Made by a program: the position numbers and the translations under genes | Source of the DNA: Massilia antarctica | Lineage (GTDB): Bacteria; Pseudomonadota; Gammaproteobacteria; Burkholderiales; Burkholderiaceae_D | NCBI RefSeq assembly: GCF_015689335.1 | Contig: NZ_CP065053.1 | Location: 6,076,001-6,140,000, forward strand | DNA: 64,000 nucleotides | Direction: 5' to 3' | Notes under the pieces: generated by a model | What the model was told of the DNA's origin: nothing | What the model saw: the letters and a program-made list of their open reading frames with translations, nothing else | Databases searched by the model: none | Part shown: piece after piece, positions 1 to 64,000 of the stretch | Layout of the letters: each line of letters starts with the position of its first letter | Numbering within the stretch: the stretch's first letter is position 1

Positions 1-910
1 AACGCGCCTGGTAAGCAAATTCGTCGAACAGACGCACCGCATTGGGCACCACGTCCTGCGATTGTGCAGCCACCCACCGGTCAATGGCGCGAAGTCTGGT
101 CGGCTCGGCCATCGCAAGGAGCTTGGGGTTGCAGGCGAAACCAAAAATGAAGTCCACGTTCGACATGCTGTCGATCAGGCTCATTAATTCAGGCCCGCTA
201 AAATGTCCGTCGCCACGTACGAGAACATGAGTAGCGGGGAAGTGCTGACGAATCCGCGTCAGAACGCGCCGCATGATCATCGCGTTCTCTTCGCCAAATG
301 GTCGCCTTCCGGGCCGCAGCACCGCCGCGATCAAGCCGCCCGACTGGCCGTCGAAAATCATCAGCGGCAAGTAGCAGGTCGAACCATAGTGGTGGTTGTA
401 GAACGCCAGCGGCTGCTGGCCGTAGCACGCATCCTCGGAGTGATCCAGGTCGAGAATCAAGCTCTTTGGCGGGCTGGAAAAGCTGGCGATGAACTGTTCC
501 ACGAGCGCTTCGCTGACGCGGTAGATGTCCTGGCGACTGGCCGCATGTTCGAAGCGCGAGATCGTCGCCCCGGACGCCAGCGCGGCCTCGTCGTCGAACG
601 GCAAACGGGCCGCGCCAAGTTTGAACATCGGGTCGTGGCGCAGGCTGTTCGCGTCATTGCCGTCTTCGTAACCGCAGCCGATCTGGTAGATGCGCTGTGT
701 CAGAAGATCGTGATACGAATGGCTGACGTAACTCTGATGACGGCGGTCAGGCAAGGCCGCAGCGAGGCGCTTGGTCAAGCCAATCTGGAGGTCGACTCCG
801 CGCAGCAAAACTGGACCGAGATCGGACGACAAACCCCCACCGGCGAAATCGGCGCGGACGCTGTGCGCGGGAATGGATGCAAAACGGAGCTGCTCTGGGG
901 TAGAATTCAT
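1..910 (-). CDS. IS1380-family transposase, 3' part missing at window edge
   Basis: Reading the minus strand from an ATG at 910 gives about 303 codons without a stop to the window edge, so the C-terminus lies outside. The protein starts MNSTPEQLRFASIPAHSV and contains the segments LILDLDHSEDACYG, YLPLMIFDGQSGGLIAAV and FGFACNPKLLAMAE. These are typical of the group-1 DDE transposases of the IS1380 family, which cut and paste their element through terminal inverted repeats. The first catalytic Asp should be in the LDLDHSED stretch; the last acidic residue is beyond the edge. No strong ribosome-binding site precedes the ATG. It is the leftmost of a stack of insertion sequences. Whether the element is complete cannot be judged here. 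Confidence 0.82.
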   Translation of the reverse strand, partial: MNSTPEQLRFASIPAHSVRADFAGGGLSSDLGPVLLRGVDLQIGLTKRLAAALPDRRHQSYVSHSYHDLLTQRIYQIGCGYEDGNDANSLRHDPMFKLGAARLPFDDEAALASGATISRFEHAASRQDIYRVSEALVEQFIASFSSPPKSLILDLDHSEDACYGQQPLAFYNHHYGSTCYLPLMIFDGQSGGLIAAVLRPGRRPFGEENAMIMRRVLTRIRQHFPATHVLVRGDGHFSGPELMSLIDSMSNVDFIFGFACNPKLLAMAEPTRLRAIDRWVAAQSQDVVPNAVRLFDEFAYQAR

Positions 911-990
911 GTCGGGCAAGGTGGCGTTTTTGTTGACAGGGTAGGTTTCTAGATAACTCCCATTCTATCAATCACTTACGGCATTCTTGC

Positions 991-1012
991 CCTTTTTTAT
1001 GCAAAATTCAGG
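991..1012. repeat. Candidate terminal inverted repeat of the IS1380-family element
   Basis: About 80 bases upstream of the transposase start lies an AT-rich stretch that reads CCTGAATTTTGCATAAAAAA on the minus strand. Its position and CC-initial, AT-rich character fit the outer end of an IS1380-type element. The partner end is outside the window, so this is inference. Confidence 0.35.
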
Positions 1013-1020
1013 CTAAGTAG

Positions 1021-1165
1021 TCACCGGAAATTTATCGTAAATTCTGCCATAACTTGCCATGATGGAATTAACCTCGTCGAACAGTCACTGCCGGTCAGGC
1101 GAGCGAACTCGCGCCAAAAGTACTTGACCTGTTTCCAGAGAATTTCGATGCGGTTCAGCTTGCTG
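1021..1165 (-). pseudogene. IS630-family transposase C-terminal remnant
   Basis: On the minus strand the residues LNRIEILWKQVKYFWREF match the conserved C-terminal block of IS630 transposases, where the last catalytic Glu sits in the N-R-I-E-x-L-W segment. After LTG the reading moves to the next frame (LFDEVNSIMASYG) and then back to the first (EFTINFR, stop at 1021-1023), so at least two small indels are needed to restore the family sequence. Only about the last 45 codons remain. The upstream side is joined directly to an ISL3 transposase start, so the gene is a fragment inside an insertion-sequence scar. Confidence 0.7.
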
Positions 1166-1374
1166 GACGAAATCGAGATTGCGCCAGTCGCGGTTGACCC
1201 TGTCATGGATGCCTTGCGCGTTCACGCCGCAAACAGGCCAAGGCAACTGCTTCGCATTCAAGGCGACTCCGTAATCGATCCCCGCTTGGCGGTGTCGAAG
1301 TCGACCTTGACCACTTCCCATGGCGATTTCAATCCCGGCGCGGACGTAAACAAGGCTTCAACACCAGCACTCAT
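1166..1374 (-). pseudogene. ISL3-family transposase N-terminal remnant
   Basis: From an ATG at 1374 the minus strand reads MSAGVEALFTSAPGLKSPW and then EVVKVDFDTAKR, which resembles the start of ISL3 transposases. A one-base frameshift near 1270 moves the rest to another frame, GIDYGVALNAKQLPWPVCG followed by QGIHDRVNRDWRNLDF, the family's region before and around the first zinc-binding Cys pair (CPVC or PVC). The sequence stops resembling ISL3 at about 1166 and continues as an IS630 C-terminus. The catalytic domain is absent, so it cannot be active. Confidence 0.65.
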
Positions 1375-2369
1375 TATGTGTCAAGACCCGCTTGGTTATA
1401 TACGCGTTTTAAGAACAGATCCGGCTTTTCTTCATGCCATTTCTTGAGTGCCTGAACCGGCGTTTGATGGTTTAACGCGCGCTGAGGAATGTTGTGGTTG
1501 TAAATTTTGGCGTAATTGCGCAGCGTTGCTTCGAGCTCGGCTGCGCAACCAAACCGGGTTTGATTAACGATCTCACTGATGCGGCCATTGAAGCGCTCCA
1601 CCATGCCGTTGGTTTGCGGGTGGCGTGGCGGAATGAGCCGGTGCTCAATCTTGAGCTGCTTGCAAAGGATGTCGAACACATGCTTGCCACTGGGTATCCG
1701 GTTGCCCTCGGCGTCTTTTTTCTTACTAGTAAAACGGTCTGTAAATTGACTGCCGTTATCGGTGAGCAGCTTGACGATCTTGACCGGACAGGCTGCCGTC
1801 ACCTTCGCCAGGAAATCGACACTGCTGCTGTCGGTCTGATCGGCGTAGATGTCCATGTAGACCCAGCGCGTTGCACGGTCGATGGCAACGAACAAATAGC
1901 GACGCGCTGTTTCGTCCGGCATCTGCGGCAAGTACTTGATATCTATGTGTAAAAAGCCCGGCTCGTAGTCCTTGAAGGACTTTTTTTCGACCGGCTTTTC
2001 CGGCTCCTGCAGAGCGACGAGGTCACGCAGATCCGACACGCCGTGGCGACGCAGGCAGCGCCCCAGACCGGCTCTGGAGACTGCCGGATTGATGAACTCA
2101 CGGGTGACCGCCAGCAGGTCGTCAGTGGGCAGCAAGAGCGTCGTGCGCAGCTCCACGACGATGAGTTCTTGCGTCGGCGTGAGCGTCGTGTTCAGCGTGA
2201 GCGGACAATGCGAGCGGTCGACAGGACTGTCGCGATCCTGCCACTTGCGAATCGTCTGGCGCGAGACATTGTAGAGCCGGGCAAGCTCGGCCTGGGACAG
2301 CGTGGAGGTTCGAATTTCCTCGCGTATCAGATGGGTGGTACGAGCTTGGCTGTGCAGGGCTTGGGTCAT
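1374..2369 (-). CDS. IS481-family transposase
   Basis: This 331-residue protein is an apparently intact DDE transposase of the IS481 type. An N-terminal helix-turn-helix (about residues 24-43, SQAELARLYNVSRQTIRKW) would bind the element ends. The rve-type catalytic core shows D143 in HIDIKYL, D204 in LLTDNGSQF and E258 in TNGMVERFNGR, the expected D-D-35-E style triad with a longer spacer. The stop codon overlaps the ATG of the ISL3 remnant. I could not match a convincing pair of terminal repeats; the sequence TGTGTCAAGACC just after the stop is a candidate outer end. The 5' flank was later split by the IS4 element at 2447. Confidence 0.88.
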   Translation of the reverse strand: MTQALHSQARTTHLIREEIRTSTLSQAELARLYNVSRQTIRKWQDRDSPVDRSHCPLTLNTTLTPTQELIVVELRTTLLLPTDDLLAVTREFINPAVSRAGLGRCLRRHGVSDLRDLVALQEPEKPVEKKSFKDYEPGFLHIDIKYLPQMPDETARRYLFVAIDRATRWVYMDIYADQTDSSSVDFLAKVTAACPVKIVKLLTDNGSQFTDRFTSKKKDAEGNRIPSGKHVFDILCKQLKIEHRLIPPRHPQTNGMVERFNGRISEIVNQTRFGCAAELEATLRNYAKIYNHNIPQRALNHQTPVQALKKWHEEKPDLFLKRVYNQAGLDT

Positions 2370-2436
2370 GAAATCGGCAGTCGGGTATCGTTGATGAGCA
2401 GTGTACGCAAAACGTGCCTGGCTTTGAAGAGCGGCC

Positions 2437-2446
2437 AGCTACGGAT
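2437..2446. repeat. Target site duplication of the IS4 element, left copy
   Basis: AGCTACGGAT directly abuts the left end of the IS4-family element and is repeated exactly at 3848-3857. A 10-bp duplication is within the range known for this family and shows that the element moved in as a unit. Confidence 0.93.
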
Positions 2447-2472
2447 CAATCCTCCCAAGTTAAGGAATGTGC
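2447..2472. repeat. IS4 element left inverted repeat
   Basis: Begins CAATCCTCCCAAGTTAAGGA and matches the reverse complement of 3822-3847 at 25 of 26 positions. Confidence 0.93.
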
Positions 2473-2477
2473 ATTGA

Positions 2478-3734
2478 TCAACATGGCTTTTGCGCCATGA
2501 ATTTGTGCGATTTCGGTCTGGGTTTGCGCGGCTTAGACTGGTTTTCTCGATGAAGGTAAGTGTGTTTTCCAAGTAACTTGAGCACGTCACGCAAGTTCCT
2601 GGCGATCTGCCTGCCAAGCAGCAGTGCCGGCATCGCGGGCTTCAGTGCGGTATGGGCGTATGCGTGGTTGATGCGGTCGACCGCGCGCAAGTCGGCCTGG
2701 TCATGGGCGGTCAGCGCAGCTAAAGTCTGCAGGTTATCGCACATGATTTTGGCGGCGACATCCTGGACCACGGCCTGCTGCGACAGGCCGGAGACATGCT
2801 CCAGGTTGAGGCGGTGCTTGAGCCGCTTGAAGGCTTCCTCAATGCGCCAGCGCTTGTGGTACAGGTCGCCAAAGGCGCTGGCCGGGAAGCGCCCGGTGTC
2901 GAACAAATTGGTCATCAGCACGCGTACTTTGCCGTTCGGCGCGACGTGGCGCACCAGGCGAACCTGCTGGGGCGCGCGGTTAAATTCGTAGTCGGCGGCA
3001 TCGCGCCGCGATGGCGCATTGAGTGTAACCACCTGCTCATCGAGGCCGGAACGTAGAAACGCGCGCACGCAGGCGAAGCCGCCGTCACCGGCTTTTTCCA
3101 CCCGCATGCAGAACGAGATAGCGCGCTCGTTGAGCAGTGCAACGAGCCAGCACGCTGGATAGCCCCGGTCCAGCAGCAGCAAGTCGTCGCTTGAGAGTCG
3201 GTCCAGATGCTGGACCAGCATCTGGCGCTCGCCGCACTCCTCGATGCCGTGCAGCGAGGTCGCCAGCATCAGCTCTGCGCCAGGCAGGAACAGGCCGAAG
3301 AGAATTTGGTCGGGCAGCGCGGCGCGCGCGAGGCAGCTGGTGCGCAGGCCGAAACGCACCGTCGAGGCGTCGGCGGCGACCAGGCGCAAGCTACGCCAGC
3401 GCGGCACGAACCCATGCTGCTCGGCGCGGGCGACGAGCCAGTCGTTGAGCAAAGGGATGGCGGTCAGGGACAGCTTGGCGCGCGCTTGCGCGAACGCCTG
3501 CTCGGACACTGTGCGCAGCAATTGGGCGCGCCCCGCCAGGTGGCCGAAGAACGTGTCGAGTTCGGCCTGAATGCTCATGCGCATGCCGCTCAGCATGAGC
3601 GCCACGAGCGACGGCAACGGCAGCTTGCGGCGCCGTGTAAACGCCGTCGGATGCTCGGGATGCCTGGCCGAGTCAAGGAATTCGGGGGACTGTAATCGCA
3701 CAGCGAGGTCGATAAAAAGTGCAGTAAGAGACAT
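2478..3734 (-). CDS. IS4-family transposase
   Basis: The 418-residue product has the IS4 DDE signature: D122 in VAADASTVRF, D189 in LLLLDRGYP, and a YREK block made of Y292, R295, E299 and K306 within LYHKRWRIEEAFKRLKH. It would cut and rejoin the element ends by a hairpin mechanism as known for this family. The reading frame fills most of the 1401-bp element and shows no frameshift, so it is probably functional. The last residues are rich in Lys, Arg and Pro. Confidence 0.92.
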   Translation of the reverse strand: MSLTALFIDLAVRLQSPEFLDSARHPEHPTAFTRRRKLPLPSLVALMLSGMRMSIQAELDTFFGHLAGRAQLLRTVSEQAFAQARAKLSLTAIPLLNDWLVARAEQHGFVPRWRSLRLVAADASTVRFGLRTSCLARAALPDQILFGLFLPGAELMLATSLHGIEECGERQMLVQHLDRLSSDDLLLLDRGYPACWLVALLNERAISFCMRVEKAGDGGFACVRAFLRSGLDEQVVTLNAPSRRDAADYEFNRAPQQVRLVRHVAPNGKVRVLMTNLFDTGRFPASAFGDLYHKRWRIEEAFKRLKHRLNLEHVSGLSQQAVVQDVAAKIMCDNLQTLAALTAHDQADLRAVDRINHAYAHTALKPAMPALLLGRQIARNLRDVLKLLGKHTYLHRENQSKPRKPRPKSHKFMAQKPC

Positions 3735-3821
3735 GGTAGCCAGCGAGAAAAAATCTCACTGGCGGCGCAGTTCATAATCTATATGTCAAGCTATTTATCA
3801 ACTATTCACCATATTTTTTAA

Positions 3822-3847
3822 GCAAATTCCTTAACTTGGGAGGATTG
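3822..3847. repeat. IS4 element right inverted repeat
   Basis: Begins GCAAATTCCTTAACTTGGGA, the inverted partner of 2447-2472 with one mismatch. Confidence 0.93.
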
Positions 3848-3857
3848 AGCTACGGAT
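3848..3857. repeat. Target site duplication of the IS4 element, right copy
   Basis: AGCTACGGAT, identical to 2437-2446 and directly abutting the right end of the element. Confidence 0.93.
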
Positions 3858-3962
3858 GGGTACATGATCCCACGAGTCCCCACAATTCTGGTGTCCCCAA
3901 ATCAGAACGGCGGTCATTGCTGTGTGAAAGGATAGAAGTTCGCAAGGAACTTGCATGGTCGG

Positions 3963-4484
3963 TCAAGTCAATAAATTTACATGGGCAATAATTTTTTTTA
4001 TTCGCAAAATTTGGTTGTAATTTTCGTATTCGAACGGATGTTCGTCTACTTGTTTTACACAGTGTTCAAAAAGTTTACCCCATGACTTCAGAAAATAATT
4101 TTTACTAACCGTGCATTTACAAAAATTCTCGCCCCTTTCACCAACAGGAAGCGGTCCATGCCGCCAATCTGCGCGAATCTCAAGGTCATCGCAGTTCCAG
4201 TTTAGTTGCCAATCACAATCGAATTCTTCCTCATGCAAAAATCCCGTATAGTATTCACCTGATTCGAGCCGAATTAACTCTTCAATGATATCGAGAAGAT
4301 TATCAAGAATATCAGATAAACAATAAGTAAAAGGAAATTTTAAACCAACACCATTCCACTTTATTGTAAAAAAATCGGTGTGATATGAGAAGGTTTTGTC
4401 AATAGCGGCCGAAAAATCGTAGACTTGCAGACAATCAGGCGACTGCAGGTCCTTTATATCCACAATATTTATATCCCAAGTCAT
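3963..4484 (-). CDS. Putative immunity protein for the downstream Rhs toxin tip
   Basis: A 173-residue acidic, Trp/Tyr-rich soluble protein starting MTWDINIVDIKDLQS. I do not recognise the family. Its ATG lies one base after the stop codon of the Rhs gene at 4486-8079, the usual position of a cognate immunity gene behind a polymorphic toxin. Its base composition is clearly more AT-rich than the Rhs core, as is normal for tip/immunity cassettes acquired by transfer. There is no signal peptide or membrane segment, so it should act in the cytoplasm by binding the toxin tip. The immunity role is inferred from position only. Confidence 0.68.
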   Translation of the reverse strand: MTWDINIVDIKDLQSPDCLQVYDFSAAIDKTFSYHTDFFTIKWNGVGLKFPFTYCLSDILDNLLDIIEELIRLESGEYYTGFLHEEEFDCDWQLNWNCDDLEIRADWRHGPLPVGERGENFCKCTVSKNYFLKSWGKLFEHCVKQVDEHPFEYENYNQILRIKKIIAHVNLLT

Positions 4485-4485
4485 T

Positions 4486-7400
4486 TTATGTCTTTATTTT
4501 CGTTGTTCGAGGAGTTACAGGATAATTTTTTGGAACGGGAAATGCATGAATACTCCCGCCACCTGCGCCAGCGGGCTGGACCTCGATAAAAATATGGGTA
4601 GCGGGCTTAGTCCCTCCAGTCGGAAGATGAAGAATGTTCAAGGTACCTTCTGGAGCTTCAATCACCACTCTTTCTCCAATTGGCAACTTTCTTGCCTCGG
4701 CTATGGCATATTCCACATCTGCTTTTGAACCAAATTGCCCTTGCAAATTTCCTTTGGTTCTGGCGCGGTTCTGAGCTTCATTATATCCCCACTTTATACC
4801 ATGTTGCTTCGCTGGACTATTACTCAACGATGCCTCAGGTCGATATTTTTTACCGGGGAGCGACCCGTCTTCGGTGGTACACACATCCATCAACCCTAGC
4901 GGGTCAATAGAACTTAATGGATTATCCACATACGCATACGGATTCGGCCCACCCGCCAAGCCCAACGGATCCGGCGTCAAATACCGCCCGGTACTCGCAT
5001 CATAATAGCGATGCCAGTTGTACGCCAGCTTCGACTCGGCGTCGTAGTACTGCCCCTGGAAGCGGATCGGGCAATCGGTCTGGCTGACCGTCGTTTCCTC
5101 GATCTCGCCCCACAGATTGCTCCTCGCCTGCCAGGCAATACCGCCATCGGCGTCGATCAGCTCCTTCGGCGTTCCGATATGGTCAAGAACCACCGCGTAC
5201 GTTTTGCTGGTTTCCTTGCCCTTGCGCCGGATCGTCTCGGTCTTGGCGAGCGGCCGGAAACTGTCCGGCTCGTAGTCCCAGGTCGCGCAGATCTCCTCGA
5301 TGAGGTCCGATCCGCCCTTGCCGTCCGGCCTCCTCCCGAAACGCCTTTCCTCCGCGACCGTGTGGCCATCCCACAGGTATTCCACTTCCGTAAAGCGCGC
5401 AGCGCGATCGCTCGGGACCTGCTTTTTGGTCAGCCTGCGGCCCAGGACATCATACGTATAGTCCCAGGCATCGCCATCGGGCGTGATCACGCGCTTGAGG
5501 CGGTTCTCGCTGTTCCACACGTAGTGCCAGTGCTGTTGCCGGCCCCAGCGCTTGCCTTCAATACGCGTCGTGACACGGCCTTCCAGGTCGTATTCGTACT
5601 TGACCTTGCCAGCTTGCATCAGCTTGCCGCGCTGATGGAGGCGTTGTCCCCGCGTGTCGGCGTTGCCCTCGTCGGTATCGAGCAGCGACTTTTGCTTGAT
5701 CGCATCGATCAGATTACCCGCGAGATCATAAGCGTATTGCTCGCCGCCGTTGCCGCGGCTCGCTTGCGTCACCCGCCCGACCTTGTCGTAACCGATGTCA
5801 ATGACGCCGGTACTGCGCTCGCCCAGCTTGTGCGGATTGCCGTTGCCATCGTAATTGACCGCGCGTTCCTGCAAGGTGCGTGCCTGCCGGCCCTTGTCCG
5901 CCGCGATGCCGGTCCATTGCCGGGTCAGGCGGTTGAGCGGGTCGTATTCCTGCTCGATGCGGGCGCCGCCCGGCAATTGCCGCCCTGTTTCACGACCGCC
6001 GCTGTCGTAAAGAAAGCTGAACATCTGCGCATCGGGCAAGGTCAGTTCGAGCGGCAGGCTGTTGGCGTCGAATTCCCACACGCTGCTGTGCCCGCCAGAA
6101 CTGCTGCGCTCGGTGCGCCGGCCCATCAGGTCATAGCCGCTGACGATGCTGCGCCCGTTCTGGGTTTCCCTGACCACGCGCCCCTGTGCATCGCGCTCGA
6201 AGCGGATGTCGCTGTCGGCATTGACGGCGCTATCCAGGCGGCCCAGCACATCGTAGGTGTAGCGCGTGCTGCCCTCGCTGGCGACCTGTTCAAGCAACTG
6301 GCCCGCGTGATTGCGCAGGTAGCGCGTATGCTGGCCCGACGGCGTGCGTTTCCCGATCACCAGACCGTCGGCGTCGACTTCGTATTGAACGGTGCGGCCG
6401 GCGAAATCGGTTTCCGCGATGACTTGCCCGGTGGCGTTCCGGAGATAGCTCCAGCGCTCGCCCATGGGATTGACAACGGCACTCAGGCGCAGCTCGGTAT
6501 CGTATTCGTAGCGCGTGACGGCGCCGTTGGCCTCGGTCGTCTGGGTCAGCCGGTCGAATGCGCCATAAGCGTGGCGTGTCACGTTGCCCAGCGCATCGGT
6601 GCGGGCGATGCAATTGCCTTCGGGATCATACTTGGCGAGGTGGCGGCTGCCACCCGGCAAGGTGATCTCCAGCGGCAAGCCTTCGACGTTGTAGACGTAA
6701 TGACTGGTATGTTGCTGCGGGTCGGTGCGCGCGGTGACGCGGCCGAAGGCGTCGCGCGCGAGCCGGGTCGGGTTGCCCAGCCAATCGGTGACACTGGTCA
6801 GCAGCCCGCGCTCATCGTGGGCGAAGGCGGCCTGGGCACCGGCGGGATCGACCACGCGCAGCACATTGCCCTGCGCGTCATGCTCGAAGCGCGTCCACGC
6901 GCCGCTTCCGCCGACCTGGACCAGGTTGCCACGTTCGTCGTAGCCGCGTTCGATGCGCGTACCGTCGGGCGAGGTCACGGCCACCGGCAAGTCGCGCTGG
7001 TTGTAGGCGACGACGGTTTCCTTGCCCGACGCATCGATGTGGCCAACCATGTTGCCACGCGCATCATAAGCCCAGCGCAGGACCGCGCCGCCCGGCGTGA
7101 TGGCGGCGACCAAGTTGCAATGCGCGTCGAAATCGAACTGGCTGACGCCGCCGCGGGCATCGACTTCCTTGATGACCTGGTAATCGTCGTTGTAATGGTA
7201 TTCGGTGGCATGGCCCAGCGAATCGGTATAGGTGTTGACCTTGCGCGCATCGTCGTAGACGAAGCCGCCGGTCATATGGCCGCCCCCGCCCCCGCTGGTC
7301 TGTTCGCAGCGCCCCCTGGTGTCGTAGCGGTATCCGATCCACACGCCGTTGCGGTCCTGCCAGCGGGTCAGGCGATGGGCGCCGTCATAAGTGTATGTCA

Positions 7401-8079
7401 GCGGCAAACCGCCGCTGTTGACGATGGCCGACAGCTCGCCGTCAGCATGGTAGGTGTAGCTGGCCAGGGTGGTCTGCGCACCATCCGCATGCAGCAAACT
7501 GATGCGGGTAATGGCGTGTTCGCTCGCCTCGACCTTGAGGCGCGTGCCGCCGCTGTGGCGCACCTCGCTCAGCACCGCGCCGTCGTAGATCAGCGCAATC
7601 CGGTTCGCGTTGCGGTCCGTGATGGCCGACAAATGCCAATGCGTCGCATCGCGCTGCTCGAAGCGCAAGCTGGGCTGATGCCGCTGCGCGATCAGGAAGT
7701 GGCCGTCGAGCCGGCTCACGCTGTACGCCTGATACACGCCATGGGTAACCTTGGCGCCAGGCTTCGGCATGTCGAAACGCATCGATGCGCCGTCCTCGGC
7801 GTGGAAAACCAGCTCCGCGTCGCCGTTTACTTCGATCCATTGGCCCCAGGTGCTGGCCCAGGCCTTGCCAAATAGCGTGCCGCTCGGATTGCCGGAGGTG
7901 TGCAGGCGCCGCAGCACGATGGGCAAGGCGCCCGCCAGGGCGAAGTCGGTTTGTTCCAGGATCACGTTGCCGGTGACCACGTCGATCGGATCGCCGCATT
8001 TGCAGAGCGTCTCGTCGGGACGCTCCTTGACGGAGTTGAATTTGCTGGCGGCAGGTACGCCGCCCCTGACGAAAGCCAT
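4486..8079 (-). CDS. Rhs-core protein without PAAR domain, with a C-terminal toxin tip of unknown type
   Basis: 1197 residues. Residues 1-1063 are an Rhs/YD-repeat shell almost identical to residues 256-1318 of the neighbouring PAAR-Rhs protein and of the same length. The shell begins with CGDPIDVVTGNVI and ends with the Rhs hallmark GLAGGPNPYAYVDNPLSS followed by DPLGL. In known Rhs toxins the shell encloses the tip and self-cleaves near that hallmark. The tip (residues about 1064-1197, DNA 4489-4890) contains QGQFGSKADVEYAIAEARK, PEGTLNILHLP, ATHIFIEV and GGSIHAFPVP; I cannot assign it to a toxin family. The start at 8079 has a GAGAGG ribosome-binding site six bases upstream, so the protein can be translated on its own, but it lacks the PAAR and membrane segments needed to load on a type VI spike. 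It may be a silent donor of a tip, or use another export route. Confidence 0.87.
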   Translation of the reverse strand: MAFVRGGVPAASKFNSVKERPDETLCKCGDPIDVVTGNVILEQTDFALAGALPIVLRRLHTSGNPSGTLFGKAWASTWGQWIEVNGDAELVFHAEDGASMRFDMPKPGAKVTHGVYQAYSVSRLDGHFLIAQRHQPSLRFEQRDATHWHLSAITDRNANRIALIYDGAVLSEVRHSGGTRLKVEASEHAITRISLLHADGAQTTLASYTYHADGELSAIVNSGGLPLTYTYDGAHRLTRWQDRNGVWIGYRYDTRGRCEQTSGGGGGHMTGGFVYDDARKVNTYTDSLGHATEYHYNDDYQVIKEVDARGGVSQFDFDAHCNLVAAITPGGAVLRWAYDARGNMVGHIDASGKETVVAYNQRDLPVAVTSPDGTRIERGYDERGNLVQVGGSGAWTRFEHDAQGNVLRVVDPAGAQAAFAHDERGLLTSVTDWLGNPTRLARDAFGRVTARTDPQQHTSHYVYNVEGLPLEITLPGGSRHLAKYDPEGNCIARTDALGNVTRHAYGAFDRLTQTTEANGAVTRYEYDTELRLSAVVNPMGERWSYLRNATGQVIAETDFAGRTVQYEVDADGLVIGKRTPSGQHTRYLRNHAGQLLEQVASEGSTRYTYDVLGRLDSAVNADSDIRFERDAQGRVVRETQNGRSIVSGYDLMGRRTERSSSGGHSSVWEFDANSLPLELTLPDAQMFSFLYDSGGRETGRQLPGGARIEQEYDPLNRLTRQWTGIAADKGRQARTLQERAVNYDGNGNPHKLGERSTGVIDIGYDKVGRVTQASRGNGGEQYAYDLAGNLIDAIKQKSLLDTDEGNADTRGQRLHQRGKLMQAGKVKYEYDLEGRVTTRIEGKRWGRQQHWHYVWNSENRLKRVITPDGDAWDYTYDVLGRRLTKKQVPSDRAARFTEVEYLWDGHTVAEERRFGRRPDGKGGSDLIEEICATWDYEPDSFRPLAKTETIRRKGKETSKTYAVVLDHIGTPKELIDADGGIAWQARSNLWGEIEETTVSQTDCPIRFQGQYYDAESKLAYNWHRYYDASTGRYLTPDPLGLAGGPNPYAYVDNPLSSIDPLGLMDVCTTEDGSLPGKKYRPEASLSNSPAKQHGIKWGYNEAQNRARTKGNLQGQFGSKADVEYAIAEARKLPIGERVVIEAPEGTLNILHLPTGGTKPATHIFIEVQPAGAGGGSIHAFPVPKNYPVTPRTTKIKT
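4891..8079 (-). repeat. Rhs core direct repeat, copy 1 (3189 bp)
   Basis: Aligns without net gaps with 9030-12218. The encoded 1063 residues differ at roughly 35-40 positions by eye. Near-identity begins about 30 bases inside the tip-proximal end (around 4919) and fades in the first 15 codons after the ATG. Upstream of 8079 there is no resemblance to the other copy. Confidence 0.92.
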
Positions 8080-8097
8080 GATCGGCCTCTCGCTTGA

Positions 8098-8109
8098 TCA
8101 CACGTGTGA
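8098..8109. promoter_or_regulatory. Perfect 12-bp palindrome upstream of the second Rhs gene
   Basis: TCACACGTGTGA lies about 20 bases upstream of the ATG at 8079, in the 165-bp gap after the immunity gene. On the minus strand a TTGACA-like hexamer precedes it but no matching -10 box is evident. It could be an operator or a chance palindrome. Confidence 0.3.
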
Positions 8110-8244
8110 CTCGTGTCAAGCATGCCGCATCAGAGCAGTCTGCTGGCCGGGCGTCATCACGGAACCGTGACCTGCCCGCGTTTCTGAATCCATTCCAGCC
8201 CAAACCGATGGCCAGCTCGGGAACAATCAGTCGCCATTTACGAA

Positions 8245-8640
8245 TTAGTCAATTAACTTCGGCTTTGCAGAGAAACTACGCTTAACGTCCGAAAAGCTAC
8301 CCTCATTTAACATCCACAATCGAAAATCTTCGCCTTCCTCGTCATCGACAAAAAACGTCCCACATACTTCCAATTCCATCCGCGATATTTTTTCAAGGCA
8401 ATCTTTAAAAAACTGAGTGGCACGTTCGTTCAGATTGCCCCCGTAAAATACGAGACTAATCCAATTCATTGGCCCAGGAGGGAAAGTCCAGCCATTTTTA
8501 TACAATTCTGCCTGGCTTTCCGTGAGCGCATAGCCGGGAAAAAGCTTCCAATGCTCATCAATTGTTTTTTTTATTTCAGCTACGTCATCAAAAGAACATT
8601 CCAGCCATCCTCTGATTAATGAAAATTTAGCCAAGATCAA
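8245..8640 (-). CDS. Putative immunity protein for the PAAR-Rhs nuclease tip
   Basis: A 131-residue soluble acidic protein starting MILAKFSLIRGWLECSFDD. I do not recognise a named family. Its ATG overlaps the TGA of the PAAR-Rhs gene by four bases (ATGA at 8637-8640), so toxin and antidote are translationally coupled. The AT-rich composition matches the adjoining tip and differs from the Rhs core. By position it should bind and block the C-terminal nuclease-like domain in the cytoplasm. Confidence 0.72.
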   Translation of the reverse strand: MILAKFSLIRGWLECSFDDVAEIKKTIDEHWKLFPGYALTESQAELYKNGWTFPPGPMNWISLVFYGGNLNERATQFFKDCLEKISRMELEVCGTFFVDDEEGEDFRLWMLNEGSFSDVKRSFSAKPKLID

Positions 8641-11600
8641 TCCCCCAATCCAGTAATAACCGTTGCGCCTTTTCCTTCAATATACGCCCTCACCTTTGGA
8701 TGAACTCCATATTTAAACCAGTACTCCGTACTCTTGCCGATTTCATTTCCGGTTTCAATTGTTTTCTTTATTTGATCTCGCGTCGATTTATTTAAAAACG
8801 TTTTTGGGTTCTCAATGGCGGAAGTTGATCGCTTAGCCTGAATTAATTTATCAGAAGTAACAGCATCAATTTCTCTTCCATTGATTACTTCCGACTTTCC
8901 ACCAGTTTTTGCTCTAATCAAATCCTCATAGTGTATATCCAACGCCTCACGATATTTGCGCTCATCGAACCTTTTTTTTGCATCTTTGGAAAGTTTTAAC
9001 CCTCCACTGTTGTTATTACATGCGTCCATCAACCCAAGCGGATCCGTAGAGCTGAGCGGATTATCCACATACGCATACGGATTCGGCCCACCCGCCAAGC
9101 CCAACGGATCCGGCGTCAAATACCGCCCGGTACTCGCATCATAATAGCGATGCCAGTTGTACGCCAGCTTCGACTCGGCGTCGTAGTACTGCCCCTGGAA
9201 GCGGATCGGGCAATCGGTCTGGCTGACCGTCGTTTCCTCGATCTCGCCCCACAGATTGCTCCTCGCCTGCCACGCGATAACGCCATCGGCGTCGATCAGC
9301 TCCTTCGGCGTTCCGATATGGTCAAGAACCACCGCATACGTTTTGCTGGTTTCCTTGCCCTTGCGCCGGATCGTCTCGGTCTTGGCGAGCGGCCTGAAAC
9401 TGTCAGGCTCGTAGTCCCAGGTGGCGCAGATCTCCTCGATGAGGTCCGATCCGCCCTTGCCGTCCGGCTTCCTCCCAAAACGCCTTTCCTCGGCGACCGT
9501 GTGGCCATCCCACAGGTATTCCACTTCCGTAAAGCGCGCAGCGCGATCGCTCGGGACCTGCTTTTTGGTCAGCCTGCGGCCCAGGGCATCATAGGTATAT
9601 TCCCAGGCATCGCCATCGGGCGTGATCACGCGCTTGAGGCGGTTCTCGCTGTTCCACACGTAGTGCCAGTGCTGTTGCCGGCCCCAGCGCTTGCCTTCAA
9701 TACGCGTCGTGACACGGCCTTCCAGGTCGTATTCGTACTTGACCTTGCCAGCTTGCATCAGCTTGCCGCGCTGATGGAGGCGTTGTCCCCGCGTGTCGGC
9801 GTTGCCGTCGTCGGTGTCGAGCAGCGCTTTTTGCTTGATCGCATCGATCAGATTACCCGCGAGATCATAAGCGTATTGCTCGCCGCCGTTGCCACGGTTC
9901 GCTTGGGTCACCCGACCCACATTGTCGTAACCGATGTCGATGACGCCGGTACTGCGCTCGCCCAGCTTGCGCGGATTGCCGTTGCCATCGTAATTGACCG
10001 CGCGTTCCTGCAAGGTGCGTGCCTGCCGGCCCTTGTCCGCCGCGATGCCGGTCCATTGCCGGGTCAGGCGGTTGAGCGGGTCGTATTCCTGCTCGATGCG
10101 GGCGCCGCCCGGCAATTGACGCCCTGTTTCACGACCGCCGCTGTCGTAAAGAAAGCTGAACATCTGCGCATCGGGCAAGGTCAGTTCAAGCGGCAGGCTG
10201 TTGGCGTCGAATTCCCACACGCTGCTGTGCCCGCCAGAACTGCTGCGCTCGGTGCGCCGGCCCATCAGGTCATAGCCGCTGACGATGCTGCGCCCGTTCT
10301 GGGTTTCCCTGACCACGCGCCCCTGTGCATCGCGCTCGAAGCGGATGTCGCTGTCGGCATTGACGGCGCTATCCAGGCGGCCCAGCACATCGTAGGTGTA
10401 GCGCGTGCTGCCCTCGCTGGCGACCTGTTCAAGCAACTGGCCCGCGTGATTGCGCAAGTAGCGCGTATGCTGGCCCGACGGCGTGCGTTTCCCGATCACC
10501 AGACCGTCGGCGTCGACTTCGTATTGAACGGTGCGGCCGGCGAAATCGGTTTCCGCGATGACTTGCCCGGTGGCGTTCCGCAGATAGCTCCAGCGCTCGC
10601 CCATGGGATTGACAACGGCGCCCAGGCGCAGCTCGGTATCGTATTCGTAGCGCGTGACGGCGCCGTTGGCCTCGGTCGTCTGGGTCAGCCGGTCGAATGC
10701 GCCATAAGCGTGGCGTGTCACGTTGCCCAGCGCATCGGTGCGCGCGATGCAATTGCCTTCGGGATCATACTTGGCGAGGTGGCGGCTGCCACCCGGCAAG
10801 GTGATCTCCAGCGGCAAGCCTTCGACGTTGTAGACGTAATGACTGGTATGTTGCTGCGGGTCCGTGCGCGCGCTGACCCTGCCGAAGGCGTCGCGCGCGA
10901 GCCGGGTCGGGTTGCCCAGCCAATCGGTGACACTGGTCAGCAGCCCGCGCTCATCGTGGGTAAAGGCGGCCTGCGCTCCAGCCGGATTAACGACGCGCAG
11001 CACATTGCCCTGCGCGTCATGCTCGAAGCGCGTCCATGCGCCGCTTCCGCCGACCTGGACCAGGTTGCCACGTTCGTCGTAGCCGCGTTCGATGCGCGTA
11101 CCATCGGGCGAGGTCACGGCCACCGGCAAGTCGCGCTGGTTGTAGGCGACGACGGTTTCCTTGCCCGACGCATCGATGTGGCCAACCATGTTGCCACGCG
11201 CATCATAAGCCCAGCGCAGGACCGCGCCGCCCGGCGTGATGGCGGCGACCAGGTTGCAATGCGCGTCGAAATCGAACTGGCTGACGCCGCCGCGGGCATC
11301 GACTTCCTTGATGACCTGGTAATCGTCGTTGTAGTGGTATTCGGTGGCGTGGCCCAGCGAATCGGTATAGGTGTTGACCTTGCGCGCATCGTCGTAGACG
11401 AAGCCGCCGGTCATATGGCCGCCGCCACCGCCGCTGGTTTGCTCGCAGCGCCCCCTGGTGTCGTAGCGGTAGCCGATCCACACGCCATTGCGGTCCTGCC
11501 AGCGGGTCAGGCGATGGGCGCCGTCATAAGTGTATGTCAGCGGCAAACCGCTGCTGTTGACGATGGCCGACAGCTCGCCGTCAGCATGGTAGGTGTAGCT

Positions 11601-12983
11601 GGCCAGGGTGGTCTGCGCGCCATCCGCATGCAGCAAACTGATGCGGGTAATGGCGTGTTCGCTCGCCTCGACCTTGAGGCGCGTGCCGCCGCTGTGGCGC
11701 ACCTCGCTCAGCACCGCGCCGTCGTAGATCAGCGCAATCCGGTTCGCGTTGCGGTCCGTGATGGCCGACAAATGCCAATGCGTCGCATCGCGCTGTTCGA
11801 AGCGCAAGCTGGGCTGATGCCGCCGCTCGACCAGGAAGTGGCCGTCGAGCCGGCTCACGCTGTACGCCTGATACACGCCATGGGTAACCTTGGCGCCAGG
11901 CTTCGGCATGTCGAAACGCATCGATGCGCCGTCCTCGGCATGGAACACCAGCTCCGCGTCGCCCTTCACTTCGATCCATTGGCCCCAGGTGCTGGCCCAG
12001 GCCTTGCCGAATACCGTCCCGACCGGATTGCCCGAGGTGTGCACGCGCCGCAGCACGATGGGCAAGGCGCCCGCCAGGGCAAAGTCGGTTTGTTCCAGGA
12101 TGACGTCGCCGGTGATGACGTCGATCGGATCGCCGCACTTGCATTTCGTCCCGTTCGGACGCTCGTTGACGGGGTTGAATTTGGCGACGCCGGGTACGCC
12201 GCCCTTGACGAAAGCCATGGCCGGCGTGGTGGGAGTGGGGATGTACTTGTTGCCGAGCCACGCGCCGCCCTTGGCGCCGGCCATGCCCCCGAGCATGCTG
12301 CCGCCCAGCATCATGGCCTTCTGGCCGTCCGACCCCTCGCCGAACATCATTCCGCCGACGTATCCGCCGACTTCCCCACCCAACATGCCGAGCGCCAGCC
12401 CGCCGAGGGCGACCAAGGGGCCGGCCAGCACCGTGGCACTGGCCAATCCCGCCACCAGCAGGGTCGTGTGCACCCAGCCCGGTACCTCCGGCTTGATCAG
12501 GTCGGGATCGGTAGTGGCCGTCGCGCCGCCGACGAAGACGTTGGGGGAGCCGGCATGGATCTTCGCGCTGCAACTGATCATGTCGCCGACGCGGGCGAAG
12601 GGCTGGCCGTTGACGAACACGGTGGACGAGCCTTGCACGACCAGCTGGGGAGCCGGTCCATGGGTGGCGCAAAGGGCGGTGGAGAGGTGGGCTCGCGCGA
12701 CCTGCTTGCCATTCGCAAAGACGTTCAGCGAGCCGGTCTTGACCGCCCCGGTCAGGTTGGCGCCAAAGACCTTGTCGGTCACATTCATCGAACCGACCAC
12801 TTCCCCGACGCCGGCGGCGCCGGCCGTGACGGCCACCGCCCCGGCCACCGCCACCAGCGCCAGGCCGCCGGTGGCGATGATGGCGGCACCGACCAGCGCG
12901 CCGATCACCAGGCCGGCGATCAATCCGCCCATCGCATGACTATGCGCGATAGGATCGTCGACACGTCCGGCCGCCGCGCCCAA
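8637..12983 (-). CDS. PAAR-Rhs type VI secretion effector with nuclease-like C-terminal tip
   Basis: 1448 residues in this order: Gly/Ala-rich transmembrane region (about 17-60), PAAR domain (about 65-155) that would cap a VgrG spike, second hydrophobic region (about 170-212), Rhs shell (about 256-1318) with CGDPIDVITGDVI at its start and DPLGL at its end, and a 130-residue tip. The tip has a PD-(D/E)xK-like set, E1365, D1373 in GREIDAV and Q1382-x-K1384 in IQAKRS, as in the restriction-endonuclease-fold toxins, so DNA cleavage is the likely activity. The start is a TTG at 12983 directly after the TGA of the chaperone gene, with AGGAG six bases upstream. No vgrG or type VI structural gene is in the window, so this is an orphan effector island. 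Confidence 0.88.
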   Translation of the reverse strand: MGAAAGRVDDPIAHSHAMGGLIAGLVIGALVGAAIIATGGLALVAVAGAVAVTAGAAGVGEVVGSMNVTDKVFGANLTGAVKTGSLNVFANGKQVARAHLSTALCATHGPAPQLVVQGSSTVFVNGQPFARVGDMISCSAKIHAGSPNVFVGGATATTDPDLIKPEVPGWVHTTLLVAGLASATVLAGPLVALGGLALGMLGGEVGGYVGGMMFGEGSDGQKAMMLGGSMLGGMAGAKGGAWLGNKYIPTPTTPAMAFVKGGVPGVAKFNPVNERPNGTKCKCGDPIDVITGDVILEQTDFALAGALPIVLRRVHTSGNPVGTVFGKAWASTWGQWIEVKGDAELVFHAEDGASMRFDMPKPGAKVTHGVYQAYSVSRLDGHFLVERRHQPSLRFEQRDATHWHLSAITDRNANRIALIYDGAVLSEVRHSGGTRLKVEASEHAITRISLLHADGAQTTLASYTYHADGELSAIVNSSGLPLTYTYDGAHRLTRWQDRNGVWIGYRYDTRGRCEQTSGGGGGHMTGGFVYDDARKVNTYTDSLGHATEYHYNDDYQVIKEVDARGGVSQFDFDAHCNLVAAITPGGAVLRWAYDARGNMVGHIDASGKETVVAYNQRDLPVAVTSPDGTRIERGYDERGNLVQVGGSGAWTRFEHDAQGNVLRVVNPAGAQAAFTHDERGLLTSVTDWLGNPTRLARDAFGRVSARTDPQQHTSHYVYNVEGLPLEITLPGGSRHLAKYDPEGNCIARTDALGNVTRHAYGAFDRLTQTTEANGAVTRYEYDTELRLGAVVNPMGERWSYLRNATGQVIAETDFAGRTVQYEVDADGLVIGKRTPSGQHTRYLRNHAGQLLEQVASEGSTRYTYDVLGRLDSAVNADSDIRFERDAQGRVVRETQNGRSIVSGYDLMGRRTERSSSGGHSSVWEFDANSLPLELTLPDAQMFSFLYDSGGRETGRQLPGGARIEQEYDPLNRLTRQWTGIAADKGRQARTLQERAVNYDGNGNPRKLGERSTGVIDIGYDNVGRVTQANRGNGGEQYAYDLAGNLIDAIKQKALLDTDDGNADTRGQRLHQRGKLMQAGKVKYEYDLEGRVTTRIEGKRWGRQQHWHYVWNSENRLKRVITPDGDAWEYTYDALGRRLTKKQVPSDRAARFTEVEYLWDGHTVAEERRFGRKPDGKGGSDLIEEICATWDYEPDSFRPLAKTETIRRKGKETSKTYAVVLDHIGTPKELIDADGVIAWQARSNLWGEIEETTVSQTDCPIRFQGQYYDAESKLAYNWHRYYDASTGRYLTPDPLGLAGGPNPYAYVDNPLSSTDPLGLMDACNNNSGGLKLSKDAKKRFDERKYREALDIHYEDLIRAKTGGKSEVINGREIDAVTSDKLIQAKRSTSAIENPKTFLNKSTRDQIKKTIETGNEIGKSTEYWFKYGVHPKVRAYIEGKGATVITGLGD
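9030..12218 (-). repeat. Rhs core direct repeat, copy 2 (3189 bp)
   Basis: Partner of 4891-8079, offset by 4139 bp and equal in length. Being in direct orientation, the two copies could recombine and delete the intervening tip, immunity gene and second start region. Confidence 0.92.
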
Positions 12984-13460
12984 TCAGGACTCCTGCACGG
13001 CTTGGGCTGCGGCCGGCACCGGCGCATGCAGGTGCATGCTGCCGAGCATGGTATCGAACGCCGTATTCCACTCATCCTTGAAGGCACCGTGACTAGTGCC
13101 GGTCAACAGCAATGCCTTGCTGCGGTCAGCGCTGGCGGCCTGGACAAAGACGGCGACCTGGCGCTGGTGCATCTCGCTATCGCCATTGCGCCAGGTGTAG
13201 TGCAATTGAACCGCTGCCGAGCCGTCCACGGTCAGGTCGCGCTTGCCGAGCAGTTCGAATTTCGGCAACGCCTTGCGCAGCTCGCTTGCAAGGCGAAGGG
13301 CGAAGGCGTCCACCGTGGTCTCGGTGAAGTCTTCGGCGCGCGAAATGACGAACGAGAAATCGCTCGGGCCGTTATCGTTGATGATGAATTGGTTGACCGT
13401 GCGGTCTTTCAGATCAGGGTGAAGGTCGAAGCTCGCTTCGTCGAGATTGTATTGGCTCAT
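12984..13460 (-). CDS. EagR-like (DcrB/DUF1795) chaperone for the PAAR-Rhs effector
   Basis: 158 residues starting MSQYNLDEASFDLHP and containing FVISRAEDFTETTVDAF and LLLTGTSHGAFKDEWNTAFD. This is the DcrB-related DUF1795 type that includes the Eag chaperones. Those are known to shield the N-terminal membrane helices of PAAR-TM Rhs effectors and help load them on VgrG; the next gene has exactly such helices. Its TGA is followed without a gap by the TTG start of the effector, so the two are translationally coupled. No signal peptide is seen, consistent with a cytoplasmic chaperone. Confidence 0.83.
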   Translation of the reverse strand: MSQYNLDEASFDLHPDLKDRTVNQFIINDNGPSDFSFVISRAEDFTETTVDAFALRLASELRKALPKFELLGKRDLTVDGSAAVQLHYTWRNGDSEMHQRQVAVFVQAASADRSKALLLTGTSHGAFKDEWNTAFDTMLGSMHLHAPVPAAAQAVQES

Positions 13461-13794
13461 TGCTGTGACTCTCGTTGGTGAAATCGGAGGGAAACAAAAT
13501 CGGATCGGCGCATCATGCGGCCAGCGACCGGCGCGCGGTGGCAGGCGTCATCGCCCATTCGCACCGCGGCTGTCATTTGCGTTGCGCCGCGAAACCGGAT
13601 CATGGCGCTGCCAATACCTGAAAACGTTTCTAAAAAGTCATGCATCATACCCTTGAACCAAAATAATGTCGATATGTTAATTCCCTCCAGCTTGCGCGCG
13701 CAGGCCGGCAAAGGTGGTTTAACACCCCAAGCCCAGTATGAATTCCAGCTCAACGGTTTAAAGCTGATAATGTGACCCTTGGCGCTGCGATGCC
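13461..13794. other. Intergenic region between divergent genes
   Basis: A 334-bp stretch between the chaperone gene (minus) and the membrane-protein gene (plus). Short open frames here have no start signal or family resemblance. It holds one good minus-strand promoter candidate (13644-13672). Nothing else recognisable was seen. Confidence 0.6.
13644..13672 (-). promoter_or_regulatory. Candidate sigma-70 promoter of the chaperone-Rhs operon
   Basis: On the minus strand TCGACA (13672-13667) is separated by 17 bases from TATGAT (13649-13644). It lies about 180 bases upstream of the chaperone start and would give a long leader. Confidence 0.45.
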
Positions 13795-14229
13795 ATGACG
13801 AAGCAGCCACCACCCGAGAACCAATCAAAGAGGAATCCGTCCGCCGAAATCCCCCCGACCACCGCGCCGGACGGCCCCCGCTACTTGCCCTGGTACATAC
13901 ATGTCGGCACGATGATGTCGATGCTGGTCTGCGTGTACGTCGTGCATATCCGCTTTGGGCCGACGATCTATTTCGTGCTCGGGTCGGCGATCGGCCCTGC
14001 CATCTTCCTTGCCGTGGCGGGCAAGGGAAACCGTTTGCTGTTCTCGGGCCTCATCGTCCTTCTCAACGCGCTGGCGTACATCGGCGTCGTCTCCGGCATC
14101 GCTGCGACAATCAACTTCATGGACGCAGGCATCGTCGAAGGACTGATCGCCTGCATCCTGGTGCCGGTATTGCCGGCCGCGCTGTTGTGGCTTGCGCACA
14201 AGGCCAATCTGCGCCGCCGCTCAACCTAA
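13795..14229 (+). CDS. Small integral membrane protein of unknown function
   Basis: 144 residues. After a polar Pro-rich N-terminus (about 1-32) come four likely membrane helices at roughly 34-53, 57-75, 81-105 and 113-134, ending in a basic HKANLRRRST tail that should be cytoplasmic. I do not recognise a family. An overlapping longer frame (13779-14450) has Arg-rich, non-natural composition and is rejected. No clear ribosome-binding site precedes the ATG, so the start is uncertain. It stands alone between a toxin island and a dehydrogenase gene. Confidence 0.6.
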   Translation: MTKQPPPENQSKRNPSAEIPPTTAPDGPRYLPWYIHVGTMMSMLVCVYVVHIRFGPTIYFVLGSAIGPAIFLAVAGKGNRLLFSGLIVLLNALAYIGVVSGIAATINFMDAGIVEGLIACILVPVLPAALLWLAHKANLRRRST

Positions 14230-14491
14230 AGGCTGGCAAAGCCAACGTCGCCCAACAGGCCGTCGTCCACCGCGACGGGTTTGCAAGACTTGCCAGGCTA
14301 TGCGGTTCGTGCAGTCCGGCCGGAATGCTGCGCAGCGCGTATATTGTTCTTGTAGCAGATCCGCAGACTGCACCAGCTAGACGAAACGCACAGGTGCGAA
14401 CATCTTTTCGCGCGCGACCCACCCTGCCAAGGTCGAGCGAGGCCGCTTGATGCATCAACCATCCCATCTCATCCATATAGGATTTTCAACC

Positions 14492-15541
14492 ATGACACTC
14501 GCACGAGGCTATGCGGCATTGGCCGCCAAGGAAAAACTGCTTCCCTTTTCATTCGAGCGGCGCGCGCCGCATGCCGACGATGTCGCCATCGACATCAAGT
14601 TCTGCGGCGTCTGCCATTCGGATATCCACCAGGCGCGCGACGAATGGGGCGGTGCGACCTTCCCCATGGTGCCGGGCCATGAAATCGCCGGCGTCGTGAC
14701 GGCCATCGGCGCCAACGTGACAAAATTCAAGGTGGGCGATCATGTCGGCGTCGGCTGCTTCGTCGATTCCTGCACCAAATGCGGCACCCGCCATGTCGAT
14801 CTGGAGCAGTACATGCCTGGGCTGGTCCAGACCTACAACAGCGTCGAGGCCGACGGGGTCACGCCCACTTTCGGCGGCTATTCCAACCACATCGTGGTCA
14901 AGGAAGGCTACGTGCTGTCGATCCCGGACAATCTGCCGCTGGACAAGGCCGCACCGCTGCTGTGCGCCGGCATCACCCTGTATTCGCCGCTGAACCACTG
15001 GAAAGCCGGTCCCGGCAAGAAGGTCGCCATCATCGGCCTGGGCGGCCTTGGCCACATGGGCGTGAAGATCGCTCACGCGATGGGCGCCGAGGTGACGGTG
15101 CTGAGCCAGTCGCTCGCCAAGAAGGAAGATGGCTTGCGTTTCGGCGCCGCCAGCTATTACGCGACCAGCGACAAGGATACCTTTACCAAGCTGGCCGGCC
15201 AGTTCGACCTGATCATCAATACGGTCGGTGCGGCCGTCGACTGGAACGATTACATCGGGCTGCTGAAAATCGACGGCACCATGACCCTGGTGGGCGTGCC
15301 CGATGCGGCAACGCCGCCGGTCAATGCCTTCAAGCTGATCGGTGCGCGCCGCAGCCTGGCCGGCTCGATGATCGGCTCGATCAAGGAAACCCAGGAGATG
15401 CTCGACTTCTGCGGCAAGCACAATATCAGCGCCGATATCGAAATCATCGATATCGCGATGATCAACGAGGCGTTCGAGCGCGTCGTCAAGAGCGATGTGC
15501 GCTACCGTTTTGTCATCGATATGCAATCGCTGCCGGCGTAA
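14492..15541 (+). CDS. Zinc-dependent NAD(P) alcohol dehydrogenase (cinnamyl-type/YahK-like)
   Basis: 349 residues of the medium-chain dehydrogenase family, expected to interconvert alcohols and aldehydes with NADP(H) in the cytoplasm. Catalytic-zinc residues are visible: C41 in GVCHSD, H63 and E64 in VPGHE, and a Cys in [11 protein letters not shown]. The Rossmann motif is GLGGLGHMG. The structural-zinc lobe is unusual: C94 and C97 remain (DSCTKC) but the third and fourth positions are R100 and M108 instead of Cys. The start is taken at MTLARGY because AGGA lies 11 bases upstream (TATAGGATTTTCAACC); an earlier in-frame ATG at 14447 would add 15 residues with no support. Confidence 0.88.
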
Positions 15542-16000
15542 CTGTCAGCGCTGCCCGGATATCAGAAAAACTGGCGCCAGTCCGGACAGCGCTCCGCTTC
15601 CATGACGTGAACCCACCTGTGAAAAGCCGGTGCGCAGGCGCCAGCCACTGCGCCACATCCAGGAGCTGCGGGCAGGCTCCAAGGCGCTGTCAGCCCCACA
15701 AAAAAATATTGTTATTGAACAACTATTTTCTCTTTCGCTCTCTTCTTCTGCCGCCTGTGCCGCAGAGCGCGGCCCTGCGTCGCACGCCTTGCACGAGTGG
15801 CTGCCGCATGAAAATGCGTTTCATAAAGTGAAGAAAGAGTTGACCCATGCTGAATAAAGCATTTCAATGGGGCATGCGTCGGACGACATCGCCGGCACCA
15901 GGCTTTGCAAGCCACGTTCGTCCGGATGGCCAACTGATCCGACGCGCACCCGGCCCCCCGATGCGCATGGCGTCGCCTTTACGCGCCGAACGAGCAGACG
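15542..16000. other. Intergenic region with a gene-tail remnant
   Basis: 459 bp without a credible gene. It contains the 39-bp EAL-gene tail remnant (15565-15603) and an AT-rich patch at about 15700-15735 that could hold a promoter for the binding-protein gene. An open frame at 15630-15857 has no family resemblance. Confidence 0.55.
15565..15603 (-). pseudogene. Remnant of the 3' end of a second REC-EAL gene
   Basis: The minus strand encodes MEAERCPDWRQFF followed by a stop codon. The intact EAL protein at 16847-18046 ends MEAERFPDWLADWRQFF and then stops. At DNA level the two agree apart from a 12-bp deletion and two substitutions. Similarity ends abruptly on both sides, so only the last 13 codons of an old copy remain. 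Confidence 0.65.
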
Positions 16001-16771
16001 ATGAATAAACTCGCAGCACTATGGCTCGTCATTTGCCTAAGCCTGGCCGGATCCGCGTGTGCGGGTAATCTGCTGGCGGTAAAGCAAGGCAACCGTCCGC
16101 CATTTTCGTTTCGTGACGCGCAAGGCAAAGCCACGGGCATCGAAGTCGATGTGGTGGTCGAAGCGCTGCGGCGCGCCGGACGCGGCGTCACCTTCCACGA
16201 AGCGCCCAACGTACGGTTGCTGGCTTTCGTCAAGGGCGACGGTATCGACCTTGCAGTGAGCGTACGCGGCAGCGATGGCGATGGCACCTACTTCTCGGAC
16301 GAGTTCATCCGGTACGAGAACGTCGCCATTTCGCGCCGGAACAGGCACATCGTGCTCCACGCCATCCCCGATCTCGACGATTACACCTTTGCCATTTGGC
16401 AAAATGGATGGCGCGATCTGGGCCCAGACTTCCAGGCGCGCTACCGGCCCAGCGCCGATGGACGGTTTCCTGCCAACTATTTTCAGCCGGCCAACCAGAA
16501 TGCCCAGAACCGCATGTTCTGGGTCGGCAGGGTCGATCTGATCATCGTCGACAAGAAAGTCTTTGAGTGGTACCGCAAGCAATTCAGTGCCGAATTCAAT
16601 ACCCGGGTGGAACTCGACTACCATCCGATTTTCGCTGCGACCACCGGGTTTCAGGTCGCGTTTCGCAACCGCGAGGTACGCGACGCTTTCAACCGGGCGC
16701 TTCATGCCATGCGCGAAGACGGCAGCTACGACGACATTGTCGCGCGCTACGGCATGGCGCAGTCGCCGTAG
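16001..16771 (+). CDS. Periplasmic solute-binding protein (family 3-like)
   Basis: 256 residues with a clear signal peptide (MNKLAALWLVICLSLAGSACA, cleavage near residue 22). The mature part has the layout of small extracellular solute-binding proteins: an N-terminal PPFSFRDAQGKATGIEVDVV segment, then the closing lobe with VDLIIVDKKVFEWY and a C-terminal DAFNRALHAMREDGSYDDI segment typical of family 3. No permease or ATPase gene is next to it, so it may serve a distant transporter or act as a sensor-type binding protein. The ligand cannot be inferred. It converges on the EAL gene. Confidence 0.75.
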   Translation: MNKLAALWLVICLSLAGSACAGNLLAVKQGNRPPFSFRDAQGKATGIEVDVVVEALRRAGRGVTFHEAPNVRLLAFVKGDGIDLAVSVRGSDGDGTYFSDEFIRYENVAISRRNRHIVLHAIPDLDDYTFAIWQNGWRDLGPDFQARYRPSADGRFPANYFQPANQNAQNRMFWVGRVDLIIVDKKVFEWYRKQFSAEFNTRVELDYHPIFAATTGFQVAFRNREVRDAFNRALHAMREDGSYDDIVARYGMAQSP

Positions 16772-16846
16772 CGCGCCCGGCCGCGGCATACGCCCACGCC
16801 GCCGGTTCCACGCGCTGGGAACAGAAGGACACGGCTTATCGCTGCG

Positions 16847-18046
16847 CTAGAAGAACTGGCGCCAGTCCGCCAGCCAGTCCGGAAAGCGCTCCGCTTCCAT
16901 CGGTCGCGCAATGTGGTGGCCCTGCGCGTAGGTGCAGCCCAGACCCTGCAAAAAATCCCAATCCTGGCGTGTCTCGACCCCGACCGCGCAGGATTTGCGG
17001 TCCAGGCTGCGCGCCAGTCCCAGGCAGGAACTGAGCACCGTGGCCAGCGAGCGCTTGCGCGAGGCGCCGTCGACAAAGCTGCGGTCGATCTTCAGTTCCG
17101 AAAACGGCACGCGCGCGAGCTGCTGCACGTTCGAGCGCCCGGTGCCGTAGTCGTCCACAGCCAGGCCGTAACCCATCATGCGCAGGCGCAGCAGCCGCTC
17201 CAGGAAGCTCGGGTCGTTGGTCAGCACCGCCGATTCGGGCAGCTCGAAGGTGAGCAGCGACGGCGCAACGCCGTGGCGGTCGGTGCACACTTTGACCTGG
17301 CGCAGGAAATCGGGGTGGCCGATCGTTTCGGCCGACAGATTGAGCGATATCGCGCTTGGCATGCCCTTGTCCAACAACACGCGGCACTGCTCGACCGAGC
17401 GCTCGATCATGGTCCAGTCGAGAAAATCGATGCGGTGGTTCTGTTCCAGCGCATCGATAAAGGCCGCCGGCCCCAGCACGCCGTGCTCCGGGTGGCGCCA
17501 GCGCGCGAACACTTCCAGGCCCTTCACCTCGCCGCTGGCCAGTTCGATCTTAGGCTGGAAAAACGGTTCGAACTGGCGCGCCTGCAAGCCCTCGCCCACG
17601 TCGGCGAAGCTGAAACGCGGCAGCACGCGGCGCTCCAGCACCGGCGCGGCCGGCGGCGTGTAGTGCGACAGCACCGCTTCGAGGTGGCCGCTGCTGAGCG
17701 GCTTGGGGATGGTGCCGAGCAGGTCGAGGCCATAGGCCAGCGCCAGGCTTTCGACCGAAAACAGCAGGCTGGCATGGCAGTCGCCGGTGATGATGGCGCG
17801 CGTGCCGGCATTGAGCACGGTGATGTCGCGTATCAGTTCCAAGCCGTCGCGCCCGGACAGCGCCAGGTCGATGATGGCGATATCGATCGGCGGACCGGCC
17901 GGCGCCTCGATGCAGCGCAGCGCCGTTTCGCCGTCCGGCGCCGCGCTGATGCGGGTGGCGCCGAGGCGGCCGAGCATGTCGATCAGGGTCTGGCGCTGCG
18001 CCTGATCGGCGTGCGCAACCAGGAAGTGCAAGTGGGCGATGTCCAT
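16847..18046 (-). CDS. Response regulator with degenerate receiver and EAL domain
   Basis: 399 residues from the ATG at 18046, chosen because GGAGG lies just upstream; ATGs at 18049 and 18076 are alternatives. Residues 1-130 form a receiver domain with D60 (AIIDLALSG) and K115 (TIPKP) in place but a weak acidic pocket (AHAD). Residues about 140-399 form an EAL domain, known to hydrolyse c-di-GMP. Seen are E178 in GLEVFAR, Asn in SLNLSAE, Glu in FELPES, the Asp pair in VDDYGTG, Lys in ELKIDRSF and Gln in YAQGHH. The usual AEGVET motif reads AVGVET, losing a Glu thought to be part of the metal site, so activity is doubtful. It could be a c-di-GMP sensor instead. Confidence 0.83.
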   Translation of the reverse strand: MDIAHLHFLVAHADQAQRQTLIDMLGRLGATRISAAPDGETALRCIEAPAGPPIDIAIIDLALSGRDGLELIRDITVLNAGTRAIITGDCHASLLFSVESLALAYGLDLLGTIPKPLSSGHLEAVLSHYTPPAAPVLERRVLPRFSFADVGEGLQARQFEPFFQPKIELASGEVKGLEVFARWRHPEHGVLGPAAFIDALEQNHRIDFLDWTMIERSVEQCRVLLDKGMPSAISLNLSAETIGHPDFLRQVKVCTDRHGVAPSLLTFELPESAVLTNDPSFLERLLRLRMMGYGLAVDDYGTGRSNVQQLARVPFSELKIDRSFVDGASRKRSLATVLSSCLGLARSLDRKSCAVGVETRQDWDFLQGLGCTYAQGHHIARPMEAERFPDWLADWRQFF

Positions 18047-18124
18047 CATACCTCCGCTAAGTTCCGGTATTGACATTACCCCGACAACCCTAGGTCGTCT
18101 ATGCTCTCAAGAAACTGTTTCGCC

Positions 18125-18913
18125 TTAGTTTGATTGAATCTGCCTCAACTGTTCAAAAAAACAGACAGCTGCACACGCCGCCACGTTGAGCGACTCGATC
18201 TGGCCCAGGTGCGGAATCACGACTTGATGCGTTGCCAACGCCAGCAAATCGTGCGCCACGCCCTGCCCTTCGTGTCCAAGCAGCCAGGCCACGGGGCGCG
18301 CCAGGTCGACGTCGTACAGGCGCTCGGTGGCGTAGCCGCTGGTGGCCAGCACGGGAATGGCGCAAGCCTTCACCAGCTCGGCCAGGTCGACGTTTTCATG
18401 GATGTCGACCACGAAATGCGCGCCCATGGCCGCGCGCAGCACCTTGGGCGACCAGCAAAAGGCCGTGCCGCTGCTGCAGTAGACCTGGGTGATGCCGGCC
18501 GCCGCCGCGCTGCGCAGGATCGAACCGACGTTGCCCGGGTCTTGCAGGTTGTCCAGCAGGACCGCCGATGCCGTGAGTACGCCCGGCGCATCCAGCACCG
18601 GGGTGGCGATCAGGAACATCAACCCGACGCCGTGTTCGACCTGGCTCAGGGCGTTGTACAGCGCATCCGGCATGGCGGTGGCATGGGCATGCGCGCTCTC
18701 GCACTGCATGACGATATCGGCCACTTCCGGGTTGGCCAGCGCGCCTTCGGCGACGATGCAATGCAGCGGCGCGCCGCGCAGCTGCAGATACGACTGGCAC
18801 AGATGCACGCCGTCGAGCAGGGTCTGGCCGGCCTTGCGCCGCGCCTGCGAACTGCCTGCGAGGTGCTTGAGGTCTTTATAGAGCGGATTATCGCGCGAGG
18901 TGATGGTTTTCAT
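18125..18913 (-). CDS. TrmH/SpoU-family RNA 2'-O-methyltransferase
   Basis: 262 residues. The C-terminal half is a SPOUT methyltransferase with the three knot motifs: [24 protein letters not shown] and [17 protein letters not shown]. It transfers a methyl group from S-adenosylmethionine to a ribose in rRNA or tRNA. The N-terminal part (about 1-105) is the substrate-binding extension of the RlmB-like members. The ATG overlaps the rnhB stop by four bases. The exact RNA target is not decided by the sequence. It is the last gene of the long rpsB-lpx block. Confidence 0.87.
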
Positions 18914-19596
18914 GCGGCCTCGCCGAAGTCGAACGACATGTCCATGCCGACGATGGTATTGGCCACCGACACCGGCAAGGTGGCGCGCACGGGCGCGAAC
19001 GAGCGCCGATGCACCGGGCAGGCGCCGTGCTCGCGCAGGCGCTCCAGGTGCATGGCGGTGCCGTAGCCCTTGTGCTGGTCGAAGCCGTACTGGGGATAGA
19101 GTTCGTGCAGCGCCACCAAGGCGGCGTCGCGCGCGGTCTTGGCCAGGATCGAGGCGGCCGAAATCGCATGCACCTTGTCGTCGCCTTCGATGATCGGGTG
19201 GCAGCGGATCTGCATCACGGGGCTGCGGTTGCCGTCGATCAGGGCGATGGTGGGGATGGTCGACAAGGCTTCCACCGCGCGCCGCATGGCCAGCATGGTC
19301 GCCTGCAAAATATTGATGCTGTCGATTTCCTCGTGCGAGCATTCGGCGATCGCCCAGGCCAGCGCGTATTGCTTGATCTGCGGGGCCAGCGCCTCGCGTT
19401 TCTCGGCGCTGAGCTTCTTGGAGTCGCGCAGGCCCTCGATGGGGCGGTCCGGGTGCAGGATCACGGCGGCGGCGAACACCGGGCCGGCCAGCGGGCCGCG
19501 CCCCGCTTCGTCGACGCCGCAGACGATATCGTCAGGCGTGAACGGATAGGCGCTCTTTTTCAGGCCCGGGTAAAAATTGACTTTTTTGGTTCTCAT
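18910..19596 (-). CDS. rnhB: Ribonuclease HII
   Basis: 228 residues. Cuts the RNA strand of RNA-DNA hybrids and single ribonucleotides in DNA. The acidic active site is visible in [13 protein letters not shown], in LIDGN and in [12 protein letters not shown]. The usual downstream block [15 protein letters not shown] is present. Its ATG overlaps the lpxB stop by four bases and its stop overlaps the methyltransferase start, the common lpxB-rnhB order of betaproteobacteria. Confidence 0.96.
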
Positions 19597-20786
19597 GATG
19601 ACTTTTTTGACGCCGCGATGACCCGCATGACGGCGGCCGCGCTTTCCTGCGCGCTGTTGCGCAGCAGGCTGTGGTGCATGTCGGTGAAGCGCTGCACCAG
19701 CAGCTTGCGGTTGGCCACGTTGTTAAGTTGCTCCCACATTGCGTCGGCCAGCTTGTCCGGCGTGACGTCATGCTGCAGAATTTCCGGCACCAGGAATTCG
19801 CGCGCCAGGATGTTCGGCAGCCCGATCCACGGCTGGTAACCCATGTGGCGCATGATCTCGTAGGAGGCGCGCATGACTTTGTAGGCGATCGCCATCGGTT
19901 TTTTAAACAGCGCCACTTCCAGGGTCGCCGTGCCGGAAGCGACCAGCACCGCATCGGCGGCGGCAATCGCCTCGTGCGAGCGGCCGTCGAGCAGGTCGAT
20001 GCGCACATCCTGCAAGCCGGCCTTGGCGATCAGCTCGGTGAAATACTGGCGCTGGCGTTCGCCCGCCATCGGCGCGACGAAACGCAGCTCCGGGTCGCGC
20101 GCGGCCAGCAGCTTGACCGCGCCGACAAACGGCTCGGCCAGGTATTTGAGTTCGCCCATGCGGCTGCCCGGCATGAGCGCGATCACGCGCGCGTCGAGCG
20201 GCATGCCGAGCGCAGTGCGCGCCGCCGCCACGTCAGGCTCCATGGGAATCAGTTCGGCCAGCGGATGGCCGATGTAGGTGCACGGCACGCCGGCCTTGCG
20301 GTAGATCTCTTCCTCGAACGGGAAGATCACCAGCATGTGCGAGACGGCCTTGATGATCTTTTTGATGCGCCCGCCGCGCCAGGCCCAGATTTGCGGGCTG
20401 ACGAAGTGCACGGTCGGAATCCCGGCTTCCTTGAGCTGGAGTTCCAGCCCGAGGTTAAAGCCCGGGTAGTCGGCGCCGATGAACACGTCCGGGCGCTCGG
20501 CCAGCAGGCGGTCGCGCAGCGCGTTCTGGATGCCCTTGATTTCGCGGTAGCGCGGAATGATCTCGAACAGGCCGCGCACGGTCAGGCGGTCCATCTCGAT
20601 GTCCGACACAAAACCCTGTTCGGCCATGCGCGGACCGCCGATGCCATGGAAGCGCGCCCCCGGAAGATGGGGCGCGAGGCCGGCCAGCAGGCGCGCGGCG
20701 AGCATGTCGCCGGAGACCTCGCCCGCTACCAGGGCCACGGATGCGGCAGCCGACGCGCCGCGCCCTGAATCAGCGGACAATGCCAC
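19593..20786 (-). CDS. lpxB: Lipid-A-disaccharide synthase
   Basis: Joins UDP-2,3-diacylglucosamine to lipid X to make the lipid A disaccharide at the inner membrane. Family blocks seen: [15 protein letters not shown] near the start, [41 protein letters not shown] and [12 protein letters not shown]. The start is not certain. An ATG at 20837 gives a 17-residue extension unlike the family; a GTG at 20786 (used here) or a TTG at 20780 leaves a normal-length N-terminus and overlaps the end of lpxA by 17 bases. No clear ribosome-binding site marks any of them. Confidence 0.93.
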
Positions 20787-21558
20787 GGGACGCGCTGCCC
20801 AGGAAAGCGAGCATGGCGCCGATGTCGGCGGCCGCATCGGGCGACTGGTGCTGCTGGTCGACCAGGGCCGCCTTGGCCGCTTCCAGGGTCATGCCGGAGC
20901 GGTAAATCAGCTTGTAGGCCGCGCGCACGCCGTCGATCTGCGGCCGGGTGAAGCCGCGCCGCTTCATGCCTTCGATGTTGACGCCATGGGCGGACGCCGG
21001 ATTGCCCGACACGAGCACGAACGGCGGCACGTCCTGCGTGAGACTGGTGTACATGCCGATGAAGGCATGCGCGCCGATCTTGCAGAACTGGTGCACGCCG
21101 GCGAAGCCGGACAGGATCGCCCAGTCGCCCACTTCCACGTGCCCGGCCAACTGGGCGTTGTTCGAGAAGATCGTGTTGCTGCCGACCTGGCAATCGTGCG
21201 CCAGGTGGCAGTAGGCCGAAATCCAGTTGTCGTTGCCCAGGCGGGTGACGCCTTCGTCCTGCACGGTGCCGGTGTTGAAGGTGCAGAATTCGCGCACCGT
21301 GTTGCGGTCGCCCACTTCCAGGCGGGTCGGCTCGCCATCCCATTTCTTGTCTTGCGGCGGTGCGCCGATCGAGGAAAACTGGAAGAACTTGTTGTCCTTG
21401 CCGATCGTGGTGTGGCCTTCGATGACCACGTGCGGACCGACCACCGTACCGGCGCCGATCGACACATGCGGGCCGATGATCGAAAAGGCGCCGACTTCGA
21501 CACTGCTGTCCAACTGCGCGCGCGGATCGACAATGGCGCTGGGGTGAATCGTGGCCAT
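20770..21558 (-). CDS. lpxA: UDP-N-acetylglucosamine acyltransferase
   Basis: 262 residues, the normal length. Adds the first 3-hydroxyacyl chain to UDP-GlcNAc in lipid A synthesis. The N-terminal two thirds are a left-handed beta helix made of hexapeptide repeats (IHPSAIVDPRAQLDSSV onward). The catalytic His is expected in the segment CHLAHDCQVG. Its ATG follows the fabZ TAA without a gap, so the genes are translated in series. Confidence 0.96.
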   Translation of the reverse strand: MATIHPSAIVDPRAQLDSSVEVGAFSIIGPHVSIGAGTVVGPHVVIEGHTTIGKDNKFFQFSSIGAPPQDKKWDGEPTRLEVGDRNTVREFCTFNTGTVQDEGVTRLGNDNWISAYCHLAHDCQVGSNTIFSNNAQLAGHVEVGDWAILSGFAGVHQFCKIGAHAFIGMYTSLTQDVPPFVLVSGNPASAHGVNIEGMKRRGFTRPQIDGVRAAYKLIYRSGMTLEAAKAALVDQQHQSPDAAADIGAMLAFLGSASRGIVR

Positions 21559-22059
21559 TTAGTTCCCCATCGGCTGGCTCGCGTCGCTCGCGCTGCGGAT
21601 GGTGCACATCAGTTCCGCTTCGAGGGCGATGGCGCCATCGACGCTGCCGACCGCCTTGTACTTCCAGATGCCGCGCGAGCAGCGAATGATCTCGATATCC
21701 ATGCGCAGCTGGTCGCCAGGACCGACCGGACGCTTGAAGCGCGCGTTGTCGATGCCGACGAAATAGACCACCGAATTGGCGTCCGGTTTCACGCCGATCG
21801 ACATGAACGACAGGATCGCCGCGGTCTGCGCCATCGCTTCGATCATCAAGACACCAGGCATCACCGGCTTGTGCGGGAAGTGGCCGTTGAAGAATTCCTC
21901 GTTGGCGGTGACGTTCTTGATCGCGCTGATGGATTTGTGCGCTTCCCAGTCCAGCACGCGGTCCACCAGCAGCATCGGATAGCGGTGCGGCAGGTATTCC
22001 TTGATCTGGCAGATGTCGAGGGTCTTGCCGGGTACGCCTTTGTTATCGGTAATGGTCAT
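21559..22059 (-). CDS. fabZ: 3-hydroxyacyl-ACP dehydratase FabZ
   Basis: 166 residues with a hot-dog fold. Removes water from 3-hydroxyacyl-ACP in fatty acid synthesis. The catalytic His and Glu are in [20 protein letters not shown]. The N-terminal [19 protein letters not shown] is typical. About 15 residues precede the usual start and about 10 follow the usual end, with no obvious function. It lies between lpxD and lpxA, which compete for the same hydroxyacyl-ACP. Confidence 0.95.
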
Positions 22060-22066
22060 ATGTCTT

Positions 22067-23116
22067 CTATTTTTGTTCTGTGAGTGCCTTGACGGCTTTT
22101 TCGAGCGCGCGGATTTTTTCGCGCATCGACGTCAGGTTGCGCAGCAGGACGGCGTTCTTTTCCCAGTCGCTGTTCTTGGCGATCGGGTAGAAGCCCGTGT
22201 ACTGGCCCGGTTCCTTGATCGAGTTGGCCACCAGGCTGCCGGCGGTGACGTACACCTTGTCGACGATGGTGATGTGGCCCGAGACCATGGCGGCGCCGCC
22301 GAAGGTGCAGTATTTGCCGATGGTGGCGCTGCCGGCCACGCCGACGCAGCCGGCCATGGCGGTGTGCGCGCCGATATGGCAGTTATGGCCGATCTGGATC
22401 AGGTTATCGAGCTTGACGCCGTCTTCGATGATGGTGTCGGCCATGGCGCCGCGGTCGACCGTGGTGTTGGCGCCGATGTCGACATCGTCGCCGATGATCA
22501 CCCTTCCGGTCTGCGGAATCTTGATGTACACGCCGCCTTCATTGGCGAAGCCGAAGCCGTCGGTGCCGATCACGGCGCCCGAATGGATGATGCCGCGCTT
22601 GCCGATCTGGCAGCGCGCATGGAAGGTGGCGTTCGCGAACAGGTGCGTGCCTTCGCCGATGACGGCGTCGCGCCCGACAAAGCTGCCGGCATCGATGACG
22701 GCGTGCGCACCGATGACCGCGCCCGCTTCGATGGTCGCCTGCGGGCCGATATGCGCGCTCGGGTCGACTTTGGCGGTCGGGTGCACGCTGGCGCTCGGGT
22801 CGATGCCGGCCGGCGCCACGATCGGATCGAGCGAGGCGAAATACTGGGCGGCGTAAGCGAAGTAGACGTGCGGGTTCTTGGCGACGATGCGCGCGCCCTG
22901 GTAAGTCGCGCCGACGATCTCGTCGTCCGCGCTTGATACGATCATGGCCGCCGCGCCGCTCTGCGCGGCCTGGGCCCGCAGTTTGCTGTTGCTCAGATAA
23001 CTGATGTGCGAAACGCCTGCGTCAGCCAATGGCGCGACCCCGGATACCTCGGTATTCGGGTCGCCAATCAGCTGTCCTCCCAAGCGTTCGACCAATTCAC
23101 CTAGTCGAGTGCCCAT
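22067..23116 (-). CDS. lpxD: UDP-3-O-(3-hydroxyacyl)glucosamine N-acyltransferase
   Basis: 349 residues. Adds the second hydroxyacyl chain in lipid A synthesis. An N-terminal uridine-binding domain (about 1-100, with [12 protein letters not shown]) is followed by hexapeptide repeats (about 105-310). The catalytic His should be in [19 protein letters not shown]-terminal helix (about 320-349) ends the chain. It is seven bases upstream of fabZ in the operon. Confidence 0.96.
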
Positions 23117-23148
23117 CTTTTGATTCCTGTCTTGAGTTGTGATAGTCG

Positions 23149-23664
23149 TTACTTGTCGAGCAGCTTGAGGATCTTGTCCGTGATATCGATGCGCGGGCTG
23201 GTCCAGGCCGATTCCTGCAGCACGATATCGAGCTTTTCCTCTTCGGCGATCTGTTCGATCAGCTTGCCCGCCTTTTGCGCGATATTGCCGCGTTCTTCGC
23301 TCTTGCGCTGGATCAGGTCTTCGCGGAACTCGCGCTGGGTGCGCTGCACGTCCTTTTCCAGATCGAGCAGTTCGCGCGCGCGCCGCGTGCGTTCGAGTTC
23401 GGGCAGGTTGGGCGCGTCGGTCTCGAACTTCGCTTCCATCGACTTAAAGCGCGTCACCGAATCCTGAATGGACTTCTGGCGCTTCGAGAACTCGGCTTCG
23501 ATCTTGGCGTCGGCGGCCTTGGCCAGTTTCGACTCGGTCATCAGGCGTTCGGTGAAAACAAAGCCGATCCTGCTCGGCGCGTTTTGCGCCTGGGCCAGCG
23601 AGCATGCGCACAAAGCCAGCAAGGCGAGGTGCTTGGGCCAGGAGGCAGTCACAGTGTTCAACAT
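23149..23664 (-). CDS. skp: Periplasmic chaperone Skp/OmpH
   Basis: 171 residues from the ATG at 23664, which has GGAG four bases upstream; a TTG 12 bases earlier is less likely. A signal peptide (to about QAQ, residue 27) is followed by [14 protein letters not shown] and a long charged coiled coil (about 45-145). Skp holds unfolded outer-membrane proteins and hands them to BamA, whose gene is directly upstream. The bamA-skp-lpxD order is conserved across proteobacteria. Confidence 0.93.
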
Positions 23665-23705
23665 AGTTCTCCGCAATCTAAAAGGGAAACGCTCGCGTGG
23701 CGCGA

Positions 23706-26039
23706 TCAGAAACCGGTACCCATCTGGAACTGGAAGCGTTCCAGGCGATCGCCAGGTTTCGCGTTCAAAGGCTTAGCATAACTCAACTTGAGCGGACCGA
23801 CCGGCGAAATCCAGCTCACGCCCAAGCCGGCCGAGTAACGCAATTCGTTCAAGCGGATTTTCTGCTCTTCGCTGTAGACCTGGCCGGCGTCGGCAAAGCC
23901 GAACCAGCGCAGGCTGCGGTCGGCGCCGCTGCCCGGGAATGGCATCTGCAGTTCGGCATTGCCGATGATGCGCTTGGCGCCGCCGACAGCGTCGTTGTTG
24001 CGGTCGACCACGCCGAGCGAGGAGCTCAGGTAACCGCGCACCGAACCGATGCCGCCGCCGTAGAAATTCTTGAAGACCGGGTACGGGCTTTTCCGGATGC
24101 CGTGGCCATAATCGAATTCGCCGCGCAGCGCCAGGGTGATCTTGTTGGTGATCGGACGGTACCATTCCTGGTTGTAGACCGCGCGGTAGTATTTGGTGTC
24201 GCCGACCAGGTCCAGTTCGAGGTTGACCCGCTGGTAGCGGCCAGCCGATGGCGTGATGGCGCTGTCGCGGCTGTCGCGCTGCCAGGCGGCAGTGAACGGC
24301 AAAGCGTTGGTGGTGGCGCTGCCGATGCCGCTCTCGGTGCCGTTGATCTGGCGCACATATTCCAGGTAGCGGGTCGGGCTGGTGGCATCGGTGTCGATGG
24401 TGGTGCGTTCCAGGCCCACGCCGAAGTACACGGTGTCGGTTTCGGAGAACGGCACGCCGTAGCTCACGCGGCCACCGGTTTGCTTGACCTTGTAGGTACC
24501 GATGTTGAGCGCCGGCGGGTTCAGGGTACGCAGGTACAGCTCGAACTGCTGCGACACGCCGTCTTCGGTAAAGTAGGGATTGGTGTGCGAGAAGGCGATG
24601 GTGCGGCTGTATTTGCTCGTGTTCAGATCGATGCCGACCGTGTTGCCGCTACCGGCAAAGTTGGCCTGCTGGATCGACGCGGTGAAGGTGAATTTTTCCG
24701 CCTGCGAGAACGAGCCGCCGATCAGGAAGTTACCGGTCGGTTTTTCGGTCACGGTCAGGTTGACGTCGACCTGGTCGGAAGTGCCCTGCGCTTCCGGCGT
24801 GTCGATGGTCACGTCCTTGAAGTAGCCGAGGCGGTCGACACGGTCGCGCGACATCTTGATCTTGTTGCCGTCGTACCAGGAACCCTCGAACTGGCGGAAC
24901 TCGCGCCGGATGACTTCATCGCGCGTGGTGGTATTGCCGGCGATGTTCATGCGGCGCACGTAAGCGCGCTTGCCCGGATCGACAAAGAAGGTGAATGCGA
25001 CTTCGCGCTTTTCGCGGTTGATTTCCGGGTTGGCGTTGACGTTGGCGAAGGCATAGCCGAAGGTTCCCATGCGGTCCGAAATGAGCTTATTACTGGCCGT
25101 GAGCAGTTCGCCCGAATAGGTCTGGCCCACGCGCAGGCGCACCAGTTCCTTGAGCTCTTCCTCGCGCCCGAACATTTCGCCTTCGAGCTTGATGCCGGAG
25201 ACGGTGTACTTCTCGCCTTCGGTGATGTTGATGGTCAGGTAGATGTCTTTTTTGTCGGGCGTGATCGAGACCTGGGTCGATTCCACGTTCGCTTCCAGGT
25301 AGCCGCGGTTCAGGTAGAACGACTTGATCGACTCGATGTCGCCGGTCAGCTTGGTCTTGGAATACTGGTCGGCCTTGGTGTACCAGGTGAACCAGCCGGA
25401 GGTACCGAGCTGCAGGACTTCGCGCAAGTCCTTGTCCGAGAAGGTCTTGTTGCCGACGATGCTGATCTGCTTGATGCGCGCGACCTCGCCCTCGTCCACA
25501 TTGAACATGACGGTCACGCGATTGCGTTCGATTGGCGTGACGGTGGTGGTGATCTTGACGCCGTACAGGCCGTGCGACAGGTACTGGCGCTTGAGCTCCT
25601 GCTCGGCGCGGTCGACCGAAGCCTTGTCGAAAATCTTGGTCTCGCCGACGCCGATTTCCTTGAGCGCCTTGACCAGCACGTCCTTTTCGAATTCCTTGGT
25701 GCCGGTGAAGTCCACGGTGGCGATCGCCGGGCGTTCCTCGACCAGCACGACCAGTACGCCCTTTTCTTCTTCCAGGCGCACGTCCTTGAAGAAGCCGGTG
25801 GCGTACAGCGCCTTGATGGCGGCGATGCTCTTTTCATCGTTGAACGTTTCGCCCACGCGCACCGGCAGGTAGCTGAACACGGTGCCGGCTTCGGTACGCT
25901 GGATGCCCTCGACCCGGATATCCTTGACCACGAACGGATTCACTGCAAGGGCTTGTCCGGCGCACAGCGCCAGGACGGCAGCGCCGATTAAGCTACGACG
26001 AAAGAAAGGCAAGGCAAAACGTTCAGAATTTAATTTCAT
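23706..26039 (-). CDS. bamA: Outer membrane protein assembly factor BamA
   Basis: 777 residues. Signal peptide to about residue 32 (AGQALA), five POTRA domains (about 35-430) starting FVVKDIRVEGIQRTEAGTV, then a 16-strand barrel with the VRGY-type loop (GSVRGYLSSSLG) and a C-terminal Phe (MGTGF), the signature recognised for barrel insertion. BamA folds and inserts outer-membrane proteins. A long open frame on the opposite strand is a codon-bias shadow. Confidence 0.97.
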   Translation of the reverse strand: MKLNSERFALPFFRRSLIGAAVLALCAGQALAVNPFVVKDIRVEGIQRTEAGTVFSYLPVRVGETFNDEKSIAAIKALYATGFFKDVRLEEEKGVLVVLVEERPAIATVDFTGTKEFEKDVLVKALKEIGVGETKIFDKASVDRAEQELKRQYLSHGLYGVKITTTVTPIERNRVTVMFNVDEGEVARIKQISIVGNKTFSDKDLREVLQLGTSGWFTWYTKADQYSKTKLTGDIESIKSFYLNRGYLEANVESTQVSITPDKKDIYLTINITEGEKYTVSGIKLEGEMFGREEELKELVRLRVGQTYSGELLTASNKLISDRMGTFGYAFANVNANPEINREKREVAFTFFVDPGKRAYVRRMNIAGNTTTRDEVIRREFRQFEGSWYDGNKIKMSRDRVDRLGYFKDVTIDTPEAQGTSDQVDVNLTVTEKPTGNFLIGGSFSQAEKFTFTASIQQANFAGSGNTVGIDLNTSKYSRTIAFSHTNPYFTEDGVSQQFELYLRTLNPPALNIGTYKVKQTGGRVSYGVPFSETDTVYFGVGLERTTIDTDATSPTRYLEYVRQINGTESGIGSATTNALPFTAAWQRDSRDSAITPSAGRYQRVNLELDLVGDTKYYRAVYNQEWYRPITNKITLALRGEFDYGHGIRKSPYPVFKNFYGGGIGSVRGYLSSSLGVVDRNNDAVGGAKRIIGNAELQMPFPGSGADRSLRWFGFADAGQVYSEEQKIRLNELRYSAGLGVSWISPVGPLKLSYAKPLNAKPGDRLERFQFQMGTGF

Positions 26040-26056
26040 TGGGGTTATTCAATGGG

Positions 26057-27451
26057 TCAATCGTTTGGACAACGTACATATGTATTCGCGGGAGGCGCAG
26101 GCGCCGGACGCAGCAGGCGCATCGTATCATTGAAGAGCGCCAGCGCCATCAGCATCACCAAAAACACGACGCCGGCGCGCTGCGCCAGCTCGACGATCCG
26201 GTCCGGCAGACGGCGCCCGGTCAAAACTTCCAGCGAATAATACAGCAAAAGACCACCGTCCAGAACCGGAATTGGTAACAGATTCATCACCCCCAGACTG
26301 ACGCTGACGACGGCAATAAAGCTCAAAAATTCGATCGGTCCCATGCGCGCGGTCTTGCCGGCGTAGTCGGCAATCGTGACCACGCCGGTCAGATTGGCGA
26401 GCGACACCTGCCCGGTGACCATCTTGCCGATCATTTTCACGCTCATCACGCTTTGCTGCCAGGTCATCCTGGCGCCGGCCAGCACGGCGTCGGCCGGGCC
26501 GAGGGCGACCTTGACCATCTCGAACAAGGACAGCAATTCGGCATTGATGCGATAGCGATTAGTATCTTTATTCAATTCCGGTGTGACCGCCAGGGTCAGG
26601 GCGCGGCCATCGCGCTCGATCCCGAATTCGAGGGTGCGGCCGCACGATTGGGCGATCAAGGCCATCAGCGCGGCGCCATCGGCCAGCGGCTTGCCGTCGA
26701 CCTTGACCACGCGGTCACCAGGGCGCATCCCTGCCCTGGCGGCCGGACCGGTGGCATCGGGAATCTTGCCGATCGAAACCGGCGCGCGGAACATGGAGAT
26801 GCCGAGCTCGCCGAGCAGGTCGCCTTCGGCATCCTTGCCGGCCAGGGCGGCCGGCGCCAGGGTGGCGCTGTAGCGCGCCCCGCCCGGCTGGGCCGCGTCG
26901 AGGCGGACGCCGCCCTTGTCGAGCACCGCTTTCAGGACTTCCCAGCGCAGCTCGGTAAAGGTCGTCACCGGCACGCCGTTGACACCGACAATGCGGTCGC
27001 CTCCGCGCAGGCCGGCCTGGAAGGCGGGTGTGGTCTCGGCCATGGCGCGCACGCGGGTGCCCACCTCGTCCATGCCCACCATATAGAGACCGCCGAACAC
27101 GGCGATAGCCAGCAGGAAGTTGGCGACCGGGCCGGCCGCCACGATGGCGATGCGCTGCCACACGTTCTTGCGCGTGTATTCGCGGGCCTGGTCGGCTTCG
27201 GTGGTGGCGCGGGTGTCCGGATCGCGGTCGTCCAGCATGCGCACATAGCCGCCCAGCGGGAGCATGGAAATGACCCACTCGGTCTGGTCGGCCCCGAAAC
27301 GGCGCGACCAGATGACCTTGCCGAAGCCGAGCGAGAAGCGCAGCACCTTGACGCCGCACAGGCGGGCCACCGTGTAGTGACCCAGTTCGTGAAAAATGAT
27401 CAGCGGTCCCAGCGAACACAGAAACGCCAGGAGGGTGGTGAAGAACGTCAT
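26057..27451 (-). CDS. rseP: RIP site-2 protease RseP
   Basis: 464 residues from the ATG at 27451, which overlaps the dxr stop by four bases; the longer open frame adds only an Arg-rich stretch. The zinc motif FHELGHY is in the first membrane helix and LPIPVLDGG in the third. Two PDZ domains lie between (about 115-195 and 205-285). RseP cuts anti-sigma factor RseA-type substrates and leftover signal peptides inside the membrane. The tail after the last helix is Pro-rich and ends with a lone Cys. Confidence 0.94.
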
Positions 27452-28629
27452 CTGGCCAGGCCGGCGACGATGCTGCCGGCGGCGGCGCGGGCGCGCGCAT
27501 CGCACGCCATCACGGCGCCGATGCTGCTGGCCGCTTCATGCGGGTTCTCGTGCATGACGCGCGCGATCACCCTGTCGATGTCGCGAAAGCCGATGCGGCG
27601 CTCCAGGAAAGCTTGCACCGCCACTTCGTTGGCCGCGTTGAGCAGGGCCGGCGCGGTGCCGCCCGCTTCAAGCGACTCGAAGGCCAGCGCCAGGCAGGGA
27701 AAGCGCGCAAAATCGGGCTTGTAAAATTGCAGGGTGCCAATGCTGGTCAGGTCGAGCTGGGCCACGCCGGACTCTATGCGCTCGGGAAATGCGAGGGCGT
27801 TGGCGATCGGGGTGCGCATGTCGGGGTTGCCCAGTTCGGCGATGACGGAGCCATCCACATAGGACACCATCGAATGGATCACGCTTTGCGGATGGATCAC
27901 CACCTCGATCAGCGCGGCGGGCGCGCCGAACAGCCAGTGCGCCTCGATCACTTCCAGGCCCTTGTTCATCATGGTGGCCGAGTCGACCGAAATCTTGCGC
28001 CCCATGACCCAGTTCGGGTGCTTGCAGGCTTCGTCGGGGGTGACATGTTCGAGCGTCTCGACCGCGCGGTTCAGGAACGGGCCGCCCGAGGCGGTCAGGA
28101 GGATCTTGGCCACGCCGGCCGCGCCGGGCTGGCGCGCATACGATTGCGGCAGGGACTGGAAAATCGCATTGTGCTCGCTATCGATCGGCAGCAAGGTGGC
28201 GCCGTGCTCGTGCACCGCATCCATGAACAACTGGCCGGACATGACCAGCGCTTCCTTGTTCGCGAGCAAAATCTTCTTGCCAGCACGGGCCGCTGCCAGG
28301 GTCGGGGCCAGGCCGGCGGCGCCGACGATGGCGGCCATCACGGTGTCGGTGTCGGCGCTGGCGGCGATCGAACACAGGGCCGCTTCGCCGTGTTCGACCT
28401 GGGTGCGCAGGTCGCGCTCGCGCAGCAGGACGGTCAGGCGGGCGGCGGCATCGGCACTACCGACCACGGCGCGCGCCGGACGGAAGCGCGCGCACTGCTC
28501 GGCCAGCTCTTCCACTTTCGAATGCGCGCTGAGCGCATACACTTGGTATTGATCGGGGTGACGTGCAAGCACGTCCAGGGTGGACACGCCAATCGAACCG
28601 GTCGCGCCTAGAATGGTGATGCGTTGCAT
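27448..28629 (-). CDS. dxr: 1-deoxy-D-xylulose 5-phosphate reductoisomerase
   Basis: 393 residues (also called IspC). Makes 2-C-methyl-D-erythritol 4-phosphate, the first dedicated step of the MEP isoprenoid route. NADPH-binding motif [15 protein letters not shown] at the N-terminus; metal and substrate residues in [11 protein letters not shown] and in [22 protein letters not shown]. The context with uppS makes sense because the pathway feeds undecaprenyl phosphate. Confidence 0.97.
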
Positions 28630-28673
28630 AATTTTATACTTTCAAGCGACTTTCAAGCGACTTTCAGCGTCTT

Positions 28674-29507
28674 TCAGAGCAGCCCGGTATGGATCAGGGC
28701 CGCGAGCGGCAGCACCGGGATCAGGGCATCGATCCGGTCGAGCACGCCGCCATGGCCCGGCAGCAGCTTGCTGCTGTCCTTGACGCCGGCGCGGCGCTTG
28801 AGCTGGGATTCGAACAGGTCGCCGACCACGCTGGCGGCGACGATCACCACCAGTACCGCCAGCGCACCGGCCCAGCCCAATTTGGCCTGGAGGGCGACGG
28901 CGAAGGTGTCGGCCAGCACGGGACCGCCGAACAGGATCGAGGCGCTGGCGATCAGCAGCACGGCGATGCCGCCGCCGATGGCGCCTTCCCACGATTTGCC
29001 GGGCGAAATCGAGGGCGCCAGCTTGCGCTTGCCGAAGGCCTTGCCCGAGAAGTAAGCGCCGATGTCGGCAATCCAGACCAAGGCCAGCACCGACAGCAGG
29101 TACACCGCCGAGTGCTTGAAGAACACCACGATGGCGGCAAAACACGCCACGATGGTGATCGCATACATGGTGGCCAGCATGGTGTTGCGCCCGCCTTCGG
29201 CCGGCGGCAGGCCGGTCTTGAGCGAGGGCACGAAACGGAATAGCCACAGCAGGGTCGACAAGCCGAACCAGAACTTGACGGCGCTGTTATCGCGGTACAG
29301 GAAGGCGTAGGCAAAGGCCGCGCTCCAGAACAGGGCGACCAGGAAGGCTTGCTTGCGCGACGACTTGAACAGCTGAAAGCTTTCGGTGACAGCGGCCGTG
29401 AGGAACAGCAGCACCACCGCGGCGAAGGCGGGGTAATAGCCGCCGAACAGCACCCCCAGCAAGACGACAAGCAAGACGACGGCGGTGATGATCCGGGTAA
29501 TTAGCAT
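28674..29507 (-). CDS. cdsA: Phosphatidate cytidylyltransferase
   Basis: 277 residues, an integral membrane protein with about eight helices. Makes CDP-diacylglycerol from phosphatidate and CTP. The family signature is present as ISPGKSWEGAIGGG with upstream DIGAYFSGKAFGKRKLAP and downstream VVGDLFESQLKRRAGVKDSS, which holds the metal-binding acidic residues. The ATG overlaps the uppS stop by one base (TGATG). Confidence 0.96.
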   Translation of the reverse strand: MLITRIITAVVLLVVLLGVLFGGYYPAFAAVVLLFLTAAVTESFQLFKSSRKQAFLVALFWSAAFAYAFLYRDNSAVKFWFGLSTLLWLFRFVPSLKTGLPPAEGGRNTMLATMYAITIVACFAAIVVFFKHSAVYLLSVLALVWIADIGAYFSGKAFGKRKLAPSISPGKSWEGAIGGGIAVLLIASASILFGGPVLADTFAVALQAKLGWAGALAVLVVIVAASVVGDLFESQLKRRAGVKDSSKLLPGHGGVLDRIDALIPVLPLAALIHTGLL

Positions 29508-30259
29508 CAGCTTTTCTTTTCAGCCAGTTGATCGCCCGTGCGCCCGAAGCGGCGCTCGCGGCTTTGATAGGACGCGATGGCCGCGTCCAGGGACTCGATC
29601 GAAAAATCGGGCCAGTAAGTGTCGGTGAAATACAGTTCCGAATAGGCCAGTTGCCACAGCAGGAAATTGGAAATGCGCTCTTCCCCGCCGGTGCGGATGA
29701 ACAGGTCGGGCTCGGGCGCGTAGGCCATGGCCAGGTGCCTGGCCAACTGCTCTTCGCTAAAACTGCTCAGGCCCGGATTGGCGGCCACCATCTTGCTGCT
29801 CGCTTGCATGATGTCCCAGCGGCCGCCGTAATTGGCGCAGATCGTCACCGTCAGACGCGTATTGTTGGCGGTGCGGCGCTCGGCCGAGGCGATCATATCT
29901 TGCAGCTTGGAATCGAAACGCGACAAATCGCCTACGACTTTCAGGCGAATATTGTTCGCGTGCATCTTCGCCACTTCCCTTTCGAGCGCGGTGACGAACA
30001 GGCGCATCAGAAGCGACACTTCTTCTTCGGGGCGACGCCAGTTTTCGGACGAAAAGGCGAACAGGGTGAGGTACTCGATGCCGCGCTGGATGCAAGCTTC
30101 CACGCAGCCGCGCACGGCTTCGACACCCTTGACGTGGCCAGCCACGCGCGGCAAGAAGCGCTTGGTGGCCCAGCGGCCGTTGCCGTCCATGATGATGGCC
30201 ACATGGCGCGGCACGCGGGCTACTTCGGGTACTGCTGTCGTCGAACTTTTATAGATCAT
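29507..30259 (-). CDS. uppS: Undecaprenyl diphosphate synthase
   Basis: 250 residues. Adds isopentenyl units in cis to farnesyl diphosphate to make the C55 carrier for peptidoglycan and O-antigen. The catalytic Asp is in [28 protein letters not shown] and the C-terminal [19 protein letters not shown] block are present. It follows frr after an 89-bp gap that contains only a weak GGGTC/GACCC hairpin. Confidence 0.97.
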
Positions 30260-30348
30260 AAATCCAGACTATCTAGAACAAATGCATGGGAAGCGGACGC
30301 TTGGGTCCACCTCCGCGTGGGCAGACCCTGCCTTCGCGTCCTCTTACT

Positions 30349-30909
30349 CTACACCGTCAGGACTTCTTTTTCTTTTTCAGCAACCAGTTTATCGACATCG
30401 ATAACGAACTTGTCTGTCAGTTTCTGGATTTCTTCGGATGCACGACGCTCGTCATCTTCCGAGCACGCCTTGTCCTTGACCAGCTTTTTCAGCGATTCGT
30501 TGGCATCGCGGCGGATGTTGCGGATCGCGATCTTGGCATCTTCCGCCTCGCTCTTGACCAGCTTGACCATTTCCTTGCGGCGTTCCTCGGTCAGCGGCGG
30601 AGTCGGCACGCGGATCATGTCGCCCTGCGACGATGGATTCAGACCGAGGTCGGCATCGCGGATGGCTTTTTCGACCGTGGTCAGCATCTTCTTTTCCCAC
30701 GGCTGCACGCCGATGGTGCGGGCGTCGATCAGGGTCACGTTGGCGATCTGGGTCAGCGCCGTGGCCGAACCGTAGTAATCGACCATGACGTGATCGAGGA
30801 TGCCGGTGTGGGCGCGGCCGGTGCGGACCTTGCCCAGGTCGGCCTTGAGGGTGTCGATCGACTTGTTCATGCGCTCTTGCGCGTTTTTCTTGACGTCAGC
30901 GATAGTCAT
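30349..30909 (-). CDS. frr: Ribosome recycling factor
   Basis: 186 residues, the standard length. With EF-G it splits the ribosome after termination. The three-helix bundle and its hinge region are recognisable from [19 protein letters not shown], the [14 protein letters not shown] segment and the C-terminal [19 protein letters not shown]. Confidence 0.97.
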
Positions 30910-30936
30910 GCTGCTCTCCTGTAGCTCTGAATGATA

Positions 30937-31653
30937 TTAAACGTGTACCAGTGTACCTTCGTCTTCGCCCATGATCACGCGTTTGAGCGCGCCCGGCTTG
31001 ACGATGGAAAACACCTTGATCGGCAGCTTCTGGTCGCGGCACAGCGCGAACGCGGTCGCATCCATCACCTGCAAGTGCTTGGAAATGGCTTCGTCGAAAG
31101 TGATCGACTCGTAGCGCGTGGCGTTCGGGTCCTTTTTCGGGTCGGCGGTGTAGACACCGTCGACCTTGGTGGCCTTGAGCACGATTTCGGCACTGATTTC
31201 CGAACCGCGCAAGGCGGCGGCGGTATCCGTGGTGAAGAAGGGATTGCCGGTGCCGGCGGCGAACACGACGACCTTGCCTTCTTCCAGGTATTGCAGCGCT
31301 TTCGGGCGCACGTAAGGCTCGACCACCTGCTCGATGGCGATGGCCGACATGACGCGGGCGACGATGCCGACGTGGCGCATGGCGTCGGCCAGGGCCAGCG
31401 CGTTCATCACGGTGGCCAGCATGCCCATGTAATCGGCGGTGGCGCGGTCCATGCCCTGGGCGCCGGGAGCGACGCCGCGGAAGATGTTGCCGCCGCCAAT
31501 GACGACGGCCAGTTCCACACCAAGGTTCGCTACTTCCGCGACATCGGCGACCATGCGCTCGATCGTGGCGCGGTTGATGCCGTATGGATCATCGCCCATC
31601 AGTGCTTCGCCAGACAATTTCAGGAGTACGCGTTTGTAGGCTGGTTTCGACAT
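30937..31653 (-). CDS. pyrH: UMP kinase
   Basis: 238 residues from the ATG at 31653 ([18 protein letters not shown]); an in-frame start 51 bases upstream would add a tail not seen in the family. Phosphorylates UMP to UDP. Amino-acid-kinase fold with [10 protein letters not shown], the UMP site in [18 protein letters not shown] and [12 protein letters not shown]. Separated from tsf by a terminator-like hairpin but in the usual order tsf-pyrH-frr. Confidence 0.97.
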
Positions 31654-31722
31654 GGGGGTGGGCTCCAAAAAATGACGGTTTGTATTCGGTCTTGCCGTGC
31701 GCACACTTTCATGTGCACAGAT

Positions 31723-31748
31723 TAAAAAAACGGGCCTTCCGGCCCGCT
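31723..31748 (-). terminator. Rho-independent terminator/attenuator between tsf and pyrH
   Basis: On the minus strand CGGGCC-GGAA-GGCCCG (31746-31731) is followed by seven T residues. It is 8 bases after the tsf stop and would end or thin the rpsB-tsf transcript before pyrH. Confidence 0.88.
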
Positions 31749-31755
31749 TTCACAC

Positions 31756-32664
31756 TTACTGCTTGTTAGCAGCCATTTGCGCCGCAACCTCTGCAGCGAA
31801 ATCGTCTTGCTTTTTCTCGATGCCTTCACCAACAACATACATCGTGAATGCTTTCACGGTGGTGTTTTTTTCTTTCAGCATCTGTTCGATCGACTGCTTG
31901 TCGTTCTTCACGAATGCCTGGTTCAGCAGCGAGACTTCTTTCAGGTACTTCTGGATCGAGCCTTCCAGGCGCTTGGCCAGGATTTCCGGCGACTGCACCG
32001 GCTTGCCTTCGGCAACGGCTTTGTCCGCATCTTCCTGAGCTTTCAGGGCAGCGACCGAACGCTCTTTTTCGATCAATTCGGCAGGCACCTGGTCCGACGA
32101 CAGCGACACTGGCTTCATGGCAGCGATGTGCATGGCCAGGTCTTTACCGACTTGCTCGTCGGCGCCGTCGAAGTCGACCATCACGCCGATACGGCCGGAG
32201 TGCAGGTAGGAAGCGAGCTTGGCGGTGGTTTCGAAACGCTGGAAGCGGCGGATCGACATGTTTTCGCCGATTTTACCGATCAGGGCGCTACGCACTTCGT
32301 CCAGGGTCTTGCCGTCGAGCGGCAGGGCCAGCAGGGCGGCGACGTCGGCAGGGTTGTGTTCCGCGACCAAACGGGCAGCGTTGTTCGCCAGTGCCATGAA
32401 CTCATCGTTCTTGGCAACGAAGTCGGTTTCGCTGTTAATTTCGAGCAGGGCGCCAATGCCACCGTTGATGTAAGCCGTGACCACGCCTTCGGCGGTGATA
32501 CGCGAAGCGGCCTTGCCAGCCTTGGTACCCAGCTTGACGCGCAGGATTTCTTCGGCACGGCCCATGTCGCCTTCGGCTTCGGTCAGTGCTTTTTTGCATT
32601 CCATCATCGGTGCGTCGGTTTTCGCGCGCAGTTCGCCTACCATCGCTGCTGTAATCGCTGCCAT
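31756..32664 (-). CDS. tsf: Translation elongation factor Ts
   Basis: 302 residues. Exchanges GDP for GTP on EF-Tu. The N-terminal UBA-like block and conserved [20 protein letters not shown], the [10 protein letters not shown] motif that inserts into EF-Tu, and the C-terminal [18 protein letters not shown] are all present. It follows rpsB after a hairpin-bearing spacer. Confidence 0.97.
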
Positions 32665-32697
32665 GTGTTTCTCCTAAATTTGTGACATATTCTGTTT

Positions 32698-32730
32698 AAA
32701 AAAAAGGGGGAGCTGCTGCTACCCCTTTTG
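32698..32730 (-). terminator. Rho-independent terminator/attenuator between rpsB and tsf
   Basis: On the minus strand AAAAGGGG pairs with CCCCCTTTTT around an 11-base loop (TAGCAGCAGCT region) and continues into a run of T. It probably reduces rather than blocks read-through into tsf. Confidence 0.72.
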
Positions 32731-32762
32731 ATTTCCGCGGCGCCTCAGGGCGCCTGAAGCAA

Positions 32763-33512
32763 TTAAGCCTGCTCGGAGACTTCGACGAACTCGTCGCCAG
32801 CCGATTTAACCAGTTCAACGATTTCGTTGGAGGCGTTTGCACGGCCTTCCAGGATCGCATCAGCAACGCCACGGGCGTACAGCATGATCGCTTTGGACGA
32901 ATCGTCGTTGCCTGGAATGACGTGGGTCACGCCTTCTGGCGAGTGGTTGGTATCGACGATGCCGATAACAGGGATGCCCAGCTTGCCGGCTTCGGTGATC
33001 GCACCTTTGTGGTAGCCGACGTCGACGACGAAGATTGCGTCAGGAACGCCGCCCATGTCCTTGATACCGCCGATGGCTTTTTGCAGCTTGGTCATCTCGC
33101 GCTGGAACATCAGGCCTTCTTTTTTCGACAGCTTCTCAACCGAACCGTCTTCAACCTGAGCTTCCATGTCTTTCAGGCGCTTGATCGAGGTCTTGATGGT
33201 TTTGAAGTTGGTCAGCATGCCGCCCAACCAGCGCTGGTCGACGAAAGGAACGCCGGCGCGTGCAGCTTCAGCGGCGATGATTTCGCGCGCTTGACGCTTG
33301 GTGCCGACCATCAGGATCGTGCCGCGGTTCGACGCGACTTGCTTGATGGTTTTCATGGCTTCCTGATACATACCCATCGTCTTTTCCAAGTTGATGATAT
33401 GGATCTTGTTGCGGTGACCGAAAATGAACGGCGCCATTTTTGGGTTCCAAAAACGGGTTTGGTGACCGAAGTGGACACCGGCTTCCAGCATTTCACGCAT
33501 TGTTACGGACAT
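32763..33512 (-). CDS. rpsB: 30S ribosomal protein S2
   Basis: 249 residues from the ATG at 33512, preceded by CTGGAG with eight bases spacing; the in-frame start 42 bases upstream is rejected because S2 begins [19 protein letters not shown]. Family blocks seen: [31 protein letters not shown] and DTNHSPEGV. First gene of the long minus-strand block. Confidence 0.97.
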
Positions 33513-33647
33513 GTAATTCTCCAGGGTTGGGTCTGGAATCCGGTCAGTCACCATACAGGCACCCTTTGCGACCGGATTCGCGATTTTAACAAGATTTGTG
33601 GCATTTCATAAACAACATTGCCCGAAAGCGAATTCAAGCAACCCGAG

Positions 33648-33676
33648 ATTCTAACCGTATTCGGGGATTATTTCAA
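33648..33676 (-). promoter_or_regulatory. Sigma-70 promoter of the rpsB operon
   Basis: On the minus strand TTGAAA (33676-33671), 17 bases, TAGAAT (33653-33648). It is about 135 bases upstream of the rpsB start and fits a strong housekeeping promoter. Confidence 0.7.
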
Positions 33677-33682
33677 GTCCCC

Positions 33683-34030
33683 CGTCGTTCCCGCGCAGGC
33701 GGGAACCCAAGTTCGTGCCGCAACCGCTGAGCGAGCAACTTAGGTTCCCGCCTCTCCAGGAACTAGTCTTTGCCGCTAATTTGAGCAGCTTTGCGACTAC
33801 AAACCTCGAAACCGTCGCTCCCGCGCAGGCGGAAACGCATGCGTTTCCCCCATAGCACCGTCGATATACGAATGTGCTATGGATTCCCGCCTGCGCGGGA
33901 AGTCATTTCTGCCAATGGCAGGAATGACGGAGCTTAGGTTAGCGCCATTTGGAAGCGCCCTCGCACTTTGCACAGTTCCAAGAGATTTGAGGAGTTTCAT
34001 AGAAACTGGGACCTGCGCGGGAACGACGGA
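33683..34030. repeat. Cluster of REP-like GC palindromes
   Basis: Four or five copies of a motif related to TTCCCGCGCAGGCGGGAA occur in both orientations at about 33683-33708, 33743-33765, 33814-33835, 33881-33902 and 34010-34027. Two of them form one large inverted structure: 33820-33832 pairs with 33887-33899 and CCATAGCAC (33850-33858) pairs with GTGCTATGG (33874-33882). Such extragenic palindromes are common in related genomes. The 620-bp spacer between rpsB and map otherwise holds the rpsB promoter and no gene. Confidence 0.75.
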
Positions 34031-34132
34031 TTGCGGCGCTATCCCTTATAATGGTCGCCATATTTGCACGGGTTTTCGCACCATCCTCCCGCTGTTACTG
34101 ATTCTTACCGCTCTCTTGCTGATTGCCAACTT

Positions 34133-34960
34133 ATGTCCAACATCTCGATCAAAACTCCCGCCGACATCGAAGGCATGCGCATCGCCGGCCGCCTCGGCTC
34201 CGAAGTGCTCGACTACATCACGCCCTTCGTGAAGGTCGGCGTCACCACGGGCGAACTCGATCGTCTTTGCCACGAATACATGGTGAACGTGCAGGGCACC
34301 ATCCCGGCCCCGCTGAACTATTGCCCGCCGGGCTACACGCCCTACCCGAAAGCCATCTGCACCTCCGTCAACGACGTGATCTGCCACGGCATTCCGGGCG
34401 ATAAAGTGCTCAAGGATGGCGACATGGTCAACCTCGACATCACCGTCATCAAGGATGGCTACCACGGCGACAACAGCCGCATGTTCCTGGTCGGCAAGCC
34501 AACCATCCTGGGCAAGCGCCTCTCCGAAGTGACCTACGAATGCATGTGGCTCGGCATTGCCCAGGTCAAGCCGGGCGCGCACCTGGGCGATATCGGCCAC
34601 GTGATCCAGCAACACGCCGAAAAGAATGGTTACAGCGTGGTGCGCGAATTCTGCGGCCACGGCATCGGCAAGGTCTTCCACGAAGAGCCGCAGGTACTGC
34701 ACTACGGCCGTCCGGGCACCCTGGAGCGCCTGGAAGCGGGCATGATCTTCACCATCGAACCGATGATCAACGCCGGCCGCCGCGAGATCAAGGAAATGGG
34801 CGATGGCTGGACCATCAAGACCAAGGACAAGAAACCGTCCGCCCAATGGGAACATACGATCCTGGTCACCGAGACCGGCTATGAAGTGCTGACCGTCTCG
34901 GCCGGCTCGCCGCCGCCGCCGGCCTTCATCACCCAGGCCAGCGCCGCCGTCACGGCCTGA
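34133..34960 (+). CDS. map: Methionine aminopeptidase type I
   Basis: 275 residues from the ATG at 34133 (MSNISIKTPADIEGM); an in-frame ATG at 34064 adds an unrelated stretch. Removes the initiator Met from new proteins. The five metal ligands can be placed in NLDITV, HGDNSRMF, GHGIGKVFHE, FTIEPMI and WEHTI; the substrate His is in CHGIPG. The rpsB/map divergent arrangement and the 12-bp gap to glnD are usual in this group. Confidence 0.96.
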   Translation: MSNISIKTPADIEGMRIAGRLGSEVLDYITPFVKVGVTTGELDRLCHEYMVNVQGTIPAPLNYCPPGYTPYPKAICTSVNDVICHGIPGDKVLKDGDMVNLDITVIKDGYHGDNSRMFLVGKPTILGKRLSEVTYECMWLGIAQVKPGAHLGDIGHVIQQHAEKNGYSVVREFCGHGIGKVFHEEPQVLHYGRPGTLERLEAGMIFTIEPMINAGRREIKEMGDGWTIKTKDKKPSAQWEHTILVTETGYEVLTVSAGSPPPPAFITQASAAVTA

Positions 34961-34972
34961 GGCCAGCCCGCC

Positions 34973-37555
34973 ATGCCCGCCGCCGCGCTCAAGAAGCAAT
35001 CCCGCGACCTCCTCAAGCAAAGGCTGAAGGCGGAGCGGGCGTTGCTGATCGCCGCCTTCCGCGCCGACGGCAAGCCCGAAAAGCTGCTGCGCGGCCTGCG
35101 CCACAGCGTCGACGAGGTGCTCACCGAAGCGTGGCAAACGGTCGGCCTGCCCGCCTCCACCGCGCTGGTGGGCGTGGGCGGCTACGGGCGCGGCGAACTG
35201 TTTCCCTACTCCGATGTCGACTTGCTGATCTTGCTGGGCGAACCCGCCGACGCCATCACCCGGGCCAAGCTGGAAGAGCTGGTGCAGATGTTGTGGGACC
35301 TGGGCCTGGAAATCGGCCACAGCATCCGCACCATCGACGAGTGCATGAGCGAGTCGAAGGCCGACATCACGGTGCAAACGAGCTTGCTCGAAGCGCGCCT
35401 GGTGTGCGGCGATGCGATCTTGTTCGAGCAACTGCAGGAACGCTACCTCGGCGCGCTCGACCCGCGCGCGTTTTTCCACGCCAAGGCGGCCGAAATGCGC
35501 CTGCGCCACGCCAAATACGAAGACACGGCCTTCTCGCTCGAACCGAACGTCAAGGAAAGCCCGGGCGGCCTGCGCGACCTGCAAGTGATCCTGTGGGTGG
35601 CCAAGGCGGCCGGCCTGGCCAATTCCTGGGGCCAGCTGGCCACGCGCGGGCTGATCACCCAGACCGAAGCGCGCCAGCTGATGGAAAAGGAGCGCGCCTT
35701 CAAGGATATCCGCGTGCGTCTGCACCTGCACGCCAACCGGCGCGAAGACCGCCTGGTATTCGATGTGCAAACGCCGATCGCGGAAAGCTTCGGCCTGAAA
35801 ACCACCGGCGAAGGCATCAATGCGCGCCGCGCCAGCGAATACCTGATGCAACGCTACTACTGGGCGGCCAAGACGGTCACCCAGCTCAATACCATCATGC
35901 TGCAGAATATCGAGGCGCAGCTGTTCCCCGAGGCTAACGAGGCCGAGGCGATCAACGAGCGCTTCAATGATGTCAACGGCCTGATCGACATCGCGTACGA
36001 CGACACGTTTACCAGACAGCCCTCGACGGTGCTGGAAGTGTTCGTGCTGATGACGGAGCACCCTCACCTCAAGGGCATGACGGCGCGCACCATGCGCGCG
36101 CTGTGGCACGCGCGCTTCGAGATCGATGCCAAGTTCCGCGAAGATCCGGTCAACCGCGCCCTCTTCCTGCGCATCCTGCAAGCGCCGGTGGGCCTGGTGC
36201 ACGCGCTGCGGCGCATGAACGATACCAGCGTCCTGGGACGCTACCTGCCGAATTTTCGCCGCATCGTGGGCCAGATGCAGCACGACCTGTTCCATGTGTA
36301 CACCGTCGACCAGCATATCCTGATGGTGGTGCGCAACATGCGCCGCTTCACGATGACCGAGCACGCGCACGAATACCCGTTCTGCAGCCAGCTGATCGCC
36401 AACTTCCGCAAGTCCTGGCTGCTGTATGTCGCCGCGCTGTTCCACGACATCGCCAAGGGCCGTGGCGGCGACCATTCCAAGCTCGGCACCGTGGACGCCG
36501 CCCAGTTCTGCGAAGACCACGCCATCGGCTCGGAAGATACCGAGCTGGTGGTGTTCCTGGTCGAAAACCACCTGACCATGTCCCAGGTCGCGCAAAAACA
36601 AGACCTGTCGGACCCGGACGTGATCGAAAGCTTCGCCAAAGTGGTCAAGGACGAGCGCCACCTGACCGCGCTGTACCTGCTCACCGTGGCCGACATTCGC
36701 GGCACCAGCCCCAAGGTGTGGAACGCGTGGAAAGCCAAGCTGCTCGAAGACCTGTACCGCGTGACCTTGCGCGTGCTGGGGGGCGAGCCGCATTCGGCCG
36801 ACCGCGAACTGAAAAACCGCCAGGAAGAAGCGATGGCCACCTTGCGCCTGTACGGCTTGCCCGACATCGCCCATGTCGACTTGTGGAAGCAGCTCGACGT
36901 CGCCTATTTTTTGCGCCACGACGCTTCCGATATCGCCTGGCAAACCCGCTGTCTGTGGGATAAGCTGGGCAGTGCCACGCCGGTCGTCAAATGCCGCCTG
37001 GCGCCGATTGGCGAAGGCTTGCAGGTGGCCGTGTATGTCAAGGACCAGCCCGACCTGTTCGCGCGCATCTGCAGCTATTTCGACCGCAAGAATTTCAGCA
37101 TTCTCGACGCCAAGATCCACACCACCCGGCACGGCTACGCGCTCGATACCTTCATGGTGACCGAGCAAAGCTTCGCCAAGAGCTACCGCGACATCATCAA
37201 CCTGATCGAGCACGAGATTTGCGAACTGCTCACTTCGCAGGCGCCCTTGCCGGCGCCCACGCGCGGACGGCTGTCGCGCCTGTCGCGCACCTTCCCGCTC
37301 ACGCCGACGGTCGATTTGCGGCCCGACGAGCGCGGCCAGTATTACCTGCTGTCCATCGCGGCCAACGACCGCACCGGGCTGCTGTATGCCATCGCCAACG
37401 TGCTCGCGCGCTACCGCATCAACCTGCACACGGCCAAGATCATGACCCTGGGCGAGCGGGTGGAAGACGTGTTCCTGGTCGATGGCGCCGTGCTCAACAA
37501 CGCGCGCAACCAGATCCAGCTCGAAACCGACCTGCTCGATGCGCTGCGCGTGTGA
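34973..37555 (+). CDS. glnD: Bifunctional uridylyltransferase/uridylyl-removing enzyme
   Basis: 860 residues. Senses glutamine and adds or removes UMP on PII proteins to control nitrogen metabolism. N-terminal nucleotidyltransferase with [17 protein letters not shown] (about 66-82); central HD domain with [15 protein letters not shown] (about 490-505) for UMP removal; two C-terminal ACT domains (about 680-760 and 785-860, the second starting [16 protein letters not shown]). All domains are intact. Transcribed with map. Confidence 0.97.
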
Positions 37556-37608
37556 TTTTTACCAATTTCCCTTTCCAGTAACCCTTTAAGTAACCTTAAA
37601 AGCAAGCC

Positions 37609-38355
37609 ATGACTGAATTAGTACGCCTCTCCAAACGCATGTCCGAACTGGGGCTCTCGTCGCGCCGCGAAGCCGATGAATGGATCGCCCGCGGCTGGGT
37701 GCGGGTCGATGGCCAGGTCATCTCCGAACTGGGCAGCAAAGTGCTGCCGCACCAGAAAATCACCGTCGAACGCCAGGCCGCGGCCGAGCAATCCAAGCGC
37801 GTTACCGTGCTGATCAACAAGCCGATGGGCTATGTCAGCGGCCAGGCCGAAGATGGCTACACCCCGGCCGTGGCGCTGATCAAGGCCGAGAACCGCTGGG
37901 CCGACGACCCGTCGCCGGAAACCTTCCACCCGACCCAATTGCGTTCGCTGGTGCCGGCCGGACGGCTCGACATCGATTCGGTCGGCTTGCTGATCCTGAC
38001 CCAGGACGGACGTGTAGCCAAGACCCTGATCGGGCAGGATACCGCCATCGAAAAGGAATACCTGGTGCGGGTGCAGTACACCAAGGAAGGCAAGCTGCCG
38101 GAATCGGACCTGAAGAAGCTGTGCTTCGGCCTGTGGATGGATGGCAAGCCGCTGCTGGCGGCCAAGGTGCGCTGGCAGAATGACGACCAGCTCAGCTTCA
38201 CCCTGAGAGAAGGCAAGAAGCGCCAGATCCGCCGCATGTGCGATATGGTGGGATTGAAAGTCATTGGTCTGAAGCGCGTACGCATCGGCAAGGTCAAGCT
38301 GGGCGACCTGCCGGTCGGGCAATGGCGTTACCTGCGGCCTGACGAGCAGTTCTGA
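37609..38355 (+). CDS. S4-domain 23S rRNA pseudouridine synthase (RsuA/RluB-E-F family)
   Basis: 248 residues. N-terminal S4 RNA-binding domain (about 6-60, RLSKRMSELGLSSRREADEWI), then the pseudouridine synthase core with the catalytic Asp in VPAGRLDIDSVGLLILTQDG and the family end motif LREGKKRQIRRMCDMVGLKV. Isomerises a uridine in rRNA. The sequence is closest in look to RluF/RluE-type members, but the site modified cannot be decided, so no symbol is given. AAGCAAGCC precedes the ATG, a weak ribosome-binding site. Confidence 0.88.
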   Translation: MTELVRLSKRMSELGLSSRREADEWIARGWVRVDGQVISELGSKVLPHQKITVERQAAAEQSKRVTVLINKPMGYVSGQAEDGYTPAVALIKAENRWADDPSPETFHPTQLRSLVPAGRLDIDSVGLLILTQDGRVAKTLIGQDTAIEKEYLVRVQYTKEGKLPESDLKKLCFGLWMDGKPLLAAKVRWQNDDQLSFTLREGKKRQIRRMCDMVGLKVIGLKRVRIGKVKLGDLPVGQWRYLRPDEQF

Positions 38356-38465
38356 GCGCCCCTCTGCGATCACTTTTTTGTCATCCGCGATGTCCGCTTT
38401 GGGATTAGACGGCTCTTGAACTGACGACCATACTCTGCTGGCGAGCCGTGGCACACCATGGCCGT

Positions 38466-38487
38466 ACCGCCGCCCACAGGCGGCGGT
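38466..38487 (+). promoter_or_regulatory. Perfect GC hairpin upstream of the arabinanase gene
   Basis: ACCGCCGCC, loop CACA, GGCGGCGGT: a nine-pair perfect stem ending nine bases before the GGAGA ribosome-binding site of the next gene. It has no T run, so it is more likely a leader structure or a terminator without a tail than a simple terminator. Confidence 0.45.
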
Positions 38488-38506
38488 CCACCAATGGAGA
38501 TTGCCA

Positions 38507-39979
38507 ATGTCAAGACAACCGATCATCCCGGCGGGCGGGCTCGCCGCCTGCCTCGCCGCACTGTTCCTGCCCGCCCTCGCCAGCGCCGCCTCGACCACCT
38601 TCATCAATCCGGTGGGGCCGAGCACCGCCTCCTCGGCCGATCCCCACGTCATGCGCCACAGCGATGGCAATTACTACTTCGTGTCGACCGCGCCCGGCTG
38701 GGACAAGCTGGAGCTGCGCAAGTCGCCCTCGCTGTCGGGCATCGGCGCGCGCACGCCGGTCACCGTGTTCGTCAAGACCGCCGCCTGCAGCGGCAATCAC
38801 TGCACCAGCAAGGAAATCTGGGCGCCCGAGATCAACCATATCAACGGCGCCTGGTACATCTATTTTTCGGGCGCCGGCACCGACAACCAGCACCGCGTGT
38901 TCGCCATCCGCAACCCCAACGCCGACCCGACCACAGGCACCTGGAGCGCGCCGGTCAAGGTAGCCGACAGCGAGGATAGCTGGGCGATCGACCAGACCGT
39001 GGCCGACATCAACGGCCAGCTTTACATGGCCTGGTCGGACATCTCGGGCGGACAACCGCAGCGCATCAAGATCGCGCGCATGAGCAGCCCGACGACGCTC
39101 ATCGGCAAGGGCGCGATCATTTCCACTCCGACCCTGGCCTGGGAAAAATCCGGCGCGGCGGTCAACGAGGGGCCGGCATTCATCGTGCATGGCAACAAGG
39201 TGCACCTGAGTTTCTCGGCCAGCGGCTGCTGGACCGACGACTACAAGCTCGGCCTGCTCACCGCCAACCTGGGCGCGGACCTGACCATGCCGTCCAACTG
39301 GAGCAAGGCAGCCACGCCGATCCTACAAAAGGGCAATGGCGCCTTCGGCCCCGGCCACAACAGTTTTACCAAGTCGCCCGACGGCACCGAAGACTGGATC
39401 GTCTACCATGCCAATCCGGCCACCGGCCAGGGCTGCGGCGACGCGCGCACCACGCGCATCCAGAAGGTGAGCTGGAACGGCGACCTTGCCGTGATCGGCA
39501 CGCCTGCCGCCGCCGGCGCCCCAGTGACCCGCCCGTCCGGCGAGGGAAGCGGCACCATCTGGTACCGCGTGCGCAACGAGGCCAGCGGCAAGGTGATGAG
39601 CATCGACCGCGCCGCCGCAGCCAACGGCGCCGCCATCTGGCAATACACCAACCTCAACAATTCGGATCAGCTATGGTCGCTCGACCCGGTCGACGGCGCC
39701 TGGTTCAAGCTCAGCTCGAACTACAACGGCAATGTGGTCGGCGTGGCCGGCAGCAGCACGGCGCCCGGCGTGGCGGTCAAGACCTATCCGTACGCGGCCA
39801 CCTATAACCAGCAGTGGCTGCTGGTGCCGGGCAACACCCAATATGTCGGCGTGCGCAACCGCAACAGCGGACTGATGCTCGACAACAAGGATGGCAGTCT
39901 GCTCGACGGCGCCGTGATCCAGCAGTGGAGCGCCAACGGGCTGGCGCCGCAACGCTGGCGCCTGGAGCGGGCCAACTGA
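38507..39979 (+). CDS. Secreted GH43 arabinanase-like glycosidase with ricin-type lectin domain
   Basis: 490 residues from the ATG at 38507, seven bases after GGAGA; a TTG two codons earlier is possible. Signal peptide to about residue 27 (ALASAAS). The five-bladed GH43 domain (about 30-330) shows the catalytic set: Asp in SADPHVMRH, Asp in WAIDQTVAD and Glu in VNEGPAF, as in endo-1,5-alpha-arabinanases and arabinofuranosidases. A ricin-type beta-trefoil (about 345-490, repeats such as QLWSLDPV, QWLLVPG and QRWRLE) should bind the polysaccharide. It would act outside the cell on plant arabinan. Exact linkage is not decided. Confidence 0.85.
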   Translation: MSRQPIIPAGGLAACLAALFLPALASAASTTFINPVGPSTASSADPHVMRHSDGNYYFVSTAPGWDKLELRKSPSLSGIGARTPVTVFVKTAACSGNHCTSKEIWAPEINHINGAWYIYFSGAGTDNQHRVFAIRNPNADPTTGTWSAPVKVADSEDSWAIDQTVADINGQLYMAWSDISGGQPQRIKIARMSSPTTLIGKGAIISTPTLAWEKSGAAVNEGPAFIVHGNKVHLSFSASGCWTDDYKLGLLTANLGADLTMPSNWSKAATPILQKGNGAFGPGHNSFTKSPDGTEDWIVYHANPATGQGCGDARTTRIQKVSWNGDLAVIGTPAAAGAPVTRPSGEGSGTIWYRVRNEASGKVMSIDRAAAANGAAIWQYTNLNNSDQLWSLDPVDGAWFKLSSNYNGNVVGVAGSSTAPGVAVKTYPYAATYNQQWLLVPGNTQYVGVRNRNSGLMLDNKDGSLLDGAVIQQWSANGLAPQRWRLERAN

Positions 39980-40067
39980 TCGTCATCGTAGCGGCCCGGT
40001 CGTCGCGGGCAGTCGGGTCGGGTGCGGCCTGCCCAATAGCTCCAATCTGGGCGGCAACGGCGGGCGC

Positions 40068-40664
40068 TTACCACTCATACGGCTCCGTCCGTTTATGCTT
40101 TGGCCACGGGCGGAACGTTGGCTTGTATCCGGGCGGCATTTCATAAGGATTGTCGCGCGCGAATTCGCCTGAGTACACGGCGTCCTCCAGCTGATGCAAC
40201 TCGACGTTGAAGTCCCCGGCCGGCGTGTGCGCAAGTGGATCTTCGCTCACTTGATCGACCATGTCCGGCCAGGGACCGTCTGCGTCGTCGGACAAGGTTT
40301 GTTCACCGGCATCGGCACGCTTGTCGCTCCCTGACGCCATACCTGAAACTGGCCCGGATGGTGCGGATGCGGCGCCTACCGTCCTGCCGCAAGAGGGCTG
40401 TGCGACGGCGGGCATCAGCGGCGCGAGCAAGCCGAGCGGCAACCCGCGCCACGCGTCGGCGTAGCACACACTCGCACCGAAGCGCCCCCATTTTTCCCAC
40501 GCATGTGGCGAGTACCATTCGAAAAACCATCGCATCATTTCTTCTTGCAATGCGGCATTCATCGCGGACGTGTACAAATTTGCGGCCCCGAAGGTCGCTG
40601 AACCAGGCTGCGCGTATCCATCCTCCACATCCGCCGCCGGACTATTCTTCAGTTCCCGATCCAT
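40068..40664 (-). CDS. Hypothetical protein
   Basis: 198 residues from the ATG at 40664, which has AAGGAG eight bases upstream. I do not recognise the family. A possible hydrophobic stretch is WRGLPLGLLAPLMPAVA (about 73-89); the rest is polar and acidic, with an aromatic segment MMRWFFEWYSPHAWEKW and a Pro-rich C-terminus EMPPGYKPTFRPWPKHKR. It lies 11 bases downstream of the broken GNAT-like gene in the same direction and was probably co-transcribed with it. Confidence 0.62.
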   Translation of the reverse strand: MDRELKNSPAADVEDGYAQPGSATFGAANLYTSAMNAALQEEMMRWFFEWYSPHAWEKWGRFGASVCYADAWRGLPLGLLAPLMPAVAQPSCGRTVGAASAPSGPVSGMASGSDKRADAGEQTLSDDADGPWPDMVDQVSEDPLAHTPAGDFNVELHQLEDAVYSGEFARDNPYEMPPGYKPTFRPWPKHKRTEPYEW

Positions 40665-40675
40665 GATCCTGCTCC

Positions 40676-41479
40676 TTAACGTAGATAATTCAGGCTGGCA
40701 GATAAGGACCGCGCCCGCAGGGGATCGACCCAAAAATAGCGGCCATCTTTACCACCCCTGATACGCCGCAGCAGTGACAACATCACTCGATCCCCGAGCG
40801 CCAGCATGCGCACTTCGTCGCGGTACTTCCGGTAAAGTTCATCTTTTCCAGCCGGCGAAGCGTGCAAGCCTACCCGTCCATCCTACCCCAGCTGAAAGCT
40901 GCGCTCGATAGCCGCGTCGATAATGGCGTGAAGGATCAGCATGGGTCTCTGATACGTAAAACTCATCGCCTGCAAAGCGTTCGATGGCACTGCGGCAAGG
41001 TACCAAAGGAAGACGCTACGCTCACCGCTACAATCGAGTGCGGGGTAACCCTCCGACAAGAGCATGATTGCCAACGGGACCGACCTGCCCTCGCCATTGG
41101 AAATGTCAATACATTGAAGACTCGCTTTCCTGCGAAAAGTTCGCTCGAAAATTTGCCAGCGCTTGTACAACGAAGGCCATTCCCAATTGGCATCGAGGCG
41201 TCCGGCACGACGGATATGGGGTTGGACCGCGGCTTGCCAGAGTCGCGCATCCGCCATTACGCCCTCATGAACGTGGATATCGGCAAACGATGTCCCGCCC
41301 GGCACAGGCAGTCGACTCGAGTGTGTGGAATGCATACGCGCTGGAAGAGTGGTTAAAGCGCGATTTTCTTCCAGCGGCCCGTGATTCGATAACGAAAAAT
41401 ACAACTCATCGTCAAAGATTCCCGCTGTTTTTCTGGCGCAACAGCCAGCCAGATCGAGCGCGCCAAACGCGCGTGGCAC
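40676..41479 (-). pseudogene. GNAT-like acyltransferase gene interrupted by an in-frame TAG
   Basis: From a GTG at 41479 the frame runs 198 codons to a TAG at 40883-40885 and then continues in the same frame for another 68 codons to a stop at 40676. Across the TAG the text reads RSFQLG-stop-DGRVGLHASPAGKDELY, where GNAT proteins commonly have an aromatic residue before DGR and then GLHA. Downstream YFWVDPLRAR continues normally. So one base change, probably from a Tyr codon, has split the gene, or the stop is read through. The first part includes SVFLWYLAAVPSNAL. The family call is moderate. Confidence 0.55.
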
Positions 41480-41789
41480 GGTGGCATTCCCCTTGCCCTC
41501 CGTGCCGGCTGCGGCGCCCTGCTACCGGGCCATTCGCTCGACGACGATTGCGGCAGCACCGCCGCCAGGCCGCTCAATCTGCCTGCGTTGACGCGCCACC
41601 GGCAAGCGCATGGACGGCGACGACGATGGCACCATCGTTAAGCGAAGGTGATTTGATTTGATATCGCGAACAACGACGGATAGCCAAATAGTCGCGCTAC
41701 TTCGCTAGTGTGACGCCTGGGTTTGATCCGGCACCGAATCGCCCACAAAGGATGATTCGGCGCGGCCCGCAGGCGGGACTTGCTGATGC
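41480..41789. other. Intergenic region
   Basis: 310 bp between the broken GNAT-like gene and the aquaporin gene. A stop codon in the GNAT frame near 41529 limits any upstream extension. I see no gene, repeat or clear promoter here. Confidence 0.5.
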
Positions 41790-42479
41790 TTACTTATCGT
41801 CGCTGGCGATGAAACGGTAGGCCAGCGCACCGAGCAAGGCACCGATGATCGGCGCGACCCAGAACAGCCACAACTGGCCCACGGCCCAATCGCCCACGAA
41901 CAGCGCCACGCCGGTGCTGCGCGCCGGGTTGACCGAGGTGTTGGTGACCGGAATGCTGATCAGGTGGATCAGGGTCAAGGCCAGCCCGATCGGCAGCGGC
42001 GCGAAGCCGGCCGGTGCGCGCTTGTCGGTGGCGCCCAGGATCACGATCAGGAAGAACATCGTCATGACCACTTCCGTCACCAGCGCCGCCAGCAGCGAGT
42101 AGCCGCCCGGCGAATGGGCGCCGTAGCCGTTCGAGGCAAACCCCTTGCTCACGTCAAAACCGGCGGTGCCGCTGGCGATGACGTACAGCACGCCTGCGGC
42201 GGCGATGGCGCCCACCACCTGCGCCACAATGTACGGCAGCAGTTTCGACGCAGGAAAGCGCCCGCCGGCCCACAAGCCGATCGACACCGCCGGGTTCAGG
42301 TGGCAACCCGAGATATGGCCGATGGCATACGCCATGGTGAGCACCGTCAGGCCGAAGGCCAGCGAGACGCCATGCAGCCCGATGCCGACGCCCGGAAACG
42401 CCGCCGCCAGCACGGCACTGCCGCAACCGCCAAGCACGAGCCAAAACGTTCCGAGAAATTCGGCGCTGTACTGTTTCAT
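41790..42479 (-). CDS. aqpZ: Aquaporin Z
   Basis: 229 residues from the ATG at 42479, preceded by AAGGAT; the longer open frame is not supported. Six membrane helices and the two water-channel NPA motifs, HLNPAVS and SVNPARS. The narrow-pore residues typical of the water-selective AqpZ type appear in place ([29 protein letters not shown]). It passes water across the inner membrane during osmotic change. Single gene. Confidence 0.94.
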
Positions 42480-42628
42480 GAAATTATCCTTATTAAGTGA
42501 GATCGCGGCGCGACAGAGGAATCTGTAGCCCCAGAGCAAACATATTGCCACCTACAAATCATTATCGCAACAATAAAATTGCGGATTTATTCATGACGAA
42601 GCGGGCGGCAGGCTGCGCCGGCATCGCC

Positions 42629-43516
42629 TCAGGCCGCGCCCAGGCGTGGATAGGTGAACGCGATGAAGTGGATGCTGTTGAGCGCCAGATGGGTCAGGAT
42701 GGCCGTTTCGATGCGCTTCGAGCGCAGGTAGGCGTACCCGTACCCCAGCCCCGCCAGGGCCGCCAGGCCGGCCAGCAGTGCCCCGCCGCGCGCGTGCGCA
42801 AGCCCGAACAGGAGCGCCGCCACGCACAGGGCGATCATCGGCCCGGCCTTCCAGCGGCGCATGGCGCGCGTCAGCTGCTCCTGGATGAAGCCGCGGAAGA
42901 ACGCTTCCTCGGTCACGCAGGTAAACAGCAGATTGATCGCGATGAACCAAAGCGTGTAGGCGGACAGCTTGAGGTCCACGTCGACATAGCCCACCAGCAG
43001 CCCGACCGGCAGCACGATCAGCGGCGTGCCGAGGATGATCCAGTAATGCCGCCCGACCTCGCGCCATTGTTCACGCGTGCGGGCCGGTACGCAAAACAGC
43101 GCGAACAGAATCAGTCCGGCGGCGGCGGTATCGAAATTGAGCCGCTGCGTCACCGGGGCCGCCGCCGCGCTGATGACCAGATCGGACACCAGCGGCGGAT
43201 TGACGAAGCCGGGAAAACGGTGCATCGACATGGCCAGCAGCATGCACCCCATCGCCACCATCAGCAGCACGTGCAGCGGCCCGCTCTTGCTGCGCCGCGC
43301 GCCATAGGCCAGCGCGCCCAGCGCGACGAGCGCCGCGATCGCTTGCAGGGATAGCAGGCCGGTCGCCACGCCGCTCGCGCACGCCAGGGTCAGCATGCAC
43401 AGCCACGGCGGCAGCGCCAGTCCGGGACGCAGGGTCAGCGGAGCGAGCCAGGACGAACAAACCGCCAGCGCCAACAGGCCATAGGTCATTACCAGTGCGG
43501 CGGAAAGATGCATCAT
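42629..43516 (-). CDS. CPBP-family intramembrane protease
   Basis: 295 residues with about eight membrane helices. The CPBP (Abi/CAAX-like) motifs are CVTEEAFFRGFIQE (paired Glu and Arg), FGLAHAR (His) and THLALNSIHF (His/Asn). Such proteins cut substrates within the membrane or, in some members, protect against bacteriocins. No substrate gene is nearby. The ATG has a second Met directly after it. It is 149 bases upstream of aqpZ in the same direction but probably separate. Confidence 0.85.
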   Translation of the reverse strand: MMHLSAALVMTYGLLALAVCSSWLAPLTLRPGLALPPWLCMLTLACASGVATGLLSLQAIAALVALGALAYGARRSKSGPLHVLLMVAMGCMLLAMSMHRFPGFVNPPLVSDLVISAAAAPVTQRLNFDTAAAGLILFALFCVPARTREQWREVGRHYWIILGTPLIVLPVGLLVGYVDVDLKLSAYTLWFIAINLLFTCVTEEAFFRGFIQEQLTRAMRRWKAGPMIALCVAALLFGLAHARGGALLAGLAALAGLGYGYAYLRSKRIETAILTHLALNSIHFIAFTYPRLGAA

Positions 43517-43683
43517 GTTTTTTACTCCGGGCGGGTGCGCATGCGCGCAAGGAAAGTTGCAAAATTCTAAATGATTAGCCGGCCGGAAGCAATGTGCCGC
43601 CGCGCAGCTGCGAGGATGGCCGATTGCGCCCCTGCCCCATTCATGGCACGATGCTCCCCCTGTACATTTTCATTGGAGCATCA

Positions 43684-45321
43684 ATGCGCCGCGTTTCCGC
43701 ACTCGCCATCGGCCTCGTCCTCGCCAGCCAGCCGGCCTTCGCCCAGAAACGCGCCGCCGGCGCGGCGACGACGCCGACGGTGGCCGAAGCGCCCCTGCGC
43801 GCCCACCTGTCCTTCCTGGCCGACGACATGCTCGAAGGGCGCGGCACCGGCCAGCGCGGCGGCGAACTGGCCGTGCGCTACCTCGAAACCCAGGCCGCCG
43901 CCATCGGCCTGCTGCCCGGCGCCGGCAAGGGCTACCGCCAGTCCATAAAAATGGTCGGCACCAAGACCCTGCCTACCAGCACCGTGAGCTTCGAGGTGGG
44001 CGGCAAGACCCTGGCGCCCAGGCTGGGCACGGAGATCGTTTTCAGCAACGCCAGCGACAAGCCGAAAGTGCGCTTCGACGCGCCGCTGCTGTTCGTCGGC
44101 TACGGCATCACCGCGGAAGACGAACGCTGGGACGACTACGCGGGCACCGACGTCAAGGGCAAGCTCCTGATCGTGATGGTCAACGACCCCAAACCCACGG
44201 CGGCGGAACCGAACCGCTTCGGCGGCAAGTCGCTCACCTACTCGGGGCGCTGGATGTACAAGTACGAAGAAGCGCTGCGCCGCGGCGCGGCCGGCGTGCT
44301 GCTGATTCACACGACCGAGTCAAGCTCCTACCCGTGGAGCGTGCCGGCCAACGGCATGAGCAAGGAACAGTTCCACCTGGCCGGCGAAGGCAACGCGCTG
44401 CAAGGCTGGCTGCAGGAAGAGACGGCGCGCGCCCTGTTCGCCGCCGCCGGCCAGGATCTCGACGCCCTGCGCGCCAGGGCCGAGGTGCGCGGCTTCAAGG
44501 CGGTCGAATTGAAAGCGCGCGCCAGGGTCGCCGTCGACAGCGCCATCCGCGCGGTCGAACAGTTCAATGTGGCCGGGATCGTGCCCGGCACCGATCCGAA
44601 GCTCAAGAAGCAGGCCGTGATCTATTCGGCCCACTGGGACCACCTCGGCATCGACAGCGCCGACGGCAAGGCGGACCACATCTGGAATGGCGCGGTCGAC
44701 AATGCCTCCGGCTCCGCCGCCCTGCTGGCCATGGCGCAGGCGGCGGTGCGCCAGCCGGCCCGCCGCACCCAGATTTTCCTTTGGCCGTGCGCCGAGGAAC
44801 AGGGCCTGATCGGCAGCCTGGGTTACATGCGCGACCCTGTCTGGCCGCTGGCCGACACCGCGGCCGACCTGAATCTGGACAGCATGAACTTCGTCGGCCC
44901 CACGCGCGACATCGGCGTGGCCGGCGCGGAGCGCAGCAGCTTGTACGCCAGCGCCGCCAAGGTGGCCAAGGCCATGGGGATGCGCCTGGCGCCGCCGATT
45001 CCCGACCTGGGCGGGGCTTACTTCCGCGCCGACCATTTCAATTTCGCGAAAGCGGGCGTACCGGCGTTTAACGTCGGTTCGGCCGTGTTTTCGGGCGACG
45101 GCAGCTTCGACTTCGAGCATGACCACGACGCCTCGAGCGCGAAGATGGTCGGCTTCAAGAATCACTACCATCAGGTCAGCGACGAATACAACCCGGCCTG
45201 GGATTTGCGCGGCATGGTGCAGCAGGCGCAGTTCACGCTCAATCTCGGGTACGAGGTGGCCAATGCGGCCGCCATGCCGGCCTGGAACAAGGGCGATCCG
45301 CTGGGGAAGGTCAAGCGCTGA
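43684..45321 (+). CDS. Secreted M28-family metallopeptidase
   Basis: 545 residues from the ATG at 43684, with GGAG five bases upstream; the longer frame is not supported. Signal peptide to about FAQK (residue 21). A PA-domain-like insert (about 125-250) precedes and splits the peptidase unit. Zinc ligands and catalytic residues of M28: His in SAHWDHLG, Asp in GAVDNASG, Glu pair in PCAEEQGL, Asp in LNLDSMN and His in KNHYHQVSDEY. It would act in the periplasm or outside as an aminopeptidase-type enzyme. Confidence 0.88.
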   Translation: MRRVSALAIGLVLASQPAFAQKRAAGAATTPTVAEAPLRAHLSFLADDMLEGRGTGQRGGELAVRYLETQAAAIGLLPGAGKGYRQSIKMVGTKTLPTSTVSFEVGGKTLAPRLGTEIVFSNASDKPKVRFDAPLLFVGYGITAEDERWDDYAGTDVKGKLLIVMVNDPKPTAAEPNRFGGKSLTYSGRWMYKYEEALRRGAAGVLLIHTTESSSYPWSVPANGMSKEQFHLAGEGNALQGWLQEETARALFAAAGQDLDALRARAEVRGFKAVELKARARVAVDSAIRAVEQFNVAGIVPGTDPKLKKQAVIYSAHWDHLGIDSADGKADHIWNGAVDNASGSAALLAMAQAAVRQPARRTQIFLWPCAEEQGLIGSLGYMRDPVWPLADTAADLNLDSMNFVGPTRDIGVAGAERSSLYASAAKVAKAMGMRLAPPIPDLGGAYFRADHFNFAKAGVPAFNVGSAVFSGDGSFDFEHDHDASSAKMVGFKNHYHQVSDEYNPAWDLRGMVQQAQFTLNLGYEVANAAAMPAWNKGDPLGKVKR

Positions 45322-45403
45322 ACGTGGCGCCCGTGCCACGCGGGCGTTCCGGTTTGTGTGTTTGTGCCACAATCGTCTCCTCACCAGCGCAAGGAGGCAG
45401 CCC

Positions 45404-46117
45404 ATGAACGAACGCATCGCCATCGCCACGCCGGACGGCAGTTTCAGTGCTTACGTCGCCCTTCCGGCCGCCACGCCCGCCCCTTCCATCGTCGTCCTGC
45501 AGGAGATCTTCGGCATCAACGCCGACCTGCGCGAAACGTGCCAGCGTCTCGCCGCGCAAGGCTATATCGCGGTCTGCCCCGACCTGTTCTGGCGCCTGGA
45601 ACCGAACGTGGAATTGAGCGACAAGAGCGACGCCGAATGGAAAAAAGCCATGGCGCTGCGCAAGGCGTTCGACGTGGACAAGGGCATGGACGATATCGCC
45701 GCCACCCTGGCGGCGGCGCGCGCCCTGCTTGGTGCGACCGGCAAGGCGGGTGTGATGGGCTTTTGCATGGGCGGCCTGCTGACCTTCCTGACCGCCACCC
45801 GGGCCAGGCCCGATTGCGCGGTGGCTTACTACGGCGGTGGCACCGAGAAGCACGTCGACGCCTTCAAGACCTTGGCCTGCCCGCTGATGATGCACCTGGG
45901 CGAAGCCGACGAGTACATTTCAGCCGACGCCCGCGCCACCATCATCAAGGCCGCCGAAGACAAGCCTCTCGTGCAGATCTTTACCTACCCCGGCCAGAAC
46001 CACGCCTTCGCGCGCTGGAACGGCGTGCATTTCAACGCCCAGGCGGCCACCCAGGCCAACGAGCGCACGCGGGCTTTTTTCGCGCAGCACCTCAAAGAGG
46101 CTACTCGAACAGCTTGA
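45404..46117 (+). CDS. Dienelactone hydrolase family protein
   Basis: 237 residues; AAGGAGG seven bases before the ATG. Alpha/beta hydrolase with the dienelactone-hydrolase triad: Cys in GVMGFCMGGLLTF, Asp in GEADEYIS and His in GQNHAFAR. QEIFGINADLRE near the N-terminus is a family signature. The true substrate is unknown; many members are general carboxylesterases. Its last 17 bases overlap the convergent barrel gene. Confidence 0.92.
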   Translation: MNERIAIATPDGSFSAYVALPAATPAPSIVVLQEIFGINADLRETCQRLAAQGYIAVCPDLFWRLEPNVELSDKSDAEWKKAMALRKAFDVDKGMDDIAATLAAARALLGATGKAGVMGFCMGGLLTFLTATRARPDCAVAYYGGGTEKHVDAFKTLACPLMMHLGEADEYISADARATIIKAAEDKPLVQIFTYPGQNHAFARWNGVHFNAQAATQANERTRAFFAQHLKEATRTA

Positions 46118-46622
46118 GTTTGAGCTGCATCGAAATGCCGCCGTGCAGGCGGTCTTTATAGGTCGGCACGATCGCCACGTTCACGCCCACGCGCTGGTAC
46201 TCGAAGGTGGCGGTCGGAATCGCGGCCAGGAACCAGCCGCCGCCGCGCATCTTGGGATAGCCATCGAAGCCGCCCACCACGGCGCCGAAGCGCACGCCCG
46301 CGTACGACAGGGGCTGGTAATACATCCCCACGTACTTCGAGTGCTGGCGGTCGCTATTGAAAAAGCGGCCGGCCGTGAATGCGGAATACTCCGACAGGCG
46401 GTATTCCATGCCGAGCCCCGGATTGTTCCCGTTGAGGTGCTTGTCGCTCTGGAAGTGGTGCGTCAGAAAGCCGCTCGTGAGCCATACCTGGCTGCGTTTT
46501 TCGCTGCCGTCGAAGGCGCTGGCCTTCGTCTCGGGCATGGCCGCGTTCTCGGCCAGCGCCGGAGTGCATGCCAGCAGCGCCAGGCCCAGGGCCGGCAAAT
46601 TCTTCAATATCATGGTGGTCAA
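46101..46622 (-). CDS. Small outer-membrane beta-barrel protein, PagP-like
   Basis: 173 residues with a signal peptide (to about ALAEN, residue 26). The mature part is made of alternating polar/hydrophobic strands: [39 protein letters not shown] and the final [13 protein letters not shown], consistent with an eight-strand barrel. The general layout, size and the [18 protein letters not shown] segment recall PagP lipid A palmitoyltransferase, but I cannot confirm its active-site residues. Its ATG overlaps the def stop by four bases. Confidence 0.68.
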
Positions 46623-47151
46623 TCGTCCTCGTCGGGGTCCAGGTCGGGGAACATGACCTGCGTGTAGCCAAATTTGGTGAAGTCCTCGATCCGCATCGGA
46701 TACAGGATGCCGAGCAGGTGGTCGACTTCGTGCTGCACCACGCGCGCATGAAAACCGTCGACTTCGCGTTCGATCCGCTCGCCATGCTGGTCCACGCCTT
46801 CATAGCGCAGATGCGTGAAGCGCGGCACGCTGCCGCGCAGTCCCGGCACCGACAGGCAGCCCTCGAAGGCTTCTTCCTTTTCGTCGGACAGTGGTGTCAG
46901 CACGGGATTGATCAGCACCGTCTGCGGCACCGCCGGCGCGTCCGGATAGCGCTGGTTATCCTTGAAGCCGAAAATCACCAGTTGCAGGTTGACCCCGATC
47001 TGGGGTGCGGCCAGCCCGGCCCCATTCGCATGGTGCATGGTATCGAACATGTCGGCGATCAGCGCCTCCATGGCCGGCGTGCCGAACTCGCGCACCGGTT
47101 CGGCCACCCGCAGCAAGCGCGGATCGCCCATCTTGAGAATGTCGCGGACTG

Positions 47152-47155
<4 letters not shown>
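46619..47155 (-). CDS. def: Peptide deformylase
   Basis: 178 residues from the ATG at 47155, which overlaps the galU stop by four bases. Removes the formyl group from new proteins. All three motifs are present: [19 protein letters not shown] and the metal site [11 protein letters not shown]. The C-terminal acidic tail (PDLDPDEDD) is longer than in E. coli. There is a second formyl-removal partner, map, in the window but not adjacent. Confidence 0.95.
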
Positions 47156-50128
<2,973 letters not shown>

Positions 50129-51256
50129 TTAGCTGAACAAGCGCATGGCGCGCGTCGAACCGGCTGGAATGTCGGCTGCTTCCATCTCTTGGTAGAAATC
50201 GAGCACCTGGCTGTTGATTTCGGCAAGGGCCTGGTCGGTCAGGGCCTGGTCGCTGTCGTCGACGATGACGGCATCCAGGCGGCCCACCAGCGCCTTGGCG
50301 CAGGCGAGCATGGCGCCGAAGCCGTCGCGCGCAGGCGCCACGCACGGCACGTCCAGCAGCAAGGTCAGGCGCGAGGTGGTATCGGCGCCCAGGGTGACGT
50401 TGGTGGTCAGGGTGAACAACTGGCCGCCATCGCCGTCCGGCATGATGTAGCGCCCGTCGGGACGCACGTCGAAGCCCTGCTTCTCCAAGGCGCCGATCAG
50501 GGTCGCGATCGACCACGGGGCGCCGTAGGACAACAGGTTCACGCCCAGCTGGGCGTCGTGCCCCGACACGAAGCGGTGCAAGGTGCGCGACTCGCCCATG
50601 ACTTCGATCATGTCCGGGATTTCCGGCTCGGCGCCGATGTCGTCGGCCACCGCGCGCAGGCGCGTGACCAGTTCCGAGTATTCGAGTTCGTTCAGCGCCG
50701 TGGTGCGGCTGGCCATCTGCACGCCGGCCTGCAGCTTGGTGTACACGCCGCCGTGGACGATCGGTTCCCAGTCGCCGTTGACGTGCAGGCCGATGAAGTG
50801 CACCGGCTTGTTGCCCACGTGGCGCAGGGTGTGCAGCACCGGCAGGATTTTGTCGCCCCGCACCGGCGCTTCCAGCGCCAGCGGAATGAGGACATCGATC
50901 AGCGGGTCGACCAGGCTGGTGGCCAGCTCGGTGGCCGGGGTGATCGCTTCGACTGGCGTCGCCACGGGCGCGACCGGCGCGGGTGGCGGCTCGGCTGCGT
51001 CGTCGGAACGGGCAACGGGTGGCGCAGCGACAGGCACGGAGGCCGGCGCATCGTCCGCCGGCGCGGCCGGTTTCGGTTCGAAACTCGGTTCGTTGCGCAC
51101 GATGTCGCCGGGGCGCAGCAGCACGTCGTCGTGCTCGGACGCGAAGGCGCGTTCGACGCTCTTCTTGGCCTTGTGCTCCTGCCACTTGTTGTATGCGAAG
51201 ACGCCGGCGACAAACACGCCGGCCGCGCCGATCAGGCTCATTTGTAAATCAGTCAT
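50129..51256 (-). CDS. zipA: Cell division protein ZipA-like
   Basis: 375 residues. One N-terminal membrane anchor (about 5-22, LIGAAGVFVAGVFAYN), a charged then Pro/Ala-rich linker (about 25-130) and a C-terminal globular domain (about 135-375) that resembles the FtsZ-binding domain of ZipA (SLVDPLIDVLIPLALEAP, HFIGLHVNGDWEPI). ZipA tethers FtsZ to the membrane. The smc-zipA-ligA order is standard in betaproteobacteria and supports the call. Its ATG overlaps the smc stop by four bases. Confidence 0.88.
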   Translation of the reverse strand: MTDLQMSLIGAAGVFVAGVFAYNKWQEHKAKKSVERAFASEHDDVLLRPGDIVRNEPSFEPKPAAPADDAPASVPVAAPPVARSDDAAEPPPAPVAPVATPVEAITPATELATSLVDPLIDVLIPLALEAPVRGDKILPVLHTLRHVGNKPVHFIGLHVNGDWEPIVHGGVYTKLQAGVQMASRTTALNELEYSELVTRLRAVADDIGAEPEIPDMIEVMGESRTLHRFVSGHDAQLGVNLLSYGAPWSIATLIGALEKQGFDVRPDGRYIMPDGDGGQLFTLTTNVTLGADTTSRLTLLLDVPCVAPARDGFGAMLACAKALVGRLDAVIVDDSDQALTDQALAEINSQVLDFYQEMEAADIPAGSTRAMRLFS

Positions 51257-54200
51257 GCTGCTTGTGCCTCGGTAGCAAAATTCGCGGCGGACTCCATGTC
51301 CACCGCCACAATGCGCGATACGCCCTGCTCCTGCATCGTCACACCGATCAGTTGATTGGCCATTTCCATCGCAATTTTATTGTGCGAGATGAAAAGGAAT
51401 TGAGTATGGTCGGACATCCGTTTCACCATGCGGCAGAAGCGCTCGGTGTTGGCGTCGTCCAGCGGCGCGTCAACCTCGTCGAGCAGGCAGAATGGCGCCG
51501 GATTCAGTCGGAACATCGAAAACACCAGCGCGGTCGCGGTCAGCGCTTTTTCGCCGCCCGACAGCAAGTGGATGGTAGCGTTTTTTTTACCCGGCGGCTG
51601 CGCCATGACCTGCACGCCGGCGTCGAGAATTTCGTCGCCCGTCATCACCAGCCTGGCGTTGCCGCCGCCGAAGAGGATCGGGAACAGTTCCGAAAAATGG
51701 TGGTTGACCTTGTCGAAGGTATCCTGCAGCAGCTCGCGCGTTTCCCTGTCAATGCGGGCGATGGCGTCTTGCAGGGTGTTGATCGCCTCGTTCAAGTCAT
51801 TGTTCTGCGCGTCGAGGAAGTTCTTGCGCTCGGACGCCTGCGCCAGCTCGTCGAGCGCGGCCAGGTTGACCGCCCCCAGCAGCGCGATGGCGTTGGTCAA
51901 ACGGGTCACCTCGCCCTGCAGCCAGGACGGCTTCATGTCGGGATGGAGCTTTTCGGAGAGCGCCGCTTCGTCGGCATCGACCGTTTTCAAGGCGTCGGCG
52001 AACTGCTCCTGGTTCAGGCGCGCGGCCTGCTCCTTGAGCTGCATTTCCATGATCTTGTCGCGCTGCGGCTGCAGGCTGCGTTCGGACTGGGTGCGCGCGT
52101 CTTCGGCGGCGCGCAGCTGCTGCGTGATCTGGTCCAGTTCATGGCGCGCATCCGACAGCGCCTTCTCCTGGCTGGTGCGGCGCTCCAGCAAGTCTTGCAG
52201 GCCATCGCTGGCGGCGCCGCTTTCCAGCGCTTCGAGCTCCATCTGGCCGACCGCAATGGACTCGCCGACCTGCGCCGCCTGCTGCGTGGCGGTGGCGATA
52301 TTGCGGCGCAGTTCCTCGATCTTGCTGCGCTGGGTTTTTTCGGCGAACTGCGCTTCCTGGGCCGCGCGCTCCAACTCGCGCAGCTTTTCGCGCGCGTCCG
52401 TCAGCGCCTGTTCGCGGCTCAGGAAATCGGTCTGGCCATCTTCGTGCGCGCCCTGCAGCTCGGCCAGTTCCATGTCGAGCTGCTCGAATTTTTCTTCGGA
52501 CTCCATGCGGATCTGCTGCTGCTCGGCTTCCTGCGCCGCGATCTCGGCCAGGTCGGCCTGGATCTGCGTGCTGCGCTGGTTGAAGCGCGCTTCGACCTCG
52601 GACTGCTTGACCACCTCGATCTGCAGCGCGTGCACGCCCTGGGTCAAGGTGGCGACCCGCTGGCGCGCATCCTGCAGTCGCCGCGTGAGGTCCGACATGG
52701 CGGCGTCGGCGCGCACCGCGCGCGCGCGCGCTTCGTCGGCCAGCATGGTTTGCGCGCGCAGCTGCTTGCCGATATTGTCGATCTCTTGCTGGCGTCCGAG
52801 CATGCCATCCTGCTCGCTGTCGGCGGCGTAGAAGCGCACGCTGGACTGGGTCACCACGTGGCCCTGGCGCGTGATGAAGGAGCCGCCCTGCGGCAGGCGC
52901 GCGCGCTCGGCGAAGGCGCTGGCCGTGTCTTCGGCGGCAAAGACATTGTGCAGCCAGTCCTGCAGCAAGCCGCGCAAGCCCGGCTCATTGAGCTTGAGCA
53001 GGCTGGCGAACGGCGTCAGGCCCGGCGTTTCCAGCGGCGCGGCGGCGCCGGCGAGCGACGGCGCGTACAGCGCCAGCTTGGCCGGCGGCGCATCGCTGAA
53101 GAAGGCCTTGGCCCAGTCGATGTTCGACATTTCAAGCGCGCCGGTACGCTCGCGCAGCACCGATTCGAGCGCCGTTTCCCAGCCTTGTTCGATGCCCAGC
53201 TTTTGCCACAGGCGCGGCAGCGAATCGAGTTCGTGCTTTTGCAGCCAGGGCTGGACCTTGCCCTGCGTTTGCACGCGTTCCTGCAACTGCTTCAGGGCCG
53301 ACAGGCGCGCTTCCAGCTGCGCGTTGGCCGCTGTCTCGGCATTGACCTGCGCCTGCGCGGCGCTGCGTTCTTCTTCAAAGCGCTGCTGCTGTTCGGTCGC
53401 TTCTTCGAGCAGCATGGTCTGCTCTTCCAGCGCCTGCTGCTTTTCTTCGAGCTGCATGCGCAGGTTGGCCAGATGGCTGCTGTCGGGCAGATTGAGGCCG
53501 TTCTTTTCCTGCTGCAGGCGCTCGCGCCGCGTTTGCAGGCCGTTGAGAATATTCGAGGCGTTGCGCTGGTGCGCCGATTCGAGTTCGATCTGCTGCTGCG
53601 CCTGCATGATGCGGGCGCGCGATTCGGTGGTCTTGTGCTGGGCCGCGCGCCAGGCGGCATCGAGGTCGGGCAGGCGCTCGCCCTGCGTTTCGGCGTTCAT
53701 CTGCGACTGTTCGACCCGCCCGCCCAGTTCTTCGAGCAGGTACTCGGCTTCCTCGACCTGCTGCTGGTAATCCTGGCTTTGGGTCTGCCACTGATTGCGC
53801 TGGGCGTTCAGCGCCAGCAGCTGGTTGTGCAGGCGGCTGCGCGATTCGATGACGAACTTGATCTGCGCTTCCAGGCTGCCGATTTCGGCGTTGGTCTGGT
53901 ACAGGTGGCCCTGCGCCGTGTGCAGGCGGTCGCCCACTGAAAAATGCGCCTGGCGCAGGTGTTCGAGATCGAGTTCGACGTGGCGCAGCTTGGCCGTCTG
54001 TTCTTCGAGGTCGGTCTGGGCCTGTTCCATCTCGCGCAGGTAGCGATTCTGCTCGGTCTGCGCTTCGTTCTTGCGCAGCAGCCAGAGGAGCTTTTGCTTT
54101 TCTTCCTGGTCCGCCTGCAGCGAATGGAATCTGTTGGCCACGACCGCCTGCGCTTCGAGCTTTTCGAGGTTGGCGTTCAGTTCGCGCAGGATGTCTTCCA

Positions 54201-54780
54201 CCCGCAGCAGGTTTTCGCGCGTGTCGTTCAAGCGGTTTTCGGTTTCGCGCCGGCGTTCCTTGTACTTCGACACGCCGGCCGCTTCTTCGAGGAACACGCG
54301 CAGTTCTTCCGGGCGCGACTCGATGATGCGCGAGATCATGCCCTGGCCGATGATGGCGTAGGCGCGCGGCCCCAGGCCCGTGCCGAGAAAAATATCCTGG
54401 ATGTCGCGCCGGCGCACCGGCTGGCTGTTGATGTAGTAGGTCGAGGTGCCGTCGCGCGTGAGGGTGCGCTTGACGGCGATTTCGGCGTACTGGCCCCACT
54501 GGCCGGAAGCCTTGCCGTCGTTATTGTCGAACACCAGTTCGACCGAGGCGCGCCCGGCCGGCTTGCGGTGGGTGGAGCCGTTGAAAATGACATCCTGCAT
54601 CGACTCGCCGCGCAGCTCGGACGCCTTCGATTCGCCCAGCACCCAGCGTACCGCATCGATGATGTTCGACTTGCCGCAACCATTGGGACCGACCACGCCA
54701 ACCAGCTGCCCCGGCACCTGGAAATTGGTGGGATCGACGAATGACTTAAATCCCGACAATTTAATGGAAGACAGGCGCAC
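51253..54780 (-). CDS. smc: Chromosome segregation protein SMC
   Basis: 1175 residues. Walker A GPNGCGKSN near residue 32; long coiled coils (about 170-500 and 670-1010) around a hinge (about 510-650); C-terminal head with signature HLLSGGEKALTATAL and Walker B CLLDEVDAPLDDAN. SMC forms ring dimers that organise newly copied DNA. The partner genes scpA and scpB are not in the window. The very long open frames on the plus strand across it are shadows. Confidence 0.97.
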   Translation of the reverse strand: MRLSSIKLSGFKSFVDPTNFQVPGQLVGVVGPNGCGKSNIIDAVRWVLGESKASELRGESMQDVIFNGSTHRKPAGRASVELVFDNNDGKASGQWGQYAEIAVKRTLTRDGTSTYYINSQPVRRRDIQDIFLGTGLGPRAYAIIGQGMISRIIESRPEELRVFLEEAAGVSKYKERRRETENRLNDTRENLLRVEDILRELNANLEKLEAQAVVANRFHSLQADQEEKQKLLWLLRKNEAQTEQNRYLREMEQAQTDLEEQTAKLRHVELDLEHLRQAHFSVGDRLHTAQGHLYQTNAEIGSLEAQIKFVIESRSRLHNQLLALNAQRNQWQTQSQDYQQQVEEAEYLLEELGGRVEQSQMNAETQGERLPDLDAAWRAAQHKTTESRARIMQAQQQIELESAHQRNASNILNGLQTRRERLQQEKNGLNLPDSSHLANLRMQLEEKQQALEEQTMLLEEATEQQQRFEEERSAAQAQVNAETAANAQLEARLSALKQLQERVQTQGKVQPWLQKHELDSLPRLWQKLGIEQGWETALESVLRERTGALEMSNIDWAKAFFSDAPPAKLALYAPSLAGAAAPLETPGLTPFASLLKLNEPGLRGLLQDWLHNVFAAEDTASAFAERARLPQGGSFITRQGHVVTQSSVRFYAADSEQDGMLGRQQEIDNIGKQLRAQTMLADEARARAVRADAAMSDLTRRLQDARQRVATLTQGVHALQIEVVKQSEVEARFNQRSTQIQADLAEIAAQEAEQQQIRMESEEKFEQLDMELAELQGAHEDGQTDFLSREQALTDAREKLRELERAAQEAQFAEKTQRSKIEELRRNIATATQQAAQVGESIAVGQMELEALESGAASDGLQDLLERRTSQEKALSDARHELDQITQQLRAAEDARTQSERSLQPQRDKIMEMQLKEQAARLNQEQFADALKTVDADEAALSEKLHPDMKPSWLQGEVTRLTNAIALLGAVNLAALDELAQASERKNFLDAQNNDLNEAINTLQDAIARIDRETRELLQDTFDKVNHHFSELFPILFGGGNARLVMTGDEILDAGVQVMAQPPGKKNATIHLLSGGEKALTATALVFSMFRLNPAPFCLLDEVDAPLDDANTERFCRMVKRMSDHTQFLFISHNKIAMEMANQLIGVTMQEQGVSRIVAVDMESAANFATEAQAA

Positions 54781-54914
54781 GTTGTATAGCTAGCTCGGGA
54801 ATCCTAAAGGTGTCCATCATACCATTTGTTGCCATGTTTTCGGAGAACAGCCGTCGCCTCGCCCGCGCGGCGGCCCAGGACGTGCTAACGGCGATTTTCG
54901 GGCGGCCGATGGGG

Positions 54915-55583
54915 CTAAAAACAGACGTAATTAAAGTAGCGATCGGCCTTGGGACACGGCGGGGAGTAAGGATTGCGCGTGGGACCCCAGGTGGCGGTGG
55001 TATAGACCCGGTCGGCGCCGGACAAGCCGAGCGCCAGACCCGTCATCCATTGCTGGGAATTATGCGCTTCACCCTTGTGCGGAATGAACAGCACGGCCAG
55101 GGTCAGCGCGATCAGGACCGGACTGGGCTGGAACTGGCGGTTCGAGCGCACCAAGGCGATGAAGCCGGCCGCGCATGCCAGCCCGAGCAGGCAGCCGAGG
55201 ACCGCTTCCGAGATGCTGTGGGTTTCGACCATCACGCGCGAGAGCGTCACGGCCAGCGCCAGCAGCACACCAAGGCTGACCGCGACATAGCGCCACACCT
55301 TGGTCCTTCCGCACAGCGCCAGGTAGGCGACCACCGGAAAGACGGCGGCGGCGCGCGCGGCATGGCCGCTGAAGCCGGCGAAATGCAGCGCTTCGATGCC
55401 GACGCCCCAGCCGAGGAAGGCAATCTTGCTGCCGATGACGATCAGCAGGGTGGCGCCGAACAGCAGGCACCAGTACAGGGCGCGGCGGCGGCAGTGGGCG
55501 GCGGCGAGCCAGACGGCGACGGCGATGCCAAGGGGCGCGGTGATGGCGATGCCGCCCAGCGCGGTAAGGTGATACCAATTCAT
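54915..55583 (-). CDS. PAP2-type membrane phosphatase
   Basis: 222 residues from the ATG at 55583 (MNWYHLTALGG); an ATG two codons earlier is possible. About five to six membrane helices. PAP2 motifs seen: SKIAFLGWGVG as the first region, FAGFSGHA (SGH) and SRVMVETHSISEAV with the catalytic His. The usual Asp that follows that His is Glu here. Members dephosphorylate lipid phosphates or diphosphates. The last 45 residues, after the final helix, are polar and contain two Cys. It is downstream of a strong terminator and so has its own transcript. Confidence 0.78.
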   Translation of the reverse strand: MNWYHLTALGGIAITAPLGIAVAVWLAAAHCRRRALYWCLLFGATLLIVIGSKIAFLGWGVGIEALHFAGFSGHAARAAAVFPVVAYLALCGRTKVWRYVAVSLGVLLALAVTLSRVMVETHSISEAVLGCLLGLACAAGFIALVRSNRQFQPSPVLIALTLAVLFIPHKGEAHNSQQWMTGLALGLSGADRVYTTATWGPTRNPYSPPCPKADRYFNYVCF

Positions 55584-55600
55584 AGACAAGGTCGGAAGTG

Positions 55601-55646
55601 AAAAAAGCCAGGCCTGGCCGGCGCTGCGACGCCGATCAGGCCCGGC
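55601..55646 (-). terminator. Rho-independent terminator of the DUF1631 gene
   Basis: On the minus strand GCCGGGCCTG pairs with CAGGCCTGGC (one G-U pair), with a further CGGCG/CGCCG inside, followed by six T residues. It lies about 65 bases after the DUF1631 stop. Confidence 0.88.
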
Positions 55647-55711
55647 CCGAATGATACGCGAATGTTAATAATAGGCGATTATCAACGGAATCGGCCGCGC
55701 TGGCGCAGGCC

Positions 55712-58165
55712 TCAGGCGGCCACCGAGTGCGTCTTTTCCGAGTCGCTCAGCGCTTCATCCATCGCCTGCGACAGCGCGCGGCTGACCACGCCCTCGACCT
55801 TCATCAGGCGCACGCGCTGGGCGCGGTACGCTTCGATGAGCTTGTCGGACGACAGCGAAAACGCTTCCTGGCGCGCGCCGGTCGAGAAAATGTACAGGGT
55901 CCGCAAGGGGCTGATCCAGGCCAGCTTGACCTTGCGGATGCTGCCGTCCGGATCGGTGAATTCGATCCACATATTGCGTTCCAGGGCGTCGACACCCAGT
56001 TCGGCGTCGTCCAGCTCGGCGTGCGCGGCTTCCTCGGCGGCGGCCAGGGCTTCGTTTTCCTTTTCCAGCCGGCGCATCGCATCCTGCTGGGCCACTTCGA
56101 CGGCGATTTCGAGCTGGCGTTCGGGCGTGATGTCGAGCGGCGCGCGCACGATCGACGCGTGGCACTCGGCCAGGTCGGCAAAGAACTGGATGCGGTCGGC
56201 ATCCTGCCACTTGATGACATCGAGCCATTTGTTCAGGGTGGCCAGCAGACTCGGCAGCTTGCCGATCAGGTCGCGCCGCTGTTCGTGGGTGATCTTCGGC
56301 TTGACGCTCCAGATCAGCTCATCCATCGTCTTGGTGGCGTTGCCGACCGCGCCGGGCTTGTCGTCCTCGACGCTGTAGGCGACCGTCATCACCGAGGTCC
56401 ATTTATTTTCGAGGAAAGTTTCGAGCATGGCCACCACCTGGCCGCTGCCGACCCGCGCGGCGACCGCGCTCCTGGCCGAGCGTGTGGCGGCGGTGACTTT
56501 TTCCTGGCGCAAGGCCGCGGCGATGGGCGCGGCGATGGCGCTGGCAGCCGCCGTTTCCTCGGCCTTCATGGTTTCTTCGAGCTCGGCCACCACTTCCGAG
56601 AACACGTCGGCCGGGGCGCCGCCATCGTCCTGGTCGCGCCCGACCCGCTCCACGCTGCGCTGCATGACCTGGAACAGCGGATCGTCCGGACCGGAACGCT
56701 GTTCCAGGCCCATGGTCGACATCAGATCGATCATGCGGCGCGCCGGGTGCGTTTCCTCGAAGAAGAAATTCTTGTCGGCCAGCGCGGCCTTGAGGACCGG
56801 AATCTGCAGCGACTGGATCAGGTCGCGCGAATCTTTCGGAATGTTCGGGTCGAGCAACACCGTTTCGAAAATCTTCGACAACAGGTCGATCGTGCTTTCA
56901 TCGCCGCGCGACAGCGATCCTTTCGGAATGCTTTCCTTCAGGCGCGGCAAATAAAACACATTGCCCGCCTGCGCCTCGGCCGGGGTCGGCGCCACATTGC
57001 TGAACTGTTCCGGCAGGCGGCCCTGCAAGCCTTTGAGCAGCTCGAGCAGCGACGCCGGCACCATCACCTGGCCGCCCTCCATGGCGTGGCCGAAGCCGCC
57101 CGCGGCGATGCCGCCGCCCGTGAACGAGGCTGGCGCAAAGCCGCCGGCGGAGTGGCCACCCTGCCCCGGCGCGCCGCCCGCGGCGTGACTGCCCTGGCCT
57201 GCTGCGCCGCCCTGGGGCGCCGGGCCGCCATGCCACGGCGCGGCCGGCACCTTGGCGTGGCCGGCGTCGCCGCCGGGCGCGCCCTGGAAGGCCGCGGCGC
57301 CGCTCGGACGCCAGCCGCCGCCCGACGATGCCATGGCCGGCAGGTCGGGAATCATCGGGATGTCGAAGCCGGACGCGGGAGCGCCATCGTCGTCGCGCAG
57401 GAATTGGCGCAACTGCTTGGCCAGTTCGGCCTGGCCGCTGGCGCGCGCCTTCTTGGCCGCGGCCGCGCTTTCAGTCTTCTTGATCTTGAAGGCGTCCACC
57501 GAGCCGGGCTGGACGCCCTTGTTCATCAGCAGGTCGCACAGCGCATCGTACATCGGTGCAAAGTCGAACAGCAAGGACGGGCGCAGCATCGGCAGGATCA
57601 GCCCGTGGGCCTCCTCGTCCGGCTCGAACTCGCGCCAGGCCTGGTGCAGGGCCGAGAGGAACATTTCGGGGCGGAAGGGATTCTGGCTGATGCGCAGCAC
57701 ATCGCGCTCGAGCAGGAAACCGAGGCGTACATTCAGGGTGGCGATCTGGGTCGCATACTGCATTTCGAACGGACGGCTGATGGCGTCGAAGGCGACCCGG
57801 CTATCCATTTCCTCGTAGGGCACCAGTTCCAGCGCGGAGGGCAAGGCGAGCGCGGTTTTTTTAAGCGGCGGCAAGAGGATGTCGACTTCGGCGCGCATGG
57901 CGCGGGCGATGCCGGCCGCGGCGACATGGAAGAAAGCGTAGGTGTTGTTTTTTAGCAGATTCCCCGACTTGACCCGCTGGAACACGGTGCGCGCATCGAG
58001 CGCCGGGTCCGTCACATCGAGCAACGCCGCAACGAGACGTGTCGACACTGCCATCAAATGGTCGTTGGCATGCTTGGTCACGGTCGCGACGAGCGCCTCC
58101 AACAGTTCGTGGCGCGACGGACCTGTCTTCCTTGCTGCAGCGACGGACGGTGAAGGTGGAGCCAT
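55712..58165 (-). CDS. DUF1631 family protein
   Basis: 817 residues, no membrane segment. Residues about 10-235 are helical (HELLEALVATVTKHAND, MYDALCDLLMNKGVQPG); about 265-370 is a low-complexity Gly/Ala/His/Gln linker; about 400-690 is helical again; and about 735-800 (MWIEFTDPDGSIRKVKLAWISPLRTLYIF is the core, quoted here only by its parts WIEFTDPDG and KLAWISPLRT) looks like a PilZ-type beta barrel. DUF1631 proteins are widespread in betaproteobacteria, of unknown function; a c-di-GMP link through the barrel is inference. Single-gene unit with its own terminator. Confidence 0.8.
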   Translation of the reverse strand: MAPPSPSVAAARKTGPSRHELLEALVATVTKHANDHLMAVSTRLVAALLDVTDPALDARTVFQRVKSGNLLKNNTYAFFHVAAAGIARAMRAEVDILLPPLKKTALALPSALELVPYEEMDSRVAFDAISRPFEMQYATQIATLNVRLGFLLERDVLRISQNPFRPEMFLSALHQAWREFEPDEEAHGLILPMLRPSLLFDFAPMYDALCDLLMNKGVQPGSVDAFKIKKTESAAAAKKARASGQAELAKQLRQFLRDDDGAPASGFDIPMIPDLPAMASSGGGWRPSGAAAFQGAPGGDAGHAKVPAAPWHGGPAPQGGAAGQGSHAAGGAPGQGGHSAGGFAPASFTGGGIAAGGFGHAMEGGQVMVPASLLELLKGLQGRLPEQFSNVAPTPAEAQAGNVFYLPRLKESIPKGSLSRGDESTIDLLSKIFETVLLDPNIPKDSRDLIQSLQIPVLKAALADKNFFFEETHPARRMIDLMSTMGLEQRSGPDDPLFQVMQRSVERVGRDQDDGGAPADVFSEVVAELEETMKAEETAAASAIAAPIAAALRQEKVTAATRSARSAVAARVGSGQVVAMLETFLENKWTSVMTVAYSVEDDKPGAVGNATKTMDELIWSVKPKITHEQRRDLIGKLPSLLATLNKWLDVIKWQDADRIQFFADLAECHASIVRAPLDITPERQLEIAVEVAQQDAMRRLEKENEALAAAEEAAHAELDDAELGVDALERNMWIEFTDPDGSIRKVKLAWISPLRTLYIFSTGARQEAFSLSSDKLIEAYRAQRVRLMKVEGVVSRALSQAMDEALSDSEKTHSVAA

Positions 58166-58422
58166 TGTCTGCTCGTTGGGGGTTAGAGATCTTTTGCCAT
58201 AACAAACATTCTCTCACATTATTGCCGACTGGCAACGGGAAAATTTGAAACAAACCGTTATTTTTTGTTCAATCGCATTATTTCAATGTCCACTCTTGCT
58301 TTTCCCTCAAGAGGACACGAGTTTTCGTCATTTGAACTGTTGACGAAACACAAATTCAAAGCCAAAAATTTCTCTAACATAATCACAATTCCCCGCAGCA
58401 ATTTTTCCTTGAGGACTACGTC

Positions 58423-58995
58423 ATGATAACGATGTGCCGCCGCGCTCTCAAGTTTCCCCTGTTTCTGGGCATTGCCGTGGTGCTCGGACTGGGCGCCTGG
58501 CTGGCCATTGTACTGCTGAGTCAGCTTGAACAGATGAAAGCGGTAACGGCACCGGCGGTCCAAAGTTTAGGCGCCGTCCTGGGCCCTTTGACCGGGATCA
58601 CCGTGGACGACGCCGCCGCGCATGCCGAAGCCAATTACGCCGCCGCGCGCCTGTGGGTCTGGTTTTGCATCGGCGCCAACGCGGCGGGGGCCGTGTTGCT
58701 GGCGCTGTGGCTCAAGGCAGTGATGGTAGCGCCTGCGGCGCCGCCGCGGCGCAAGCCTGATGCCCCGGCGGCGCCGGCCTCCAGCCTGATCGTGCGCGCC
58801 ATGGAGAACGGCGCGCGCGGCAGGTCCTGCGCGCCGCCCGCCCTGGGGGCGCCGAGCGCCCGAGCGGGCGACCCGGCGGCACGCCTGGCACGGCTGAGCC
58901 GGATCATCGACACCCTCGCCTTCCAGACCACCATTCTTGCCGTCAACGCCGCAGTCGAGGCGGCACGCGCCGGACAATTGCCGCCGCAAAGCTGA
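58423..58995 (+). CDS. Truncated chemoreceptor-like membrane protein
   Basis: 190 residues; GAGGA seven bases upstream of the ATG. Two membrane helices (about 12-33 and 76-98) enclose a 40-residue periplasmic loop, then an Ala/Pro/Arg-rich stretch, and finally RIIDTLAFQTTILAVNAAVEAARAG, seen here as IIDTLAFQT and NAAVEAARAG. That is the start of the conserved signalling hairpin of methyl-accepting chemotaxis proteins, but the frame stops after GQLPPQS instead of continuing with the usual GRGFAVVA tip. There is no HAMP domain. Either a decayed receptor or a small membrane partner that joins receptor arrays. Confidence 0.72.
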   Translation: MITMCRRALKFPLFLGIAVVLGLGAWLAIVLLSQLEQMKAVTAPAVQSLGAVLGPLTGITVDDAAAHAEANYAAARLWVWFCIGANAAGAVLLALWLKAVMVAPAAPPRRKPDAPAAPASSLIVRAMENGARGRSCAPPALGAPSARAGDPAARLARLSRIIDTLAFQTTILAVNAAVEAARAGQLPPQS

Positions 58996-59108
58996 CCAAT
59001 TTCCAACGTGCATTAGTTGCAATTCTGTAGGGACAAATCCTACACGTGTTCAAGGTGAATTCCGATACCTCTTCAACGGTGCGGCTCGCATGATTGCGTC
59101 ACCGGTAA

Positions 59109-59133
59109 CGCTGAAGAGAGGGCCTCTTCAGCG
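59109..59133 (+). promoter_or_regulatory. Perfect 10-pair hairpin in the leader of the disordered-protein gene
   Basis: CGCTGAAGAG, loop AGGGC, CTCTTCAGCG. No T run follows, so it is not a simple terminator. It lies 45 bases upstream of the start codon. Confidence 0.55.
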
Positions 59134-59151
59134 CCACCGGCGAGCACGGCA

Positions 59152-59168
59152 TTTTCAAACTTTGAAAA
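59152..59168 (+). promoter_or_regulatory. Inverted repeat abutting the ribosome-binding site
   Basis: TTTTCAAA-C-TTTGAAAA, an 8-bp perfect inverted repeat whose right arm runs into the AAAAGG ribosome-binding site. If transcribed it may limit ribosome access; as DNA it may be an operator. Confidence 0.45.
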
Positions 59169-59177
59169 GGAATGAAC

Positions 59178-59447
59178 ATGAACTCCAATCAGAAAAGCGG
59201 TCAGGGCAACAAGCAAAGCGATAGTTCCAGCTCGAGCAAGCAGTCGGGCTCGCCGGGCTCCGGCAGCGGTTCGCGCTCCGGCGGCACCCAGGGCGGCACC
59301 CATGAGCAGCACGTGGAAGCCGGCCGTCAAAGCCACAAGAATGACGACAAGGATAGCGGATCGAAACAGTCCGGTTCGGGTTCGGGCAGCAAGCAGTCGG
59401 GATCGAATTCGGGCAGCGGCAGCAAAAGCGGCGGCGACAAGCGCTGA
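59178..59447 (+). CDS. Ser/Gly-rich disordered small protein
   Basis: 89 residues, built almost entirely from Ser, Gly, Lys, Gln, Asn and Asp with repeated SGSK/KQSGS units. The only less simple part is HEQHVEAGRQSHKNDD, about residues 42-57, which recalls small stress-induced hydrophilic proteins. No hydrophobic core, so it should be unfolded. The second ATG (59178) is preferred over 59172 because AAAGG is seven bases from it and one from the first. Two strong inverted repeats precede it and a terminator follows, so it is a real single-gene unit. Function unknown; a role in desiccation or osmotic stress is a guess. Confidence 0.7.
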   Translation: MNSNQKSGQGNKQSDSSSSSKQSGSPGSGSGSRSGGTQGGTHEQHVEAGRQSHKNDDKDSGSKQSGSGSGSKQSGSNSGSGSKSGGDKR

Positions 59448-59517
59448 GCGGCACTAGCACACCGGTGCCGCCGGGCTTCCGGACGGCGCCGCGCATCACT
59501 TAAACCGGAAGCAATAG

Positions 59518-59560
59518 AAAGAGTCTGCATCGGCCCGGCCGTTGACAGGCTCTTTTTTTT
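59518..59560 (+). terminator. Rho-independent terminator after the disordered-protein gene
   Basis: AAAGAGTCTG pairs with CAGGCTCTTT (ten pairs with one U-G) around an 18-base loop and continues into a T run. Confidence 0.78.
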
Positions 59561-59617
59561 GGGCCCGCGCGCCGAACCACGCGGTCGCGGCCGCTACCAC
59601 CGGTCACGACGGTTCAG

Positions 59618-60178
59618 TCAGATATTGCGGATGTGCGCGCCCTTGGGCGGTGCAAAGTCGGCCACGTCATTGATCATGCGGGCGATCTTGGCATCGCGCG
59701 CGGTCAGGTGCAGATCGGAATACTGGTGGATCGCCCACTGTTCCGGCAGCAGTTCGATATGCTTGCGCAGGATCGATTCGGTGCGCGCATCGTCGGCGCG
59801 CAAGCCTTCGACAATGATATTGAGCGCATCCGGACGGGCGCCAGGCGAAGCCGTCGCATGCGACTTGTGCACCATGAAGCGCGCGGTCTCGCTGGCATAG
59901 CGCCGCGTGCCGGACAGGAACAGGATGACGGCGATCGAGGCCACCGCGCCGGCGTTGTACATGACGAACTTGATCGGCGAATTCGACAGGAAGTTGTACA
60001 GGCACAGCCCGTCGCTGACATAGCCTCCGTTCGACTGGATCAGCACGTGTGCCGTCTCGACGCCGTTTTCGCTCATGCCGGACACCGCCTCGAACACGCG
60101 GTGCACCATATCGCTGTTCACATCGCCCGACAGGGTGAACCAGGCATCGCTGGGTTGGATCGTTTTTTCTTCGCTCAT
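59618..60178 (-). CDS. ClpP-like serine protease
   Basis: 186 residues with the ClpP/crotonase fold. Possible catalytic triad: Ser in GAVASIAVILFLSG, His in ARFMVHKSH and Asp in YSDLHLTARDA, in the order and spacing of ClpP. VLIQSNGGYVSDGLCLYNFL matches the first conserved ClpP block. It lacks the N-terminal loops that dock ClpX/ClpA and no Clp ATPase gene is nearby, so it is not the housekeeping ClpP. Could be a stand-alone protease or one with a dedicated partner. Convergent with the disordered-protein gene. Confidence 0.78.
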   Translation of the reverse strand: MSEEKTIQPSDAWFTLSGDVNSDMVHRVFEAVSGMSENGVETAHVLIQSNGGYVSDGLCLYNFLSNSPIKFVMYNAGAVASIAVILFLSGTRRYASETARFMVHKSHATASPGARPDALNIIVEGLRADDARTESILRKHIELLPEQWAIHQYSDLHLTARDAKIARMINDVADFAPPKGAHIRNI

Positions 60179-60283
60179 GGCTGTAGGCTCGCAAAGTAGA
60201 TGAATTATTTTAACAAATCGGGCGAACCATGGTTTTCCATGGGTAGCTCATTCGTGCGCACCCCGGCTGCGCGCCGCGGGCGG

Positions 60284-60312
60284 TTGACAGTTACGCCCTG
60301 CTGGCATATGCT
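60284..60312 (+). promoter_or_regulatory. Sigma-70 promoter of the glycine cleavage operon
   Basis: TTGACA (60284-60289), 17 bases, TATGCT (60307-60312). The riboswitch starts about 10 bases downstream, as expected for a transcript beginning near 60320. Confidence 0.85.
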
Positions 60313-60321
60313 CCACAGTCT

Positions 60322-60520
60322 TGATCGGGAGAGGGCAGCGCAGGCTGCCGCCGAAGGGGCATCACCCAAAAACTCTCAGGCAAAAGGACCGGTCAGGGGT
60401 CGGCGGCGCACAGCGCCTCCGGCTGAACTCTGGAGAGCGGCCGCGGCACCATGCCAGCGGCCCACCGAAGGGGCAGGCGGACCATTATCCGCTATCTCTC
60501 AGGTACCAAGGACAGAGGGG
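60322..60520 (+). ncRNA. Tandem glycine riboswitch
   Basis: Two glycine aptamers in series. The first (about 60325-60392) has GGGAGAG, GCCGCCGAAGGGGCA and CTCTCAGGCAAAAGGACC; the second (about 60428-60516) has TGGAGAG, CACCGAAGGGGCA and ATCTCTCAGGTACCAAGGACAG, given here in part. These are the conserved core elements of the gcvT RNA class. It lies in the 5' leader of gcvT, where glycine binding turns expression on. A clear terminator is not seen, so control may be on translation. Confidence 0.95.
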
Positions 60521-60596
60521 CGCGAAGCATACCTGGACGGCAAGAGCCGCTTCACGTCTGCTCGTCGTACCCCCATTCAACTGCCCTGAGGATTCC

Positions 60597-61715
60597 ATGA
60601 CGCTTAAAGCGACCCCGCTCAATTCCGCACACCGCGCCGCCGGCGCCAAGATGGTCGATTTCGGCGGCTGGGACATGCCCGTCAACTACGGCTCGCAGAT
60701 CGAAGAACACCACGCCGTGCGCAGCGATGTCGGCATGTTCGACGTCTCGCACATGTGCGTGGTCGATATCGAAGGCGAGAACGCCCGCCCTTTCCTGCGC
60801 GGCCTGCTGGCCAATAACGTCGACAAGCTGCAGGTGGCCGGCAAGGCCCTGTATTCGTGCATGCTCAATCCCCAGGGCTTCGTCATCGATGACCTGATCG
60901 TCTACTTCTTCAGCGAAAACTGGTTCCGCCTGGTCGTCAACGCCGGCACCGCCGAAAAAGACGTGGCCTGGATCAGCGCCCAGAACGATGCCACCAAGAG
61001 CGGCGTGACCATCACCCAGCGCCGCGACGGCAATGAGCCGATGGCGCTGATCGCCGTCCAGGGCCCGAACGCGCGCGCCAAGGTATGGCAAGTGCTGCCG
61101 ACCACCCAGGCGGTTTCCGAGCCGCTCAAGCCGTTCAACGCCGTCATCGTCAAGGACACGGCGTTTGGCGAGGTGATGGTGGCGCGCACCGGCTACACCG
61201 GCGAAGACGGGTTCGAGCTGGCCTTTCCGGCATCGCAAGCCGAGGCGCTGTGGAATGCGCTGGTCGCCGCCGGCGTCAAGCCGGCCGGCCTGGGCGCGCG
61301 CGACACCCTGCGCCTGGAAGCGGGCATGAACCTGTACGGCCAGGACATGGACGACACGGTCAACCCGCTCGACGCCGGCCTGGCCTGGACCGTCGACCTG
61401 AACGCCGAGCGCGACTTCATCGGCAAGACTGCGCTCAAGGCCATGGGCCAGAACGCGCAGTACGTGGGCCTGATCCTGCGCGAGAAAGGCGGCATTTTGC
61501 GCGCGCACCAGAAAGTGCTCGCCGCGGACGGCACGACCGGCGAAATCACCAGCGGCACCTTCAGCCCGACCATGCAGGAAGCGATTGCTCTCGCGCGCGT
61601 GCCGATGGGCGTGGCCGTGGGCGATACCGTCCACGTCGAAATCCGCGACAAAAAACTGGCCGCCAGCGTGATCAAGCTGCCGTTCGTGCGAAACGGTAAA
61701 ATCCTCGCTGCCTGA
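60597..61715 (+). CDS. gcvT: Glycine cleavage system T protein (aminomethyltransferase)
   Basis: 372 residues from the ATG at 60597 ([13 protein letters not shown]) with GAGGA nearby. Transfers the methylene group from the H-protein arm to tetrahydrofolate and releases ammonia. Folate-binding residues lie in [32 protein letters not shown] and [19 protein letters not shown]. Under control of the upstream riboswitch. Confidence 0.97.
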
Positions 61716-61778
61716 TCGGGGCAACACACACTCATTAAGTAGCATTTACATCGACCGCGACCTCTTGGAGCAAACATT

Positions 61779-62159
61779 ATGAACATCCCAGCCGACCTGA
61801 AATACACCGAGTCCCACGAATGGGTACGCGCCGAAGCTGACGGCACCCTCACCGTCGGCATCACCGAATATGCGCAGGATGCGCTGGGCGACATCGTCTT
61901 CGTCGAACTGCCCAAGGTGGGCAAGGTCTTTACCGCCGGCGACGACGCCGCCGTGGTCGAATCGGTGAAAGCCGCCAGCGACATCTACGCGCCAGTGTCA
62001 GGCGAGTGCATCGCCGTCAACGACGCCGTCGCCGACGCGCCGGACTCGATCAATACCGACGCCTTTGCGGCCTGGCTGTTCAAGCTCAAACCGAGCGACG
62101 CCGGCGCCATCAATGGCCTGCTCGACGCCGCCGCCTACGGCAAAGCCACCGCAGAATAA
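61779..62159 (+). CDS. gcvH: Glycine cleavage system H protein
   Basis: 126 residues. Carries the lipoyl arm that shuttles the aminomethyl group between the P, T and L proteins. The lipoyl Lys is in [36 protein letters not shown] near the start is typical. 63 bases after gcvT. Its last codons are followed by a 7-pair GGCCGCC/GGCGGCC hairpin (62168-62188). Confidence 0.97.
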
Positions 62160-62167
62160 AAACGCCT

Positions 62168-62198
62168 GGCCGCCGCCCGCTGGCGGCCGTTTCCTTTC
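62168..62198 (+). terminator. Hairpin between gcvH and gcvP
   Basis: GGCCGCC, 7-base loop, GGCGGCC, then GTTTCCTTTC. The T run is broken by C residues, so it is a weak terminator or an end-protecting structure that sets gcvP level below gcvTH. Confidence 0.5.
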
Positions 62199-62261
62199 AG
62201 TTCGCCGCCGCGCCGTGTATCCGACAGCGCCGGTGGCAGTCCTTTTTCGGCCCCGACTACC

Positions 62262-64000
62262 ATGACCCGCTCCAGCCTGACCCAACTCGAAGCACGCGAT
62301 TCGTTCATCCCGCGCCATATCGGCCCGTCCCCCGCCGAACAGACGGCCATGCTGGCCACGCTCGGCTATCCGTCGCGCGCGGCGCTGATCGACGCCATCG
62401 TGCCCGCCAATATCCGCAAGAAGAGCAAGCTGGAACTGGGCCAGTTCTTCGACCCGATGCCGGAACAGGCTGCGCTGGGCAAACTCAAGGCGCTGGCCGC
62501 CAAGAACAAGGTCATGAAGTCGATGATCGGCCAGGGCTACTTCAACAGCCATACGCCTGGTGTCATCCTGCGCAATATCTTTGAAAACCCGGCCTGGTAC
62601 ACGGCCTACACGCCGTACCAGCCCGAGATCTCGCAAGGCCGCCTGGAAGCGATCCTGAACTTCCAGCAAATGATCACCGACCTGACCGGCATGGGCATCG
62701 CCAACTCGTCGATGCTCGACGAAGGCACCGCCGCCGCCGAAGCGATGACCCTGATCCAGCGCGTCGGCAAATCGGCCTCGAACGTGTTCTACGTGGCCGA
62801 CGACGTGCTGCCGCAAACCTTGGAAGTGGTGCAGACGCGCGCCCAGCCGATCGGCGTGGACGTGCGCACCATCGCGGCGGCTGACATTGGCGCCCTCTCC
62901 GAGCCATGCTTCGGTGTGCTGATCCAGTACCCGGGTGTGAACGGCGATGTGCGCGACTACCGCGCCGCCGTCGAAAAACTGCACGCGGCCGGCGCCATGG
63001 TGATCGCTTGCGCCGACCTGCTGGCATTGACCCTGCTGGCGCCGCCGGGCGACTGGGGCTGCGACGTCGTCGTCGGTAACAGCCAGCGCTTCGGCGTGCC
63101 GCTCGGTTTCGGCGGCCCGCACGCCGGCTACCTGGCCACGCGCGACGAATTCAAGCGCAGCATGGCCGGCCGCCTGGTGGGCGTGACCATCGATGCCCAG
63201 GGCAACAAAGCGTACCGCCTGGCGCTGCAAACGCGCGAGCAGCACATCCGCCGCGAAAAAGCCACTTCCAACATCTGCACCGCGCAGGTGCTGCTGGCCG
63301 TGATGGCATCGATGTACGCGGTCTACCACGGCCCTGAAGGCTTGCAGCGCATCGCCCGCCGCGTGCACCGCTTCACCGCCATTCTGGCCGCCAAGCTCGG
63401 CCAGCTCGGCTACGACGTCGTCAACAAGACCTACTTCGACACGCTCACCGTCAAGAGTGCGCGCGCGGCTGAACTGCATGCGATCGCCATCGAACATGGC
63501 GTGAACCTGCGCAAGGTCGATGCGAACCATGTCGGCATCTCGCTCGATGAAACCACCACGCGCGAAGACATCGCGCTGCTGTGGACGATTTTTTCCCAAG
63601 GCGTATCGGGATCCCCCGCTTCGCCGAACTTCGACGCCATCGAAGCGAGCGCGCAGGACGCCTATCCGGAAGCGCTGGCCCGTACCAGCACTTACCTGAC
63701 CCACCCGACCTTCAACCGCTACCACGCGGAACACGAAATGCTGCGCTACCTGCGCGGCCTGGCCGACAAGGACCTGGCGCTGGACCGCACCATGATCCCG
63801 CTTGGTTCCTGCACCATGAAGCTCAACGCCACTAGCGAAATGATTCCGGTCACCTGGCCCGAGTTCTCCAACATCCACCCGTTCGCGCCGGACGCGCAAA
63901 CGGTCGGCTACCGCGAAATGATCGGCCAGCTGGAAGACATGCTGTGCGCGCTGACCGGCTACGCCGCCGTCTCGCTGCAGCCGAACGCCGGCTCCCAGGG
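62262..64000 (+). CDS. gcvP: Glycine dehydrogenase (decarboxylating) P protein, 3' part missing
   Basis: About 579 codons from the ATG at 62262 to the window edge without a stop; the full protein is about 950 residues. PLP enzyme that decarboxylates glycine and loads the H protein. The N-terminal half shows [50 protein letters not shown] in the form [12 protein letters not shown] and [11 protein letters not shown]. The C-terminal half has begun ([20 protein letters not shown]); the PLP-binding Lys lies beyond the edge. Confidence 0.96.

Follow-up and report, generated by a model that had tools for sequence, protein, structure and literature searches.

Two Rhs genes that share an almost identical shell and carry unrelated toxin tips raise the question of whether recombination between the copies can switch the toxin that is delivered. 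Here, we analyzed such a pair in a 64,000-nucleotide stretch of the Massilia antarctica genome (contig NZ_CP065053.1, positions 6,076,001 to 6,140,000), referred to as the window. A first-pass annotation had described a gap-free, near-identical direct repeat of 3189 bp with about 35-40 amino acid differences, flanked by unrelated tips and immunity genes, with PAAR, membrane helices, and a chaperone in the upstream gene only and a whole shell, start codon, and ribosome-binding site in the downstream cassette. It proposed that one crossover would place the second tip behind PAAR, and it expected conversion tracts, rather than evenly spread divergence, in a DNA alignment of the cores and a PAAR-second tip fusion in related strains. 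The best explanation, which we consider probable from the sequence comparisons below, is that these are displaced whole-shell cassettes whose shells are homogenized by gene conversion and between which a crossover could switch the delivered toxin (Table 1).

Table 1. Features of the Rhs array and its surroundings. P0001 is the PAAR-tip2 protein and G010 the congener discussed in the text.
Feature	Position	Strand	Remarks
rve (integrase-core) transposase ORF	1374..2369	-	Between cassettes 2 and 3
IS4-like insertion element	2446..3848	-	Between cassettes 2 and 3; DDE_Tnp_1 transposase 2478-3734; 27-bp terminal inverted repeats
imm2 (173 aa), presumed immunity gene, judged by position	3963..4484	-	
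Rhs2 (shell + tip2, no PAAR), 1197 aa	4486..8079	-	ATG start
tip2, presumed toxin domain	4489..4890	-	No Pfam/NCBIfam match; 134/134 identical in P0001
Shell repeat, copy 2	4891..8079	-	
Spacer before Rhs2	8080..8244	-	74% to G010 homologue
imm1 (131 aa), presumed immunity gene, judged by position	8245..8640	-	
Rhs1 (PAAR + hydrophobic segments + shell + tip1), 1448 aa	8637..12983	-	TTG start
tip1 (Tox-REase-3), restriction-endonuclease-fold toxin domain	8640..9029	-	PF15647, E 7.3e-36
Shell repeat, copy 1	9030..12218	-	
PAAR/hydrophobic module, Rhs1 only	12219..12983	-	First ~460 bp near-identical to single-copy 2.37 Mb locus
DcrB-type chaperone gene, 158 aa	12984..13460	-	Pfam PF08786, 90.1 bits; directly upstream of Rhs1
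DDE_Tnp_1_4 transposase ORF	17528-18919 of L009		

Much of the earlier description was borne out. The two shells, 3,189 bp each, align without gaps and with 102 mismatches, and outside the repeat ends the alignment diagonal drops to chance level. Amino acid differences are as few as had been claimed, but they number 33 among 1,063 residues and not 35-40. Neither the tips (best BLASTP E value, 2.6) nor the immunity-position proteins (E value, 0.44) are detectably related between the two cassettes; a figure of 32.7% for tip1 and tip2 came from a forced multiple alignment and was discarded because pairwise BLASTP shows no relation. Like tip2, for which an alignment-free structure model was of low quality (pLDDT, 50.7), the products of imm1, imm2, and imm3 and the second piece of tip3 had no match in Pfam or NCBIfam.

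The genes differ in what would be needed for export. Gene 1 has the makeup of a PAAR-Rhs effector of type VI secretion systems (T6SS): an N-terminal PAAR domain (PF05488, 75.4 bits), a YD/RHS shell, a variable tip after a DPxGL motif (DPLGL precedes each tip, as read by eye), and a downstream imm1, named from its position only. A prePAAR_I match in Rhs1 fell below the cut-off (20.6 versus 25 bits). Two clusters of strongly hydrophobic windows (19 residues, mean KD of at least 1.6) are present in Rhs1 and none in Rhs2, which also has no PAAR match, and the chaperone gene, which we take to be of the DUF1795 or Eag-like type, accompanies Rhs1 alone, as the first-pass annotation had it. Gene 1 is thus the only member of the array that looks exportable, and the locus is predicted to be a T6SS-type PAAR-Rhs effector locus. 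The genome encodes a T6SS, with three TssC/VipB loci, the nearest 0.3 Mb away.

Both annotated genes are there, but the array has three cassettes rather than two. Outside the window, at a distance of 0.7 kb, is a third shell (genome positions 6072205-6075270). It is decayed, 95-96% identical to the others, and part of a cassette broken at both ends, so that the order is chaperone–PAAR–shell–tip1–imm1, shell–tip2–imm2, and broken shell–broken tip3–imm3. The three shells (R1 to R3) split from six other shells with 100% support. Genes 2 and 3 have the features of orphan Rhs-CT/RhsI modules: a shell of the same clade, a distinct tip with an immunity-position gene, no export module, and a place downstream of a main rhs gene. 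Orphans are usually, though not universally, short fragments that lack a translation start; we call Rhs2 a variant orphan because it retains an entire shell and an ATG. A second tandem array occurs in the same genome, and two of its copies are free of mismatches over fifteen successive 100-bp bins. No tandem full-shell array was found in 16 other genomes of the genus, which counts against the preferred explanation, although 13 of them are in at least 10 contigs and such repeats can break draft assemblies.

The simplest account of such copies would be a recent tandem duplication, with the copies drifting apart without conversion, and both their high identity and their tandem arrangement are what it would produce. 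The pattern of divergence contradicts it. Aligned at the DNA level, the cores diverge unevenly: 113 variable interior sites form 42 pattern runs, where 72.0 were expected, and 0 of 50,000 shuffles gave a value as low. The variance-to-mean ratio of mismatches per bin is 2.2 to 2.5 within the array and 0.98 to 1.15 toward an outgroup copy, a paralogue elsewhere. The mosaic result agrees in all three versions of the test (with the divergent shell ends, with a range that adds approximately 30 tip columns, and without the ends), while longest-run tests on single pairs are weaker (P values of 0.018, <1 in 20,000, and 0.035). Since the copies differ from one another in clusters but from the paralogue evenly, we attribute the differences to gene conversion; this means that the shells appear to be kept alike by concerted evolution, the copies overwriting one another. 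The duplication is also not recent, since the cassette order is common to a genome with a 90% identical shell, and we regard this account as very improbable indeed.

Exchange extends beyond the array: the chaperone/PAAR end of gene 1 has been exchanged with a distant paralogue at 2.37 Mb. From position 13418 to 12519, which includes the chaperone gene, there are 15 mismatches in 900 columns between the two loci, against 32 in the last 300 bp of the PAAR/hydrophobic module and a difference of 15.8% between the array shells and that of the paralogue.

The architecture expected from a crossover exists in nature. The protein P0001, recorded under the name Massilia antarctica, joins PAAR, shell, and tip2 and, at 1,452 aa, is of the expected length. 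Thus, the fusion anticipated in related strains is found, and with it the sign of a switch in the sense of Koskiniemi et al. (PMC3967940), a strain carrying an orphan tip on its main gene. The proposed route holds less well. Over the 33 residues at which R1 and R2 differ, P0001 matches R1 at 13, R2 at 19, and neither at 1, alternating along the shell, and it has private changes; it is therefore not the product of a single crossover between the present copies. A search with the tip3 piece found none behind a PAAR gene. Nor was tip1 found behind a Massilia PAAR gene, the search returning five distant matches, two of them named Streptomyces, although clustering at 90% could hide such proteins.

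P0001 may also be read in the opposite direction: PAAR-tip2 would be the older form, the tip1 cassette would have been inserted upstream, and Rhs2 would be a fossil in a graveyard from which nothing is switched back. The N-plug of P0001 is in fact mostly Rhs2-like (11 of 15 Rhs1/Rhs2-differing positions in the first 85 shell residues), neither end of cassette 3 is intact, and sequential displacement is described by Jackson et al. (PMC2935791). Congeners, too, have eroded to immunity genes without their tips. What G010 retains at the orthologous locus, in the same order, is imm1 (82% over 95 residues) with the spacer, a remnant of the shell, the final codons of tip2, and imm2 (59%); M. rubra keeps a shell scrap and imm1 (76%) without tip1; and M. 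frigida has, behind another tip, a gene with 93% identity to the G010 immunity gene. In M. frigida, whose shell identity to Rhs1 (94.7%) is slightly above that of G010 (93.1%), imm1, the spacer, and imm2 are unmatched in the 1.9 kb that remain on the contig, which counts against switching, as does the fact that the array order is recorded only in G010 among the relatives. Among 17 genomes of the genus, the spacer matched only its own genome and G010, and among 60 genomes (its own included), tip2 occurs only in its own.

However, the imm1-shell2-tip2-imm2 order is already present in G010, and the P0001 shell is nearer to the window copies (97.2 to 98.0%) than to G010 (92.1%); given vertical descent, it is simpler to regard PAAR-tip2 as derived than as ancestral. 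Displacement without switching back therefore seems unlikely to us. Because G010 keeps the order, yet shell dS is 0.080 (R1-R2), 0.082 (R3-R1), and 0.115 (R3-R2) within the array and 0.34 (R1) and 0.35 (R2) to G010, the array has a greater age than the likeness of its copies suggests.

Rhs2 might instead be an independent gene, translated from its own ATG and working without PAAR, either as an intracellular toxin-antitoxin pair or through delivery by another protein. Its frame of 1,197 codons is intact, a Shine-Dalgarno-like GAGAGG (read by eye) stands six bases ahead of the ATG, R1-R2 dN/dS is low (0.115 over codons 91-1063; 0.184 over the whole shell), and orphan Rhs toxins of Salmonella are described as type II toxin-antitoxin modules (PMC7043789). 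Against this, the spacer upstream holds no sigma-70-like promoter match, nor was an unusually stable RNA fold found there, and Rhs2 has no adjoining chaperone gene or export features of its own. Conversion can pass on a low dN/dS, which even the broken copy 3 displays (0.07 to 0.09). We judge independent function to be quite improbable.

Under the preferred explanation, incoming cassettes would arrive by homologous recombination and push older ones down, earlier toxin tips being displaced together with the entire shell and later decaying until immunity genes and short remnants are left. The remnants in G010, M. rubra, and M. frigida fit this course as well. Near-identity of the shells over 3.2 kb would let cassette 1 recombine with a cassette further down by homologous crossover; tip1 and imm1 would then be deleted and tip2 and imm2 brought behind PAAR, so that a single event would replace the toxin delivered. 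We infer from this that the array may be a working switch, although the loss of imm1 in the same event counts against it. By analogy with silent pilin cassettes and the expression locus that they supply, the array could be a maintained archive, in which concerted evolution preserves the fit of every stored toxin to the one exportable PAAR gene and from which the bacterium could rearm by crossover or conversion; this is a tentative extension that we doubt more than we believe. If it is true, the genome may run two such archives. The locus joins three things that are usually separate, namely, displaced toxin cassettes, ongoing shell homogenization, and a natural protein of crossover-type architecture. 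As an environmental, Massilia-type system, it could allow direct measurement of how often toxins are switched and at what cost.

Displacement of tips and fusion of orphan tips to main genes are not new, having been described by Jackson et al. in 2009 and Koskiniemi et al. in 2014. In Salmonella Typhimurium LT2 (PMC3967940), a main rhs gene is likewise followed by an orphan tip and immunity gene, recombination joins the two, and the fused form is reported from other serovars; there, the orphan is described as lacking translation initiation signals and as sharing 522 bp with the main gene at 95%, whereas the Massilia array shares 3,189 bp at 97% in three copies, with an ATG of Rhs2's own and signs of gene conversion. 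Rhs C-terminal displacement by homologous recombination in Enterobacteriaceae (PMC2935791) similarly leaves same-clade core-tip units strung downstream of an intact gene, with core fragments described as variable in length and identical within a locus, in contrast to the whole shells, mosaic differences, and PAAR end exchanged with a distant locus seen here. Poole et al. (2011; PMC3150448) report that orphan cdiA-CT/cdiI and rhs modules are functional and that in one strain a deletion has joined the main cdiA to an orphan cdiA-CT module; the orphan fragments in that account generally lack translation initiation signals, unlike Rhs2. In the T6SS immunity-gene arrays of Vibrio cholerae (Kirchberger et al., 2017; PMC5361080), old immunity genes outlast the effectors that are replaced one after another, as they do in G010, M. 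rubra, and M. frigida, whereas the genome studied here retains the displaced effectors with their shells. As far as the literature was searched, whole-shell cassettes under concerted evolution are new, here accompanied by a further tandem array of that genome.

The M. antarctica genome is a single contig of 7,432,405 bp, of which the window covers bases 6076001 to 6140000. The two Rhs genes in the window share shell repeats of 3,189 bp each that align without gaps and with 102 mismatches (33 of 1,063 residues), confirming the near-identical pair reported in the first-pass annotation. Similarity is bounded by the ATG of the downstream gene (Rhs2) at one end and by the tip junction after DPLGL at the other. 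As also described there, the PAAR domain and hydrophobic segments are, within the pair, confined to the upstream gene (Rhs1), and Rhs2 consists of shell and its own tip (tip2). A 1,443-codon open frame lies antisense to Rhs1 and the chaperone gene (window 9150-13481, + strand), and others of 954 and 944 codons lie over the second and third shells; these are probably by-products of high GC and codon bias.

Features of the two Rhs arrays (window positions unless a genome or extracted locus, L011 or L012, is named; imm, putative immunity gene named by its position behind a tip)
Feature	Position	Length	Content
Rhs1	8637-12983	1,448 aa	PAAR, hydrophobic segments, shell, Tox-REase-3 tip (tip1)
DcrB-type gene	upstream of Rhs1		
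Rhs2	4486-8079	1,197 aa	shell and tip2
Third array shell	genome 6072205-6075270 (0.7 kb beyond window)		
Putative imm3	follows third cassette		
Second tandem full-shell Rhs array	L011 4010-13591, L012 1481-6127 (genome 168-186 kb)		DUF6861 N-terminus

Used as a query against the genome, the shell returned six matches, comprising three array shells (100, 97 and 95% identity), one locus apart from the array at 2.37 Mb (84%) and two short matches. The third cassette is a pseudogene at both ends, with a degenerate 5′ end (a small duplication, read by eye, and a stop within the first domain) and a tip broken into two frames. A transposase open reading frame (ORF) lies upstream of its shell, and two more lie between cassettes 2 and 3. 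Elsewhere in the genome, RHS-repeat matches fall in open frames of 10,887 codons (5.378-5.395 Mb) and 9,723 codons (3.952-3.966 Mb). Three TssC/VipB loci (4.17, 4.34 and 6.39 Mb), none adjoining the array, suggest up to three T6SSs.

Signs of gene conversion, proposed as a check on the cores, were evident when the 2.37-Mb copy served as outgroup and the divergent ends were excluded (2,891 columns): array copies differ pairwise by 2.25 to 3.29%, and these differences are clustered (variance/mean in 100-bp bins, 2.2 to 2.5), whereas those to the outgroup are even (0.98 to 1.15). The 113 variable sites form 42 pattern runs versus 72.0 expected, with none of 50,000 shuffles as low; with the divergent ends included, 161 sites gave 69 runs versus 104.7 (0 of 20,000 shuffles). 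Uneven mutation rate does not affect this shuffle of site types. Gene conversion among the shells is well supported, as is the array architecture.

Over a stretch running from the chaperone gene to the end of the PAAR domain, only 15 of 900 columns distinguish Rhs1 from the 2.37-Mb locus, compared with 15.8% across the shells. The final 300 bp ahead of the shell are more divergent (32/300), and over 80 residues there Rhs1 is nearer to P0001, a PAAR-shell-tip2 protein, than to the 2.37-Mb locus (96.2 versus 83.8%). In shell residues 1 to 90, Rhs1 is 95.6% identical to the 2.37-Mb copy and 83.3% to Rhs2. The outgroup base occurs at 22 of 29 shell sites unique to copy 1 within the array, and nine of these 22 cluster in 140 bp close to the 5′ end; some copy-1/outgroup sites may instead be changes common to copies 2 and 3. 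Rhs1 is therefore a chimera, in which an array shell is joined to an N-terminal end that also occurs at a distant locus.

Long PAAR-plus-shell matches occur in this genome and four others (Massilia frigida, M. rubra, M. mucilaginosa and the congener G010) among 17 genus genomes. G010 carries one PAAR-Rhs gene that ends in a different tip, together with an immunity-position gene; these are followed, in window order, by imm1 and the spacer that separates it from Rhs2 (79.5% DNA), a shell scrap (score 42.5 versus a maximum of 16.5 in 200 shuffles), the final tip2 codons and imm2 (72%). An extra small ORF, noted by eye between the immunity-position gene and imm1 (L056, the G010 locus, 11482-12060), is possibly another orphan immunity gene. 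M. rubra has imm1 without tip1 and a shell scrap ahead of it (score 27, where 200 shuffles reached at most 16.0). M. frigida carries, behind a different tip, a gene 93% identical (150 residues) to the G010 immunity-position gene. A large DUF4011/DUF3320 helicase-nuclease gene comes next, as at the window locus, in both G010 (93.5%) and M. rubra (87.9%), and these are therefore the same site. Assuming vertical descent, this order of cassettes is older than the split from G010, the one congener on which the array's age depends. Counting against this, M. frigida has no imm1, spacer or imm2 match in the 1.9 kb past its shell, and the M. mucilaginosa contig stops within its shell. Array shells differ among themselves by dS of 0.080 to 0.115 and from G010 by 0.34 to 0.35, and a tree separates the trio from six other shells with 100% support (59 within it). 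Such young-looking copies in an old array amount to concerted evolution of the shells.

A crossover between the repeats had been predicted to place tip2 behind the PAAR domain. A tip2-restricted search found one such protein among 280 candidates, P0001 (named Massilia antarctica, 14 member sequences), with tip2 identical at 134/134 residues and a length, 1,452 aa, equal to that expected of Rhs1 with the tip exchanged. The predicted architecture thus exists, but the copies in this strain did not give rise to it directly in one step: P0001 differs from Rhs2 at 26 of 1,197 residues (all before residue 989), and of the 33 residues distinguishing Rhs1 from Rhs2 it shares 13 with Rhs1 and 19 with Rhs2, the two kinds alternating in blocks, and has a third residue at the remaining one. 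It is the allele of a relative, with a mosaic history of its own. The cassette order in G010, and a shell 97 to 98% identical to the window copies versus 92% to G010, favor an origin of P0001 by crossover in an array over descent from a pre-array state. We infer the toxin-switching step itself, with this one natural product in support.

The first shell domain (PF20148) was matched in 11 of the 17 genus genomes, and same-strand matches ≤10 kb apart (list judged by eye) were found only in M. antarctica, which has two groups of three: the window array and another at 169-182 kb. Because drafts are fragmented (13 of the other 16 assemblies comprise ≥10 contigs) and such repeats can break them, missing arrays elsewhere are weak evidence. 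In the second array, two shells carry a 97%-identical 3.6-kb repeat that includes fifteen consecutive 100-bp bins without a difference (a 1.5-kb tract). None of its three proteins has a PAAR match, one tip matches PF14021 (TNT), and a core-tip scrap sits between genes 2 and 3.

Among the matches listed, open-license titles and abstract openings held no description of whole-shell rhs arrays under gene conversion. Earlier reports already describe tip displacement (PMC2935791), orphan modules (PMC3150448), immunity arrays (PMC5361080), internal toxin-antitoxin action (PMC7043789), orphan immunity with tip exchange in Serratia (PMC10539506) and main/orphan fusion through recombination across 522 bp (PMC3967940).
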